Shown here: piece by piece, positions 1 to 64,000 of the stretch
Layout: every line of letters starts with the position of its first letter
How positions within the stretch are numbered: the stretch's first letter is position 1
Assembly: GCF_030864355.1 (NCBI RefSeq)
Contig: NC_083400.1
Coordinates: forward strand, 635,001-699,000
From: Cutaneotrichosporon cavernicola
Lineage: Eukaryota; Basidiomycota; Tremellomycetes; Trichosporonales; Trichosporonaceae
Direction of reading: 5' to 3'
DNA: 64,000 nt
Program-made: the position numbers and the translations under genes
Notes under the pieces: generated by a model
What the model was told of the DNA's origin: nothing
What the model saw: only the letters and a program-made list of their open reading frames with translations
The model's database searches: none

Positions 1-57
1 TCCGGCGATCACTCTTCGCTTGCCTACTCTCGACGTTCTTTTTTGACTGACACACAG

Positions 58-2314
58 TGCTCAAGAAGCCCGACTCCTGGCATCTGCGGCCCGTGCGCCG
101 CCTTCGGCTCTGAATGCACGTATCAGCGGCCAGTCAAGCGGCGAGGGGTGAGTGCCTACGCCGCGGCGTCCTGCACACCATGAAGGTGTGGGGTTGGGTG
201 CGGCGTGGACAACAAGAAGGGTGTGGATTAACGCCTTGCAGCCAGTTCCTCGGGCCCTGTCGGCCAAGACTACCCTAAGCGGAGCATCTCAGTCGCAAGT
301 GGTCTGGAAGTATGAGTCCGTCAGTACGCCCGAAGCGATCGAGACACTGGTCGATGCGTATCACCGCATCATTTACCCAATGTGAGTTTGTCAACTTTGA
401 CATTCCGAGTCATGCGTGGACGTCATTCGGACAAACTCCTGTCTTTGCCGGTGGCTGTGAGCACCAAAGAGGTCTGGAAGGCCAGAGGAAGGAAAAGTGT
501 GACGCAGTGTTGCATAAATGGCTGGGCTGCATTGTGCTAAGCCCTGCGAGTGCGCAAATTGTACCCTGCCAAAACGCCACCTTGAATGCTGCGCTTTTAC
601 CCACCCTGTAACGGCGACTAACCTTCGCGCAGCCTCCCTTTCTTCCACTGGCCGTCCTTTTACGCTCATATCCGCGTTCGGAGGTACATGCATGATCGGG
701 CCTTTTATGCTGTGACTATGGCCTTGTGCGCCATCACGAGCGCACGCATGCGCGACGGCGCAAGCTTCTTGCTGGACGCTGGAGTAAAGGCGCCTCTGTC
801 TGCGGATGTGCCCACAAGCGAGGCATTTTACGAGGCAGCAATACGTACCTTCCCGGCCGACCTAAGCCAGGCGTCCGAGTTCGACTATAAGCGCGCCAAG
901 GTCATTCTCGCCATGCTCTGCATCCAGTTTGGCAACGTGCGCCAGCTCACCACACATCTTGGCGACTACATGACGCTGAGCAGTATCGACAACTTCCACC
1001 TCGAAGCTCGTTGGCCAGCAAATCTTCCCGAAACCGAAGTGCAGGAGCGCCGGCGACTGGTCAGTCCTCGTTCTGGAAAGAGCATTATCCATGACACGCT
1101 CTGACATCGCAGTTCTGGGGCGCATACACAATCGACGTCTACGCAGCAACCACTTTCGGAGGCGTGGTGCGGCACCGTGAGGCGCAGTCCACAGTGCTTT
1201 ACCCTGCCCTTGTTGACGACGACGAAATTACGGAGAGAGGGATCGTGCCTCGCATTCATGGGGCCACCCGCCCATCATACCTTGTAGGGTGGAACTTTAC
1301 CACGGACCTGTACAGGATTCTCGAGCATTCCCTCGACCAACTCCGGGCGAAGCATCTCAACGCCAATGGCACGTCCGACATTACCAACTTTTTCTCGACA
1401 CGGTCGGGCTCAACGCAGCAAGAAGGCCTGGACCTTGTGGCACAGCTGTATGCCAAGCTACCAGAAGACTTCAAAGGCGCGAAGGCCATGACTGGTGACA
1501 TGAAGGAGGACCGCTACGGATTCCAAGGTGGGTCAACGTCACAACGAGATGCTGACAGCAGCTGCGGACATCATGGTGACGATGCAGACCGTCAAGATGG
1601 TCATGCTTGGGCTCGAGGATGCGACAGTCGAGCGTCGCTGTGCCGTCGCTGGCGAGCTCCTGGACGCGCTGTCGAATGTCCCGACTGCCTACATCCAGGC
1701 TATCAGCTCTCCGATCGTGAGTTGAGAACATGCGTTGTGCTGACGGACAGATGCATCACCTTGCTGGCGTCGGACACCTGTTAGGCAGTGTTATCCAGTC
1801 ACCGTTGTCGCCATGGGCCTATCTCCAAGTGCGCAATGTCCTCATAACCATGGCGAACCTTGTTTCCGACCTCGAGACGTCGTTGTCAAACATCCAAGGT
1901 ATCGGCAACAAGCTGAAGGACCATGTCAACCGCATCGACCAATATATGCACGCAACTGCAGACCACCAACGACGTGCGCATGTGTACCATAGCACGCTCC
2001 CCCCAAATGCGTGGGGTGGCAGCTCTGGCCAGTTGCCCCAGATGCCGAGCAGCGACATGCGCGCCGAGAGACCACAGGGCATCTCTGTCGCGTCATCTCT
2101 GTCCCCCGAGAGCGCCACGCCATCGTGGAACAATCCCTCCCCGAGCTTCAGCAACCCCAAGAACGTCCCCTACCCCATGGCGCCCGACATGTTCGAGTTC
2201 AGCCTGCCGCACATGGCGCCCGACACTCAGGTCCAGCTCCCGACCGACCTCTTCCTCGACCTGTCCTTCGAGTTTGGCTCCGAGGGCTTTGACTTCCTCT
2301 CGCTCGGGTTGTAA
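58..2314 (+). CDS. Zn2Cys6 fungal transcription factor, 5' end outside window
   Basis: This is the 3' part of a fungal binuclear zinc cluster regulator. The first visible exon (58-147) follows a CAG acceptor and encodes the last half of the cluster, C-x8-CGPC-x6-C, ending QRPVKRRG. Later exons are about 293-381, 633-1059, 1113-1527, 1562-1716 and 1751-2314, each joined in frame by GT...AG introns. The text YHRIIYP then LPFFHWPSFYAHI is typical of the start of the fungal-specific transcription factor (Fungal_trans) domain, which is usually a dimerisation or regulatory region. The C-terminal 100 residues are rich in Ser, Pro and acidic/aromatic residues, as in an activation domain. The start of the second exon is uncertain. 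The regulated pathway cannot be told from sequence. Confidence 0.8.
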
Positions 2315-3350
2315 CCATCCATTCTACTGCATACGAATACATATCGTCCCGCCAGTCACCGACGAAAACGCGTCGTCTCTCACATCTTGTCTGTTAACGA
2401 ACATTCTACGCACTACATTTTGCACCAACGCATAGCATCCCCTTGTCTTAGATCTCCACCCGCGGCTTTCAATGCCCACTCGGCTACGTTGTTCGCGCTG
2501 TACCATCATATGCATTGGCTCGAGCATGGGTGTAAGGAAGTTCGTGCAAACTTGTGAACGCGACACAGCTAGTGGATGCGGTCGCGTTCACAAGTTTGCA
2601 CGAAGCGGGTGCCGCCACGCCGCCGAGGACTCACTCAGCATAGAGTGAGCCTTGGGCAAGCCGACTGTGGGCGGACGTGTTACTGTGTTAAGCATGGATT
2701 GCGGAGACAGGCTCCTCTGTACTGAGTTTCATGGTAACGGGAGCGCTAGAAGGTAGGTGGTGGTGGAGATGGTGGTGGATTGGTGGATGACCCAGACAGC
2801 GCCGTGACGATATATCAGATGGAGGCTCCCACGGCGTTATTCAGAATCAAAGGTGAATGGCACTTGACTGGAAGCCTTGGAACCCCGCCAGGGGCAATGT
2901 ACCACCCATGACGGCGCGTGCCACCGACGAGTCTGAGCAGAAGCCTCCACGTGGGCGGTGAACAGCATTGGGGCTGTCGCGTAGGGAGCTATCCGCTGGC
3001 GCTGTCAGTGAGCGAGACGGGCCGGCGCTTCAGAATTCATGGATATACTCTACGCGCCTTGGCGCTCAGATGGCGGAACCAGCAGAGCGAACACTGCGAC
3101 GGGACAGGGTGTTTCCGACACCGAGCCGGCAGTGTGCCATGATGCCATGACCAGTCTCCCTCGAGACCAGTACACCGGCCTTGGGATGTACACGCCGGCC
3201 GTAACCACGCCATCAGTCCCAGCGACTCTCCTTGCTCCCGCTTGCAGCCCAGAACCAGGAACACGTCGTCACAGACCCCATTGCTCTCAATTTCCGGCCC
3301 AGAACATCTCGTCGCATGGGTAAAGACGTGTCTAGAATAGGTCGGCTAAC
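2315..3350. other. Intergenic region with hairpin
   Basis: This gap lies between the convergent ends of the Zn2Cys6 factor and cofilin. It holds the 24-bp perfect inverted repeat listed separately and a G/T-rich low-complexity patch near 2750-2790. No supported gene was seen. The ORFs at 2918-3323 overlap in several frames and have no recognisable features. Confidence 0.5.
2541..2604. repeat. Perfect inverted repeat, 24-bp arms
   Basis: Positions 2541-2564 and 2581-2604 are exact reverse complements, separated by a 16-nt loop (2565-2580). The hairpin lies about 230 nt downstream of the transcription factor stop codon and could form in its 3' UTR or in DNA as a cruciform. No transposon ends or target duplication were seen around it. 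Confidence 0.9.
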
Positions 3351-3895
3351 TTAACGGCGGGTGGCCTTGTCAAAGACTCGTTGTCAGCAGATAAACAATG
3401 GCTGACTCACTCGTCTCCTTGGTGATCTCAGAGTAGTCCGTGGCCTGGAGGTCAATGTGGATGCCCTCGAGGCGGCGGTGAATGGCGTCCTTGGATGAAG
3501 CGTAGATCATCTTGTTGCGGATGTTAGCGTCGTCGGGCGACCTGTGTGTGAGCGGCTCGTACATTGAAGGGTTGCACGGGCTCTCCAGCGCGGCCAGTGG
3601 CATGTGGGATTAAACTGCGGGCACCGCCTTGCACTCACCACTGGACAAAGACGAGCTTGTTGCGCTTGCCCTCGCCAGGCAGCTCAAACTCGTAGTCGTA
3701 CACGGCCCAACGGCATTCGCGCTCCGGGAGGTCGGCGACAAAGTCCTCAAAGTCACGGCTCTCGCTCGTCTTGAGCACGACAATCGACTTCTTGTCGTCG
3801 CTGATGCCGTAGATGATGTATGCGAGCTTCTTGCCCGTCTTGAGCTCCTGGTACTTCTCGAGGCACTCGGCAACCTGCATGTTGAGCGAAGGCAT
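3351..3895 (-). CDS. COF1: Cofilin (actin-depolymerising factor)
   Basis: Cofilin binds actin filaments and G-actin, severing and turning over filaments in the cytoplasm. Three exons (3895-3639, 3541-3411, 3376-3351) give a 137-residue protein, the length of S. pombe cofilin. The single ADF-H domain covers the whole protein. Conserved stretches include KLAYIIYGISDDK, RECRWAVYDYEFELPGEGKRNKLVF and the actin-binding long helix region NKMIYASSKDAIHRRLEGI, ending ATRR. The intron junctions restore the family motifs W-S-P-D and K-E-T-I-F-D exactly. The start at 3895 gives the usual 19-residue lead before ELK. An ATG at 4374-4372 followed by a donor-like gtacgc may mark an upstream 5' UTR exon. Confidence 0.93.
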
Positions 3896-4657
3896 TGTGG
3901 ATAGGTCAGGGGGCGGAAGGGACAGGTGCGTGGATGCGAGGGCGGAGGTGGGCGGATCAGAGGCCGTAGGAGGGCGCGAGGCGAGCCGGTGGATGAGAGT
4001 GTGGGGAGCGATGTGGTGAGGGAGGCAGACGATGGACCGGAGGTCGGGAGGTCGGGGTGGGGGTGATAGGGCGTGGGGACGTGAGGACGGGGCGTGAGGC
4101 GCACGGACCGGTGCGTGGAGGTCGGGGCGGGGGGCCGAGCGGCGATGGAGTGGAGAGCACCGTGTGTGCAGAGCGAGCGTCAATAAACATGTCGAGCGCG
4201 CAAAGGCAGCCGAGCGTAGGATCAGATGTGACGTCGAGAAGAGGAGAAGCGAAGGGTAGATCGGGTGCGTGGGCACAGCGTCAGCATTGTTTCCTTGCAC
4301 GCAAGCGTAGGGCGGGGCATACCGGCTGGACACCAGACGACTGAGGGTTAGCTTTGGACTAGGAGTATGCGTACCATTGTGATGGATTAGATGGGGGGAG
4401 GGAGGGAGGAGGAGAGAGAGATGAAGCGAGTAAGAGGATTCGAGATGGAGAGAGTAGGATGAGGAGAGAGTCGAGTTAGTCAGGTAGTAAGAGTGTTGTT
4501 GGTTGCCTTCTACTCCCTCCAGCCAGTCTGCTTGCGTGGCCACATTCCCTGACTGTGGGGATACTACAATTTCGGGGCTTTGGTCCCGCTAATGTCGTCA
4601 TTTCTAATCGGTGAATAAAACAATGCATATGGTAATTCTAGGCGATGCGCACCCGAG
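3896..4657. promoter_or_regulatory. COF1: Cofilin promoter and 5' leader region
   Basis: About 760 nt separate the ABC transporter stop from the cofilin start, both on the minus strand. On the cofilin sense strand the region is strongly pyrimidine-rich (runs of C/T near 3900-4180 and 4385-4500). It has a likely splice donor at 4371, so a spliced 5' UTR is plausible. The long minus-strand open frame here continuing into cofilin is low-complexity leader, not protein. Confidence 0.45.
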
Positions 4658-7600
4658 CTACTGGGCTGGTGGGGAGACTGGGCGGCTGACAGCGCGCGAG
4701 GGAGGAACACTGCTCAGACCCGCCTCGTTGACGAGGCTCCCAAAGATGCTCATAGGGTTGCTGAGGAGGGCCTCAGGCGTGTCAAACTCGGCCACCCTTC
4801 CCTGGTCCATGACGAGCACCTTGTCGCTGTCCATGATCGTGTTGATGCGGTGCGCGATGGTGAGCGTCGTCACACCAGCAAAGTCTGGCCCGCGCAGGAT
4901 TGCCTGCACAGCCTCGTCCGTCTCGAGATCGATAGAGCTAGTGGCCTCGTCAAGGACGAGAATCTTCGTGCGCCGCAACAGAGCGCGAGCGAAGCACACC
5001 AGCTGCCTCTGGCCGGCAGAGAGGTTCGAGCCGCCCTCGGCCACCTCGGCATCCAACGTGCCACCCATGTTCGAGATCACGTGGTCCTTGAGGTGGGCCT
5101 GCTCAAGAGCCTGCCAAATCGCTGCATCCGAGGCCTTGTTGGTAGGGTCGATGTTGTTGCGGAGGCTGCCCTCGAAGAGCTGCGGGTCCTGCGGGATGAT
5201 GCTCACCGCACTGCGGAGGTCACGGAGGCCGAGGGTCGCGATATCAATTCCGTCGATGAAGATACGGCCATGTGCCGCCTCGAGGATCCGGAACAGACCA
5301 AGGGTGAGGGACGACTTGCCCGCGCCAGTGCGACCGACGATGCCGACGCGCTCGCCGCCCTGGATCTTAACGCTGACCTCGTTAAGGCAGAGGGCCAGCT
5401 CGGGGCGGTAGCGCATGGAGAAGGCGTCAAACTCGATGTCACCGCGCTCCGGCCACGACGCGGGAGGCTTGGTTTCGGGCACCTCCTCTGCCGCCTCGGA
5501 CGCGAGATTGGCGTAACCGAGGACACGCTCGACCGACACGATGTTCTGCTCGACCTCGGAGGCGGTCCGCACGAGCCAGTTCAGCGAGCCCGTCACGGAG
5601 ATCGTGTAGTTCATGAGCCAGCCTACAAGGGCAGAGTCGACTCTCCCCGTGGTGTAGACCGTCATCGCGACCGAGGCGAGCGCCGTGGAGAACATCAGAC
5701 ACGAACCGAGGAACTCGAGGCGCACAGCGAGCCAGCGGTTGATGCACATTGCGGGCTGGTAACATGCCTGGTTCCGGTCGACACGCGCCTCATTGTTCGC
5801 AATAAAGCGGGATCGCTGGTGGTACGCGCGAATGACGGGGAGGCCCGCGAGAGTCTCGCCGAAGAAGCTGAAGATCGGCGAGCGCGAGATCGCGTCGAGG
5901 CGCTTGAGTTCGCGCGACGTCGCAAGATAGTATCTGCTGTCAGCGAATGGATGAAGCCACGGAATGATGGGGCGCCGCGGGGTGGTAGACCAAAAGGTTG
6001 GTCGGGAGGATTACTCACCTCATCACCATGCGGTAGATGTAGCCTAGTGGGATGAAGACGACGAGGACTTGCGGTGCGCCGATGGCAATGACGACAACGA
6101 CGGACAACACCTGCATGGCGGTGCGGCAGAACTGACCCAGCCCCATTACGAGCACCTCGTCAATGACGAAGATGTCGCGGGTGAAGAGATTGAGAATGCG
6201 ACCGGTGGGCGTCAGTTCGAAGAACGACAGCGGAGCGCGCATGAGGCTCTGGAAGCTGAGGTCGTGCATGATCCTGGCCGCGCGGAGGCCGGAGTAGATC
6301 CGCAAAATGGCAACGGCGAGGACGGACAGCGCACCCTGCGAGAAGCCCGTGACCGCGTATGCGAAGAGATACTTGGCGACCTGGACGTTGGCTTGAGCGG
6401 CCTCGTTGAGCTTGGCCCACAGTCGCAGGATGTAGGTGCTGAGGATACCCATGCCCTGCGAGGAGGCAATGCAGGTCGCGAAGATGACCACGCCCCACCA
6501 GCTGGCGGCGGTCAGGTAGCGGCGGTAGATGTCGCGCTTGACCTGGCCCTTCTCGGAATGTTCCTTGGGCTTGGCGCTCTCGCGGAGGTCACGGAGGGCG
6601 TCGCGTTTCGCTTGGCGCAGGGAGAGAACCGACGCGCGACGAGTTGCGGTCGACGCACGTCGGGCTGCACGGCGCTTGCGCTGGCTATCACTCTCGTCCA
6701 CATCCATAGGCTCGTCAAACTCGTCCTCATCGGAGGTGGCGACGATCGTCGGCGTCACCACGCCGCTCTCCTCACCTCGTGCGGTCATCTTCCCGAGACC
6801 AGTGATGAGCTTGTACAGCTCGCTACTCGGGTCTGCCATGGCGTTGGCGTAGTTGTTGCGCTCAAGAATGATGCCGCGCCGGAGCATGACGATCTGGTCT
6901 GCCTGGGGAAGGACGTTGACTGCGTTCGTGCACAGGATGCGGGCCTTGTTCTTCAGCAGACCGTTTGGGCCAATGACGGCGTCAAAGATGTGTCGGCCCA
7001 CGTGAGCATCCACCGCGGAGAGCGGGTCGTCCAGCAGATAAATGTCGGCACGGGCGTAGCACGCACGCGCGAGGCAAATTCGCGCCTTCTGGCCTCCCGA
7101 GAGGGACACGCCCTTCTCGCCAACCTCGGTCATGTGTCCATCCGGTAGGATCGCGAGATCGGACCGCAAGGCGCATGCGTCCAGCACCATGTCGTAGAAA
7201 ACAGGGTCGAAGCGGTGCCCAAACACAATGTTGTCCTTGACTGTAGCACTGAGAATCCACGAGGTCTGTGAAAAGTACGCGACATCACCGCGCAATGTGA
7301 CGGAACCTTCGGAGCGAGTCATCTCGCCAAGCATCGCGGCGAGGAGCGACGTCTTGCCGTCGCCCACACGGCCGATCACCGCCAACAGCTCGCCCTTCTT
7401 GACACCGATATCGATGTCCTGAAGCGCAGGCTCGAGCGAGTCGTGCACCCAGCGGAACTCTCCGTTCTTGATCGTCACCACCTCCTCGCCGACTCTGGGG
7501 TCACATTCAATGACCTTGCGAGCGTTGGGATCAATCTCCGGAGCCGCGAGGAAGCTCTCGATGCGGTTCACTGAGACCAGCGCCTCGACAATACTGTTGA

Positions 7601-9464
7601 TGATGTTGCTGAAGACGCTCATCGGGAAGGCCAACAGCGTGAACAGCGCCAGTGCGGGGAAGATGATCGCGGCCGTAAGCGGGTCGTCGGCCGTGAACAC
7701 GTAGCTCGAGAACGTTGCGAACGCGACTAAAAACGGCGTAGTGGACCAGAAGAAGTTGGAGCACGACTGCACGATGCCAATCTTCTTCAACATGGTGAGC
7801 TCCATGTTGTTGCGCGCGTCGAACACCTTTGCGGAAAAGGCATTCTCCCAGCCGTACAACTTGATGCTCTTGATATTGTTGAGGATCTCGCTCATGAGGC
7901 GCGTACGCACGTCCTTGATGCTCATGAGCTGGCGCTGGAGCCGTTTGTTCACGCGCGCGAGGTACGTGTTGAGCGGGAGCGAGAAGACCATGACGCCGAC
8001 GCCGACGAATGCCTGCCACCCAACGAGGCGGTAGAGCAGCACAAACGCGAGGATGATCTGGAAGGGCCCAGACCACGCAATGTGCCCATACTGCGCAATG
8101 TCGCCAATGCGCACGGCATCGACGCTCTGGAGGTTGACAATGTCGCCGGATGTGCGGCCCGACCGCTCGCCTTGCGACAGCTTGAGCGACTTGCGGTAGA
8201 TGAGCGTGACGAGACCTGTCCTAACGCGCATTGTCGTCAGGAAGCACCGGTCAAAGTACTGATGCAACAGGCCCGTGGCGATGTTCGCGACGACGAACAT
8301 CAAGATAGCCACTCCGAAGCCGGCGGTGGCCGGAAGCGGATGGGCTGTCTCGTACGAGCCGACGAATAGGAGGAGGAGGCGGAGGAGCTGGGGCTGCGAG
8401 AACGAGAGCAAGTCGTACACGACCTTCATTATGCCCGCAATAATGTACGGTCCGCCATAGGCCTTGAAGATGGCCATCTTGAGGTTCGGCTCAGCCTTCT
8501 TGCCGGCCTTGACGAGCTCCAGCTCGCGTTCCCATGCACGCTGCAAGCGCTCGCTGAGCGCCTCGGCGCTGTCGTCGGGAGGAAGGAGCCACATGTCCTC
8601 TTCGCCGAGGAACTTGTGGGTTCCGAGGTTCAGAAGCGGGGTGAGCCACGAGAAGGTGAGCCGCTGGAAGATGTTGGCAGTGGCGACGGGGCTCTCAACC
8701 TCGTAGTCGTCCTTGCCGACGGGCTCGACGTCGTCCTCCTCGTCCTCGAGGCGAATCTTGCCATCGCGCGAGAACAGTGCGCGCCACCCGCCCCAGTGCT
8801 TGTCGGGGCTATACAGCTCCAGCACGAACGCAAAGAACCCAATGCCAATGGAGGCGAACCAAAGACTCTCACGGGCGATGAGAAGCCGGCCACCGAGCGT
8901 GTGCTCCCCAGTCAGTGCACCAGTGGCCACGGCCGTGCGCACGCACACGGAAGTTACCGCCGCATAGAGTGGGAAGAAGAGCAGGGTGAGCGTGCTACTG
9001 GTGCGGGAGGTGTGGTGGTTCAGCCAGACGAGGTAACTCAGAAGAGCGTAGGTGATGGCGAGGAGGGTGAAGTGGACGAATGCGTACGGGCTGGCTTTGA
9101 TGTGGACCGCGGCGAGGCCAGCGGCAGCGGCTGCCAGGATAGCGGAGAAAGCGAGCAAACTGGACTTGACGCGTGCGACGCGCTCGTTGCGCCAGCCGCG
9201 TACGACCCAATCGAGCGAGCCCTGACCGGTGCGCCGCAGCTTTTGGCGCTGGGTGATAATCTGGAAGATTGCAACGAGGCAAGTCAGAAGTAGGGGAGCA
9301 GGGAGGAGGACAGCGAGCTCGAAGCACTCTGTAAAGTCAAAGTCGCGTGTTGGGTCGAGGATGGGAGGCGGCCAGGAGCACTGCGGCTCGCCGGGGATGG
9401 GTTTCGCAGGATGGGCCGTCGCGCCGTGCGCGGCGGACGCGGCCAGAAACCACTGCGAAGCCAT
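4658..9464 (-). CDS. ABCC/MRP-type ABC transporter
   Basis: A full-length ABC exporter of the MRP/Ycf1 group, which move glutathione conjugates and other organic anions, often into the vacuole. Two exons (9464-6019 and 5933-4658) joined by an 85-nt intron give about 1573 residues. The order is an N-terminal TMD0 with several hydrophobic spans, TMD1, NBD1 (Walker A GRVGDGKTSLL, signature LSGGQKARICLARA, Walker B IYLLDDPLSAVDAH), a charged linker, TMD2 and NBD2 (Walker A GIVGRTGAGKSSL, signature LSAGQRQL, Walker B ILVLDEATSSID). NBD1 has Asp after Walker B where NBD2 has Glu, the usual ABCC asymmetry. The intron splits TMD2 and keeps the frame (YRMVMR then YYLATSRELKRLD). Substrate cannot be assigned. 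The upstream gap carries paired CACGTG sites. Confidence 0.92.
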
Positions 9465-9906
9465 TTCGCCGTGAATGGTAAGAGGTGAAATCGCCTGTCA
9501 ACTGATCGTGTTGACGAGTTTGTGGGCGATTCGGCGAACAAGTTAGAAGTGAGGATGAGTCGGCCGAGGAGTGACGGAATGCCCGGCCCGTCGTCACCGA
9601 TTGAGTGGAGCTAATTCAAAGGGCACACTACACTATTACTTTTTAGCCATCTATCAAATATAATTTTTCTAATGAAACTGTTGGCTGACTAATCTACGCA
9701 CAGACAGGGAAGGTGAAAAGGCCTGGTCACCCGGTCACTCGGCCACTCGGGGAAGCCTCAGCCCCTGTTGGCGATTACACAGATCTCGGAATCAGTTTCA
9801 CGTGGCAACAGTCACGTGAAATTATGTAATGCCTCCACATCCAAGAATTTCTGAATGATCACCATCAACAAGCTTGAGGGCCGAATCACCCACACTACCA
9901 GCTAAC
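9465..9906. promoter_or_regulatory. Bidirectional promoter with paired CACGTG sites
   Basis: A 442-nt gap lies between the divergent ABC transporter and the Nop15/NIFK-like gene. Two E-boxes (CACGTG at 9799-9804 and 9813-9818) form an inverted arrangement, TTTCACGTG-8 nt-CACGTGAAA, at 9796-9821. They lie 86 nt upstream of the NIFK-like ATG. CACGTG is the core site of bHLH factors such as Cbf1. The factor used here is not known. Confidence 0.5.
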
Positions 9907-11793
9907 ATGCCTCCCCGTGCCAAGAAGGCTGCGGCCGCCGCGCCAGTACAGTCGCCGCGCGTGACTCGAAGCAAGCGCAAGACGGCCGACGAGATGATGG
10001 ACGCGCCCAAGGACACGCCTGTCAAGAAGGCAAAGGTTGAGGAGGTTGAGGACCCCAAGCCTGCGTCAAAGAAGGCTGCCAAGCCCGCATCCAAGAAGGA
10101 GACCGTCAAGGAGACTCCCAAGAAGGAGACCGCAGAGGAGCCCAAGGAGACGCCTGCGAAGACGGAGGCCAAGGAGACCCCCGCCAAGGCCACGCCCGTG
10201 AAGAAGCCTGCGTCAAAGAAGGAGACTCCAGCCAAGGCGACCCCGAAGGCGACTCCGGCAAAGGAGAAGCCCGCGTCGAAGAAGGAGACCCCCGCCAAGG
10301 CCGAGAAGCCCGCGTCGAAGAAGGAGGCTGCGAAGCCCGCTTCGAAGGCCGAGAAGCCTGAGTCGAAGAAGGAGGAGCCCAAGTCCATCATGAAGAAGCC
10401 TGCATCCAAGAAGGCTGCCAAGGAGCCCACTCCCGAGCCTGAGGCTGAGGCCGAGTCGGACGACGAATCGTTCATCGGCGCGCCTTCGGACTCTGACGGC
10501 GCGGACAGCAGCGATGACGAGAGCGACGCCGAGGACGTGGCAGTCAAGGCTGCCGCGGCACGGACCGAGGTCTCCAAGCTCCCTCACGCCCGCGACGATG
10601 CAAGCGTTGCCGCGCGCCTGAAGAGGGCATCGAAGAAGGACGCCCCGCGCGCAACTGTCTTCCTGGGTCGCATTCCTCACGGATTCTACGAGGAGCAAAT
10701 GAAGGAGTACTTTGGGCAGTTTGGAGATGTGACGCGGCTGCGTTTGGCGCGCAACCCTAAGGTGAGTGCGCAATTGCAAGCGGAGAACAGGCTGTCTTGG
10801 AGCTGGTGAAGTGGGTGGTGGAGTGGAGGGATGCGAGTCGGAGGAAACAGGTCGCGGTTGACGTTGATCTGCCAACCGATATTGACTGGACGTCCTTGGC
10901 ATGTCCTTGCGAGAATGTGCCGGTATTCCCCATCCCTCTTTGTCTGCCTCACCACCTGCTTCACCCAACATCTGCCGCGAATGGTCTGGCATTCCCAAGC
11001 TCGACTAACCCCAGACTGGCGCTTCTCGTCACTACGCGTACATCGAGTTCTCGTCGGAGCCCGTCGCCGAGATTGTCGCCGACACGATGCACAACTACCT
11101 CCTTATGGGTCACCTGCTCCAGTGCGCGGTTGTCCCCAAGGACCAGGTTCACCCCGAGCTGTGGGTCGGCGCGAATAAAAAGTTCCGCAAGGTTCCCCGC
11201 GCGCGGTTGGAGAAGGTCCGCAACGACAAGGTGAGTTAGCTCGAGTCGCGACTTGTCTCGTGACAAAGCAAGTCGTTTGAATGTGGAAGTGGACGTGAAC
11301 GGGGAGGCGGCCATGGACCTCAACCCGACGGATTGGGATGCCTGCCAAGATGTGTCAGCTGGTTCAGCTGCTCGTCAGCTGGGTTCGGACATGCCTTGTT
11401 GGTTATTCCCCGAGGCCTGTGGCCTGTGCGGACGGGCTGTTCGGCTGCCCGTCAGGAATGTTGTTGCGAAACACACATGCCGTTTGACCGCGTCTCAGTG
11501 GGACGCGGTCTCTGCACGAGACCTTGTTCCAGCTGTTCTCGCCCTGTCGCTCGAGCACGAACACACAAAGGATGTGTGGTATCTGGAACAGCGCCCTGCA
11601 CAGCCAGTACCCCCGATCAAGCCCTGCTTTCCATCCCCTCGTTCCATTCCTTTGAGTGTCCTTCCATTCCTAACGCCAGGCGCGGACAAAGGAGCAGCAG
11701 TCCAAGGCAAACGCCAAGGTTCTTGCGCGGCAAGACGAACGCCGTGCCAAGATCAAGGCGGCGGGCATTGCCTACGAGTTCGAGGGCCACTAG
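9907..11793 (+). CDS. Nop15/NIFK-like nucleolar RRM protein
   Basis: Probably a 60S ribosome assembly factor of the nucleolus, related to yeast Nop15 and human NIFK. Three exons (9907-10761, 11015-11230, 11680-11793) give 394 residues. Residues 1 to about 230 are a disordered basic extension with PASKKE and TPAK repeats resembling linker histone tails, then an acidic Ser/Asp stretch. One RRM follows: RNP2 is TVFLGRI, and RNP1 is HYAYIEF, restored across the first intron. The tail after the RRM (HPELWVGANKKFRKVPR, then K-rich sequence) matches the family. ATG at 9907 is the first ATG in frame. The second intron is 449 nt, long for this genome. Confidence 0.82.
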
Positions 11794-14321
11794 TGTTACC
11801 ATAGCTTCCCATGTATAGACAGCTGGCATTTGGCATCATTTGGGAGGAATGGGAGCAGTTTACGAGTGGATCAGGATCTGCCGTATTAAAAAGTGTTTGA
11901 GTGAAATGATTACTAATTCTAAGGTTGGATAGTGTGGCTGTGGCTGCCTTGAGACGTTTAAAGAAACGTCGATTAGGGCGGCCAGAAGGCTTGAAGGTTG
12001 AGCAGGTACATCCAGGCACGCACGCATCTTACACGACGTTATTACGATCCGACGATGATGGCGATGGCGACACACGAGGTATTTGATGAGGTCTTGGATG
12101 GCTTGTGCATCAAGGCCATGAAACATTCTACATCCTGCGATCCTGCAGTAGGTATGGGTCAGAAGCATACACATCATTAAACCGCGAGACTATTACTCCG
12201 AATTCGAGCACTGCCACTTTCAGCGTCAGCAGTGAACAGTGGGAACATGATTTTGCAGAGGCAGAGGCAGGGTGAGCAAGGTAGAACAGAACACAAGGAA
12301 CGACTTGGGGACCTGAAGGCCTGACCGGCCTGAGGGGCCCAACAGGGAATATCAATAGGATTTGGGCGGGACTCAGGGTTCAAGGCGAGGATCTTCACTC
12401 AGCCACCGCCACCGCAATATGAGATTGGTATTCTAGTATATAAGTACAAGTCCCAGATTATTACAACTCGATTAGCCCTGTCAAACGTCGGGTCAACGAC
12501 CTTCTTCGGGGGATCGGGACATGCGGGACACCGGGAACTCTAGGCAGCCTCAAGTGGCTTACTTGGCGTAGATTACTCGAGGCGCTTGAGGCGAATGAGA
12601 ATGAGGAGGTTGTCCTGCAAATTGCGCATTCCGTTCTCAATGTTCTTGGCAAGCTACGGTCTCACCGGAGACGGAAGCAACTGCAACAGCAGACGGCATA
12701 CGGTCCATATTAATAGTCATCAAGTACATGTCCCCAATTAACTTGGGTACTGCGCACAACCAAGTGGCGTCGCAGACGTCGTAGCTGTCACGGGCCCGAG
12801 TTAACAAAGTCATGCGCCACAACAGACAAGATCCAACATGGTAACGGTGCGTAAATGCTCCCCTAACACACGTAAACAAATCCATCCCGTCCGCGGCCGT
12901 CCGACCCCATTGTTCATTTCATCTAGGTGGCAAAGCTGATCTACGTCCACTTTGGCCGCTGTTTACGCTGGGATCTGGGATACCTACGCGAGAATGAGTT
13001 TGAGGCCTGGTAGTTGGTAGAGGGATTAATTGGATTACTGTTGTCTGGATGGATTGAGATGGACTGAGCAGTCAAACAAAGTTTGGCCCTCAATCAAATT
13101 GTCAGTGCAGTAAACCTGAATGTAGCCAGGCCTATCCAGGGCCTTGGATCCCACACCTGCATGTACACCTGGATCCTCCCCCTGGTCCCCTGGGCCCCTT
13201 GCCTCCCCCCCCCTCTCTGCCCTCTGCCCGAATTTGCGAGCGAGAATGGGACCCTGTCCCACATCCCTTTAACCCTTCAACCTCACTACATCTACGGTGA
13301 GAGCATTCAAACTCTTGGATTGGTGGCGTACCTTCCCTGAAATGATTGGATGCATTGCAAGTAAGACCCTGGATCCTCAAAGTAAAGGGGCAGAAGGTGG
13401 GTGCTCAAGGAAGGGCCAAGGTACCAAAGGTCACCAAGTATGCCATACTCCTGTTACATGGTACTTCAAATATCCTTACGCAATATACGCCATTCGCCAT
13501 TGTATCACTTTTGACAAAGTCCTCTATACAACTCCTATTAGGAGTTAGTAGGAGTTGTCTCTCTCTTAATTCAATCCTCATTTGAGAGTTCTCGTCTCTA
13601 CCTGTAACCCATCTCTCTCCATCTCCATCCCTACACATTCCCTCCCTTCTCTCCCTCTCTCTCTCCCTTCCTCCCCATTCCTTTCATCCTCGTCTATCTC
13701 GTCTTCGTCTCAACAAATACTCGAACCATCAACACTACATCACCCTCGCCATCACTACTTGACCTTCCTCTCACTCAATTCCCCGTTTCAATCGCCGGAC
13801 CTGTACCTGCCTGCCGCGATCTTTGAGAATCATCCTCTTCCACTCCAACTCGCCAAGCTCATCGGCTCCAGCCTTTCCTTCCACCTCATCCCTCGCCACC
13901 ATTACTCGCGCGCAGAGTGCGTACCGGCGTACCGGAGGCGTCCTCTGACGCAGCGACTACTAGCCCTAATTATCGTGAGTCTCCTCTGGCAGTCACAGTC
14001 GAACGAGGCTGCAATTGGAAAGGAGGGGGTAAGTAAGGGACGGGAGGGTTGTCGCGGCGGGCAACAGCTCTACAATGTCTGAGCGCCTACAATGTTGGAG
14101 TGACCAACATGGATAACCGAGACATGGGCAGGCAAAGGTGGCTGCCTGTCCGAATGCAGAGTGTACGCGCCAGATTTCTGTCCAGGCAGCCACTCGCGAC
14201 ATCCTTTCCTATCATGCACACAAGCTCACACCTTTTCCCTATCTCTACGCGCCTCCCACATGACAACATTCCATGCCCCACCCACACAACACACCTCACT
14301 CACACCAGACCGGCTCGCACC
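11794..14321. other. Gene-poor gap and OPT transporter leader
   Basis: About 2.5 kb without a confirmed gene. It contains a TATA-like gtatataagtac near 12436-12447 followed by a 90-codon open frame without ATG (listed separately), and a short inverted repeat at 13529-13557. From about 13580 it becomes a pyrimidine-rich leader for the OPT gene. That leader contains a 13-codon upstream ORF (14074-14115) and an ATG at 14109 in frame with the transporter. Confidence 0.4.
12444..12713 (+). other. Open frame with coding character but no ATG
   Basis: A plus-strand frame runs 89 codons from just after a TAA to a TAA, without any ATG. Its product includes LKWLTWRRLLEALEANENE and VVLQIAHSVLNVLGKLRS, which look like amphipathic helices. 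A TATA-like element lies directly upstream and a CCCAG acceptor-like site occurs at 12452-12456. It could be an internal exon of an unrecognised gene, a decayed gene, or chance. A second exon-like stretch with an acceptor in front (CTAG at 12924-12927) runs to a TAG at about 13013. Confidence 0.25.
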
Positions 14322-17300
14322 ATGTCGCATCCGGACGAGCGACCTGGCGAGGACGGGCCCATCGATTTTACCCGTCCGCGTACCCCCAGTACCCCAGCAT
14401 CAGACTACGCGTCACCAAGTTATGACCATGGTCTTCCTCTAGATGCTGCTGCACCGAGCGAACCCCAAGACGGCCTGGGTTACGGTCACGCACCACACGC
14501 AATGCTTCCAGAAGAGGAGGGACGGTCTGTGCCACAGATTTCCCTTGCCGAGGCCTCACCTAGACCCCCTCCCCTTGCGCTTGCGAACGCTCGGTCCGTC
14601 TCTTTCCAAAGTGATGGGCCAGAGCCCATGAACCACCCCCTCGTTGACCCTCCTTTACACTCACCAGTGACCCTCGACGCGCCCTCGCCGGCAACCCATG
14701 AGGGGTCCTCCACCTCGATCCTCCTGCCCCAAAATCCTCCCGACTCGGGCGGCGGCTGGCGTGTTCCAGCTGCGATGCTGCGACCTGACACGGCCGATGT
14801 CGACGATGACACCGATTACCCTACGCGGGAGTTTGATGCTGAGGAGCTGTCTGACTCTGGCAAGAGCTCCGAGGCGGAGGACGACGTATTCGCTTTCAAC
14901 CGCCCAACCACGGCGCGCGCCGCCACTGGACCACCCGCAACCACGAGCCGGAAGCGCAAGAGACTGGTCACGACGCCTGGTACTGCGCCGTATGCAGGTA
15001 TCGACATGGCGGGGCACATGCAGGACATCGACTATGACCCAACGCACCCGCCCATCTTCAGTGGCCGATTCAATCTGAACAATGAGCCATTCAACAGATT
15101 CCGACAGTGGAAAGACGAGCAGAATGCCTCGACTTCTGGGACGACGGCCGTAAGCCCGCGGCCTGCAACGCAGATGACGGCAATGAGTGCTGTGTCTTCG
15201 GCACCGCCGCCGACTGGTGACACCGAGGCGGTCGTGCAGACCGCAACCCGCGGACGCCGCTTGAGGCGCGCAACGTCCGACTCGGTGAGCGTCATCTCGA
15301 CCGAGTCCGAGGGCATTGAATCGCTGCGCGACACCCGCCGGCACTCCATGCCCATGACCGAGCTCAGTGGCGACATGACGGTTCCGGACGGCAAGACGAC
15401 GTGGGGCGACGGCATCGGCGGCGCATACAAGGGGACGAGCGACAGCGACGGTGTGACAGGCATGGAGGACTGGGAGGAGGACAGCCCGTATGCCGAAGTG
15501 CGCGCGAGTGTGTCCAACATCGATGACCCCGACATGCCCGCCCTCACGCTCCGGTCCTTCCTACTGGGCATGGTGCTGTGCATGACATGCTCGGCCGGCA
15601 ACACCTTCCTCAGCTTCCGCAACCCCTCCCCACAGTTCCCCATCCTCATCGTGCAGATCATCGCTTACCCGATTGGCAAGTTCTTGGCGTGGTCCCTCCC
15701 ACTCCACGAGTACCACGCTCCCCACTGGCTGGGCGGCTTCCGCTTCAGCCTCAACCCCTGTCCATTCAACGTCAAGGAGCACACGATCATTGTCATGATG
15801 GCCACCGTGGCCATTCTTCCCGCGTACGGACTGTACTCGATCACCTCGCTGGACCTGTTCTACAAGACTCCTCTAGGCATCGGCTTCAACTTCACATACA
15901 TTCTCGCCACCCAGGTGACCGGTCTGACGATCGCAGGTATTGCGCGCCGCTTCGTTGTGTGGCCGGCATCCATGCTGTGGCCAGGTGTGCTCGTCTCCAC
16001 CACCATCCTCAACACATTGCATGCCGACTCGGACATTGGCACTGGCGGCATGAGCCGCCAGCGCTTCTTCATGATCATGTCGATCTTGGCCTTCTTCTAC
16101 TACTTCCTTCCGGGCTACCTGTTCTCCGCCCTGTCATACTTCTCCTACGCGACTTGGATCGCGCCTCGCAACCACGTCGTCAACCAGCTCATGGGTGTCC
16201 GGACAGGGATGGGCATGGGTATCCTCTGCTTCGACTGGGCTCAGATCTCGTGGGTCGGCTCTCCTCTCGCTGCCCCGTGGTGGGCCCAGGTCAACATTGG
16301 CATCGGTTTCCTCATCTTCTACTGGCTTATCACCCCGCTCATGTACTACACCAACGTGAGCAACTAAAGTTTCCCCGCTGACGCCAGGTCTGGTACACGC
16401 GGTTCCTACCAATCTCTGCTGTGCAACCGGCAGACCGCTTCCAGAACGTGTATGACGTCGAAAAGGTCCTCGGAACGGACAACAAGCTTAATCTCACCGC
16501 ATATGCTGCATATTCGCCCGTGTACCTTACGGCGTCATTCACCATGACATACATGCTCGCGTTTGCCCTCACCACTTCGCTTATCGTGTACACGGCCCTC
16601 GTACACGGGCCCCGCCTGTGGCGCATCTTGTGGAGAATGTCGACCGAGCCCGACGACATCCACATGAAGCTCATGAAGAAGTACCGCGAAGTCCCTGATT
16701 GGTGGTATGGCACAATCTTCTTGGCCTGCGTCGCGATGGGCGTTGTAAGCGTCAAAGTGTTCAATACCGGACTCCCCGTCTGGGGCTACTTTGTTGCCGT
16801 TGCCATGGCCTGGACGTACATTGTACCGGTCGCAATCATCTTCGCCATGTCCAATCTCGAGCCGACGTTCAACCTCATTGCCGAGCTGATTCCGGGCTAC
16901 GCCTTCCCCGGCCAGCCAATCCCTGGCATGGTATGTGCAACGTCTCTGTTTCGCTGACGCCAGGTGTTCAAGACCTTTGCCGTTCAGACCCTCGCCGAGT
17001 CGCTCTACTTCACACGCGACATGAAGCTCGGACATTACATGAAGGTCCCGCCGCGCTCCATGTTCATCTGTCAGATGGTTGCTTGCTCGCTCTCGTGCCT
17101 TGTTCAGGTCGGCGTGAAAGAGTGGATGTTCCGCACCATTCCCGACCTCTGCCAACCCGGTCAGCGTGCGCAGCTCATCTGCCAGAACGCGTACACCAGC
17201 TTCACCGCTAGCATCATTTGGTACGTCTCGTGTTGCTATTGTCGCTGACAACAGGGGTCTCATCGGACCTGCCCGACTCTTCTCCAAGGGCGGCATTTAC

Positions 17301-17732
17301 AATCCGCAGTTGTGGATGATGCTCGTCGGCGCTGTTGTGCCAATCCCGTTCTGGCTGTACTGCCGGCGCTACCCCCAGTCGATTGTACGCCACATCAACC
17401 CTTCGATCGTCTTCGCCGTGTGTCTTTCGATCCCTCCTGCATCCGGTATCAACATTGCGTCCTTCCTTGCTGTTGGGTTCGTGTTCCAGTTCTGGATGCG
17501 CCGCTACTACTTTGCGTGGTGGGCACGATACAACTATGTCCTGAGTGCCTCGCTCGACGTTGGCACCATCGCTGGCCTCCTCGTCATCTTCCTCTGCCTC
17601 CGCCTCCCCAAGGCTGATCTCGTGTGGTGGGGCAACACGGTGTACCAGAGGACCCTCGACTGGATGGGCGAGGCACGCGACAATCTCCCCGAAGGCAAGC
17701 TCTCCTTCGGTCCCGACACGTGGAAGCTCTAG
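14322..17732 (+). CDS. OPT-family oligopeptide transporter
   Basis: A proton-coupled oligopeptide transporter of the plasma membrane (Isp4/Opt family). Four exons (14322-16355, 16388-16930, 16964-17220, 17255-17732) with introns of 32-34 nt give 1103 residues. The first roughly 400 residues are disordered, rich in Pro, Ser, Asp and Thr, and much longer than in usual OPT proteins of 750-900 residues. Hydrophobic spans begin at LRSFLLGMVLCMTCSAGNTF and continue to the end. Family motifs include NPCPFNVKEHTIIVMMA, the late SLYFTRDMKLGHYMKVPPR and the C-terminal AKGG-like FSKGGIYNPQLW. The start at 14322 has a good context (caccATG). An in-frame ATG at 14109 would add 71 residues and cannot be excluded. 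Confidence 0.93.
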
Positions 17733-18546
17733 GCTGCGACCATCTATCCATTCCAACTATTGTCTCTCGTGTAGCTTGTGTGTATTTATCTTTGGGCTTT
17801 GTGTCTCCGCACCCACCACACCCGGGGTGCCGCTGGGGGCTGGCCTCCAGCCTCTTGTCGTATGCAATCATGGCGGAGCTATATTAGAACTCACCAACAC
17901 TTGTTTTGAGGGAGACCGTCTCAGATGGGGCAACCGACCTCAGCATGTCCTTGCGTCAGACGGCGGATGGCGGCCGCTAGTAGATGAACTCCCTCTCTAA
18001 ACGCGATAAGAGCAGCCCCTCGACCTGTTGCCACAGGCGTTCATCGTGGCACTTGGAAGGGTGTGAGATTACAATGCAAGGTTGCCTTTGGTAGCAAGAG
18101 ATCATCCACCTCTGCTGCTGGGACCAACACCCAACCTCGCAGACCGACTGCCCATATCCCGCCAACCCAACTTGCATGCATGTGAACATGGCGGAAACCA
18201 GCTAATTCATCACCTGGCCTGTCGCATGGGGTTTCAAGACGAGACACAGCAACAGTTGCACCTGACATGTCAGGCATGAGACATCTGACACATTCCCAGG
18301 CTATCTTTAAACATGATCGACAACGACCGCCTCGTCGTAATTGTCTTGGATGGTCCGATCGAAGTGTGGAATGCATACTGCGTACTGACGTGCCGCGGAG
18401 ATCACAGAGCTTGCCGCCGTGGTCGGTGGCGGCCAAGACGTCCTAACGGTCTGGATACACCGACGTCGACGTTGCATGGACATCGATGTTGACCCCTTCG
18501 CAGATCGTATGCTATCCAATACATGTATAGTACATCTACGCTTCGT
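17733..18546. other. Convergent intergenic region
   Basis: An 814-nt gap between the 3' ends of the OPT transporter and MRD1. I see no coding exon, tRNA or strong repeat. It probably holds the two 3' UTRs. Confidence 0.4.
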
Positions 18547-20860
18547 CTAGACTTCGAGCCCGTCGTCCTCCTCCACCTTGCCACCATGATCGAACTTGCG
18601 CTTGCGCACGACATCGCCCCTAGCGTCGCGGGACACCTTCTCACGAAGGGCCTCAACATCCACTCCATCGCCCTCCCGCGCCCACTCGCACACAAGGTGA
18701 CGTCCAAGCAAGTGGGTGTGCTTGAGCGCGTCCATGGCCCGCTGGGCTTCGGCATGCGTCGTAAACTCGAGGAATGCGAAACCACGCGAACTCGCCGCTC
18801 CAGTGGCCGAAAGCGTGCTCTTCTTGGGAACGCGCAGGCTCTTGAGTGTCCCATATGCGCTGAAGAGGGCACGTACGTCCTTTTTCCCGGCCTCGAAGGG
18901 CAAGTTCTTGACAAGAAGCTTGGTGCTCTTCGTACCGCCCATCTCGACCTTCTTGTCTTCCTTCTCTTCGACGCCACGCTGGGCAAACTTGGCTTCCAAG
19001 GTATGCCCGTCCACCTCGAAACCGTGTAGGCCCGCGAGGGCCTGCTGAGCCTCCTTCTTTGTCTTGAACCCCACAAAGCCGTAGCCCATCGACAGGCGCT
19101 CGCCCGGCCGCTTCGGGTCCGGCTTGGTCTGCACGCGCGCAAAGCTGAACCCGGGGAGAGTGGAGAGGACGGACGAGAGGCGGGCACTCGTCGTCGCCCA
19201 CGCCAGGTTCTTGAGGAAGAGCGTGGACCCCGCCTCGTCCTCGGGTGCAGGCTCGTCTCGCAATTCCTCCGCTGCGGCAGCGACCTTCTCAGCGAGGGCT
19301 GCCCGCTCCGCCGCTTCCTTGGACGCTGGCGTGTTCTTGGCACTGGGGTCCTTGAACATCCCCTCGGGTCCCTTCTCGAGGTACAGCACAGCGTTGCCGA
19401 GACGACGGTATGCGAGGGCGCGGAAGGCGCGCCCCGCGTCCATCGCATTCTCGAATTCGACGACACCGATAGTCCCAGCCGGCGGGAGGAGGACGCGCTT
19501 GAGCTCGCCGTGAGATGCGAAGAGGTCCTGTAGCGCGGTAATGCTCGTGCCGTAAGGAATGTTCTTCACGAGAATGACCGTCTTGGAACGCGGCACTCGC
19601 GGTTGCAGGCTGTCGAGCACAATCCCCTCCTTATCAAAGTACGCCTTGGTCTCGGCGATGACGTGCGTCTCGGCGAGGGCGAGCTTGACGGCGGGGGAGA
19701 TGTCATCATCGGCCCCGCTCAGCAGGTCCGCCTTGCTGACGCCCATACGGTCGGCCACCGATGCCGCCACAGCGTCGCTCTGTCGTTAGCCTTGAAAAGG
19801 AGGCCAGCTCACGTTCATATACAGCGTCGCCCAGTTGAGGCCCTTGGCAGTTGCCTCCGTGCGCTTGTCGTCCTGTCGGGCCTTGACGTCGCCGCGTGCC
19901 TCGGCCGCCTTGCCGAGCACCTTGCCATCTGTCGTACCCTTGCCAGCGGCAGCTACTGTTTCCTGACCAGGTCGCGCGCGTCCGGGGAGCACGTGCAACA
20001 AGCGACCCTTGAACGTCATCTTGTCGAGCCTTCGCCGCGCCGTGAGCGCGTCAACGGGCTCACGGAAGAGCACGAACGCAGTACCGAGCGGCTCTCCCGT
20101 CTTCTGCGAGACGGGAAGGTGCACGTCGACGACGGGGCCGAACTTGCCGAACTCTTCGCGCAAGTCGTCAGCCGTCGTGACGAACGCGAGGTTGCGCACG
20201 AACAGCCGTCCCGTGGACATGATGAGCGCGTCCTCAGCATCAAGCTGGGGCTCTGATGGCCCAGCGCCCACCTCCTCGTCGCCGTCCAGGCGATTTTGGC
20301 GCTTAGCGAGCCATGCCGCATCGTCGTCGTCGTCGTCGACCGACTCCTGCTCCATCTCCTCTTGTTCAGCCTCCTCCTTCTTGTCCTGGGCGCCTGCGAC
20401 CCACCCAGCCTCGCCGGGCACAGGCTCGACGGGCTTAGTCACATCGACGCCCTTCATGACTTCCATGAACTCCTTCAGTCCCTTCTTCTCCTTCTTCTCC
20501 TTTTTGTCCTCCTTCGGCGCCTCCTCCTTGCCCTGGTCGAGGCGTGCCCGTTTGGCTGGCTTCTCGGGCTTCGGGGCGAGCGGCTCGTCACGCACAAAGT
20601 CGACCTTGACCTTGCCGCCGCCGAACGCGAAGCTACCGTCGAACCATTCCTTGGCCGCAGTCGCTTCTTCCTCAGTGGCGTAACCGACGAACGCAAATCG
20701 ACGCTTCGGTACAAGTTTGGTATCCGTCACCGTCGCACCCTTGAGCGTCTTGGGCTCGGCGAGCTTGGCGCTGAAGCTCTCCGGCGACAGCCCGGGAGGA
20801 AGGTTTAGGAAGATGAGGCGCGACCTATTGTCAGGACTGAAGGTTGAGGGTGGCTTACAT
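18547..20860 (-). CDS. MRD1: Mrd1, multiple RRM protein of 18S rRNA processing
   Basis: Mrd1 is a nucleolar protein of the small-subunit processome that binds pre-rRNA and is needed for early 18S cleavages. Exons 20860-20859, 20824-19813 and 19779-18547 give 748 residues. Five RRMs can be seen: near the N terminus (SRLIFLNLPPGL, RRFAFVGY), GRLFVRNLAFVTT, KTVILVKNIPYGTS, STLFLKNLAWATT with GYGFVGF, and TKLLVKNLPFEAG with GFAFLEF. An acidic, Lys-rich linker lies between RRM1 and RRM2. The start codon appears to be split by an intron: AT ends exon 1 and G begins exon 2, giving MSRLIF, matching the family start. The gene is divergent from RPS19 with a 324-nt shared promoter. Confidence 0.92.
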
Positions 20861-21184
20861 GTCGTTGTCGGTTGTCCTCTGGGTGGTGTGAACTTGAAAC
20901 TTGGAACTTGTCGTCACAACAAATCTGTGGAGATGGACTCAACTCTGGTGGCAAATCCTCATTCAGGCACAGTGCCTGATTCAACTCTCGCGTGGCGGTG
21001 GCCGTCAAAATCGTGAATTTTGTTGAACATGGCCAAACTCCGACGCCGATTGATTAGGGATTAATGTTTCAGAATTAATTCCAGAATAATCCCAGTTGGC
21101 AGGCTGCAGCCCAGCGCCTGGCGGTGCGGGGTGTGCCATCGAGTTGGGCGTTCGCAACTGTTCTGGTGACCACCAACCCTAAAA
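20861..21184. promoter_or_regulatory. MRD1-RPS19 bidirectional promoter
   Basis: 324 nt separate the divergent starts of two 40S-related genes. AT-rich elements (repeats of attaatt and gattaggg near 21045-21085) are the only visible motifs. Shared regulation of the two genes is a reasonable inference. Confidence 0.45.
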
Positions 21185-22176
21185 ATGCCTGGCGTCCGCG
21201 ACATCTCGTGAGTGCCAGTGACGACCACACCGACGACGACACGCGCGCGCGCTCCGACGCGAGAGAAACCGGCGGGAGGAAGGACGGCGGAGTGGAGGAG
21301 GCAGTCTGAGCGGAAATTTGCCTCCAGACGTCGCCTTGAACTGCACGGGTGGTGTGCAGGTGTGTTGGCGCGCGCGAGGAGTGTGCGCCGGCAGTGAAGA
21401 AGTCATGAGATTGGGCGAGGAGGCGCACGCGCTGTCGTTGTGGTATCGCCGCGGATGAACGCTGACCTAGCGCCTTTGGCTCGACTTGCTCTCGATCTCG
21501 ATCTCGATTCTCGCGCGATCTTCATCATCCCCTCCCCTCGACATTCCCGACCTTCGTTCCCACCCCTTGTTTGAATTGTCGCGATTCCCACTACTACGCT
21601 TTCTCCATACAGCGCTGAGGACTTCATCAAGGCCTACTCGGCCCACCTTAAGCGCTCGGGCAAGCTCGAGATCCCCACCTGGGTTGACATTGTCAAGACT
21701 GGTCCCCAGAAGGAGCTCGCGCCCTACGACCCGGACTGGTTCTACGTCCGTGCCGGTGAGTAGATACAGACGCAGGTGTTGGCGGCGCGTGACTTGCAAT
21801 TTGGGTGGCGCCAAATTATTCTCTTCCTCCGGAAGCTAACCCTGCAGCTGCCATCGCCCGCCACATCTACCTCCGCAAGCACGTCGGCGTCGGCGCGCTT
21901 GCCAAGCTCCACGGCACCAAGCACCGCCGCGGAGTCCGCCCCGGCCACCACCGCGACTCGGCCACTGGTGTCGAGCGCAACGTTGTTCAGGCTCTCGAGA
22001 AGATCGGTGTTCTTGAAGGCCACCCCAACGGTGGCCGCAAGATCTCGCAGGACGGCATGCGCGACCTCGACCGCATCGCCACCGCTGTCCTCGAGACCCA
22101 GCGTGACGAGGAGGAGGAGGAGGCGGAGTCTGAGAGCGACTCGGACTCGGACTCGGACTCGGACGACAGCGACTAG
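21185..22176 (+). CDS. RPS19: 40S ribosomal protein S19 (eS19) with acidic tail
   Basis: A structural protein of the small ribosomal subunit head, needed for 18S 3' maturation. Three exons (21185-21207, 21613-21755, 21848-22176) give 164 residues. [55 protein letters not shown] and the C-terminal [21 protein letters not shown] are characteristic. The core ends at the usual length of about 143 residues. About 20 further residues of Glu, Ser and Asp follow ([13 protein letters not shown]...), which standard eS19 lacks. The first intron is 405 nt, far longer than most here. The first exon encodes only 7 full codons, as is common for ribosomal protein genes. Confidence 0.95.
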
Positions 22177-22579
22177 GCGTCTCGCTGCTAGCGGGTTCTA
22201 GGTGTATGCGATTCTATCACATTCCGGTGGGGGTTGTGGTTGTGTGACAAGTGTCACAGTGAAGAGAACAAAGCGAGAGGAGGTACGGCGACATGTGGAT
22301 GTGTTGGCGTCAGCACCCGTGGAGCAATGCGGACACTTTGGTCAGATTGGTGTATTGTGTGCGCAAGTGGTTCACTCATTCCGTCATTAAATACTCCCCT
22401 ACTGACCATCCATCGCGAGTGGCACAACGCAAATGTTACCAATATCATACCATACGGGCTACATGCTGGGAATCGACTACAACGGTGGTGACAAGTGCAA
22501 AGGCAGGGCGAGGGCCACAACTGTGAGAGTGTTCATCAAGAGTCCTGGGTGAGGCGGATGGGGTGTAGGCCACAGGATG
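22177..22579. other. Convergent intergenic region
   Basis: 403 nt between the 3' ends of RPS19 and the downstream minus-strand gene. No gene or notable motif was seen. Confidence 0.4.
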
Positions 22580-23761
22580 TTACCAAACCAGTAGGCCGTC
22601 TTCCGTACGCCTAACGAGCCCGGGAGACGGCTTGGGCAAGGCACCAGAATACGCGCTCCCGTCCCAACTCGCCTCGCGGCTCATAGCAACACCGCCAACG
22701 CGAGGGACAGTGAGCGAGTTTCGGTGAGTTGTGCTGAGGCTGATACTGGTAGAGCGGCTGAGGTCCAACGACTCGCGCCAAGCGGAGCGGATCGTTGCCT
22801 CCTCTTCCTCTTCTTCAGACTCATCTGAACAATCCTCCCTCTCTTCACAGGAGAGGGACGACACAGACGAGCTGGCGGACAGCGTTCCCCGCTGCCACAA
22901 GTATAGCCACATCGAGAAGGGGACGAGGACGAGGGCCAGCACCCGCGCCAGGGCTGAGAGGGAGAGGCCTGCACAGCGACGGCGTTCCGGTTCTAGCGCA
23001 AGCGACGGCGTTGGCGTTTCGTGTAGGTGGATCGGTGACGCGAGTGCCAGTAAAGTCTCTGGCTCGTTTGGCTCGAGAGCTGTACTCAAATAAGGTTGCC
23101 GTGACTTGAGGCGGATGGGTGACGCGAGTCCGGGGTTTCCGGATTCTGTCGCTGGGAGACGGCGTTCGAGCTCGCATTGCCTTACATGTGGCCTGGACTC
23201 GAGGTGGAGCGTGCGCGATGTGCTCTCGGATTCGGGGAGGGAGCGGCGCGCCAGTGTACGGTGCTCCAGAGATAGGGAGGGGTTGGCATGAGAGAACGTG
23301 CTTGCGTCCAGTGAGAGTATCGGCGAACGCGGTGGGAGGGGTAGAGATGCATGGCGGAGTAACTGGACACCATCAAGATCCAGTTCGGCGGGGAAGACTA
23401 GCGGAGTGAAGCTCGGTTGGGTGGGGGTTGGCTCGCGGATGGACATCAACTCCGACTGGGTGGAGACGGGGCGGCGCCGAGGTGGGGGCGGTAGGGCCGT
23501 TGGAGACGCGGGAAGCAAGGGAGACCAGTGCGGTGTGGCAGGCTGGGCTGGCGGGGTCCAGTTCACCGCGGATGAGGGAGGGAAGCGTGGTGACTGTGGC
23601 GGCCGGAGCGCCAGTTCCACCATCTCTACTTCGGGGTCGGGAGAGCGCGGCATCGATGCGCGCTGAGGGTCAATGGGCATCGTGTCATCGAGGCCTCCGC
23701 CTTCGTCAACCTCGAGTTTGGTGACGCCAGTCAGTCCCAGGCCGCACATGGTGTTAGACAT
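22580..23761 (-). CDS. Single-pass membrane protein of unknown function
   Basis: I do not recognise this protein. It is a single uninterrupted frame of 393 codons starting with ATG at 23761. Residues 1 to about 260 are Pro/Ser/Leu/Glu-rich and probably disordered. One hydrophobic span (ARVLALVLVPFSMWLYLW) lies near residues 270-290, preceded by Arg/Glu-rich sequence. It is followed by a Ser-rich and strongly acidic segment (a run of seven Glu/Asp residues), with a C terminus ending GLLVW. There is no N-terminal signal peptide, so a membrane-anchored protein with most mass on the cytoplasmic side is possible. Codon use is GC-rich like its neighbours. Confidence 0.6.
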   Translation of the reverse strand: MSNTMCGLGLTGVTKLEVDEGGGLDDTMPIDPQRASMPRSPDPEVEMVELALRPPQSPRFPPSSAVNWTPPAQPATPHWSPLLPASPTALPPPPRRRPVSTQSELMSIREPTPTQPSFTPLVFPAELDLDGVQLLRHASLPLPPRSPILSLDASTFSHANPSLSLEHRTLARRSLPESESTSRTLHLESRPHVRQCELERRLPATESGNPGLASPIRLKSRQPYLSTALEPNEPETLLALASPIHLHETPTPSLALEPERRRCAGLSLSALARVLALVLVPFSMWLYLWQRGTLSASSSVSSLSCEEREDCSDESEEEEEEATIRSAWRESLDLSRSTSISLSTTHRNSLTVPRVGGVAMSREASWDGSAYSGALPKPSPGLVRRTEDGLLVW

Positions 23762-24273
23762 TACTGAATCTGAAGGGGATGCCAGGTTGTATTATATCCA
23801 GACAAAGCTGATACACTCAGCGTGAGGTCAGTACACATTAGTTTGACTGCGGAGCGACCAGAGTGGCCAGAGTGGCCAGAGTGGGGTGGGTGGCAAGAGT
23901 GGGGTGGATGGACGGAGAGGAGAGAGGAGGGTTATTATCAATGTGCATAGTTGAGTTTGTACCTCGTACCTATGCCATCATGAATTTCCGCCCAGTTGTT
24001 CCCGCTTTCATGTTACTTTACCTCTGCCACTGCCCTTGAAGGAAAGCTAGCAAGAGCACTGCGCTGAGCACTGCACTGAGCACTGCATATGAGCTTGTGC
24101 GTCTTTAACTTTTATAGCCTGGGTCCTACCTAGCTCTCGCCCTCCCCGAACCCGATTCCCGTCATGTCGACAACCTTGATTCCAACATTGCTCTTCTCAT
24201 AGTCTCACCCGCATCTCGAAACCAGCCTTCCCTCTCCTCTCCCACCTACCACCACCCTCCTTTCAATTCACCC
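23762..24273. promoter_or_regulatory. Divergent promoter with short tandem repeats
   Basis: 512 nt lie between the membrane protein gene and the HIT gene. Two small tandem arrays are visible: copies of ccagagtgg at about 23858-23885 and about three copies of a 12-mer like gagcactgcact at about 24054-24090. The part next to the HIT gene is pyrimidine-rich, as in leaders elsewhere in the window. Confidence 0.4.
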
Positions 24274-25371
24274 ATGAAGTTCAACTGCTTCAAGGACCCA
24301 GACCCAGAATCAGGCCCCCCCGTCTCTAGGACAGGGTGCATCTTCTGCGACGTGACACGCGACAAGGGCTTCGACGTCGTTTACGAGGTGCGTCGCTCGT
24401 GCTGTTTAACTGGTCCTGGGAGCGTAACTGGCGGGAGGCGTTCCTACAAGTCCCCGGGACCTGGCGGCAGCACAACACTACACCTTATCTTGGATCGTGG
24501 CGTTCTGATTGCAGGACACCGAGCTCGTCGCGTTCCGTGACCGCTGGCCACGCGCCGCTGGACATCTTCTCGTCATTCCGAGGATGCATATAGGAACTGT
24601 GTCCGACCTGCGGGCTGAGCATGCTGGGCTAGGTAAGTTTAGAGCTTCTGTTTGGCAATCGAACAGGAGGAATGTGAGGTGGACTTGCCGGGCCGTTGTG
24701 TTGTGGGAAGGAAGCGAGCATTGTGGGTTCCTCGAGCACGCGTTAAAGCACGTACAACATACGCACGGTCCATAAGACGGACGGACACGTGATTGCATGC
24801 CTCCGATGATCATGTGCGCGGTCGACCGCACGTTGATGCTAGTGAGATCCCCGGTCAAGTTGGCCCCTCACGCTCGATATGGCACGCGACGCTCTGGGAC
24901 CTAGTGCTGCTATTGACTGTTGTTTGCTGCATTCGTAAGCCTTGTGGCGCTACCCGTGATGGTGGCGCCAGGCTTACGCCATCAGCACGACTGGTTCCTA
25001 CCGGCAGTGTTGATCCCCGGCACGAGACACATCAGGCTGGGTCGCTACTCGACTCTGCGCTGCTCACTAGTTGCGGTTCACGGTTATCACGCCAGTTCTC
25101 ACGGCTGACCCCAGTCACGCGCATGAAGGAGCGCGGCATCGCCCTCGCCCCAGGCGCAACCAAGCTCGGCTTCCACATCCCGCCATTCTCCAGCGTCCAC
25201 CACCTCCACTTGCACGTCTTCACGCCGCCCTTCACTGCGCTGGGACGGGTGATGTACCCCGTCCACAGCCGCGGACAGGGTAAGGGTTGGAGCTGGTTCG
25301 TGAGTGCCGACCAGGCCATTGCCATTCTCCAGAATGGGCATCGCATTCGCCTGGGCGCCAGCAAGCCCTAG
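24274..25371 (+). CDS. HIT-family protein (histidine triad hydrolase)
   Basis: A histidine triad protein of the HINT/aprataxin-like group that hydrolyses or transfers nucleotides, for example AMP conjugates. Three exons (24274-24387, 24515-24632, 25115-25371) give 162 residues. GCIFCDVTRDKGFDVVYE opens the HIT fold, LVAFRDRWPRAAGHLLVIPRMH is the substrate-binding core, and HHLHLHVF near residues 107-114 is the catalytic H-x-H-x-H-x-x triad. The splice from AEHAGL to VTRMKERG keeps both frame and family spacing. The second intron is 482 nt, large for this genome; I found no exon in it. The exact substrate cannot be assigned; HINT3-like is the closest match by eye. Confidence 0.87.
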
Positions 25372-25699
25372 CTAGTGTTCTCTTCCCCGACGACTCATGG
25401 TCCGATTCATGTCCTGTAAGCTATTGTTCTGTTCCCCAGACCCTCGCGTCAGAGGCACTGGCGTCTTGAGGCACTCGCGCTACTCTGCCACACTGCTCCT
25501 GACCCACTCCCACCTACCTCACTTTCCTTCAGCAGCGCCGAAGCCCAAATGATACCCCTTGGCCCTATCTGTAGAATCATAGAGTTTAATGTACACTGAT
25601 ATACATTGAAATCGTCGCCATCTATGGGCACAGAAACGGGTGTCAACGGAACAAGGAGCTTACTATATAAACGCGAAGAGCCACTGCACGTCTTGGGGC
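25372..25699. other. Convergent intergenic region
   Basis: 328 nt between the 3' ends of the HIT gene and the Spf31-like gene. It ends inside the hairpin at 25684-25717. No gene was seen. Confidence 0.4.
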
Positions 25700-25717
25700 C
25701 TACCCCAAGACGTGCAG
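25684..25717 (-). repeat. Perfect 15-bp hairpin around a stop codon
   Basis: Positions 25684-25698 and 25703-25717 are exact reverse complements with a 4-nt loop (25699-25702). Read on the minus strand the upstream arm encodes the last five codons (LHVLG) of the Spf31-like protein. The TAG stop (25702-25700) lies in the loop. Confidence 0.9.
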
Positions 25718-26761
25718 GTTCTTCTTGGCCTTCTTGACCTTGCGCACCTTCTCTTTGTGCATGTAGTTGCGCCAGTCGCCGATACGCTCGTCGCGGCGCT
25801 CTTGTGAATCAAGGACGACAAATAGTGATAGTAAGCAGTTTCGCACGAAGAACATAGCGTCAGCATCTGTCTCACAAACTAGCAGTCTTCTCCTTGCCAA
25901 ACACGCAAACAGGACGGGCTGATGACTCATCGGATGCGGCCTGGTCTGGTAAGAATCGGCCACGCCCCACAGGGGACGGAGAACGAGCGACTCACCATCC
26001 CACGCCTTCTGTTCTTCGACCTTGCGCTTGCGGCGCGCCTTCTCCGCTTCCACGGCGGCGCGCTCGTTCGCCTCGTTAACCGCAACCATGTTCGCGCGGC
26101 TGTTGTCAGCTAAGTTAGCAGGGGTGAAAACCCACTTCTTCTCGTCCATCGACTCCTCGAGGATCAACTGCTTGGCTTTAGTGCGCAGCTGGATCTGGAA
26201 CGGAGGGCTCATGCCAGTGACCCGTGGGTCGTCGTCTGCGACCTTGGTCGAGTATCCTGATCCCAGCGCCCTGCCGTTAGCCTCAGCTGTATTCGTTGTA
26301 GCTCACTCCTTGAGCACCAGCGTTCGCGCGTATGTCAAGATCGAGTCGATCTTCTCGCGCTCCGCCGCGTCTGAAAGCATCCCCTCCGCCTGTCGTCAGC
26401 TTTGACATTGCTATGGAGCCCACCTTCTTCAGCAAGTCGAACGCCTGTCCGTCAGTGGCCACTCAAGCGGGTCAGCTCACCTCTGGTCCCTGTTCATGTT
26501 GGAACTTGTCGGGGTGAATCAGCAGAGACTTCTTACGATAAGCCTTCTTGACCTCTGCGTCTGTTGCGAACGCGTCAATGTCCAGGGCCTCGTACGGGCT
26601 ACGATTAGCTGAGCTCGATTACAGGTGACCTCCACTCGTGACTCACTTCTTCTTGAATGCGCGAAGGATGCGCTCCACCTGACCATCAGCATATACCCTG
26701 TCGGTACACATCCGCGCGTACTTACCTCCGCCGTCCTGGTTGCGTCGGTAGTTTTAGACAT
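25700..26761 (-). CDS. spf31: Spf31/DNAJC8-like J-domain protein
   Basis: A J-domain protein linked to the spliceosome (S. pombe Spf31, human DNAJC8), probably recruiting an Hsp70. Seven exons (26761-26726, 26678-26647, 26598-26481, 26444-26424, 26389-26307, 26270-25996, 25800-25700) give 221 residues; exon 4 is only 21 nt. The J domain begins NPYEALDIDAFATDAEVKKAYRKKSLLIHPDKF, with the HPD motif. The C-terminal half is a basic coiled coil ending ERRDERIGDWRNYMHKEKVRKVKKAKKN, the family tail. Within exon 6, CTAAC and ACAACAG at about 26110-26125 look like an intron end, but the frame is open and no good donor lies upstream, so I kept it as coding. Divergent from TFG1. Confidence 0.85.
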
Positions 26762-27047
26762 GGTTGATGGATTATGTGGGTTGTTGTTGGTTGCTCTTGA
26801 CTTGGTCAGCCAGGAGCGGGTGGTTCGAGGAAGGTTGGGTGGCAAACAGCCGCTTCTGCGGGAGTATCGGCATTTGAGGAATGTGGCAATTAGTCTTAAG
26901 TTCGCCACCCATTGATATCGACGAGTTAATCAGCATCCGCACTCATCACCATAACCTAAACCCTTCGAACCGCTTTGTCTCTTTGTTCTTCACTTCACTC
27001 TCCATAACTCTCCTCGCGAAACATTCCTCCCTCATCCTCCCGCAGCC
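26762..27047. promoter_or_regulatory. SPF31-TFG1 bidirectional promoter
   Basis: 286 nt between the divergent starts of a splicing-linked gene and a general transcription factor gene. The TFG1 side is pyrimidine-rich, ending in a CGCAG just before the ATG. No further motif is clear. Confidence 0.4.
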
Positions 27048-29308
27048 ATGGACGAGGCTTTCTTCCTCAAGAAGAAGACAAAGCCAAACGCGATCCGTGG
27101 CCGCGGCCCTCCCCGCCCCGCCGCCTCGACCTCTCGTCCGCCTGCGACGTTCACACGCCCCCCTCCGCGACCCACTCCGAAGCGTCCACTGCGGAAGGTT
27201 GGTCTTCAAGTCGAGCCGACCAGGGTCTCGTCCACCGATGGCAAGGATATCTTAACCTTCGACATCGTGAGCGCGGCGCCAGACCAGAAGCAGCGCTTCA
27301 ATGTCATGAAGCTCAACTCGACCAAGGAGGTAGACCCGGGCGCGCTCCCTGCCCCAATTATGATGAACCGCAAGCAGCCGGGTCCGAAAAACCTTCCACA
27401 GCTCGCGACCGACAGCGAAGGCAAGGTCATTGGGCGGTACGTGTTCGACGAGGAGGGGAACCCCGTACTCGATGAGGAAGGCAAGCCGACTATCGAGAAG
27501 AGGGTGGAAATGGATATGAGCCTCGTGGGTACCGCTCCGGGCACGAACAACAAGCGCCGCGGCAAGCGCCAGACCAAGGAAGTGTTCCACCAGGACGTCG
27601 AGGTGATCAAGCTGCGCCGCGAGGAGGCCAATCCTTGGGTCCTCGAGAGCAAGAACAAGACCCCTGAGAGTGCTGAGACGGCTGCGCACATTCCGGAGCA
27701 CTGGGTCGGCCGCATGGTCGAGCAGGCGGCGCTTCCCACTGTTCTCCTGATCAACGACGGCACGCAGTCCAACTTCACCATGATTCCCCTTGGGCGGACG
27801 TACAAGTTTGAGCCGGAGCGCCCGTTCAAGGTCATGGATGTGGATCAAGCGCACAAATACGTGAGTCGGTATGATGGAGACAGTTATTGACAGACTAGTT
27901 TGAGAAGCAGTCGAGGGGCGGAGCCCACGACCGCTGGGGCCAACGCCAGGAGGGGCCTGGAGGCACTTATGTGGTCAAGAACGAACCGCGGGGGTTAGAG
28001 GAGCGGGCGAACCGCATGGAGTGGAACATAATGGCGAACAAGGGCACACTCCCGCAACGCCAGCCGAAGCGCGAACGCTACGAGGAGGACTATGTGCGCG
28101 AGGGACGCAACATAGGCCGCGGGCTCGAGGGCGGCGTCGACGAGGAGCTCGACTACGATGCGAACGACGACTTCCAGGACGACGACGATGTGAACACGTT
28201 CTACCACGATGCCGATGCGGACGAGGAGAAGAAACTGCAGGACGAGCGCCAGAAGAAGGAGTACCGCATGGCCAACTTCACGTTCGGCGATCGCTCGCAG
28301 ATCGAAGACAAGGAGGAGGAAGACGACGATGATGATGACGACGACCTCTTCGGCGACAAGCAGAAGTTGTCCAAGGACGGCAAGCGTCTGCGTCGCCTGC
28401 AGCGCAAGCAGGCGCTCGGCGAGGACGCGGACCTCTTCGAGAGCTCCGACGACGACGACGACGACTCGGATAGCAGCGACGAGGAGGACGAGAAAGAGAA
28501 GGACAAAGACAAGGACAAGGACCGCCGCCAGCCAGGCTCTGCCGAGAAGAGTCGCGCCGGTTCCCGCGCCGGTTCCCGTGCCCCCGACGGCCGCTCAGGC
28601 TCGCCCGCGCCGCGCCACCACCCTGGAGGCCAACGCCCACCGGGTGCCGGTGCTCAGCTCCTCGCAAAGCGCGCTGCCAGCCGCGGCGTCTCCCCTCGTC
28701 CACCCGGTGCGTCCGGCAGCTCTCGTGCGGGCAGCCCTCTCGCACGCGGCTCCTCGCCCGTCCAGCGTGAGGTAAGCCCAGCGGTGCGCAGCGGTTCACC
28801 AGCACTCCCGCGCGGCTCATCCCCCGTCCCAGCAACCCGCGAGGGCACGCCCAGCGGGCACACAAAGCCGGGCAAGCGCAAGGCCACCGGCAGCCCCCTC
28901 GACCCGAACGCGGGTGGGCGGCCCGCCTCGCGCCCGCCAGGGAAGCGCAAGAGCGAGGAGGCCGAGGCGACTGGCGGAAAGAAGCGCAAGACTGGGAGCG
29001 CGACCCCAGCCCTGCCTACGGAATTGGACAAAGACGACTTCCCGGGTATGATCAAGCGCGAAGCCGTGCTCGACTGGCTGCGCAAGCAGCCGGGACCGAT
29101 TCGTATGGCTGTCGCCATCAGCGAGTGGTCGCCCACCATTACAGCGCCGTCCAGTAAGCCTCTGAAGATTCGCAACAGGGACCGCTTCCTGGCGTTCGTG
29201 AGAGAGTTTACGGACCGGGTGCTCACAAACCCCGACGCGCCGCCGCCTAAGGACCCCAATATCAAGCCCGACCGAAGCCTTAGGCTCAAGGCTGAGTTCC
29301 AGCGCTAG
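27048..29308 (+). CDS. TFG1: TFIIF alpha subunit (Tfg1/RAP74)
   Basis: The large subunit of the general transcription factor TFIIF, which binds RNA polymerase II at initiation and in early elongation. Two exons (27048-27860 and 27899-29308) with a 38-nt intron give 740 residues. The dimerisation region lies in the N-terminal third and includes the signature WVLESKNKTPESAETAAHIPEH and the stretch TMIPLGRTYKFEPERPFKVMDVDQAHKYFEKQ. The middle is strongly acidic (runs of Asp/Glu around residues 370-430) and then Ser/Pro/Arg-rich. The C-terminal 100 residues, DDFPGMIKREAVLDWLRKQPGPIRM to LKAEFQR, form the winged-helix domain that contacts the CTD phosphatase in relatives. The start has an adequate context (gccATGg). 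Confidence 0.9.
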
Positions 29309-29344
29309 AAGAGTGCAAGGTGCCTGCTGTGGCCGAGTGCACGC

Positions 29345-29851
29345 TCAGAGATACATATTGTAGCATTGTCGCATGAAACTGTACCTGTACGACTGAGTGA
29401 CAGTGGAGCCGGCTGTCATCTTCGAGCCCGAGTACTGATGCTCCTTCAAAAGCGGAGCGCACAGGTTCACGCCGTTGTAGGAGACGAACGCGAAGGAGCT
29501 GGGAATTAGCGCGCTGCGTATACATCAGCACTAGATGAGACGGTTGAGCACCGTTGAACAACGCTGTGGGGTTAACGAGAGGAGAAGCGCTCGCCGCGTT
29601 GTTCGTGAAGACAGGTGAACGGTGCGTAAGACAAATGGTTAACAATTCAAAATAGAGTGTTTTAGCGGCAATACAATATCGACTAAGGGTTATTCTGACC
29701 AGGTCGAGGATTGAACAGCGCCGGAGGCGAACTGGCCGAGAAGGCGTTGGCAGCATTGTTCAGCTCGTTTTGACCACCTGCTGCCCCACTCCAAGGTTAA
29801 ATTTAACCAACTGGTCAGCATCTGCACGCAACCTGCTCCTCGGTCAGCCAT
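29345..29851 (-). CDS. Possible small multi-exon gene, unknown
   Basis: I do not recognise this product. Four exons with GT...AG junctions (29851-29833, 29777-29700, 29563-29542, 29498-29345) join in frame to give about 90 residues. It starts MADRGAGGQNELNNAANAFS and contains SFAFVSYNGVNLCAPLL, ending RQCYNMYL. The last exon has the clearest coding character. The intron at 29699-29564 contains a second in-frame sequence resembling exon 2 (NNAASASPLVNPTALFN against NNAANAFSASSPPALFN), which suggests an exon duplication or an alternative acceptor. It lies between the TFG1 3' end and RPL37. The model rests only on frame continuity and splice signals, so confidence is limited. Confidence 0.4.
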
Positions 29852-29988
29852 AGCACGCCAGAGTCCTCAGTTCGTCCTTCCACCTCTGCTGCAACTCTCC
29901 TCCTTGATCTGGTGCACCTCTAACCAACGCGTTGCGATATAGTACATGCGCTACCTGCGCCTATAACCACGCGAGATGGGCGGACGGT

Positions 29989-30752
29989 TTACTCCGAAGC
30001 AGGCTGGGCCTTCTTGGCGGCGGCACCACCCTCACGGAAGCCGTTCTTGAAGCGGCGGTGGACCGACTTGAGGTTGGCGCAGCGGCCAGTGCCGGTAGTC
30101 TTTCTGCGCTTGGCCTTGAGGCCCCAGTTGTACGAGCGGAGCTTGGCCGCGGGGTAGCCACACTGAGCACAGGCTGGGGTTAGTCCAGTTCGAGCATGCG
30201 GGGCATGCGAGCGCCGGGGATACGGAGTGGTGAGGTGGCGCGTGGATTGGAGCTTGTAGCTCTCAAGTTTGTCGCCAGTCCCCGCATGGAGGACATGGAC
30301 AATCCTTCCATCGTAGAATTTTCCACCATCGATGATCTTGCAGTTCACCGCGAGACCACCCTCCTCGAATCGTCCCCACTTCCATGTCCATGTCCTCCCC
30401 GCCCCCTCTCCCTTTCTCTCCGTCCTTTCATCTCCTCGATACTCACTGTGCTTCTGCTTGTGGAACGAGCGGTTACCGCAGCGGCGGCAGAGCGTGTGGC
30501 TCTTCGAGTGGCGCTTACCGCTGTCTGTCAGCTTTGTTCCTCCAGCATCGCGAGCACTCACAAGGAAGGAGTACCCTGTAGAAACAAGTAAAGCGACCAG
30601 GTCAACCAGTCACGGGACCTTCCGTCAGCTTGTGTACGCCGCAGCGCGCCCCGGTGGGCTAAATTGTACAGACCTTACCCTGCTGTTAGCGATACTCTGT
30701 CCGTGGTGGCCTCGGCCATTGCTGGCTCGCTCGCCACCGCTGCGCTCACCAT
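29989..30752 (-). CDS. RPL37: 60S ribosomal protein L37 (eL37), microexon gene
   Basis: A zinc-binding protein of the large ribosomal subunit. Five coding exons are needed: 30752-30750 (ATG only), 30679-30674 (6 nt, GGTAAG), 30575-30562 (14 nt), 30520-30447 (74 nt) and 30173-29989 (185 nt), giving 93 residues. Together they restore the invariant start M-GK-GTPSF-GKRH. The C2-C2 zinc finger is [20 protein letters not shown], split by the last intron. [25 protein letters not shown] and [12 protein letters not shown] complete the family. The 6-nt exon sits between a CTAACAGCAG acceptor and a GTCTGT donor; the donor is weak. Skipping it would delete the conserved GK, so I consider it real. Confidence 0.9.
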
Positions 30753-31222
30753 TTTTGTCGTTCTTGAGGTGGATGATGGAGACCAAGCTAGGTTGCCCAA
30801 GTTCATAGCAATGGATTGTGGAGTTTCGTCTCGGCGTTTTGCCGTGTGGCAGCGGAATCAAAGTATTGCGGAGGTAAATCGTGTCCATTGCAGAACTTGG
30901 AGTGTGGAATTGTACTTGGTACACAGGGTTTAGACGATCAGCGTAGTCTGTGCATGCGCATCTCCCTCATGTCCATTCTTCTCATCCAGATCCACAGTCA
31001 CCGGGCGTAAACACAACGCGATGCATGAAATGTTCGTGGAATGTGGTGCAAGTGTGAAGGAGTACAGTGGAGGCGGCCGCTGCCAGCCCAGAGAACCTAG
31101 TAAAGCTACAAATAAACTCTTCGCCCGCCTTCGTGGGCACTGCAGAGGATGTACGGCCTCACGCTACTGTGACGGTCGTTGCTCTGGCCCACCGCTCGCC
31201 TATTCGCGCTCCATCGACGATC

Positions 31223-31276
<54 letters not shown>

Positions 31277-31298
31277 TTCTCTCTCTCTCTCCCTTCCA
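30753..31298. other. RPL37 upstream region and CT-repeat
   Basis: 546 nt between the RPL37 start and the stop of the MED19-like gene. It contains the RPL37 promoter and, next to the MED19-like stop, the long CT microsatellite listed separately. No gene was seen. Confidence 0.4.
31224..31291. repeat. CT/AG dinucleotide microsatellite
   Basis: An almost pure CT tract of about 65 nt with a few interrupting T residues. It begins 8 nt after the MED19-like stop codon (31299-31301), so the transcript would carry a long AG tract at the start of its 3' UTR. Confidence 0.9.
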
Positions 31299-32429
31299 CT
31301 AGCGCTTGAACACGCCGCGGACGCTCACGTCGTTCCCGCTGCTGGATGACGCGCCCATCGGGCTCGCGCTGCGGCTCCCCGTTCCGACCGCGCGCTTCTT
31401 CGCAGTGGGATACGGGCCATCGCCCGGCCGCTTCGTGCCGCTTGGTGTGCCCGGTGCTCGGCCCGCAGGCCGGGGAGTGGGTGTGCCCGGCGTACCGGGG
31501 CGGAAACCGCTCTGGCCAGGCGGCGCACTGGCACGCGGGAACGGCGGCTTCTGTACAGGCTTGCGTGGGACACTGAATGGCGTCCGCGCCTTTGGCGGTG
31601 GAGGATTGGGCACACCAGGCACCGGTGTGCCGGGCATGTCGGGGAGGTCGGGGGCTACGCTCTGGCTCATGCGCGCCTTCTTGCGCGCGCGCCTCTCCTC
31701 GGCCTCCTTGACGCCGAGCTTGACGCCTTGTGCGTAACCATCGACCTTGACGCCAACCTCGAGGCGTGCCGACGCGAAGGCCTCGGGCGGGAGGAGGGCA
31801 AGGGGCCCCATCGCATTCTCCTCGGGTTGCCACGGGTGGGCCTCGCCCGGTCTCAAGTACTCGGGTACGAGTGGGAGGAGGGATGGTTGCGCGTTGGTAC
31901 CGAGCGGCATTGGGTCTAAAGTTAGCCCCACGGAGCAGACCCAGGACAGCATTGTTGTGTGGCATTTAGGGGTTCGCAATGGTTTGGAGGCAATACCCAC
32001 CGATGCAGTCCTCGAGTAACCCAACATAGCCTTTGCTCAGCCCCTGCTTCCTCCGTGGGCGCTTCAAGGAGCCGCCAGGCGCCTCGTCGTCCGTCTCTGG
32101 TACGGGGTCGAAGTACGGTCGGACGTACGTGTTGTACAGCCCATCGAGGTGAAGGAGCGAGATCAGGTCGTGCGACGCATGCAGGTGCTTCACTGGGAGA
32201 GCTGGGGTTAGCGGGTTCCTCAGTCAAGTGTGTCAAGAAGCTGCGAGCGAAGCTGTGAACCGCGGCGAAGTATCAACGCATAACTGGAAATGAGAAGCAG
32301 GAGAACAAGGGAGGCGATGTATTGATGGTTGAGATAGCCTCGGATGACTAGGAGGGAAGGTTTGCACTCACGGTCCCACTCGGGTAGAAGGAGCTTGGAC
32401 GCGTCTCGCTTTGAGGTCGGAGAGGCCAT
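31299..32429 (-). CDS. MED19: Probable Mediator subunit 19 (Med19/Rox3-like)
   Basis: Probably a Mediator head-module subunit that links regulators to RNA polymerase II. Three exons (32429-32372, 32201-32001, 31915-31299) give 291 residues. The pattern HDLISLLHLDGLYNTYVRPY, a charged stretch, then GLSKGYVGLLEDCIGDP resembles the Med19 core: an N-terminal tyrosine-rich helix, a basic linker and a short helix before a turn. The C-terminal half is basic and then Pro/Gly/Ser-rich and disordered, with an Ala/Arg/Lys helix (KEAEERRARKKARMSQS). This is family recognition by pattern only and should be treated as probable. A long AG tract directly follows the stop. Confidence 0.55.
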
Positions 32430-33119
32430 GCCGCGAGGTATCTTAGTGTCTCGATGAATGCACAGATGAATGGGTGTGGATGGAGAGTGAGGGAGAAAGA
32501 TGCGATGGAAGATGTAGAGGTGGTTCCATTTGGGTAATCACTTGGTGATCGGCTCAAGAGTGTTGCATAAGACGGAAGCAGATTGTTGGGTGGTGGTGGC
32601 TGTGCCTGAATAGGCAGGCGGACTGAACCGCCCACTCCGCAAGCTGCCCCATTGCCATCCCAGGTGTCCGTGACGGTTGGCCTCCAATTCCTCCAACAAA
32701 CCCATCCCCTTCCCCACAACCTCGTTGTTTTGCTGGCACCTCGTTGAAATCTGAACGTTACTCCTTCTCCTGCCATTGCCCTCTCGCACCGTTTCAACTA
32801 ACACTTGTTGACACTCTGACACCACATTCCAGGATCTCTTATAGGCGCGTCTCGATCGCGCCCACAGACACTTGCACGCTAGGACAGACTGAGTACAAAC
32901 TGTGGAGATCATTCATTGTCTGGCTAAACAGGCACCAGTAGTGTTTTACGGGGTCAAAGCGGGGCAAGCAAGTGAAGGGGTAAGAACGGGCCTCCTCTAA
33001 TACATGTAGGTCAAGGGGGAAAGGAAAGAGGGGAAAGGAGATGGGTCTCCCCCGAAATAATGTCGAGGTCGTGTTCTAATACGTCAGCCATTAATTAACA
33101 CAAGGATTCTGATAACTCA
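32430..33119. other. Intergenic region
   Basis: 690 nt holding the upstream region of the MED19-like gene and the 3' UTR of peptide precursor 1. It includes a likely 3' UTR intron (33120-33076) that begins inside that gene's stop codon. No other gene was seen. Confidence 0.4.
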
Positions 33120-33888
33120 CTACCAGCAGGGAGGACCCGAGCCGCCGCAGCCGCCCCACCGGGCCTCGACCTCAGGCTCAGGCTCGGGAATAGCGTCCTT
33201 CTTCCAGCAAGGAGGTCCCGAGCCGCCGCAGCCGCCCCACTGGGGCTCCGCCTCAGGCTCCGGCTCCGGAATAGCGTCCTTCTTCCAGCAAGGAGGACCC
33301 GAGCCGCCGCAGCCGCCCCACTGAGGCTCGGCCTCAGGCTCCGGCTCCGGAATAGCGTCCTTCTTCCAGCAAGGAGGTCCCGAACCGCCACAGCCGCCCC
33401 ACCGGGCCTCGACCTCAGGCTCAGGCTCGGGAATAGCGTCCTTCTTCCAGCAAGGAGGTCCCGAGCCGCCGCAGCCGCCCCACTGGGGCTCGGCCTCGGG
33501 CTCGGCGTCCTTGGTTACAACTATGGTCAGCGGGTACGACCACAGGACTCACCATGCACGACCTCAGGCTCAGGCTCGGGAATAGCGTCCTTCTTCCAGC
33601 AAGGAGGGCCCGAACCGCCGCAGCCGCCCCACCGGGCCTCGACCTCCGGCTCAGGCTCGGGAATAGCGTCCTTCTTCCAGCAAGGAGGTCCCGAGCCGCC
33701 GCAGCCGCCCCACTGGGGTTCGGCCAAAGCGACGGCTTCAGCGTCGGGAGTACGGACGACAAGATTGGCTTGCGTCAGTCACTGTGATGGAGGTTGGGGT
33801 AGGTTGCGTTGAGACGGAATGGAAGAGTGTAGAACTTACCGACGGGCGCCGCGGCAGCGCTGGCAGCGAGGAGAATGAGAAGGCGCAT
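33120..33888 (-). CDS. Secreted repeat peptide precursor 1 (cysteine-containing)
   Basis: A predicted secreted precursor cut into small peptides. Three exons (33888-33840, 33768-33553, 33520-33120) give 221 residues. [14 protein letters not shown] is a short signal peptide. Seven copies of [12 protein letters not shown] follow, all identical in protein. Each except the last is followed by KK and a spacer, [13 protein letters not shown] or [13 protein letters not shown]; most repeats are 27 residues (81 nt) apart. KK is a Kex2-type cleavage site, and the [12 protein letters not shown] pairs are what Ste13-type dipeptidyl aminopeptidases remove, leaving [13 protein letters not shown]. Two cysteines in each unit could form a disulfide ring. 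The last copy ends directly at the stop codon. A TATA element lies about 50 nt upstream of the ATG. The unit plan is that of alpha-factor-like precursors, but the peptide matches none I know. Confidence 0.85.
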
Positions 33889-36339
33889 TGTGAATTGAAG
33901 ATCGTTTGAACGATGAATGGCGAGAGGTTCCAGCTATATAGCTGCCCATTCAGAGGATCAGAGACCATTCATCGGGACAGAGGACGGCCGCCCCCGCGGC
34001 CCCCCCTTGCCCCCATCCTGCGGTCCTCCCTCCTTGCAGCTGACCCGAGTCCTGCGCGCGATTCCCGGGCCCATCATCAAGGTTTGAGTTCCCTGCGCAA
34101 CAGCGACGCAGTGTTCCCTCGCTGCGCTTGTGCTTGGATAAAGGTGATGGCGGCTGGGTGGGCGCCGTCGACGCAAAGGCATTGTCGTGCCTGGCCCTAG
34201 AGTAGGGGTGAGAGTGGATATGCCGGGATGCAACCGCAACCCCGTGGCCATAGTGGTCTGGAGGATGAATGGAGCCGACCGCACTGTCGGCCATGATCAC
34301 TCCTTGTACTTTGCGGGTTGAGGTTTTTTTTTTGTTTTCCGCATTTCAGTATCAAGAGCTTGGAATAATGGGCGACTTTGTTGTCTGCGAGACGCCGGGA
34401 GAGTGAAAAGAGCATCAGAGTGGGAAACAGAGCGCTCCGTGCAAACTGCAGCTCGTGCGGATTTGTTGATAGCATTCCCTAGACAAAGTTAAAGTTTGGG
34501 CCCAGGTAGGCGTTCCCTGCTTGTTAGAAGTTGGATTGGGTCACGAGGCGGAATGGTTGCTGGTTGGCCATTGCCTTGCTCCCAGAGGTTGTTCGGCTCG
34601 CCCTACCCTGTCTGAGCTCCAATTCATACCTGGGACCTGGAGAGCTTGCTTGGCGCCGCGGCGGAAGTTCGCGCCGAGTCGTCATGTCCGAGGAGACGCG
34701 GGCCGTTGGACAGTCCTTGTTCCATGCTGGGTGGGTCGCATTTTCGGGGCCAGCACAACGCCACGGCCTACCACCTTGGAGCTTCCACTACCTTTTTGTT
34801 TCGAGGCGTGACCCAACGCAAAGGCAGTGGTGCCTGTGAAGGGTTGCGCAATCCTTTCTCTCGTTCAGCCGTAAACTACTGTGTCAGGGTGGAAACGCCA
34901 AGATGCTGCTATACAATAAACTTTGCACTTGTCTTGGGTCTAGGACGATAAGAAGTGTCTGTAGAGAGTCGAGAAGCAAGTGACGAGTGACGAGGAATCC
35001 AAAGCTGGGTATGATCCCAGCAATGCCGTCACAGAACAGCCAGTTCGCGTCACAGAGAAACAAGCTAAAAGCCTATATTTCCGTAACCAACACGGTAACA
35101 AACCATGGGGGGAGTGCGACGTTGTCTCTGCAAACGTTTCTCACTCACTCCGGTCTTGAATTGAGGCTCTCATCGGTCATGGGGGATGCAGGGCTGGGCG
35201 ATGGCGGCCATACCTGACGGCCAATAGTGCCTGATAACCTCTGGGAATGACCTATGGGAATATTGTGAAGGTTGAGGGACATGCGGGTGACAGGGATGGA
35301 AGAAGGGGAACACGACCTCTCAATCAACCGACAGAGCCCCGTAGGGATGGCAGCCACACGACGTTGACATGGGGTGGGGGGAAGGGATTAATAAGGTCTA
35401 TTCGGCCCCGGGGGAAACTACTGGGACGACGCAAGAGGCATGCCACAGGGGATGGAAGCACATGCGTATTTGCGTACGCAGGCTGCCACTCCAGCGACGC
35501 AAGCCCGAAGAACGTGACTCGGTCACTCTCGTCACTCACGTCACCCGTCGGAACTTTGCGCTTAATCCATGCCGAAGTTGAAAGTTTATCAGCTTTGTTT
35601 GCAACTTTGTACCGGATATTCAAGACAATAACAGCTCCACTGGATTAGAAACCGCGCCGAAGCGATCGTCCGATTGATTGATTGATTGATTCCAGAGCCG
35701 CGCGAATCTCGAGCTCGGACCGAACGTGGCGCAGGTCCAACGGATGATCTTTGATCCTTGGTCAAGGCACGGCCTACTCAGGAGCTCGTCTACGGCTTTC
35801 CTCCGCGCAGCTATTCAAGGTTGCATGCTCAACTATAATACTCAGGATGTACAATGTAGGAAACTGGTAAGCGGTGATGTACCTCAGCCACGGCACGAAC
35901 GCTCAACGCTCACACCGGTAGTGGTCGGTGTTCGGGCCATATACCACGGATCTTTTGCCGGTTAACCTGGATATACGCCGATCCTTCATTCTCCTTTGAG
36001 GGGGTCCTTCCGCTCAACAACGTGGGTGACCATGGCGGTCGCCGCCGCCGCAGCAGTTATCCCTTGTTCTGACCCACGCCGCGTCCAGTGAACTGCTTCT
36101 CGTGCTTCTCCGTTACTGTGGCATTACGATGGCATGTGGCAGAAATGCAGAACAGTGTGGCTTTGTCAGTTGAACAAGACTAGCAGACCGTTCGTCCGGT
36201 GCCACAGGAGAGTACTCGTACGGCGGCGTCGTCAGTCCGCTCCAGCTTCTACTCTCCACTCTTCGCCTGCAACTGTGTTTCCGGACATGATGCATGTCAC
36301 CAATCGATAATCCTACAGACCCCAAAGCATAAGCTGCGC
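33889..36339. other. Gene-poor region upstream of peptide precursor 1
   Basis: 2.45 kb with no supported gene. Near the precursor it has a TATA box within AGCTATATAGCT (33932-33943) and a 10-bp inverted repeat around it (33911-33920 and 33965-33974). A GATT tetranucleotide repeat of about five units is at 35672-35691. The ORFs present are short, overlap in all frames and have no coding character. Confidence 0.4.
33911..33974 (-). promoter_or_regulatory. Promoter of peptide precursor 1
   Basis: TATATA at about 33935-33940 sits in the palindrome AGCTATATAGCT, 44-55 nt upstream of the ATG. It is flanked by inverted copies of CGATGAATGG (33911-33920) and CCATTCATCG (33965-33974), which could be a factor-binding pair. 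Confidence 0.5.
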
Positions 36340-37406
36340 TTACTTGGCGTGGAACGCGGCGATCTTGGCCTCGACGCGCTCGCGCTTCTGGTCCTTGGTA
36401 AGGCGGACGTTCTTGTGCTTCTGCGACTCGGCCTTCCACTTGGCGGTGTCCTTCGTGGTGGCGGTGAACGACGAGTCCTCACGGATCTGCTCGTACGCGG
36501 CGCTGTAGAGCTCCTCAATGTCCTCCGAACCAATGTCCTCGGCAAGGTAGGTCGAGAACTGCTTCTTGAAGCGCTCGTCGTCCTCCTCCTCGAGCGACTC
36601 CATGTACTCGGCGACGTGGCCACCAACAATGTACTTCTGGAGGACCTCGGCGTCGATGGTCTTGGTCTCGGGGTCGTAGCCGGGGAAGCGCTTCTCGTTG
36701 TGGGGAACGAAGAGGCCACCGTCCGAAGCGCCCTTGGCGGCACCGAAGACACGGTTACCGGTCGAGGTGCGGCGGAGACCGACGTCAAGGAACACCTTGA
36801 ACGGGCGGGGCTCGTCCTCACCAAGGGGCTCAACGAGCTCGAGCTCACCCGAGGGCTCGGTGAAGCCCTCGTACTTGTCGGCGAGGCCGACCTTGGTGAG
36901 GGCGCGGCGGGCGACAAGAAGACCAGTGGCGTAGGCAGCGGTCCAGTTGGTAAGACCGTGCTTGATGCCGTACTTGTGGAGCTCCTTGGACGAAGCGTGG
37001 GCAAGGACGCAGTCGCCCTGGATCTTGGCGTAGACGATCTGGCAGATCACCTGGCGGTTGGTGATACTTGCTGTTAGCAGGAGGCACCAAGATTGCACGG
37101 AAGCAAATTTCTCCACCTATATGTTGCGAACCCACAACCATCCTCAACAGCCTCTACGACAACGCCAGAACAGTGACGTAGAGGCCATGAGAAAAGATCG
37201 AGGTCGCAATCGCAATCCAGGCTAGCGAAACTGATGTTTACTCACCGGACGACAAGGCGGTAGCGCGGCGACGCATACTTGTTCTTCGCCTGCGAGACGA
37301 GCTTGCGGCGAGCGTAGTAGTCGGTCTTACCCTCGCGGCGGCGACGGTTCTTGGTCTGGTACCGGGAGTAGTACGCGCTGTTCTTGACCACCTTGACGAA
37401 GGGCAT
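36340..37406 (-). CDS. RPL5: 60S ribosomal protein L5 (uL18)
   Basis: uL18 binds 5S rRNA and, with uL5, enters the central protuberance of the 60S subunit. Two coding exons (37406-37246 and 37066-36340) with a 179-nt intron give 295 residues. [37 protein letters not shown] is the classic 5S-binding N terminus. The C terminus, [27 protein letters not shown], fits too. The ATG directly follows a CTAACCCCAG acceptor, so a 5' UTR intron probably runs from a GTGAGT donor at 37739 to 37407, with a non-coding first exon. Codon use is strongly biased toward C-ending codons, as expected of a highly expressed gene. Confidence 0.95.
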
Positions 37407-40400
37407 CTGGGGTTAGTTAGAGTGTTGCGATGGATTGGCAGATTGGCAGTGACAGCCTGAGGCATCGGCAGCTCGCAAAACGGCGGCGCGGTATCGACAG
37501 GTGACATTGAATAAGAGCGTGCAGCACCTTTGGCACCGGTCGCGAGGCACTCGTCGCTGTGCACCTGCTGGCTGCGATCATCCGAGCTCGGGCGAGCAAT
37601 CTCGGGCTCGGCGTCCATCTCGCGCACAAACGACTGAACGCGTCCGACGTACACCACCGCACGCCGCTGATGTTCATAAGGCGCCGCTGATGCCGTCGCT
37701 GCCGATGCCGCCAGTACCGCCGTCGTCGCCAGTACTCACTTTTGCTGGTCTTTTGAGGGATAGAGGAGAACTTGTCCGCCTGCCATACTCATCAAGACAC
37801 CCACCGCGAATTCTGCCACCGTCTCACCCTGGGAAATTTCTCGGCGTTTGGCAATTCAGGTGTGGCACAATTTCACGAATTTTTGATCCCGTCCGTCGAT
37901 CTGTTTGGTTCCTGGCTGCAAGTGGCAGAGTGGATGCATTCCACTGTGCTCTGCATGAAGGCGGCGCGGGCTACAGTCCATCGCTGTACGAGCACTGCTG
38001 AATAACTGAAGCGGTGGGAGACCCAACACAGTGAGCCCTTGAACGCCACTCTGCCGGGAACCGTAAACCCCTACAGTTATGCCCAGACTACGACTCAAGA
38101 GGTTTGCTCTGCCAGTCGCTCTCATCGGCAACGAGGCGAGCTCAGAGCTCAGAAAATGGCCCTACGTGCTACCTATGCTAGCCTACGACGGCATACGGAG
38201 CGCCAAGCTTCTTGCCCCCCGGCCTGACGGGCGGCCTCTTAAGGTGCATTCTGGAGGCGCTTGTGGCACCGGCGAGTACGCCCTTCTTCTTAGGTAGTAT
38301 TGGCCTTCGTACGTCGACAATGCCACACACCATACTTGTGAGCTGGTGGGCACATGCACACCTCATGAGCTCTATTTTATCCCCTGACAGTCGTTATTAC
38401 CTCCGATATCTCGTACAGCTAACGGACGTACCGTTCAGCCTCCACCACCAACCCCATAGAGCAGTCATCGAGTTGACTGCCACGCACCGTCTTCTGGGTC
38501 GCAGTCGACAATACCCTTTAGAGCCCCGTAGGAATGACGCTCTGTTGTCCAGTGGCTCACCCCGAATCTTACGGTCGTAATGCAGCCCTGGACAACTCGG
38601 TGTTGCGCATAACCCCCGTACAGGCGGAACGGGCTGTTGGAACACCATTGGTACCCCGACTGGAACGGCGCACGGACAATAAACACCTGAGTGAGTACAA
38701 TAATGGCCATATTCCCTTGTAGGGTTCATCATGATGGTCGACTGCGACAGTGTTGCTACGTTTCTCAACACTATGCCTCGCACACCTAAAATTATAAATG
38801 CATTGGGATGATTTTATCAGGAGGTGTCTGGTGTGACACTCAGCCATTTCGTGCAAACGAAGATATCGGAAAGTGGGCTCTTTCTGATCGTGAATGTGCT
38901 CGTCCCTCGTGACACTGGAATGGCAAGCTGACGCAAGCTTGTGGCTCCCCCCTTTCTGGCGACGCTAGCGGGTTGCCAAGGAGATCAGAGTTCCAACTTT
39001 CCCGGCGGCGGTCAAGTGCGATCGCTGATGTTGGAGTGGCTGTCGAATGAATGGGGCACATGAAGCCACGCATTCCACAGTCCGCAAGTAACTTTGCAGC
39101 CCGTGTGTGCCACCGCTCGTGCAAGTTTTAACTGGTGACCGATGATCCGGGGACGTGGAATATTTATCAACAGAAAGGCGAATTTCGTCACCTTTCATCA
39201 CTGGAGTAGTGCCCGTTAACACATCTACTTGACGTTTCCCCTCTGTATTCACCAAAAAAACTCGTTTGCGCAGTCACCTGCGCAGACGTTGGTGTTGGGC
39301 GTCAGTGAGGAAGTGTAGAGTACAGAACTTTAGTTCACTTGCACAAGCCACACCGCCTCCAGTCTGCGCGCTCTCCGCGGTCAACTAACCTCCAGCAGAA
39401 GTGTCTGCTTGCCGGGTTCACACAGCAGTGGCGGCCATTGCCAACCCTTGTCACAATCCTTCTGAATACAAAGCGTCTGCCAACTCCAGACGTCGGCTTG
39501 CATCCCCTCTCTGGTGTCATGTCATGCCTCCGTCCTTTCCGGTGAAGGGGGAACAAGCGGAGCCGATCATTTGACATTCGTCCAGTTTGCCCCTACTCAG
39601 ATGCATTCCGTCGCCTCCGGGTTGTCTTGGCCGTATGTCTGATGATGCCAGGCCCGCGACCCCGCAAGCAACTCGGGCGGGAAATCTTGCTACAAGGCCT
39701 CTGCCTCCGCAATGCTTACGACGCCTGTTATTTCCTTTCCGCTTCTTTATCGGTAAATAATGTTAGAGATGTTGCACAGCCCCACTGTCTGTTGTGTCGA
39801 CGCAGATACAATGTACGACGCCCGAGGTGTTAAGGTGTTTGAGTTAGTGTTTGTATTTCCTTTCGTTTGGCACATTTGATCTGACTTCCGGTTTTCTGAA
39901 ACCTCCCCTTCCTGCGGAAGCAGAAATGTTGTGCTCGGTTGTCAAGCACCCCAGTCTACGCATGAGAAAATGTGGCATAGGGGAACAAGTCCACGTACTC
40001 CACCTCTTGATCGTCTCCGGCTTTGTCGGAGTACCTTTGTACTGTACCTTGACCCCAAAAACTAGGCTTACCTCATCACAGCTCAGGCCGTGAGCATGAC
40101 CAGCGACGTATGCATACCAGTCAGGTACAGCACATTACGAGAGGATGGACGTAGGCGACCAGACCAGCTGATCAACCAACAGTGGAGACCAGACCTAACT
40201 CTGGGCTTCGAGACTGTGATGGCCATAGTTGTGAGAAAGTGGCTGCGTTTCAAGGCTGTGGAGGAATGTCACATAACGCTCGTAATGTGCTGAGTACTCC
40301 GGATCAGTCTCTGGGCAAGCGACGTCCTGTCGGTGGTTGTGTCGTGTTCGCAAACCTGGGGTTCGGGTATGTAATAGCGGTGTTCTACTCTACAGCGTGA

Positions 40401-40470
40401 TACAGGGAAGATGCCTCATCGTTCCGCTACGTCTCAGCTCGCCGTCGCAAAGGTGCACTCGCACTTGCAC
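37407..40470. other. RPL5 5' UTR intron and gene-poor region
   Basis: 3.06 kb. Positions 37407-37739 look like a 333-nt 5' UTR intron of RPL5. Beyond about 37760 I see no gene: open frames are short and lack consistent codon bias, and no tRNA or transposon feature was recognised. Confidence 0.4.
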
Positions 40471-41127
40471 CTACTCGACAAGCGAGCGTACACTCGACGT
40501 GCGCACGTGTCCGCCAACGAGGTCGGGAGGACAGTCCCACTCGCTCCGCCGTTGGCTCTCCGAGTCCCACTTTCTACGGACAGGGGAGGGACGCTTACCC
40601 CAATCACTGGGGCTGGTCGATGGGAGCGAGTTGGATGACGACCGTCGGTGTCCACCATCCCTCGGTCGGAGGGAATGGCGGCAGCTACACAGCTCTCGCT
40701 CCCGCTCGAGTTCCCGCCTTAGTTGCCGAATAATCGTGCGTCCCTCCGCAGCGCTGCTAAGGAGGCGCGAATTGTCGTCCTGGAGTCGCGCGACATCCTT
40801 CTTCAACTCGTGTAGCCCGGACGTATACGTAGTGGCCGAAACTGGCGTTGGTAGGAGGTTCATGGGGGAGGGGACCGGCGAGGGCGGTAGTCCAGACACG
40901 GACGCGGAGGTGTCCACCGAGAGTGATGGGGCGATGGCCTTGGCTCGTGAGCGAAGGATGTTGACTTGCCGCCGGAGGTCCACATTCTCTGCGCACATGG
41001 AGTGGGCGCGCTCTTGGAGGGCATGTACCCGTTTCCAGAGGTGTGCGTTCTCGTCGAGCGCGTCGGCGAGGTTGGCCTGCGATGGTGCAGAGTTGGGTGA
41101 CGAGAGTGGTGGGGAGAGTGATGACAT
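40471..41127 (-). CDS. Coiled-coil protein of unknown function
   Basis: I do not recognise this protein. One uninterrupted frame of 218 codons starts at ATG 41127-41125. Residues about 18-60 (ANLADALDENAHLWKRVHALQERAHSMCAENVDLRRQVNILRSRAKAI) form a heptad-rich helix. A Pro/Ser linker follows, then a second helix near LHELKKDVARLQDDNSRLLSSAAEGRTIIRQLRRELERERELC. The C-terminal third is Ser/Arg-rich and disordered. There is no basic DNA-binding region before the helices, so it is not an evident bZIP protein. The next gene on the same strand begins 1.2 kb upstream (42623). Confidence 0.55.
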   Translation of the reverse strand: MSSLSPPLSSPNSAPSQANLADALDENAHLWKRVHALQERAHSMCAENVDLRRQVNILRSRAKAIAPSLSVDTSASVSGLPPSPVPSPMNLLPTPVSATTYTSGLHELKKDVARLQDDNSRLLSSAAEGRTIIRQLRRELERERELCSCRHSLRPRDGGHRRSSSNSLPSTSPSDWGKRPSPVRRKWDSESQRRSEWDCPPDLVGGHVRTSSVRSLVE

Positions 41128-41402
41128 TTGACAAGTGGGCGGTGGCAACTTGAGTTACGATGAGATTTAGTTAGTTGGTGGCGGCCCGCTTTGCTCTGAT
41201 ATTTAGGGTTTCCAGCTGCCAGCGAACGGGGGCATGACTAAACCCGCCGGCAGCTGTCCTGCTCCCAAGGCGGCAGCGTCGCAGTCTCCAGGACAGGCAG
41301 GTCCGAGAAATCCGGAGGTCGCTCCCGTTAATGACATCGCAACCCCTTCCTGCCAGGGAGGATGCGTCGTCCCGCCCCGGGAATGTCGATGCATCACACT
41401 AC

Positions 41403-42623
41403 CTACAATATCAGGCGCCACGAATGTACCTCCCGTGAGCCGCCACCCGCCTGCGGCGGCCACGGTTTGTCCTCTGTACCGATGTGCGTGAACCCCAGTC
41501 CTGCAAGGATTCGGTTCGAAGGGGCGTTGACGACTTGGACAGTCTGGCGTTAGTGCCTGGGGAAAAATAAGTATGACCGAGGAGATCGGACACGGTAGAC
41601 ACTCTTCGCTGCCTCTTTGCCCTGCGCGGCCACGCTTCCGTCTTCCGCACGTACCGCACGAAACTCGTTGCCCATCCGCCCGGCTGCCCATGCTACCATT
41701 GCGCCTGCGGCTGCGCGGCCCAGCCCGAGCCCATGGTGGGCAGCATCCAGTGCATACCCGAGTCCAAGGAAACCGGGCAGCGGCTCGACGGAGACGTCAC
41801 CGACCAGGGTTCCATCGGGGTCACGGATGGCAATCACTGGCGCGTGGGTGACTTTGGCGGCAGGGTCATTGCGTAACTCTGCAGCAGAGGCGGCTAGGAG
41901 TGGGATTTTGAGATCAAACCAGAGGAGTGTGTCAGTTCGCGTGTATCTGACGTTAGTGACATCCGTGCGGTGGTAGAAGTTCCAGACAGAGGAGAATTTT
42001 GGAGGGGAAAAGCATGTAGACGCGTTTCAGCGATGACACAACGACAGTACAGCAACTCCGTCGGGCACGGAGCTCGTGTTTTCTCAGCGACAAGGGGACA
42101 TAGACTCACGGGTACGGTCGCAGAAGCGACCATTGAGCGATAGCTGGGTGGTTGCTCATGCGTTCCTGCAATCAGCGAGAAGCTGGCCATGCGGAGAGGA
42201 GCGCTGGTGCGGGACTTCCCACATTCCCTGCCTCCACCATTCTATTCCAAGGACATGTCCTGTGCGTGCACCAGTTCCCAGTAGTTCCAATCTAGCCTCG
42301 CAACCGGGCACATTGGTCACGGACAAGCCTAACGTCCCTGCTCGCCTCCTGCTCAGCCTGCTCTCCGTTCCCATCCTTGCACGCAAACTCACAACAGCAA
42401 CATAATCAGCCTCGCACGCACGGTACGGCGTGATCCTGTACCCCCCAGGCAGAGGAAGGTACGGCTCGTCCCGGTCCCACATCAGCTCCGGGGTAGGCGG
42501 CAGGCCCTGCGGCACATAGTCCGCTGGCAGCGTCCACTTGGGCATGTTGGCCTGGCCGGCGGCCAGTTCCCTAACTGGTGGGAGTGATTTGATTTGCAGG
42601 TCAGCTGGTGCCGGTTGAATCAT
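41403..42623 (-). CDS. GNAT-family N-acetyltransferase
   Basis: An acetyl-CoA dependent N-acetyltransferase of the RimJ/RimL-like GNAT group. Four exons (42623-42393, 42165-42110, 41946-41655, 41543-41403) give 239 residues. The N-terminal 60 residues are Pro-rich. GGYRITPYRACEADYVAV begins the fold, and NHPAIAQWSLLRPYPYTRTDTLLWF continues it. LGYALDAAHHGLGLGRAAAGAMVAWAAG holds the acetyl-CoA pyrophosphate loop, with GLGLGRA in place of the usual Q-x-x-G-x-G/A. ATVQVVNAPSNRILAGLGFTHIG is the conserved C-terminal Asn-Ser-x-Lys/Arg strand. I chose the donor at 41654 (gtacgt) because it joins these motifs directly; reading on would reach a stop. Substrate unknown. Confidence 0.8.
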
Positions 42624-44756
42624 GGTATCGAGGAGATGGAGGCACGGGCTGGGAGGACGTGTGACTGGGAATATAGGTTATGACGGCCAGCTGTCTTGGC
42701 GACTGTTTAAAAGTCAGGTTTCAGCTTGGAATCAGCTGGATGTCGAGTCAGAGTGCTAGTGCACGAGCGCGGCGTACGAGTCAGCGTCAGAGTGGTTCAT
42801 GTGGTGTCTGTGAATGGTGGAGGCACAAACACAGCATTCATGTATGGAGCTCGAGTCGAGAATGGCCATGTGGCAACAATAAGCCAACGAAAGTGGAGGC
42901 TCGGATAAAGCCTCCCTCCACCTGAGTACTGCCCCACTCTGATGTTGTGAATTACTAACACAGCTCCACTCTGAGGCGCCGGACTGCTCCAAGTCGCCGG
43001 GCGGCGAAGTCAGGCCTTCTAGCTGCAACGCTGGCTCAGGATTCAATTCTTGCTCGGCCGGTCCTGGAGCGGGTATTACGAGGTCGCTCGGCGATCGTCG
43101 TGGTCCTGGGAGACGACGCTCCCACGTACTCATGCATACACTACATCGGCGTTAGCAGATTCAGGTCGCCAGCATAAGGTCCGCTGTTGCACGGGCACCA
43201 CCCTCGAGTCCCCGGTCGCCGCTCCGCACCATTCGCCGAGTGTTTGGGCATTGTCAATGGCTGATGCGCGGCGTAACGGTGACGGCTTAGCGTCTAGATG
43301 CCCAGGCGAGAGAAAGCGATAGCTGCCACCTAATCTCGGCTCCCCGCGCACGTGGCTTCGAGCGCTCAATCTGTTTAATCTCCTAACCTGGCATGTGATC
43401 GCCAGCGCCAGTGACGGCGTCATCGTGCATACCTGCAGCAGGTGGCGCTCACGAATGTTCGTGCTTGTGAGCATTCCCATTTCCACAGCTGATCAGCCGG
43501 GGTAGATGGGCAAACCATGAGTCCCCGCTGGGCCCATCTCGTGTGTCTTTGCTGATTCGCTGCATTTGCTGCCCCACAAGGAGGTATGCGGTTTCATGCC
43601 TCGTTTGGACGCGCTCGCCATGGACCACCGCGTATGGCGTCAGAGCCCCGCTCGCTCGCGCCATGGCACAGTCACGTGGGACGGGGCGTCTGACGCCATG
43701 CGCGCTCGGTGGTAGGGGGACGAGCGCGATCGTGAACGGGTGCCTGTGGGCTCTAGGAGGCGATAGGGGGTTGTAGACCGTGGTGGAGCACGTCCGGCGC
43801 CCTTTCTTTCGCACGGCAGCGGCGGTTCGGCAGGCGGGGTATCTCGGTGCGAACCGTGAGTCATGGCATCATCTCAAAAGTTCGGAATTTTGCCACCCAA
43901 ATCTCGAGGTGGAGGTGCCTACTGTCACAGCGATTGAGATTCAGCCAGTCTCGTCATTTGGAACTAGATGGATAAGGGGCTATGTATGCATGGCGAAAGA
44001 AGTTAGTTTGACAGGCAATTCCAATAATGTGCTCACACTCGTGTTATGGTTTGCGAGTTTGGCCAGCTGACTTTGTATTGCAGCACCAAATTCTTGCTCG
44101 GCTCGCAGCTCACAGATGCAGATTCACCTTGTCACAAAAGTGGGAGGATTAATTAATCTGGGTAAATCACGCCAGCGATCACGAACCGACTCCCAAATCC
44201 TCACCAACCCTGGACCTTGCCCCTTGAGCCTGGGTTGCAAGGTTTCGGCGGTGACCGCTACACACCCAGTGCGCCCCACTCCGCCCTGCCAACCCAAAGC
44301 CCAAAGTATTCGACACCACCACAATCAACCACCAAATAGCACACCAAAGGCGTGCACCGAGCACAACATCAACTCTATCACTCTGTCGATATCGACAGAT
44401 CCAGATTCCCATATCACTCTCTCCTCTTTACAATTCTCATCTGATTCATTCATCCTTCCTCGCTTCCTCCTTCCTAGAATATTCCCACTCATATCCTCGA
44501 CACAAGCTTGACACAGAACGATATTCAGCACCCTCGGCTAGTTCCGACACCGTTTCACTTGGTCGTCTTGTGACTCTGCGGTGCCTCACCAAACCTCCGC
44601 CACTGTCCGTGACAACCCTCTACCACCACCTTTGTCTTGCGTGCAACCCCACTCCCACATCCCCATCTCACCAACATTTAATTCACTCATTCATTCTTGA
44701 GGCCAGCTCCTCTGCCTATCCCTTACCCTCTCTCCCTCCCCGCCACTCACGAGACC
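42624..44756. other. Intergenic region and MET30 leader
   Basis: 2.1 kb. It contains an imperfect inverted repeat at 43634-43699 (listed separately). From about 44170 to 44756 there is a C/T-rich leader typical of the sequence preceding genes here. Short frames at 42756-43133 and 43449-43814 have no recognisable features. Confidence 0.4.
43634..43699. repeat. Imperfect inverted repeat
   Basis: 43634-43649 and 43683-43699 are reverse complements apart from one extra base. The similarity extends outward (ACCACCG on both sides) with unpaired bases. The 33-nt loop contains GTCACGTGGGAC with a CACGTG core. Confidence 0.7.
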
Positions 44757-47026
44757 ATGTGTCCCCTTGGCTCCGACCTCGACAGCGTGCCGGCGGGCAC
44801 GTCGGGCCAGGACGACAACATTCTTAAAGATAGCCGCAAGCTCTGCGTTCGCCACAAGCAGACGGCCAACCAGAACGTCAACGCCAAGCTGCAGAAGGTA
44901 GGCTGCTGACCAGCGCCGTGCTGACCACCAGTCTCTCGACAAGCTTCCTGTCTCGGAGCGCGAGGAGATTACACATCTCTGGTCGACCTTCTCCGCCGCT
45001 GCGCACCCCAAGAGAAAGATTATTCTCGAGGGCATCCTCACCATGTGCTGCTTGTGAGTACTCCAAGGCACTCTCAGCGGGGTTCGTCGCTGACTCCAGC
45101 TCTCAGCTCTCCCACCTCTCCGACTCGCTCAACAAGATAATCCGCATCGACCCCTTCTCCCTCGTGCCACGAGAAGTCTCTCTCCGCATTCTCGGCTACC
45201 TCGACGCCATCTCCCTCGGGCGTGCCGCGCAGGTGTCGCGTTCGTGGAAGGCGCTCGCCGACGATGACCTGCTTTGGCGCCGTATGTGTGGGCAGCACAT
45301 TGACCGCAAGTGCGACAAGTGCGGATGGGGTCTTCCACTACTCGAGCGGAAACGTCTCAAGGTTGAGCTCAAGGACCGCAGCCCCGCCGCGGCGATGGGT
45401 ATTGCTGGCCACGGGTCGCACGGGCACGATGGCATTCAGCAGCTCATGACGCGCTCCGAGGCGCTGGGTGTAGCCCATAGTCACGCTCACGCCGACACCC
45501 GGTCAGTTGTGTGCGAATCGGCAATTCCCTCCACCAGCTCGTTAAAGCGTCCCGCCGAATCGAGCTCGGCCGAGGCGCCCAGGCGAGAGAAGCGCGCACG
45601 CACCGACGGCCACGGCAGTGACTCGGAGAACGAAATCGCGCTTCCTGCCGGCCACCTCTCCAGAGAGGTGCGCCTCACACGCCCTTGGAAGTCGGTGTAC
45701 TGTGAGCGTCTTGTCGTCGAGCGCAACTGGCGCAAAGGCAGGTGTCAGCTCAAGACGCTCAAGGGCCACACCGACGGCGTCATGTGTCTCCAGTACCACA
45801 CCACCCTCACCAACCCGCACTACCCCGTTCTCATCACTGGCTCGTACGACCGCACGGTCCGCATCTGGAACCTCGACACGGGCGAGGTCGTGCGCGTCCT
45901 CCGTGGTCACACGCGAGTTGTGCGTGCTCTTCAGTTCGACCAGATGGTTCTGTTCACTGGTTCCGCGGACGGCACCGTGCGCATGTGGAACTGGCGCAAG
46001 GGCGAGTGCATGCGCGTGTTCGAGGGCCACTCGGATGGCGTGCTGTCCCTCAATTACAACGGCTACCTGCTCGCTTCTGGCAGTAACGACCACACGATCA
46101 TTGTGCGCAACTTCCGTTCGAGCACCCAGTTCACCCTGCGAGGCCACGAGAACGTCGTTAGCAGTGTTTTGATCTGGGACGGCAAGACGTCGCCCGGCGA
46201 CCTGGACCCTACGACGACGACCACCATGTTTACGCAGGCACTCAAGCCGCGGACCCGGACGTCACCCGAGCCGCAGCCGGAGATTGACGTCGGCACCATG
46301 CTCTTCTCAGCATCCGACGACTGCACCGTCAAGCTCTGGGACCTCACGACGCACGAGTGCGTCCGCACATTCTCGGGCCACCGGGGCCAGATTCAGAGCC
46401 TGCGTGTCCTCATGATCGACCAGCCAAAAGAGGACGACGATGAGCGCGATGAGCGCGAGGGCCGCCAAGTCACCCCGCCCGCGTCGGGCTGGGCTCCCGC
46501 GACCATCAGTTCACCCGCCGCTGTGTCGGCCATCGACAACTCGCCGGGTGACTTTGACGCGGCGGCCCACGCGCGTGCACGCGACGAGATTGTTCCACGT
46601 GTCTACGTCCACGAGGAGGACCATGACCGCAAGCGCCGCGAGCGCACGAGCGAGCAAGAGGAGCGCCGCGCGGTGCTCGCGACTGGCTCGCTCGACGGCA
46701 CTATCAAGCTGTGGGACGTCGACACGGGTCGCGAGCGCAACACGCTCTTCGGCCACATTGAGGGCGTTTGGTCCATCGACATGGATGCTCTGCGCCTCGC
46801 ATCCGCTTCGCACGACCGCACCGTCAAGGTGTGGGACCACCAGTCGGGCAACTGCGTGCAGACGCTCACGGGCCACCGCGGGGCGGTCACGAGCCTGCAG
46901 CTGTCGGACGACATGATTGTGTCTGGCTCGGAGGAGGGCGAAGTCATGGTGTGGAACTTTGGCCGCCAGTCGCCACCTTCAGCTCCGGCGTCAGCCGCCC
47001 CACTCAACGGCGCTTGCGACGCCTAG
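44757..47026 (+). CDS. MET30: Met30/sconB F-box WD40 protein
   Basis: The substrate receptor of an SCF ubiquitin ligase that represses sulfur assimilation by targeting the Met4/cys-3 activator. Three exons (44757-44897, 44932-45053, 45100-47026) give 729 residues. The N-terminal module, LDKLPVSEREEITHLWSTF then ILEGILTMCCFSQLSHLSDSL, is specific to Met30/sconB. The F-box follows (FSLVPREVSLRILGYLDAISLGRAAQVSRSWKALADDDLLWRRMC, about residues 107-152), then CGQHIDRKCDKCGWGLPLLERKRL, also diagnostic. Seven WD40 blades fill the C-terminal half, with an acidic insert between blades 5 and 6 around residues 535-610. A long pyrimidine-rich leader precedes it. Confidence 0.95.
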
Positions 47027-50000
47027 TTTCTTTCTGACTCCACTTAGTACGTATCATGGCATCATCTCTTGGGCCTTGCGTTGTAGTATTGTTTGTTGAT
47101 AGCATCTGTGTATAACATGCATTCGTGAGCGATTCGAGGACTGAGGTGGGAGCTAGGAACAAGGGATGGGCGGCTTAAGCCAGAAATGAAGAGTGAGAAT
47201 GTGGCCACCGTTGTGGTGCGGGGCGCGGTTAGCGGCTTACCAGGGACCTGGGCCACCATCGCACCTTACATGCCTCGTGGCGCAGCACTGAGACGTCCTG
47301 ACGCTCTTCCAATAACTAAAAGCAGCAGCTCTGCGTTCTTGCGCAACCTGTGGAGGTGGGGAATGGCAGGTGCGAACACACTGGAGTGGGCCAGGTGACG
47401 TCCTGGTTAAGTCTAATGAGAGTGGGGCAGCTCGAGTTCGGTTCAGTAACCTTATCCGAGCCGATTTCACAGCCGAACCGGTGCCGAGGTGCCAAGGTGG
47501 AGGCAGTCCACCTTGAAGATGAGGTGCTGATGAGTGCCAGCTGGCACTCGACGCACGTCTCGACTTGGACTATACAAATCCACAAATCTGCGGGGCTGCG
47601 ATCTTTCTCCATGCACGACTCGGATCCGTATCTCTGCGCTTTTTCTTCGAGTCGGGGGTTGGAAAGCCTAGCTTACTGCTGTTACAAATTGAACCGCCAC
47701 CAGAAAACACTAATGAGCTGGCCAAAATCAAGCACGCGATCGGGTCCAAGTCCGAGTCCAAAGTCAAGCGCGTATCGCGTATCGGTAAAAGGTTGTAAGC
47801 CAAGGGACTCTCACCTCAAACTCCTGCCTTGTGTCTTTACATGAGCTGATTCGAAAGGGCCAGCCAGCTCAGTCTTGTTAGTTTGCAAGGTGGCATTCTC
47901 CGAGTTGATCATGCTTTATCAACAACCCTCTTGGCGGACACGTGTATCGGCGCTCGCCCCGTTCGATCCGCTCACAACTTGCTGATGACCGGCTTGACTC
48001 ACCCGGTCTGAACCAAAGTTTCAAGGGCCAATACAAACAGAACAAACCAAAAAAAACGCGCCTTGGTAGAATAAGGGCAAGCTCGAATCATTCCGAGAGT
48101 TCCGAAAACGAAAACGACGTTGTTGTTTTGTATGTGAGGCATTTCGCTCGATTCGAACACGTCGTGTTGGCACGGGCGATCGACCGCTGTGTCCTGGCCA
48201 CAGGGCGAACAAGGAGGTCCATGCCAATGACAAATCAACGGCCGCCGACCCGCTTGACACGTCGTCACATCTGTACGTCGTGTGAAACCGGCAAGCGGCG
48301 TGGACAGCGAGCACCACAGCTAGCACAGCTAATCTCTCTGCAATGTCCGGAAACCTGTCCATCTTGGATCTTTGACCAGTTTTACAGACAGCCTAGCCAG
48401 GGTCTGCGGGGCTGCGGTTTACTTACCAGCCAATGTTTTCCGCACTGCATTCTTTGCATCGCTGCGGAACGAACAACCGGCTAGGGCACGAACCGCTAAT
48501 CAGTGACGCCGTTACGCCACCGGTTCTAGATGACTAGATGACTGATTAAGCGCGGCCTGTGCAAATGAAGCTTCTACGTATGAGCTAGCAGCTCTTGACC
48601 CCGACCTGGCTGGATGGCCAATGCGGTGATTTGATTTGGCGGCTTCAAAGTCTTCGTGGCGTCTCAAACCTTATCCTAAAGGAAGACTAGTAAATTTACA
48701 TGCCAAGACTCCTCCCAACCTTCCGATGAGCGCTATGAGTGCGATTATCATGATGGGATATGATACCATGAAACCATCCAATTGGCGTATCAGCGCCTTA
48801 CACGTTGTCATATCTGCTGTATAACACTCATCCGATGACTTTGTAGCCGTCCAGGGTGTAGGTAGAGTTTGTAAAAGGGGTGGTTCGTCTAAGGTCCCAA
48901 CAGGGTGAATGAAATTAAGCCACGAGGTGATCGGCGTCACCTGACCACCCCCCTTGTCCCTTCCAATATGCTCCCATGATCCTGACCTGGTGGCCTCATG
49001 GCCCCACCTCTCGTCAGCCTCATAGCCTCCTGCAAACTGAAAGTGGGCGTGGAATGGGACGAGGTCAAGAGAACCCTCACAAAGCGAGGGCGACTCCAAC
49101 GAATGGAAGACACGTGGAACGCCACTTGGCTCGGAGAGATTGTTAGAGCTCCATTCAACAAGCCACGATCTGTTTGAGGTGAGATACCTAGTAGAGAATG
49201 AACATGTAAATTCTCATCAAAACCTCAAGGCGGTGCGGCTTGAAGCGAATTGAAGCGTCAATAAACTGGCGATGGGAGAGATCTGCGTCCCTGTAAATTG
49301 CGGGGCTTGGATTGCGGGGTCTCTCTTCCTTTGCCTTAATCGTCAAGCCACCCCCACGTTTCAGGCACGTTCTTGATTTCCTCTCCTGTGATGCTATCTT
49401 GGTTCGAAAATGCCAAGCTTTTGTGGCCCCCCTTTCCCTGAAAAGTATGTAGTGTACTGTGTTCTTCGGGGGATGTGCGTGATGCGTGAGAAGAAGGGTG
49501 TATTAACCGAGGCAGGTTGTTACGACAACTGAGCGATCGGCGCACCTTCTCCCTTTTGATTACGAGTACGCATACATAGCCCGTAAACCACAATTTGAGA
49601 TGAATAGTTTGTATTAGACAAGTTGATTAAGGCTCGGGTGCCAATTACGAAAACGACTGCGACGGCGCTCAACTAAAAGGGCGCCGAGTCAACAGTTTGA
49701 CCTTTAATAGTGTGGCTTGGCTGACATGGCTGAGCATTTACTAGTTGTTCCAATGGACACGGGCCATAAGGTTGCTGCTATCTTTGGCCATTTGTCTTGG
49801 CTTGTAGGAGATGTAGGAGAATGCGGAATCTAGTTGTGTCGCGTCTCAACTATACTGTAGTCTACTAGTATACTCCAAAGAGGAGTAAGGCAGGGAGCAA
49901 GCCAAGAGCATGTGACCTACAAACTTGCCTTCCCTGTGATTCAATCTGCCCTGGCATTACAAACAGGCATGGGCCGTGAACCCCGCCCCCGCCTCGTCAC

Positions 50001-50612
50001 TATATGCCCTGGATTAGGTTCTGGGCTCCACACCGGTTACTTTGTATGAGACCGGGTGCCACAACCTGTCATGAACCCAATCCATGATCATTTCACCCCA
50101 GCACACCTACTCACTCAACCATCAGTCTCCACTCAATAGCATCCCTTCAACTCATCCTACAAACCCTTCTACTCTACTCTCTGCTCTCTTCTACTCTGAC
50201 GACAATCTCAATCTCCTTCCAACCCACTTCCACTTCTTCTCTTATCTCAACAACACGCTGCATTCTCGCTTCTGCTTCTCAACTGTCACCTAGGCCCCTT
50301 TGCACATCTGTGCGAACCATCAATCAATCGATCAAGCACAGTAGTGGATCCTGCCGGCATCTCATCTCTCATCCACAGACATAGGGTAGTCGATACGACT
50401 GTGAACCAATCCATCCAACATTGGGCCCAAGCAATCCATCGCCCATCTACCGTTTGAATCAATCGCCACCCTCGACGCGCACCAAATTGAGCCCATACTA
50501 GTCATACTAGAGAGTCTTACAAGCCCCCTGCCCCAACCTCCGCCCTCGATCTTCCATCCCATCTACTCACACACTCTGTCCCTCGTCACACAACACCACA
50601 CCGCCACTACCG
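47027..50612. other. Gene-poor region and leader of next gene
   Basis: 3.6 kb with no supported gene. Short frames occur on both strands without coding character. From about 50085 to 50612 the plus strand is rich in C, T and A with few G, as in a long leader of the gene starting at 50613. Confidence 0.4.
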
Positions 50613-52299
50613 ATGACATCTATCGGCTTCGCCCCGGCCCCCTTTCCCCCCGAGTCGCCAGTCTCCGAGGTTGGCCCCTCCTCCATCCTTCTCAATGCCT
50701 ATGACTGCCCCAACATCCTGGAGAAGGAGACCACTTCATCAAAGTCAGCATGGACGATGGGCATGAACATTGGAATGGGCATGGGCAACCACAACAACAG
50801 AGGGCGTGCCCCCCCTCCTGCCGTCAAGGTCCCTCCGCCCGCCATTACGACGACCGTCGTACCGCCATCGCCAAACCCGCTGTCGAGCACTTCGGACGGT
50901 GACAAGTCGCCGCGCATTCGCTTTGCACCGCTTCCTGACCCTACCAGGCCACGCTCGTTATCGACCGGCCACAACGTTGGTCACAAGGTCTCGGAGGGCC
51001 CAAACGGTGAGCGGGAATACACACTCGAACTGCGCAACATGACAATGGACGACGAGGCGTGCAACGACAACGCCGTCGACGAGGAAAGCATCTCGGACGA
51101 AGACGACCATTCGGACCACGAGGACTACGACTGGGAGCTGGACAACCGCCGCAAATCGTGGGCGGCGGCCATGTCGATGGGCTCTATGAGCTCAAAGGGC
51201 ATGGGCTCGGCGTGGTCGGGCACCAAGAAGCTTGTCGGCCTCAAAAGCCACCACGAGTCGGCAGCCAAGAAGAGCAAGGCATCAGGATCGTGAGTGGCGT
51301 GTTTTGTTCAGACAGCAACAGCAGCTGACCAGCAGGTTTGGCTCGTCGACCACACCTGTGAATGCAATGTTCCTGAGCCCTGGTCGTCGCGGGTCCGCCG
51401 CGTCGACTGGTAGCAACAGCAGCAGCGGGCACCGGCGAACAGCGTCGAGCGAAATCCGTGCGCCTCCGACAGCCAAGATGCTCAACGGCCGTGTGTACGG
51501 TGCGCGCCGTGCATCTGAGGCCGCAGCTCTAGAGAAGGTCCTCCGTGAGGCGAACGAGCCAGAGTTCGTCGAGTGGGGCGCCGGCGGCGGTGTCGGTTCG
51601 ACCAGAAAAAATAAGCCGGTAACCAGCGACAGCACGCTGTCGCGCAGCCTCGGGTCCAAGTCGCCGTTTGACGACGACGACGGTGGAGGCATGTCGTGGG
51701 TCCGCAAGCGCCGTGAGGAGAGGGAGCGTAAGGCCCGCGAAGCCGCACTCGCGGAGGCTTCAGCGACCAAGGCGCCCGACGTTGTGGTCGAGGGCAACCC
51801 TGGAATGTCGCCTGGCCACCGCCGCGAGAGCGTCAGCAGCATCAGCTCCAGCGGCTCTCAGAGAGAGAAACCTACCCTCCCGCTCACGCCCCATGACCCG
51901 CACACCGAGTTGTCGGGTGCGTTCGCAGACTTTGGCGGATTTGGCGCTTCGACCCCAAAGCGACAGACCACACTCGAGGTCGCGCCTGACGCCAAGGCCG
52001 AGGAGCACGATGAGGAGCAGCACCTGCACATGATTAAGATTCCGCATGCGCGGTTCAGGCGCCGCAGCGAGGTCGACGACGAGGAGGAAGAGGAGGTCAC
52101 CAACAGCGACTTTGACGAAGATGATGATGAGGAGGTTGCGTTGGTTAGGTGAGTCTATTAAAGGGGCTGTCTTTGGCCGTGCGGTGGCCCTTCCCATCCA
52201 GCCTTTATAGCACCAGTTCCGGTTCGCAGAAGCAGGCTGACCGCCAGTCAGAAATGCGCAGCTGCCGCTGGCGTCGAGGTCCTGGCGCGCCACTTCTGA
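50613..52299 (+). CDS. Disordered conserved-looking protein, unknown
   Basis: I do not recognise the family. Three exons (50613-51289, 51336-52148, 52248-52299) with in-frame GT...AG junctions give 513 residues. Most of the protein is low complexity: Pro-rich, then SPRIRFAPLPDPTRPRSLSTG, an acidic stretch (DEESISDEDDHSDHEDYDWELDNRRKSW) and several Ser/Gly regions. Two ordered-looking parts stand out: RVYGARRASEAAALEKVLREANEPEFVEWGAGG, and GMSWVRKRREERERKAREAALAEASA, which is helical and basic. The tail is acidic before the short last exon (KCAAAAGVEVLARHF). There are no membrane segments. It could be a scaffold or regulatory protein, but this is a guess. Confidence 0.65.
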
Positions 52300-53055
52300 G
52301 CCCGTTTGGCCGACGGCGCTATTGTGCACACAGCCACACAGACCTCCCTCAATAGACTCCCCACTCGGAACCAAGCGACAGCCGTTGTATGGCGTGCTAA
52401 TGGCACTTGTATGTTGTTCGTGTAAAGTCGAGAATGAATGAATTGATTAGGTCCGTGATGCGTGCGTGCGTCGATGGTAATTGAGGCCTTGTAGTGAGGC
52501 GGGGGGCGGGGGATGAGGCCGCCACTGCTATGGCACCGAAGATTATGCGCCTTCCGCTCCAAGGCGATCGGAGAGAGTGTAACATCTGTAGTACCATGCA
52601 AGTGCGGTCCTGTGGCCCAGGTAGAATGGCATCTACTTCAGATGCCTCTCTGTTAGCCTTTTCGAGCAGGAGGCATTCCTATTTCTAGCCCAACAAGCTT
52701 CCCACATGCAGCGCTGAGCTGTCGGTGGTTGGTGATTTTCCCACAATGTAAATCGGCTCAGCTACCGACCACACAGGCTCTTAACGACGCAATACACAAC
52801 CCCACACACCGTGGCTCCTCGCCGAGCTGCTCCGACACGCTTTGATTTTGACTGAGTAGTGTTCTCAACTCGGATGCTTGAATGCTCGGAGCCTTCGAGG
52901 CCTACCTCACCTCACCTTGCATGCCGTCGGTGACGCCAAATTCGCAAGCCGAGTCGATCGGTGGAGGTTTCTACTGGGGACTCACCCTGAAGCGCGTCAG
53001 TAACTTGAATTACAGCTCTTCTGAATTCCCTCTTCATACACCCAACACCAACAAC
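52300..53055. other. Intergenic region
   Basis: 756 nt between the disordered protein gene and SER1. No gene or strong motif was seen. The last 60 nt before the SER1 ATG look like a short leader. Confidence 0.4.
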
Positions 53056-54444
53056 ATGGCCCTCGACCGCTCCCAGGTGCACAACTTTGCCGCTGGCCCG
53101 TCACCACTCCCCACGTCAGTGCTCGAGGAGGCTGCGGTTGGAATCATCAACTACAATGGCACGGGGATGGGGGTGTGCGAGCTGAGCCACCGCGGAAAGG
53201 AGTTTAAGGGGATCATTGAGGGGGCTGAGGGTGAGTGTTGATTGGGATGAGCGGGGTGAGGTGGGGGAGGCCGCGGAAGCGGCGGAGGGAGGGGGGGCGG
53301 AAGGAGTGACAGAGTTGGCAAGGAGAGGAGGAGTGGGTGAGACGGGAGGAGATACGAGACGGACGTGGGGTCCTTTGGTTACACCGCGCGCTAACACCTA
53401 GCCGACCTCCGCCAGCTCCTCAACCTCCCGGACACCCACGCAGTCCTCTTCATGCAGGGTGGTGGCACGACCCAGTTCGCCTCAGTGGTCCTCAACGTCC
53501 TTGCTGCGCGCCGTCTCGCCCACGCCAACGTCCCGACCGAGCAGTACGAGCCTCCCGTGCTCGACTACGTCGTCAGCGGCAGCTGGAGTTCCAAGGCGTA
53601 CGCCGAGGCGCAGCGCCTTGCGATCAACGGTGACAGCAAGCCGTTCTTTGTGCCCCGCGTTGCGGGCAGCAGCAAGGACGTCAAGTACACTGCCCTGCCG
53701 TCCAAGTACGACTTTACCCCTGGCGCTGCGCTTGCGTTCTACTGCGAGAACGAGACTATCAACGGTGACGAGTTTGCGCCCACTACTGGCAACGACGCGT
53801 CGTTCCCCTTTGACAAGGTGCCAGAGGGCACGGTGCTTGTTGCCGACTACTCGAGCTCGTTCCTCAGCCGCCCGATCCCGAATATTGGCGCGCACGGAAT
53901 CATCTACGCCGGTGCGCAGAAGAACCTCGGACCCTCGGGTGTCACTGTGGTTATTGTGCGCAAGGACCTCCTTGTGGACAGCACGGCAGCCATGAAGCTC
54001 GGCGGTGTGCCGGTCGTTCCCATCCAGAGCGAGTACAAGACGCTCGCGGACAATGGGAGCTTGTACAACACTCCTCCCGTGTTCCCGATCTACGTGAGCG
54101 CGCTCGTCCTCCGCCACCTCGTCAAACTCGGTGGTCTTGACGCCGTCGCCAAGACCAACAAGGCTAAGGCGGACGCGCTTTACGCGTCGCTCGACAAGGC
54201 CGAGGCCGCGGGAGTCATCACCTGCGTCGTGCGCCAGAAAGACGCGCGTAGCTGGATGAACGTGCCGTTCAACATCAACAATGGGCGCGAGGCCGAGTTC
54301 CTCAAGGGTGCAGAGGAGCGCGGGTTCCGCCAGCTCAAGGGACACCGTTCGGTCGGCGGCATTCGTGCCAGCATCTACAACGCCGTCACGCTCGAGAGCG
54401 TCCAGGCTCTGTGTGCGTACATTGACGAGTTTGCGGCTGCGTAG
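53056..54444 (+). CDS. SER1: Phosphoserine aminotransferase
   Basis: A PLP enzyme that converts 3-phosphohydroxypyruvate and glutamate to phosphoserine in serine synthesis. Two exons (53056-53230 and 53402-54444) with a 171-nt intron give 405 residues. VHNFAAGPSPLPTSVLEEA and GVCELSHRGKEF are the substrate-binding N terminus. VLFMQGGGTTQFA is the cofactor phosphate loop, ADYSSSFLSRPI follows, and AGAQKNLGPSGVTVVIV holds the Schiff-base lysine (about Lys232). GGIRASIYNAVTLESVQAL near the end binds the carboxylate. The splice joins EGAEADLRQLLNLPDTHAV in frame. Confidence 0.95.
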
Positions 54445-54808
54445 GTGAGACTATGTAAGACCAAACTGAGCAGAGCGGAACAGATGGGGGACAGAGAAAA
54501 TGCATAGAAGTTGACGCGGCTTGCATGTAACGCAGCACGTGTCGCGTACTGATGGCAGCACTAAACGCTCAGTACTTGGTGGAGGTGAGCGTCTGGGGTG
54601 TGATCCGCACGATTGCACAAAAGGAAGGTTGAGGGGTCAACATAATCCCCAAAGCACGTACGCACTGTCCTTTGGCCCCAAATCATTGACATTGGGTGAC
54701 ATTGGGTGACATCGTCATTGTTACTTCTTCTTCTTCTGATCACTCATTCCACTTTGACTCACCCTCTCAATCCCTCATCACTCATCACTCACCATTCAGT
54801 CGCTCGCC
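54445..54808. other. Intergenic region
   Basis: 364 nt between SER1 and the Zn-cluster gene, pyrimidine-rich from about 54720. A short direct duplication (attgggtgac) is present at about 54692-54712. No gene was seen. Confidence 0.4.
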
Positions 54809-55593
54809 ATGAAACGCGTCAGGTCCTCCATCGTGCGTGCGCATCGTTATCGCAAGTCAGGATCCAAGCTTTTCTAGTGTGTCTCCTCGCCTTGATGCAG
54901 GAACCCAACCCCTTCCTCCAACCCTTACCCTCCCTACTCACCTTCACCTTCCTTTTCTCCATTCGGATCCTCACGCTAACAGCAGGAACGTCGAGCGGTG
55001 CAGAGCCTGTAATGCTAACGACGAGGGCTGTCTTGTTAGCGCGCCGACATACACGACCCACGCAGACCGGCGCACGATCCGCATGCAATCGTGCTTGCGG
55101 TGTCCCCGAAAGCGGACCAAGTGCAGCACCGCGAATCATAGGCTCAACATTGCGCGCCGACGCGGGAGCCCCTCAACGGGCGCGGCCGCGGACCCGCCGC
55201 TGTCTGCACGCAGTTGGAGAAGGCAACTGCGCTGGAGGCAAAAACAGCAGACCCCCATGCCCTGCTGCAGACATCAACGGAGGCTGTGGCGGAGAATAAG
55301 CGCCGGTTGGCGAGATGGCGAAGGAGCAAGCGAACTTAGAGAGTCGACTGCGCGAAGCTGAGGAACGCGCACAATTTGCAGAGACGCAGGCGGAGGCGCA
55401 CAAGATGCAGGCCGGCGCCCAGGCCAAAGCTCACAAAGAGCATACCGCGGCCCTGGTCGAAGCCCAGGAAGAGGCGATGGAGCCGAAGACCGTGTCCGTT
55501 TTAATATATGAGGAGATGCGGAAAGAGCTGGCGATGTTGCGCCGTGCACTCGCGGCCGTGTATGACGTCAAGTTTCGGTGGGATGATTATTAA
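54809..55593 (+). pseudogene. Zn-cluster and coiled-coil gene with probable frameshift
   Basis: An exon after a CTAACAGCAG acceptor (54987) encodes CRACNANDEGC, a spacer, then SCLRCPRKRTKC. These are two C-x2-C-x6-C units, the pattern of a fungal Zn2Cys6-like DNA-binding domain. Downstream, one frame gives LEKATALEAKTADPHALLQTSTEAVAENKRRLA. From ATG 55315 a different frame gives MAKEQANLESRLREAEERAQ and continues as coiled coil to YDVKFRWDDY. A single missing base near 55310 would explain the change of frame, since both sides read as one coiled coil. It is either a decayed gene or a sequence error. The first exon (ATG 54809, MKRVRSS...) is uncertain because its donor does not give the right phase. 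Confidence 0.5.
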
Positions 55594-58197
55594 GGCTGTT
55601 TGGGCTGTGTTGGCCATTTTGCGGAGGATCAGTCATTAGTAGGGATACGGTCGCGGTCATCGAAAGTGTAGGAGAGGAGAACCCGCGTTCGTGTCTGGAT
55701 GCACGCAAACACGTAGCGACAGCACTTGGCCATGAGCTTTATGGGATATATATGTAATTGTACTTAGCCCATGTTGATAAGTGAGAAGCACCCTGTATAA
55801 GCTATGTCGACGTCAAGTGCGGTACAATGACAAACTGGTGTATTATCCTCGGATGTCGACGAAGTGCCCAACAACACCGCCTCGCCACAGCGGCTCAGTG
55901 CTCCCTCTTGTTTGGGTTGGTACCTCCCCAGCCTGGTGTAGCCCCGTGGTTACTCACAGTTCAGTATCATCTTTGCTTCCTTAACTGCCTCACGCGATCC
56001 GAGGACTTCACCCAATACCAACGGTTTTCAGCATATTTATCCAGTATGTCTTAGGAAGTACAGTATGACACACATCGCGCAGAATCACTATACAACCTAT
56101 TGTACATCACTGGATAAGATCTATGAACTATTTTCAATGCTCTCATCACCGAAGAGCGACTGTCTTCATCTTCTTATCATCTTTCCATCCTTCTGAAACC
56201 GTCCAACAACTCTTCCCAACACAGTGGGACATATGTCGGTCCAGGGCTAATACATCACCTGCGTGGCATCCTATTGTTCTGCGCTCTCTGGTTCACAGCT
56301 ATCAAGGTGCCCGTTCCGTCTTGGCCGGTGCCATTCTCAGATCGAGCTTCAAGGTACATACTCCACTCGTGGACCATGTGACTTTAGGAACAACATCGCC
56401 ACACCCACCAGAGCCTGTTGGTGATTTTATTCCCAACAACTGCATCGACGGATCAATCGCCTTTCCTTGCTTATCTCGATGTGAGAGATGACTTGGATCG
56501 TCCGCCACTCTCGCCACCACGCCGCGGTCAGTCGTACCCCTCACCCATACACGACACTGTTGGGGAAGACGCGTTACTTGAGTACAGTATTCTGCAAACA
56601 ATCTTGCAATCCTGCAGATCCAACCTGCCCCCCACGTAAACATCCAGACCACCCAAAGTTAGAAAATACTGCAAACCTCGGCCCGAACGAGATGCGGCAC
56701 TTCATCGCTGCCACACCCACCACAGCTCCCAACCGCTGTAACGGCCCGCGGGCCGTGCCTGTTGGTATTTAAGTCTGTCTCCGGCATCGTTACATTCCAG
56801 TGTTGTTCCCTGTCTATCGCGTCCAGCGGCATACAAGCGATTGATATAGCCGGTCCCAAGTCCACTGCTGTAACGATGTGCCTGCGCGGTATTCCATCAA
56901 CCAAGAGAACATGGTAATATGTGGGGCACTTGTGGCGGCTTGCATTCATCCTAGTACCCCAGGAACATACAGCTTCTAAATCGGACTATGAGGCCCATGC
57001 ACCTTGCACAATTTATCCTCCGGGTCAGACAGGTGTATCTGCCTCATACAAGTTCATACAAGGACAGGGGTTCGGGGGGGGGGGGGGGTTCACCCTGGAA
57101 CCAAGTGACGAACGATCACATACAGTACAGTGACTGCAGTATTTTGGTGTCTGACATGGCGTTCATGCCAATGGCGAGCGGCTAGTTGCATTCCACGTTG
57201 ATCGTTTGGAATCCTGTACTGAAGTTTTCGGGACTGCGTCGGGCCAGAACATACATGCGCCTCCGCAACGTGGTTGGGTGCGGTGGATGGTTAGTGCCAC
57301 AGCCGTGGAGGCCACGGTTTCGGAGCTGGTCCAGATTGCTGCGAAGCCTTTCTCCGGCATCCCGCTGCTTGTGAGACCAATTAGCATGCAGCTAACGGGG
57401 CAGAGAAACACCAGTTAATGTCTCGGTAATCAGTCTGGCGGTATGGTTACAAATACCTCCCAATGTCCTAGCTCTGGCCCAGAACGAGATCGCCAAGGCC
57501 AGAGGGGCCCGTGGATGTAATACTTCACCGGGATGGTTGGGGTTCTGTTGGCTCCAGTTTGCCCAATTCGGATGGCAGACAGCCGTATCGCACAGAATTC
57601 ACAGCGTTGGACCCCAAGATCACGGTCGGAGTGGCGGGAATGTGATGAAGAGAAGATGAGAGATCCAAGGCAACAGCCACCCCATTAACCTACTGTAACA
57701 ACGTCATGCCGTCAAATACCAACGTCATCCGCCATTTGACAGCATGACGCGCCATCCGGGAAGCAGATGAATAACAAAAGCCTATTTAAGCGAACATGGT
57801 CCGCAACTCGTACGGCAATAGATCTCGTTCGACGTTCCCTATCTTGTCTCTCCAGGCTATTCCAATCTCTCCAAGAGGATCGTTCAAACTCAGCCCCAAT
57901 TTCCAAGAAAGTGTGTGCATTTTACAAAATTGTCTAGCGCCCATCTACTATCGTAACACCGGTCCTCTGGGCCGGTGAACGATTTTAGGCCTTTATCTCC
58001 TATTGTCAGCACGTACGTCTCAAACACGACAATGGGAAGTGGTTCAGTGGTAGAGCGCAAGTAGAAGCGCAAGTAGAATATTGTCACGTGACGACATGAG
58101 GCATGATCAAATGACGTCACATCGCTATTCTTCTGTCTCTGCATCCATCGTTCGCGACGCTCTTCTCAGACACATTTTCGCCATGACTCACCGCTGA
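55594..58197. other. Gene-poor region downstream of peptide precursor 2
   Basis: 2.6 kb. It contains a 16-bp palindrome (56741-56756), a 15-G homopolymer (57074-57088) and an exon-like stretch at 57186-57369. Between 58030 and 58120 there is a cluster: a tRNA-like A box, a 12-nt tandem duplication, GTCACGTGAC and TGACGTCA. No supported gene. Confidence 0.4.
57074..57088. repeat. Homopolymer run of 15 G
   Basis: Fifteen consecutive G residues, preceded by ttc and followed by ttcaccc. Such a run is rare in this window and prone to length error. Confidence 0.9.
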
Positions 58198-58812
58198 TCA
58201 CCAAATGGGGGGTCCGCTGCCCCAGCTGCCGCGCTGGGCGTCGGCCTCAGCCTCAGCCTCAGCCTCACGCTTCCAAATGGGGGGTCCGCTGCCCCAGTTG
58301 CCGCGCTGGGCATCGGCCTCAGCCTCAGCCTCACGTTTCCAAATGGGGGGTCCGCTGCCCCAGTTGCCACGCTGGGCGTCGGCGTCGGCCTCGGCCTCGG
58401 CATCACGCTTCCAAATGGGGGGTCCGCTGCCCCAGTTGCCGCGCTGGGCGTCGGCATCGGCCTCAGCCTCGGCATCACGCTTCCAAATGGGGGGTCCGCT
58501 GCCCCAGCTGCCGCGCTGGGCGTCGGCCTCAGCCTCACGCTTCCAAATGGGGGGTCCGCTGCCCCAGTTGCCGCGCTGCGCCTCAGCCTCAGCCTCACGC
58601 TTCCAAATGGGGGGACCGCTGCCCCAGTTGCCGCGCTGGGCGTCGGCCTCAGCCTCAGCCTCACGCTTCCAAATGGGGGGTCCGCTGCCCCAGTTGCCGC
58701 GCTGGGCGTCGGCCTCGGGGGCAGCCTCGGGGGCAGCCTCGCGCTTGACGTCGATGGGCGTGGCGACGACGGCGGTCGCCAGAACAAAAAGGGTTGCGAA
58801 GGTAATCTTCAT
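58198..58812 (-). CDS. Secreted repeat peptide precursor 2 (alpha-factor-like layout)
   Basis: A predicted secreted precursor of small peptides. One exon of 204 codons starts at ATG 58812. MKITFATLFVLATAVVATP is a signal peptide, followed by IDVKREAAPEAAPEADAQR. Eight units follow: six GNWGSGPPIW and two GSWGSGPPIW. Each except the last is followed by KR, then EA/DA dipeptides (EAEAEADA and variants), then QR. KR is a classic Kex2 site, and EA/DA pairs are Ste13-type dipeptidase substrates. Processing would give QRGNWGSGPPIW, or GNWGSGPPIW if also cut after QR. The last unit ends at the TGA stop. The layout copies yeast MF-alpha1 precursors although the peptide differs. Its SGPPxW core is shared with precursor 1. 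Confidence 0.88.
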   Translation of the reverse strand: MKITFATLFVLATAVVATPIDVKREAAPEAAPEADAQRGNWGSGPPIWKREAEAEADAQRGNWGSGPPIWKREAEAEAQRGNWGSGPPIWKREAEADAQRGSWGSGPPIWKRDAEAEADADAQRGNWGSGPPIWKRDAEAEADADAQRGNWGSGPPIWKREAEAEADAQRGNWGSGPPIWKREAEAEAEADAQRGSWGSGPPIW

Positions 58813-61800
58813 GGTTTAGGTTGGGTGTTGCGTCACGGGACTGGCGCAAGGTATGTGGCGGAATAGGGTGTGGCGTCGATCCGAACTTTGGGTGGAGGAT
58901 ACACAGATGAAGGAGTAGAATCGTCGACTCTGGTGTTCTTTGGGGGGGAGTGCGCGCACTATTTATGCTGTTCGCTCGTACCCAGACACCCAGACGATGG
59001 GGGTTGTCAAGCAAAAGGAAAGGTTCTCGGGGGCGACGAGGACGAGCCTACGATGCCGAGAGAGAGAGAGAGGGAGGAGCGGGCAGAGTGTTCCTGCTTG
59101 GCCAGTGAAGCTGGCCCCGGCATGGCCTCTGAGCTTAATGGCTGTTCAGAGTGTACGGACGCGCTCATGCCCGGACGCTTAGAGTTTGAGAGTGTGCCGC
59201 ACGTGCCTGTCTCATGAATGAAATCCTCAGGGGCCGTTGCGGCGGTCGACAGAGCTAGAAGCCAGAGGACAGTTGCTCTGGCCAGCGCAGTCAACTTAGA
59301 GAGTGCCTATGAATACGCTCTGGCGCTACCAAATCCACCCAGGATGACGACGCTGGTTAGTCTTTGAGCCCAAGGCGATCCTGGCTATGAGCTGAGCGAG
59401 CCTGGCGTTGTCGTCTTGCATGAGTTGTCTCGCACACTCGGTGGGACTAGGTCCGTCGTTTCCGTCTCTGACACGGAAACCATTTCGTATCTTTCTCGGT
59501 GTGTCTGCCTCTGCCATGTGTGTGAACATGTGCGAATTGCGGGTTGTGGCAGTTGAAGAAGGCACTTCGCGCCCCGCCTGTCGCGACTAACTCGCGTGAA
59601 GTGCTCGTTAACGACGCAGACGCGCTCCATCCTCGCACCGTGACGGCGGGAAAGGCACTGATGAGGGGACTGGTGCTCGATGAGAACGAGATGAACTCAT
59701 CATGAAACGAAATATGGGCTAGGAACGAGCGGCTCACCCCATCTTGGAAAACAATATTAAAGTTTGTTTGTGGGATCCGCTACCAATTTGGCCCTGGAGG
59801 TGCTAGCTTGGTAGCGCGGCCCCTCTCGATGGTACCAGCTGGCTAGCTGGACACACGGACACTTTGTCCAACGTGAATCTGACGCACGAGACGGCTTCCG
59901 GGTGCGTTTTGCGACCCGGAATGTGACTCATACTCGGCTCTCAATCTCCCGGCATCGGGGTGGTGCCCTGCCTTTGTCATGTCGATCCCTGGTACAGTCG
60001 GAGTCATTTGATGCTCCGTGAACCGAGCACCTCGTCCCACTCGGCATATCATCCTCTTCATGGCACCAACTTACACCGACCAGGGAGCTATGCACCGGAG
60101 CACAAACCGGCCAGGCGACTGGGCGTTTGAGTTTAGCGCAGGAACTGGGCCTGCGGCGACAATAGGAAGTGTTTCCACAACAGCCAGAAGGAGGCCAGGA
60201 GTTGGCCGCAAGTAGGACACGGACTGGTTACCACGGCCCGTAGGATGAACCAAGCTGGGAAGGTCGTCCACGCGGCATTCGTCTAGGTCGAGCCAGGGAA
60301 GAGGGTTGAAAGACATATGCCGTAACCGCAGAAAATGACGGCACACACCTCCAACCGATCGCCCGGGACCTCCAAGGAGGCAGATTTGCGCCCGGCAGAT
60401 GTCAGTCATGTGCGTCTGCCATGGCATGGGGACCACATAATACTGTAGATCCTGCTTGAGGTAGACTAACTGAAGAAGTTGTGGGAGAGACTGTCAAAGC
60501 CACAGTTCCTATCCTTAGTCCCAGGCCACGAGGTGTAGAAAAGCCCTGGACAACCTCTGGGCTGCGATCCCTGCCTGGGATTCCTCAAACCTCGTTGTGC
60601 CGTATTGCACTTAAAACAGCATCCGTGCCGCGGCAGATCATTTCCTGATCATGTTCATCCTACTGAACGGTCTGTCACCGAGCGAAGCTTTCCGTGCTCT
60701 GCAACAGAGCTTATCTATATCAGTCAGGTACATTGTTGTCTTGAGGGGCGCGGCCTGATCCGCCAGTTGGCGTCCAGTACTACATGTTCTGGTCGGAACT
60801 ATATCGACATGAAACGGCAGATGTAAAGTTTGGGTTCCGGTTGCCGGCAGGCGTTACGGCGGGCTGGGAAAGCTACATGTAGAGGGTTTGGGGTCGGCGT
60901 CCAGTTGCTGCACATGGCCCGGCCTGCCGTAAAACCAAGTCTATATCGCCTGGCTGATGACGAACCCAGTCCGCTTCATCGGCTGGACCGAGAGTCGGGG
61001 CTGTTGTTCCCCCCCTCCTCCCCCCGCAACGGCCCCGGGAGGCCCAGAGAAGGAGCGGTCCCGATACAAGAAGATGACGCAAGGAGTGGGGCTGGCAGTG
61101 GGCCTAGACGGCGTGGTATTGTTCCTGTCTGCCACACATAGTGAGGAGATCCACGCGATCCTCTATACGCTCTAGACCATGGTTCATCGTTCGACCCAAC
61201 ACCACATCGGAATGAGAATCGGGGTCACATCGGGTCTGGTTGAGTTTACCACTGCCGTACACCGTATCCCGCACTGGAAGAGCTTCAACGCATGGAGCAC
61301 CCCTGGGCGACCTTCAACGTGTCGACAGTCGACTAGTGATTGGGGACCTCTTGCTTGTTTTTGTGACTCCTCGCAGACCTTCTGAGCTCCGTGCGGTCCC
61401 ACAAACTCTCCGGAAATTCGAGGGAATGCCGTCTTGACCTTACTTCTACAAGTATCGTGAACTGTCTGAATCCCAGCTCAAAGATAGGATACTGTACGTG
61501 GATCGAGCCCCTGGGAGATTGGTTGCTCGGGCCCCGGCATATTCTGCAGAAATTGGGCAGAATATCCTCCTCGCACACTGGATACTCTCTCCGCCTGAAC
61601 CTCGCCAGCGGTAACCCACCATCCATCTCGTGGTAGAGAATTGCGACGCCCAGACCCTCGTTCCACACCGACCAGGCCCGAGGCACCCGATGCAGCGGAA
61701 GTGAGGCAACCCCATCTGGACTTTGTCTCCGTGGCTGAGTGAAACGCACTAATGCAAACTGGAGGGGTGGTCGTTCGGTGGGTATTTTGATTCGTGCCAG

Positions 61801-63425
61801 TGACCTCGTGATAATGGGTTTGTCTTTAATGGGCCTTTTCCCCGATCAGTTGACAAATAGATCGGCCGCATCGGTCGCTCCATGTGCTCGCCTCAGCAAG
61901 GTTCGAGACAGTCGCGACATAAGGAACCGCAGCGCGAAGCGACTGACTGTTACCCGGTACCTTCGCGGGGGGAATGGGGTTATACAGATTGACCTGCCAC
62001 ACGGGCGGTTTAGTCCGCTGAAGGCATTATGTTGTCCGTCATACGGACCATCCGTGAGTCCAGCAGAGCGCTCCTAAACGGTGTGAGGCATCGTGAGTGG
62101 AGACGGTTGAGAGGGTGACCTAGGACTGGCGGTTAAGCTCGCGACGGGGTTTGAACAATGATGTTGCTTGAGGCACAGTCGAGGGATGAGATGGTTACGA
62201 GACAACCTGGGGTCGGAGGTTGGGGAGACGCTTGCTGCAGGAATGTATGTGTCTGCATAAGGAACGGTCTGCTTGGGAGCTGCCCATCTGGTAGACCTTG
62301 CGGCGATGTTGTTCGCCATGGGAGGATTGCACTTCGCTGGGGAGCATGGATAATTGAGGATCAATGGAAGAAAATACGAAGGGTGATTTGTCGTGGGATA
62401 ATCGAGCATCCTCGAACGCAGAGGAGTGACTCGCGCGACTGTGGCGAAGAACAAGTGATTATTCTGACATTCAAGTCGCAATCAACACACTTGCAAACAA
62501 ACTTGTTCGCCCTCACTCCCGATAATACAACGGCATCTGCATCTGATACGCACTGTTCGGAGCAGACGTCATCACTCCGAACGATATCGCTCCCCCGCTC
62601 CCTCACTTCCCGAACTCGTTCACGTTGACAGGAGATGTGGGTCCTCGACCTAGGCTGAATTCTCCGTGACACGTCGAGAAGCTTGCCTAGTTCACTTTCG
62701 AATAAAGGCCGCCATGCTGTCCACTGCCGGGAATCCCGAAGCCTGAGACCTGCCACAATCTGTCTCCACGCCGACAAACACTGAAGCTACACTGCGCTAC
62801 GTACTCCCTTCTCTTTTCTGTTTTCTTCCGGAGCTTAAAGACAAGCGAAAGATCGACGTCAGCCTTTTCCTTGTGGCTCCAACGGCCGACTATCCGCTCA
62901 GCAGACACGCCACTCACTCCGATCTCGGAGAGTATATGCGTATGGATACTCTATGCTCAGTCGGCATTCCGCGTGGAGCATGATGATCAATACGGGTGTC
63001 GTACATGCTGAAGCGCCCATGCCAGTGTCGCGTGGCGGCCTCTTACATTGTCAGCTCGGCACCATTGAACTACGTATGCAAGATAGACATGGCTTGGACG
63101 GAAAGAAGCAAAGACTAAAGAGTGACGTGGTCAAGTCACCGTTCAGCCTGCGAACAGTACTCTGGATGGGCGGGGATGCAAGTGCCATTCACGAACAGCA
63201 ATATAGAGTTTGGAGCTGCCCCACTCCCTCCCGTGTTTCTTTGCTCCCACCAGCAGCTTGCAAGGTGGTCTGAAAGTCACGTGGTTGATTGCCACGAGGA
63301 CGAAAAGTGGGATTCTAGGAGTGAGCCTTACTTTCAACCCCGCGGAAAGGAAATAACCGTATCTGCGACAACAACTCCTTCCTGCCCCACTCTCTCATCC
63401 GGTTGATCCCGATTGAGACCCCAGA
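58813..63425. other. Gene-poor region upstream of peptide precursor 2
   Basis: 4.6 kb. Close to the precursor there is a TATA-like cataaatag on the minus strand near 58962-58970 and the palindrome AGTGCGCGCACT near 58953-58964. A short GA repeat is at about 59062-59075. I found no supported gene, tRNA or transposon up to 63425. The ORFs are short and frame-overlapping. Confidence 0.4.
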
Positions 63426-64000
63426 ATGCCCAAAGTCAACGGCAATGGTGGAGGCTCTCCAATCTTGACCAAGCGGAACACTCTGAACAAGAGACAGATG
63501 CGGCCCTCCATCCGCATCCTCCAACTACAGCGGTACACCCTGGCTGCGCCCAGCCCACTCGTTCGCGCGCGAGGAAGCACCGCGTTCACGTCGGCACTGG
63601 ACAGCGAGTTTGCCATATACCCAGACTTCTTCAGCCCAGCCGAGAGCCGCGCGCTCCTCGGTCTTGCGCTATGGAAACTCGACAGGGCGGATTCGAAGCG
63701 GCGCCGGCGTAGAAGAGGTCCAGAAGAGAAGAAGGAGGAGGGAAGGGGTAACGGCGCACCCCTGCAAGACATGTTTGTCGGCCCATACGGTTTCGAAGAG
63801 GTAACCTCCCTCCTCGTATTTGTATCTGACGCCAGGGCCACTTTGACTCGGTGATCCACAATTATCGTGAATCCCTCGTCACCACGCTTCCTCCTTCTGC
63901 GGATGCTGATCTGGTGCGCGTCCTGTCCCGCCTCTACGCCCTCGTGCCGGGGATTACGCTCCCCCAATCTCCATCTCCCTCCGACTTACCGCCAGAGGGG
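63426..64000 (+). CDS. ALKBH7-like 2OG-Fe(II) oxygenase, 3' end outside window
   Basis: The first part of a protein resembling ALKBH7-like AlkB dioxygenases. Exon 1 is 63426-63800; a 35-nt intron (63801-63835) follows; exon 2 continues past the window end. About 180 residues are visible. After a basic N terminus that could be a mitochondrial signal (LTKRNTLNKRQMRPSIRILQ), the text SEFAIYPDFFSPAESRALLGLALWKLDR matches the opening of the domain. GPYGFEEGHFDSVIHNYRESLVTTLP matches the conserved region before the double-stranded beta helix. An Arg/Lys/Glu-rich insert (RRRRRRGPEEKKEEGRG) interrupts this. The iron-binding H-x-D and distal His would lie beyond the window. Confidence 0.6.

Follow-up and report, generated by a model that had tools for sequence, protein, structure and literature searches.

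The precursors of Saccharomyces cerevisiae MF-alpha1 and of the alpha-pheromones of Pezizomycotina combine a signal peptide, KR sites, EA/DA-type spacers and short tandem units, and unmodified peptides that are matured by Kex2 and Ste13 are a hallmark of ascomycete alpha-pheromone signalling. Basidiomycetes are, to our knowledge, not thought to use this type of signalling. The genus Cutaneotrichosporon, from which the DNA studied here originates, belongs to the Trichosporonales (Tremellomycetes, Basidiomycota), and Trichosporon oleaginosus, of which a peptide is discussed below, is a species that we take to be the present Cutaneotrichosporon oleaginosum.

Kex2-processed repeat proteins (KEPs) with Ste13 signatures were described in Basidiomycota by Le Marquer et al. 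(2019; PMC6339444), who included QSWGGCGGRGTPCW from T. oleaginosus, stressed its likeness to the alpha-pheromones of Sordariomycetes and proposed that basidiomycete KEPs serve non-sexual signalling via unknown GPCRs. The same article states that Ste13-type spacers are, within the Ascomycota, generally dedicated to alpha-type pheromones, and it treats Rep1 as a basidiomycete KEP that has peptides of 37 residues and lacks a Ste13 signature. In a later survey, KEP type 205 was found to be common to Yarrowia and Cutaneotrichosporon and was counted among the fungal pheromones, and an average of one KEP per strain was given for Tremellomycetes (PMC7329392, 2020). KEP peptides have been detected in mushrooms, KEPs of Coprinopsis cinerea have been expressed in Pichia pastoris, and kep knockouts of C. 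cinerea showed no detectable phenotype, upon which the authors suggested a possible role towards the biotic environment (Vogt et al. 2022; PMC9769878). Another peptide system is that of the tremellomycete Cryptococcus neoformans, in which Qsp1 undergoes extracellular maturation by Pqp1 and is reported to be taken up through Opt1 (PMC7537855). According to PMC6730849, a study that used Trichosporonales genomes of 24 species, sexual reproduction had by 2019 not been observed in Trichosporonales, and with sex unobserved any cell–cell signal in this order would be useful.

In the window, by which we mean the whole stretch of 64,000 nucleotides of Cutaneotrichosporon cavernicola DNA that was analysed, a single reading frame encodes a precursor of the alpha-factor type, further called the PPIW precursor (Table 1). 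Its start is unambiguous, since the frame from stop to stop adds just one residue upstream of the ATG. The N-terminus, judged by eye, consists of a lysine, a hydrophobic stretch and VVA, and forms a putative secretion signal, the boundary of which was set with the −3/−1 rule; only five residues lie between this signal and the first KR. Eight cores of the form QRG[N/S]WGSGPPIW follow, six of them reading QRGNWGSGPPIW and two QRGSWGSGPPIW. There are eight KR sites, one ahead of unit 1 and one behind each of units 1–7, which means that a dibasic site is present at all seven unit junctions. The spacers from KR to core measure 6–12 residues, are even in length in 8/8 cases and in 8/8 cases split wholly into X-A or X-P dipeptides, and because these are in phase a Ste13-type peptidase could stop exactly before Q-R. 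The chain ends in GPPIW, directly followed by the stop codon, and a CAAX farnesylation motif is absent. With the MF-alpha1 and Pezizomycotina precursors the PPIW precursor shares KR sites, EA/DA-type spacers, short tandem units and an aromatic C-terminus after P-x, to which the putative signal peptide would be added; it differs from them by another core, by the short stretch of five residues ahead of the first KR, by the lack of any Pfam match (0 families at E <= 0.001, hence no MF_alpha or MF_alpha_N) and by its occurrence in a genome in which STE2 was not detected. The first-pass annotation had proposed an alpha-factor-style architecture with a signal, KR sites, EA/DA spacers and eight PPIW units, and this is borne out by the open reading frame of 204 aa and the regularity of its spacers. 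The newness that it implied is not supported, since Ste13-type KEPs have been on record for Basidiomycota, T. oleaginosus included, since 2019 (PMC6339444): the class of precursor is already published and the PPIW precursor is a further, apparently unannotated, member of it.

Table 1 Coordinates of the precursors and of related features; positions without a locus label refer to the window
Feature	Position	Strand	Basis
PPIW precursor, coding sequence, intronless, 204 aa	58198..58812	(-)	ORF list
PPIW precursor, stop codon	58198-58200	(-)	ORF list
PPIW precursor, putative signal peptide, residues 1-17, MKITFATLFVLATAVVA	58762..58812	(-)	sequence by eye
PPIW precursor, unit 1 core QRGNWGSGPPIW	58669..58704	(-)	
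PPIW precursor, unit 2 core QRGNWGSGPPIW	58603..58638	(-)	
PPIW precursor, unit 3 core QRGNWGSGPPIW	58543..58578	(-)	
PPIW precursor, unit 4 core QRGSWGSGPPIW	58483..58518	(-)	
PPIW precursor, unit 5 core QRGNWGSGPPIW	58411..58446	(-)	
PPIW precursor, unit 6 core QRGNWGSGPPIW	58339..58374	(-)	
PPIW precursor, unit 7 core QRGNWGSGPPIW	58273..58308	(-)	
PPIW precursor, unit 8 core QRGSWGSGPPIW, abuts stop codon	58201..58236	(-)	
TATA-like ATAAAT, ~150 bases ahead of the ATG of the PPIW precursor	58961..58966	(-)	consensus match only
PPCW precursor, whole gene, seven units	33120-33888	(-)	
PPCW precursor, exon 1, encoding a putative signal peptide	33840..33888	(-)	
PPCW precursor, exon 2, two units	33553..33768	(-)	splice sites placed by hand
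PPCW precursor, exon 3, five units and stop	33120..33520	(-)	
OPT oligopeptide transporter gene	15543-17597	(+)	profile match in three pieces
Possible secreted precursor on contig C4, 80 residues	L009:1256-1533 (contig C4 near 182,230-182,510)		one small intron, placed by hand
Secreted-looking protein on contig C5, with FGPPLWKR and TARPPTWKR	L011:1359-1905 (contig C5 near 1,837,730)		
CAAX pheromone frame MSAFTTVFEQPKNYESDDNWYPPALWCTIA-stop, near STE3, convergent	L005:269-361 (contig C3)		

The architecture of the PPIW precursor is far beyond chance. When the pattern KR[D/E]A[D/E]A[D/E]A was searched for at the DNA level, 8 matches were obtained in the 20.2-Mb genome, 7 of which lie within the PPIW precursor and one in a frame of 24 residues that is not precursor-like, against 0 matches genome-wide for the reversed control. 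The repeat array reached a Tandem Repeats Finder score of up to 709. Over the eight units, variation is restricted to 3 of the 12 core codon columns, two of these being synonymous and one, the N/S position, non-synonymous. The repeats therefore look recently homogenised, and with core DNA that is so nearly identical the identity of the units alone is no proof of purifying selection. The spacer lengths differ in steps of one dipeptide, and since slippage by six bases would give the same steps, the maintained phase agrees with selection without proving it. The near-uniform core DNA would also allow a recent expansion of the repeat without long conservation.

Another precursor that is built along the same lines, which was absent from the first-pass annotation, is located in the same window and on the same strand, 24 kb from the first. 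In this PPCW precursor the tandem repeats extend over 33123-33722, and splicing by hand, with introns of 71 and 32 bases, gives a product of 221 aa with seven PPCW-type units. In its first 85 residues the spliced model agrees fully with an annotated protein of C. cavernicola (P0092); from there on that protein reflects another gene model, in which the complete units number 3 in total, and it does not confirm the second intron. A protein search with the PPCW precursor, in which 8000 candidates were scored, gave at least 3 matches at E <= 10, including proteins from C. cavernicola and C. spelunceum. The C. spelunceum protein (P0093) has four units, three times QWGGCGGNGGPPCW and once QWGGCTGNGGPPCW, with a core that reads GGNGGPPCW or TGNGGPPCW and with an altered spacer. 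Judged from these sequences, the plan of the PPCW precursor is conserved within the genus and its units and spacers change. Of the matches listed, just one comes from outside Cutaneotrichosporon, namely a pheromone precursor from Fusarium (E 3e-8), which was probably picked up on account of a shared spacer style.

As far as can be read from its sites, the PPCW precursor fits the processing scheme less well than the PPIW precursor. Its dibasic sites are KK, its first unit has no dibasic site ahead, one junction carries a single K only (VTK, before DAEPEAEP), and in the three R-W units an E-V dipeptide stands ahead of the last E-A, a likely obstacle to full trimming by dipeptides. The two precursors have GSGPPxW in common, and a BLASTP comparison of the PPIW precursor with P0093 gave an E value of 6e-5, to be read as a single comparison between two repeats of biased composition without a shuffle control; common descent of both precursors is plausible on these grounds. 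The precursor of the T. oleaginosus peptide QSWGGCGGRGTPCW (PMC6339444) comes from the same genus and has the Ste13-type spacer style found in the present window, and counted from the first W, 10 of 12 residues agree with the core of the PPCW precursor. The PPIW precursor is unlike this peptide in having another N-terminal part, no cysteines and a PPIW end. KEP type 205 also includes the present genus (PMC7329392).

A protein search with the PPIW precursor itself, in which 8000 candidates were scored, returned at least 91 proteins at E <= 10, none of those listed having GPPxW or a similar tested motif. The best matches listed include ascomycete alpha-factor and pheromone precursors, which probably arise via the KREAEA spacers. 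A core-word probe, for which 3636 candidates were scored, gave five proteins at E <= 10 (P0092, P0093, P0095, P0096 and P0097), of which P0095, from Podospora, has the look of a pheromone precursor. In these two protein searches (the matches listed and the 3636 candidates, respectively) a counterpart of the PPIW precursor was not found, also not from C. cavernicola. Since no C. cavernicola counterpart was returned, the PPIW precursor appears to be unannotated and missed by gene annotation; a gene model that departs strongly from ours may, however, have escaped the search. The annotation of C. cavernicola drew on RNA-seq reads (PMC10568926), and the same study has assemblies of HIS471 and C. 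spelunceum. Relatives with SGPPxW precursors, which the first-pass annotation had suggested looking for, were thus recovered in part: there is a sister precursor in C. spelunceum, with a changed core, and no relative of the PPIW precursor was found. In the main texts of the literature searched the letters SGPPIW or a PPIW peptide were not found, nor were GSGPPCW and NGGPPCW, and GGCGGRGTPCW occurred in PMC6339444 only.

The bare PPxW-KR motif is not enriched at the DNA level, with 19 matches in the genome against 12 in the reversed control, and outside the PPIW precursor the numbers are equal (12 versus 12), on which account a general PPxW-KR family defined by the motif alone was rejected. Two of the 12 matches elsewhere are in a short putative precursor on contig C4, two are in one on contig C5 and eight are in frames that are not precursor-like. 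The matches on C4 read CGWWYPPCWKR and GCTPWGPPCWKR. The same candidate has three different W-ending stretches (GAPIW, GWWYPPCW and TPWGPPCW) before RR or KR. The C5 protein is identical to the annotated C. cavernicola protein P0096, and Cutaneotrichosporon sp. HIS471 has a protein of the same type (P0097) with KL in place of the second KR, which weakens the case for the second C5 peptide. At most, the C4 and C5 proteins may be relatives.

Besides the gene, its repeats and its cleavage and trimming sites, the genes for the processing enzymes are present. Profile searches of the genome gave one P_proprotein match, in a kexin frame of which residues 80-436 match the solved Kexin with an E value of 4e-152, and one DPPIV_N match, in a frame of 811 residues that aligns with the solved DPPIV over most of its length, so identifying a DPPIV/Ste13-type peptidase; S10 carboxypeptidases gave 4 matches at two loci. 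UstYa (DUF3328) gave one match in the whole genome, on another contig and below the cut-off (17.2 of 25 bits), in a search without a control match. With no UstYa over the cut-off, a linear and not a dikaritin-type product is expected, and the dikaritin route is disfavoured, though without a positive control.

The genes for mating recognition are found elsewhere. Matches to STE3 occur at one place only (C3:2075668-2076587), and the nearby CAAX frame, which ends in CTIA-stop, is probably the mating pheromone of the present strain. Both precursors are on C8, one of the 8 contigs, and are unlinked to STE3. A profile search of the genome for STE2 gave 0 matches at E <= 10, without a positive control, though this method did detect STE3 in the genome; STE2 is likely absent. 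A genome search for Dicty_CAR receptors, also without a control match, gave 0 matches. The pheromone-response element ACAAAG[AG] has 0 occurrences within the 1 kb that precedes either precursor, 1 upstream of STE3 and 0 in the 268 bases before the CAAX frame, and its density in the window is 0.22 per kb; these counts are uninformative. The basidiomycete origin that had been assigned from the letters as probable holds: the PPCW precursor is a Cutaneotrichosporon gene, shared by C. cavernicola and C. spelunceum, and the genome has the STE3/CAAX pair, by which an ascomycete origin is rejected. The proposed separateness from the CAAX mating pheromone agrees with the positions of the STE3 and CAAX genes on C3 and of the PPIW precursor on C8.

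From these parts we infer that the PPIW precursor is expressed, that it is actually processed and that its product has a role in signalling. The precursor would enter the ER by means of its putative signal peptide, kexin would cleave behind each KR, the KR left at a C-terminus would be taken off by a Kex1-type carboxypeptidase, and the EA, DA and AP dipeptides would be stripped by a dipeptidyl aminopeptidase of the Ste13 type. This may yield up to eight linear 12-mers per chain, possibly with an N-terminal pyroglutamate. The calculated monoisotopic masses are 1353.658 for QRGNWGSGPPIW and 1326.647 for QRGSWGSGPPIW, or 1336.631 and 1309.620, respectively, as pyroglutamate. Secretion and maturation to the 12-mer are, going by the sites and enzyme genes described above, very probable. 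The PPCW precursor could release a related peptide of the same kind, possibly closed by a disulfide, with a calculated mass of 1290.491, or 1288.475 in the disulfide form. The 12-mer would then most likely serve as a secreted self-signal, involved in the control of density, filamentation or the cell wall, and not as a mating pheromone. Self-signalling is favoured because the mating pair of STE3 and the CAAX pheromone is encoded elsewhere, because trimming would leave a single, defined N-terminus, and because the sister precursor keeps its plan across species. That the PPIW precursor is an alpha-pheromone-type KEP with a 12-mer used for self-signalling apart from mating recognition by STE3 is nevertheless an evenly balanced proposition in our judgement.

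By analogy with Qsp1, uptake through an OPT transporter could be the route of sensing. Qsp1 is a secreted peptide signal of a tremellomycete that works without surface-receptor action, and an OPT gene is present in the window; it differs from the PPIW precursor in its extracellular maturation by Pqp1 and in that no Kex2 repeat architecture is described for it in the available text of PMC7537855. The OPT gene is 15.5 kb from the PPCW precursor and about 40 kb from the PPIW precursor, and of the three pieces in which it was matched, two are interrupted by in-frame stops that probably fall at introns. About five OPT loci are present in the genome, as counted from the positions of 17 matches, and the chance of finding one in a given 64-kb window, about 1.6% as a simple proportion, was noticed post hoc and proves nothing. 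A large ABC transporter, in two frames and with a match to the N-terminal TMD0 domain, also lies in the window (4658-9497, minus strand).

The main rival to self-signalling is that the peptide, secreted by the same route, is aimed at other organisms, as an antimicrobial, antagonistic or host-directed compound. The role in the biotic environment that was suggested after kep knockouts without a detectable phenotype (PMC9769878) would agree with this, as would the difference between the sister cores of C. cavernicola and C. spelunceum, which an arms race could produce as well. On the other hand, the spacers fix the N-terminus in 8/8 cases and are of the Ste13 type that in Ascomycota is generally dedicated to alpha-type pheromones (PMC6339444), and from a short peptide with a single basic residue and without cysteine such activity would not be expected; we consider a target in other organisms unlikely. 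A mating role, in which the PPIW or PPCW peptide would be an alpha-type pheromone beside or instead of the CAAX pheromone, is still less probable. It is suggested by the architecture of the precursors and the C-terminal PxW, by the PCW end and two cysteines of the sister peptide, which resemble Sordariomycete alpha-pheromones (PMC6339444), by the Fusarium pheromone precursor among the matches listed for the PPCW precursor, and by the lack, up to 2019, of any observation of sex in Trichosporonales (PMC6730849). Against it, the search for STE2 gave no matches at E <= 10, without a positive control though with STE3 detected by the same route, and it is the CAAX frame that adjoins STE3, with both precursors unlinked to it on C8.

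A structural surface peptide, similar to the Rep1 repellents of Ustilago, would also be made from a basidiomycete KEP, but Rep1 peptides have 37 residues and Rep1 has no Ste13 signature (PMC6339444), whereas the present units are trimmed, have 12 residues and are rich in Gly and Pro, so that amyloid formation seems unlikely; a function of this kind is therefore very improbable. We attach equally little likelihood to the view that the PPIW precursor is a non-functional tandem repeat that was kept open by chance, or a slippage artefact. The opposite strand indeed has an open frame of 204 aa as well, the core DNA is near-uniform and no annotated counterpart was returned. Against this stand the ATG followed by a signal-like stretch, the KR at 7/7 junctions, the dipeptide phase in 8/8 spacers and the stop codon right behind the last core, as well as the nearby second precursor of the same plan that is conserved in another species.

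A chromosome-scale genome that carries two precursors of this type 24 kb apart, next to a single STE3 locus with a CAAX pheromone frame of its own on another contig, offers a clean setting for studying the role of the peptides and their sensor. What basidiomycete precursors of this class do was asked in PMC6339444 (2019). A wider reading, which we regard as doubtful, is that an alpha-factor-style PPxW family provides Cutaneotrichosporon with signalling that is separate from STE3 and CAAX pheromones and proceeds without STE2, through a new receptor or through OPT import. The family would then comprise the PPIW and PPCW precursors and the short one-off precursors on C4 and C5. If this reading is true, an alpha-pheromone precursor would have been kept after loss of its receptor, or this type of signal would have been reinvented independently.
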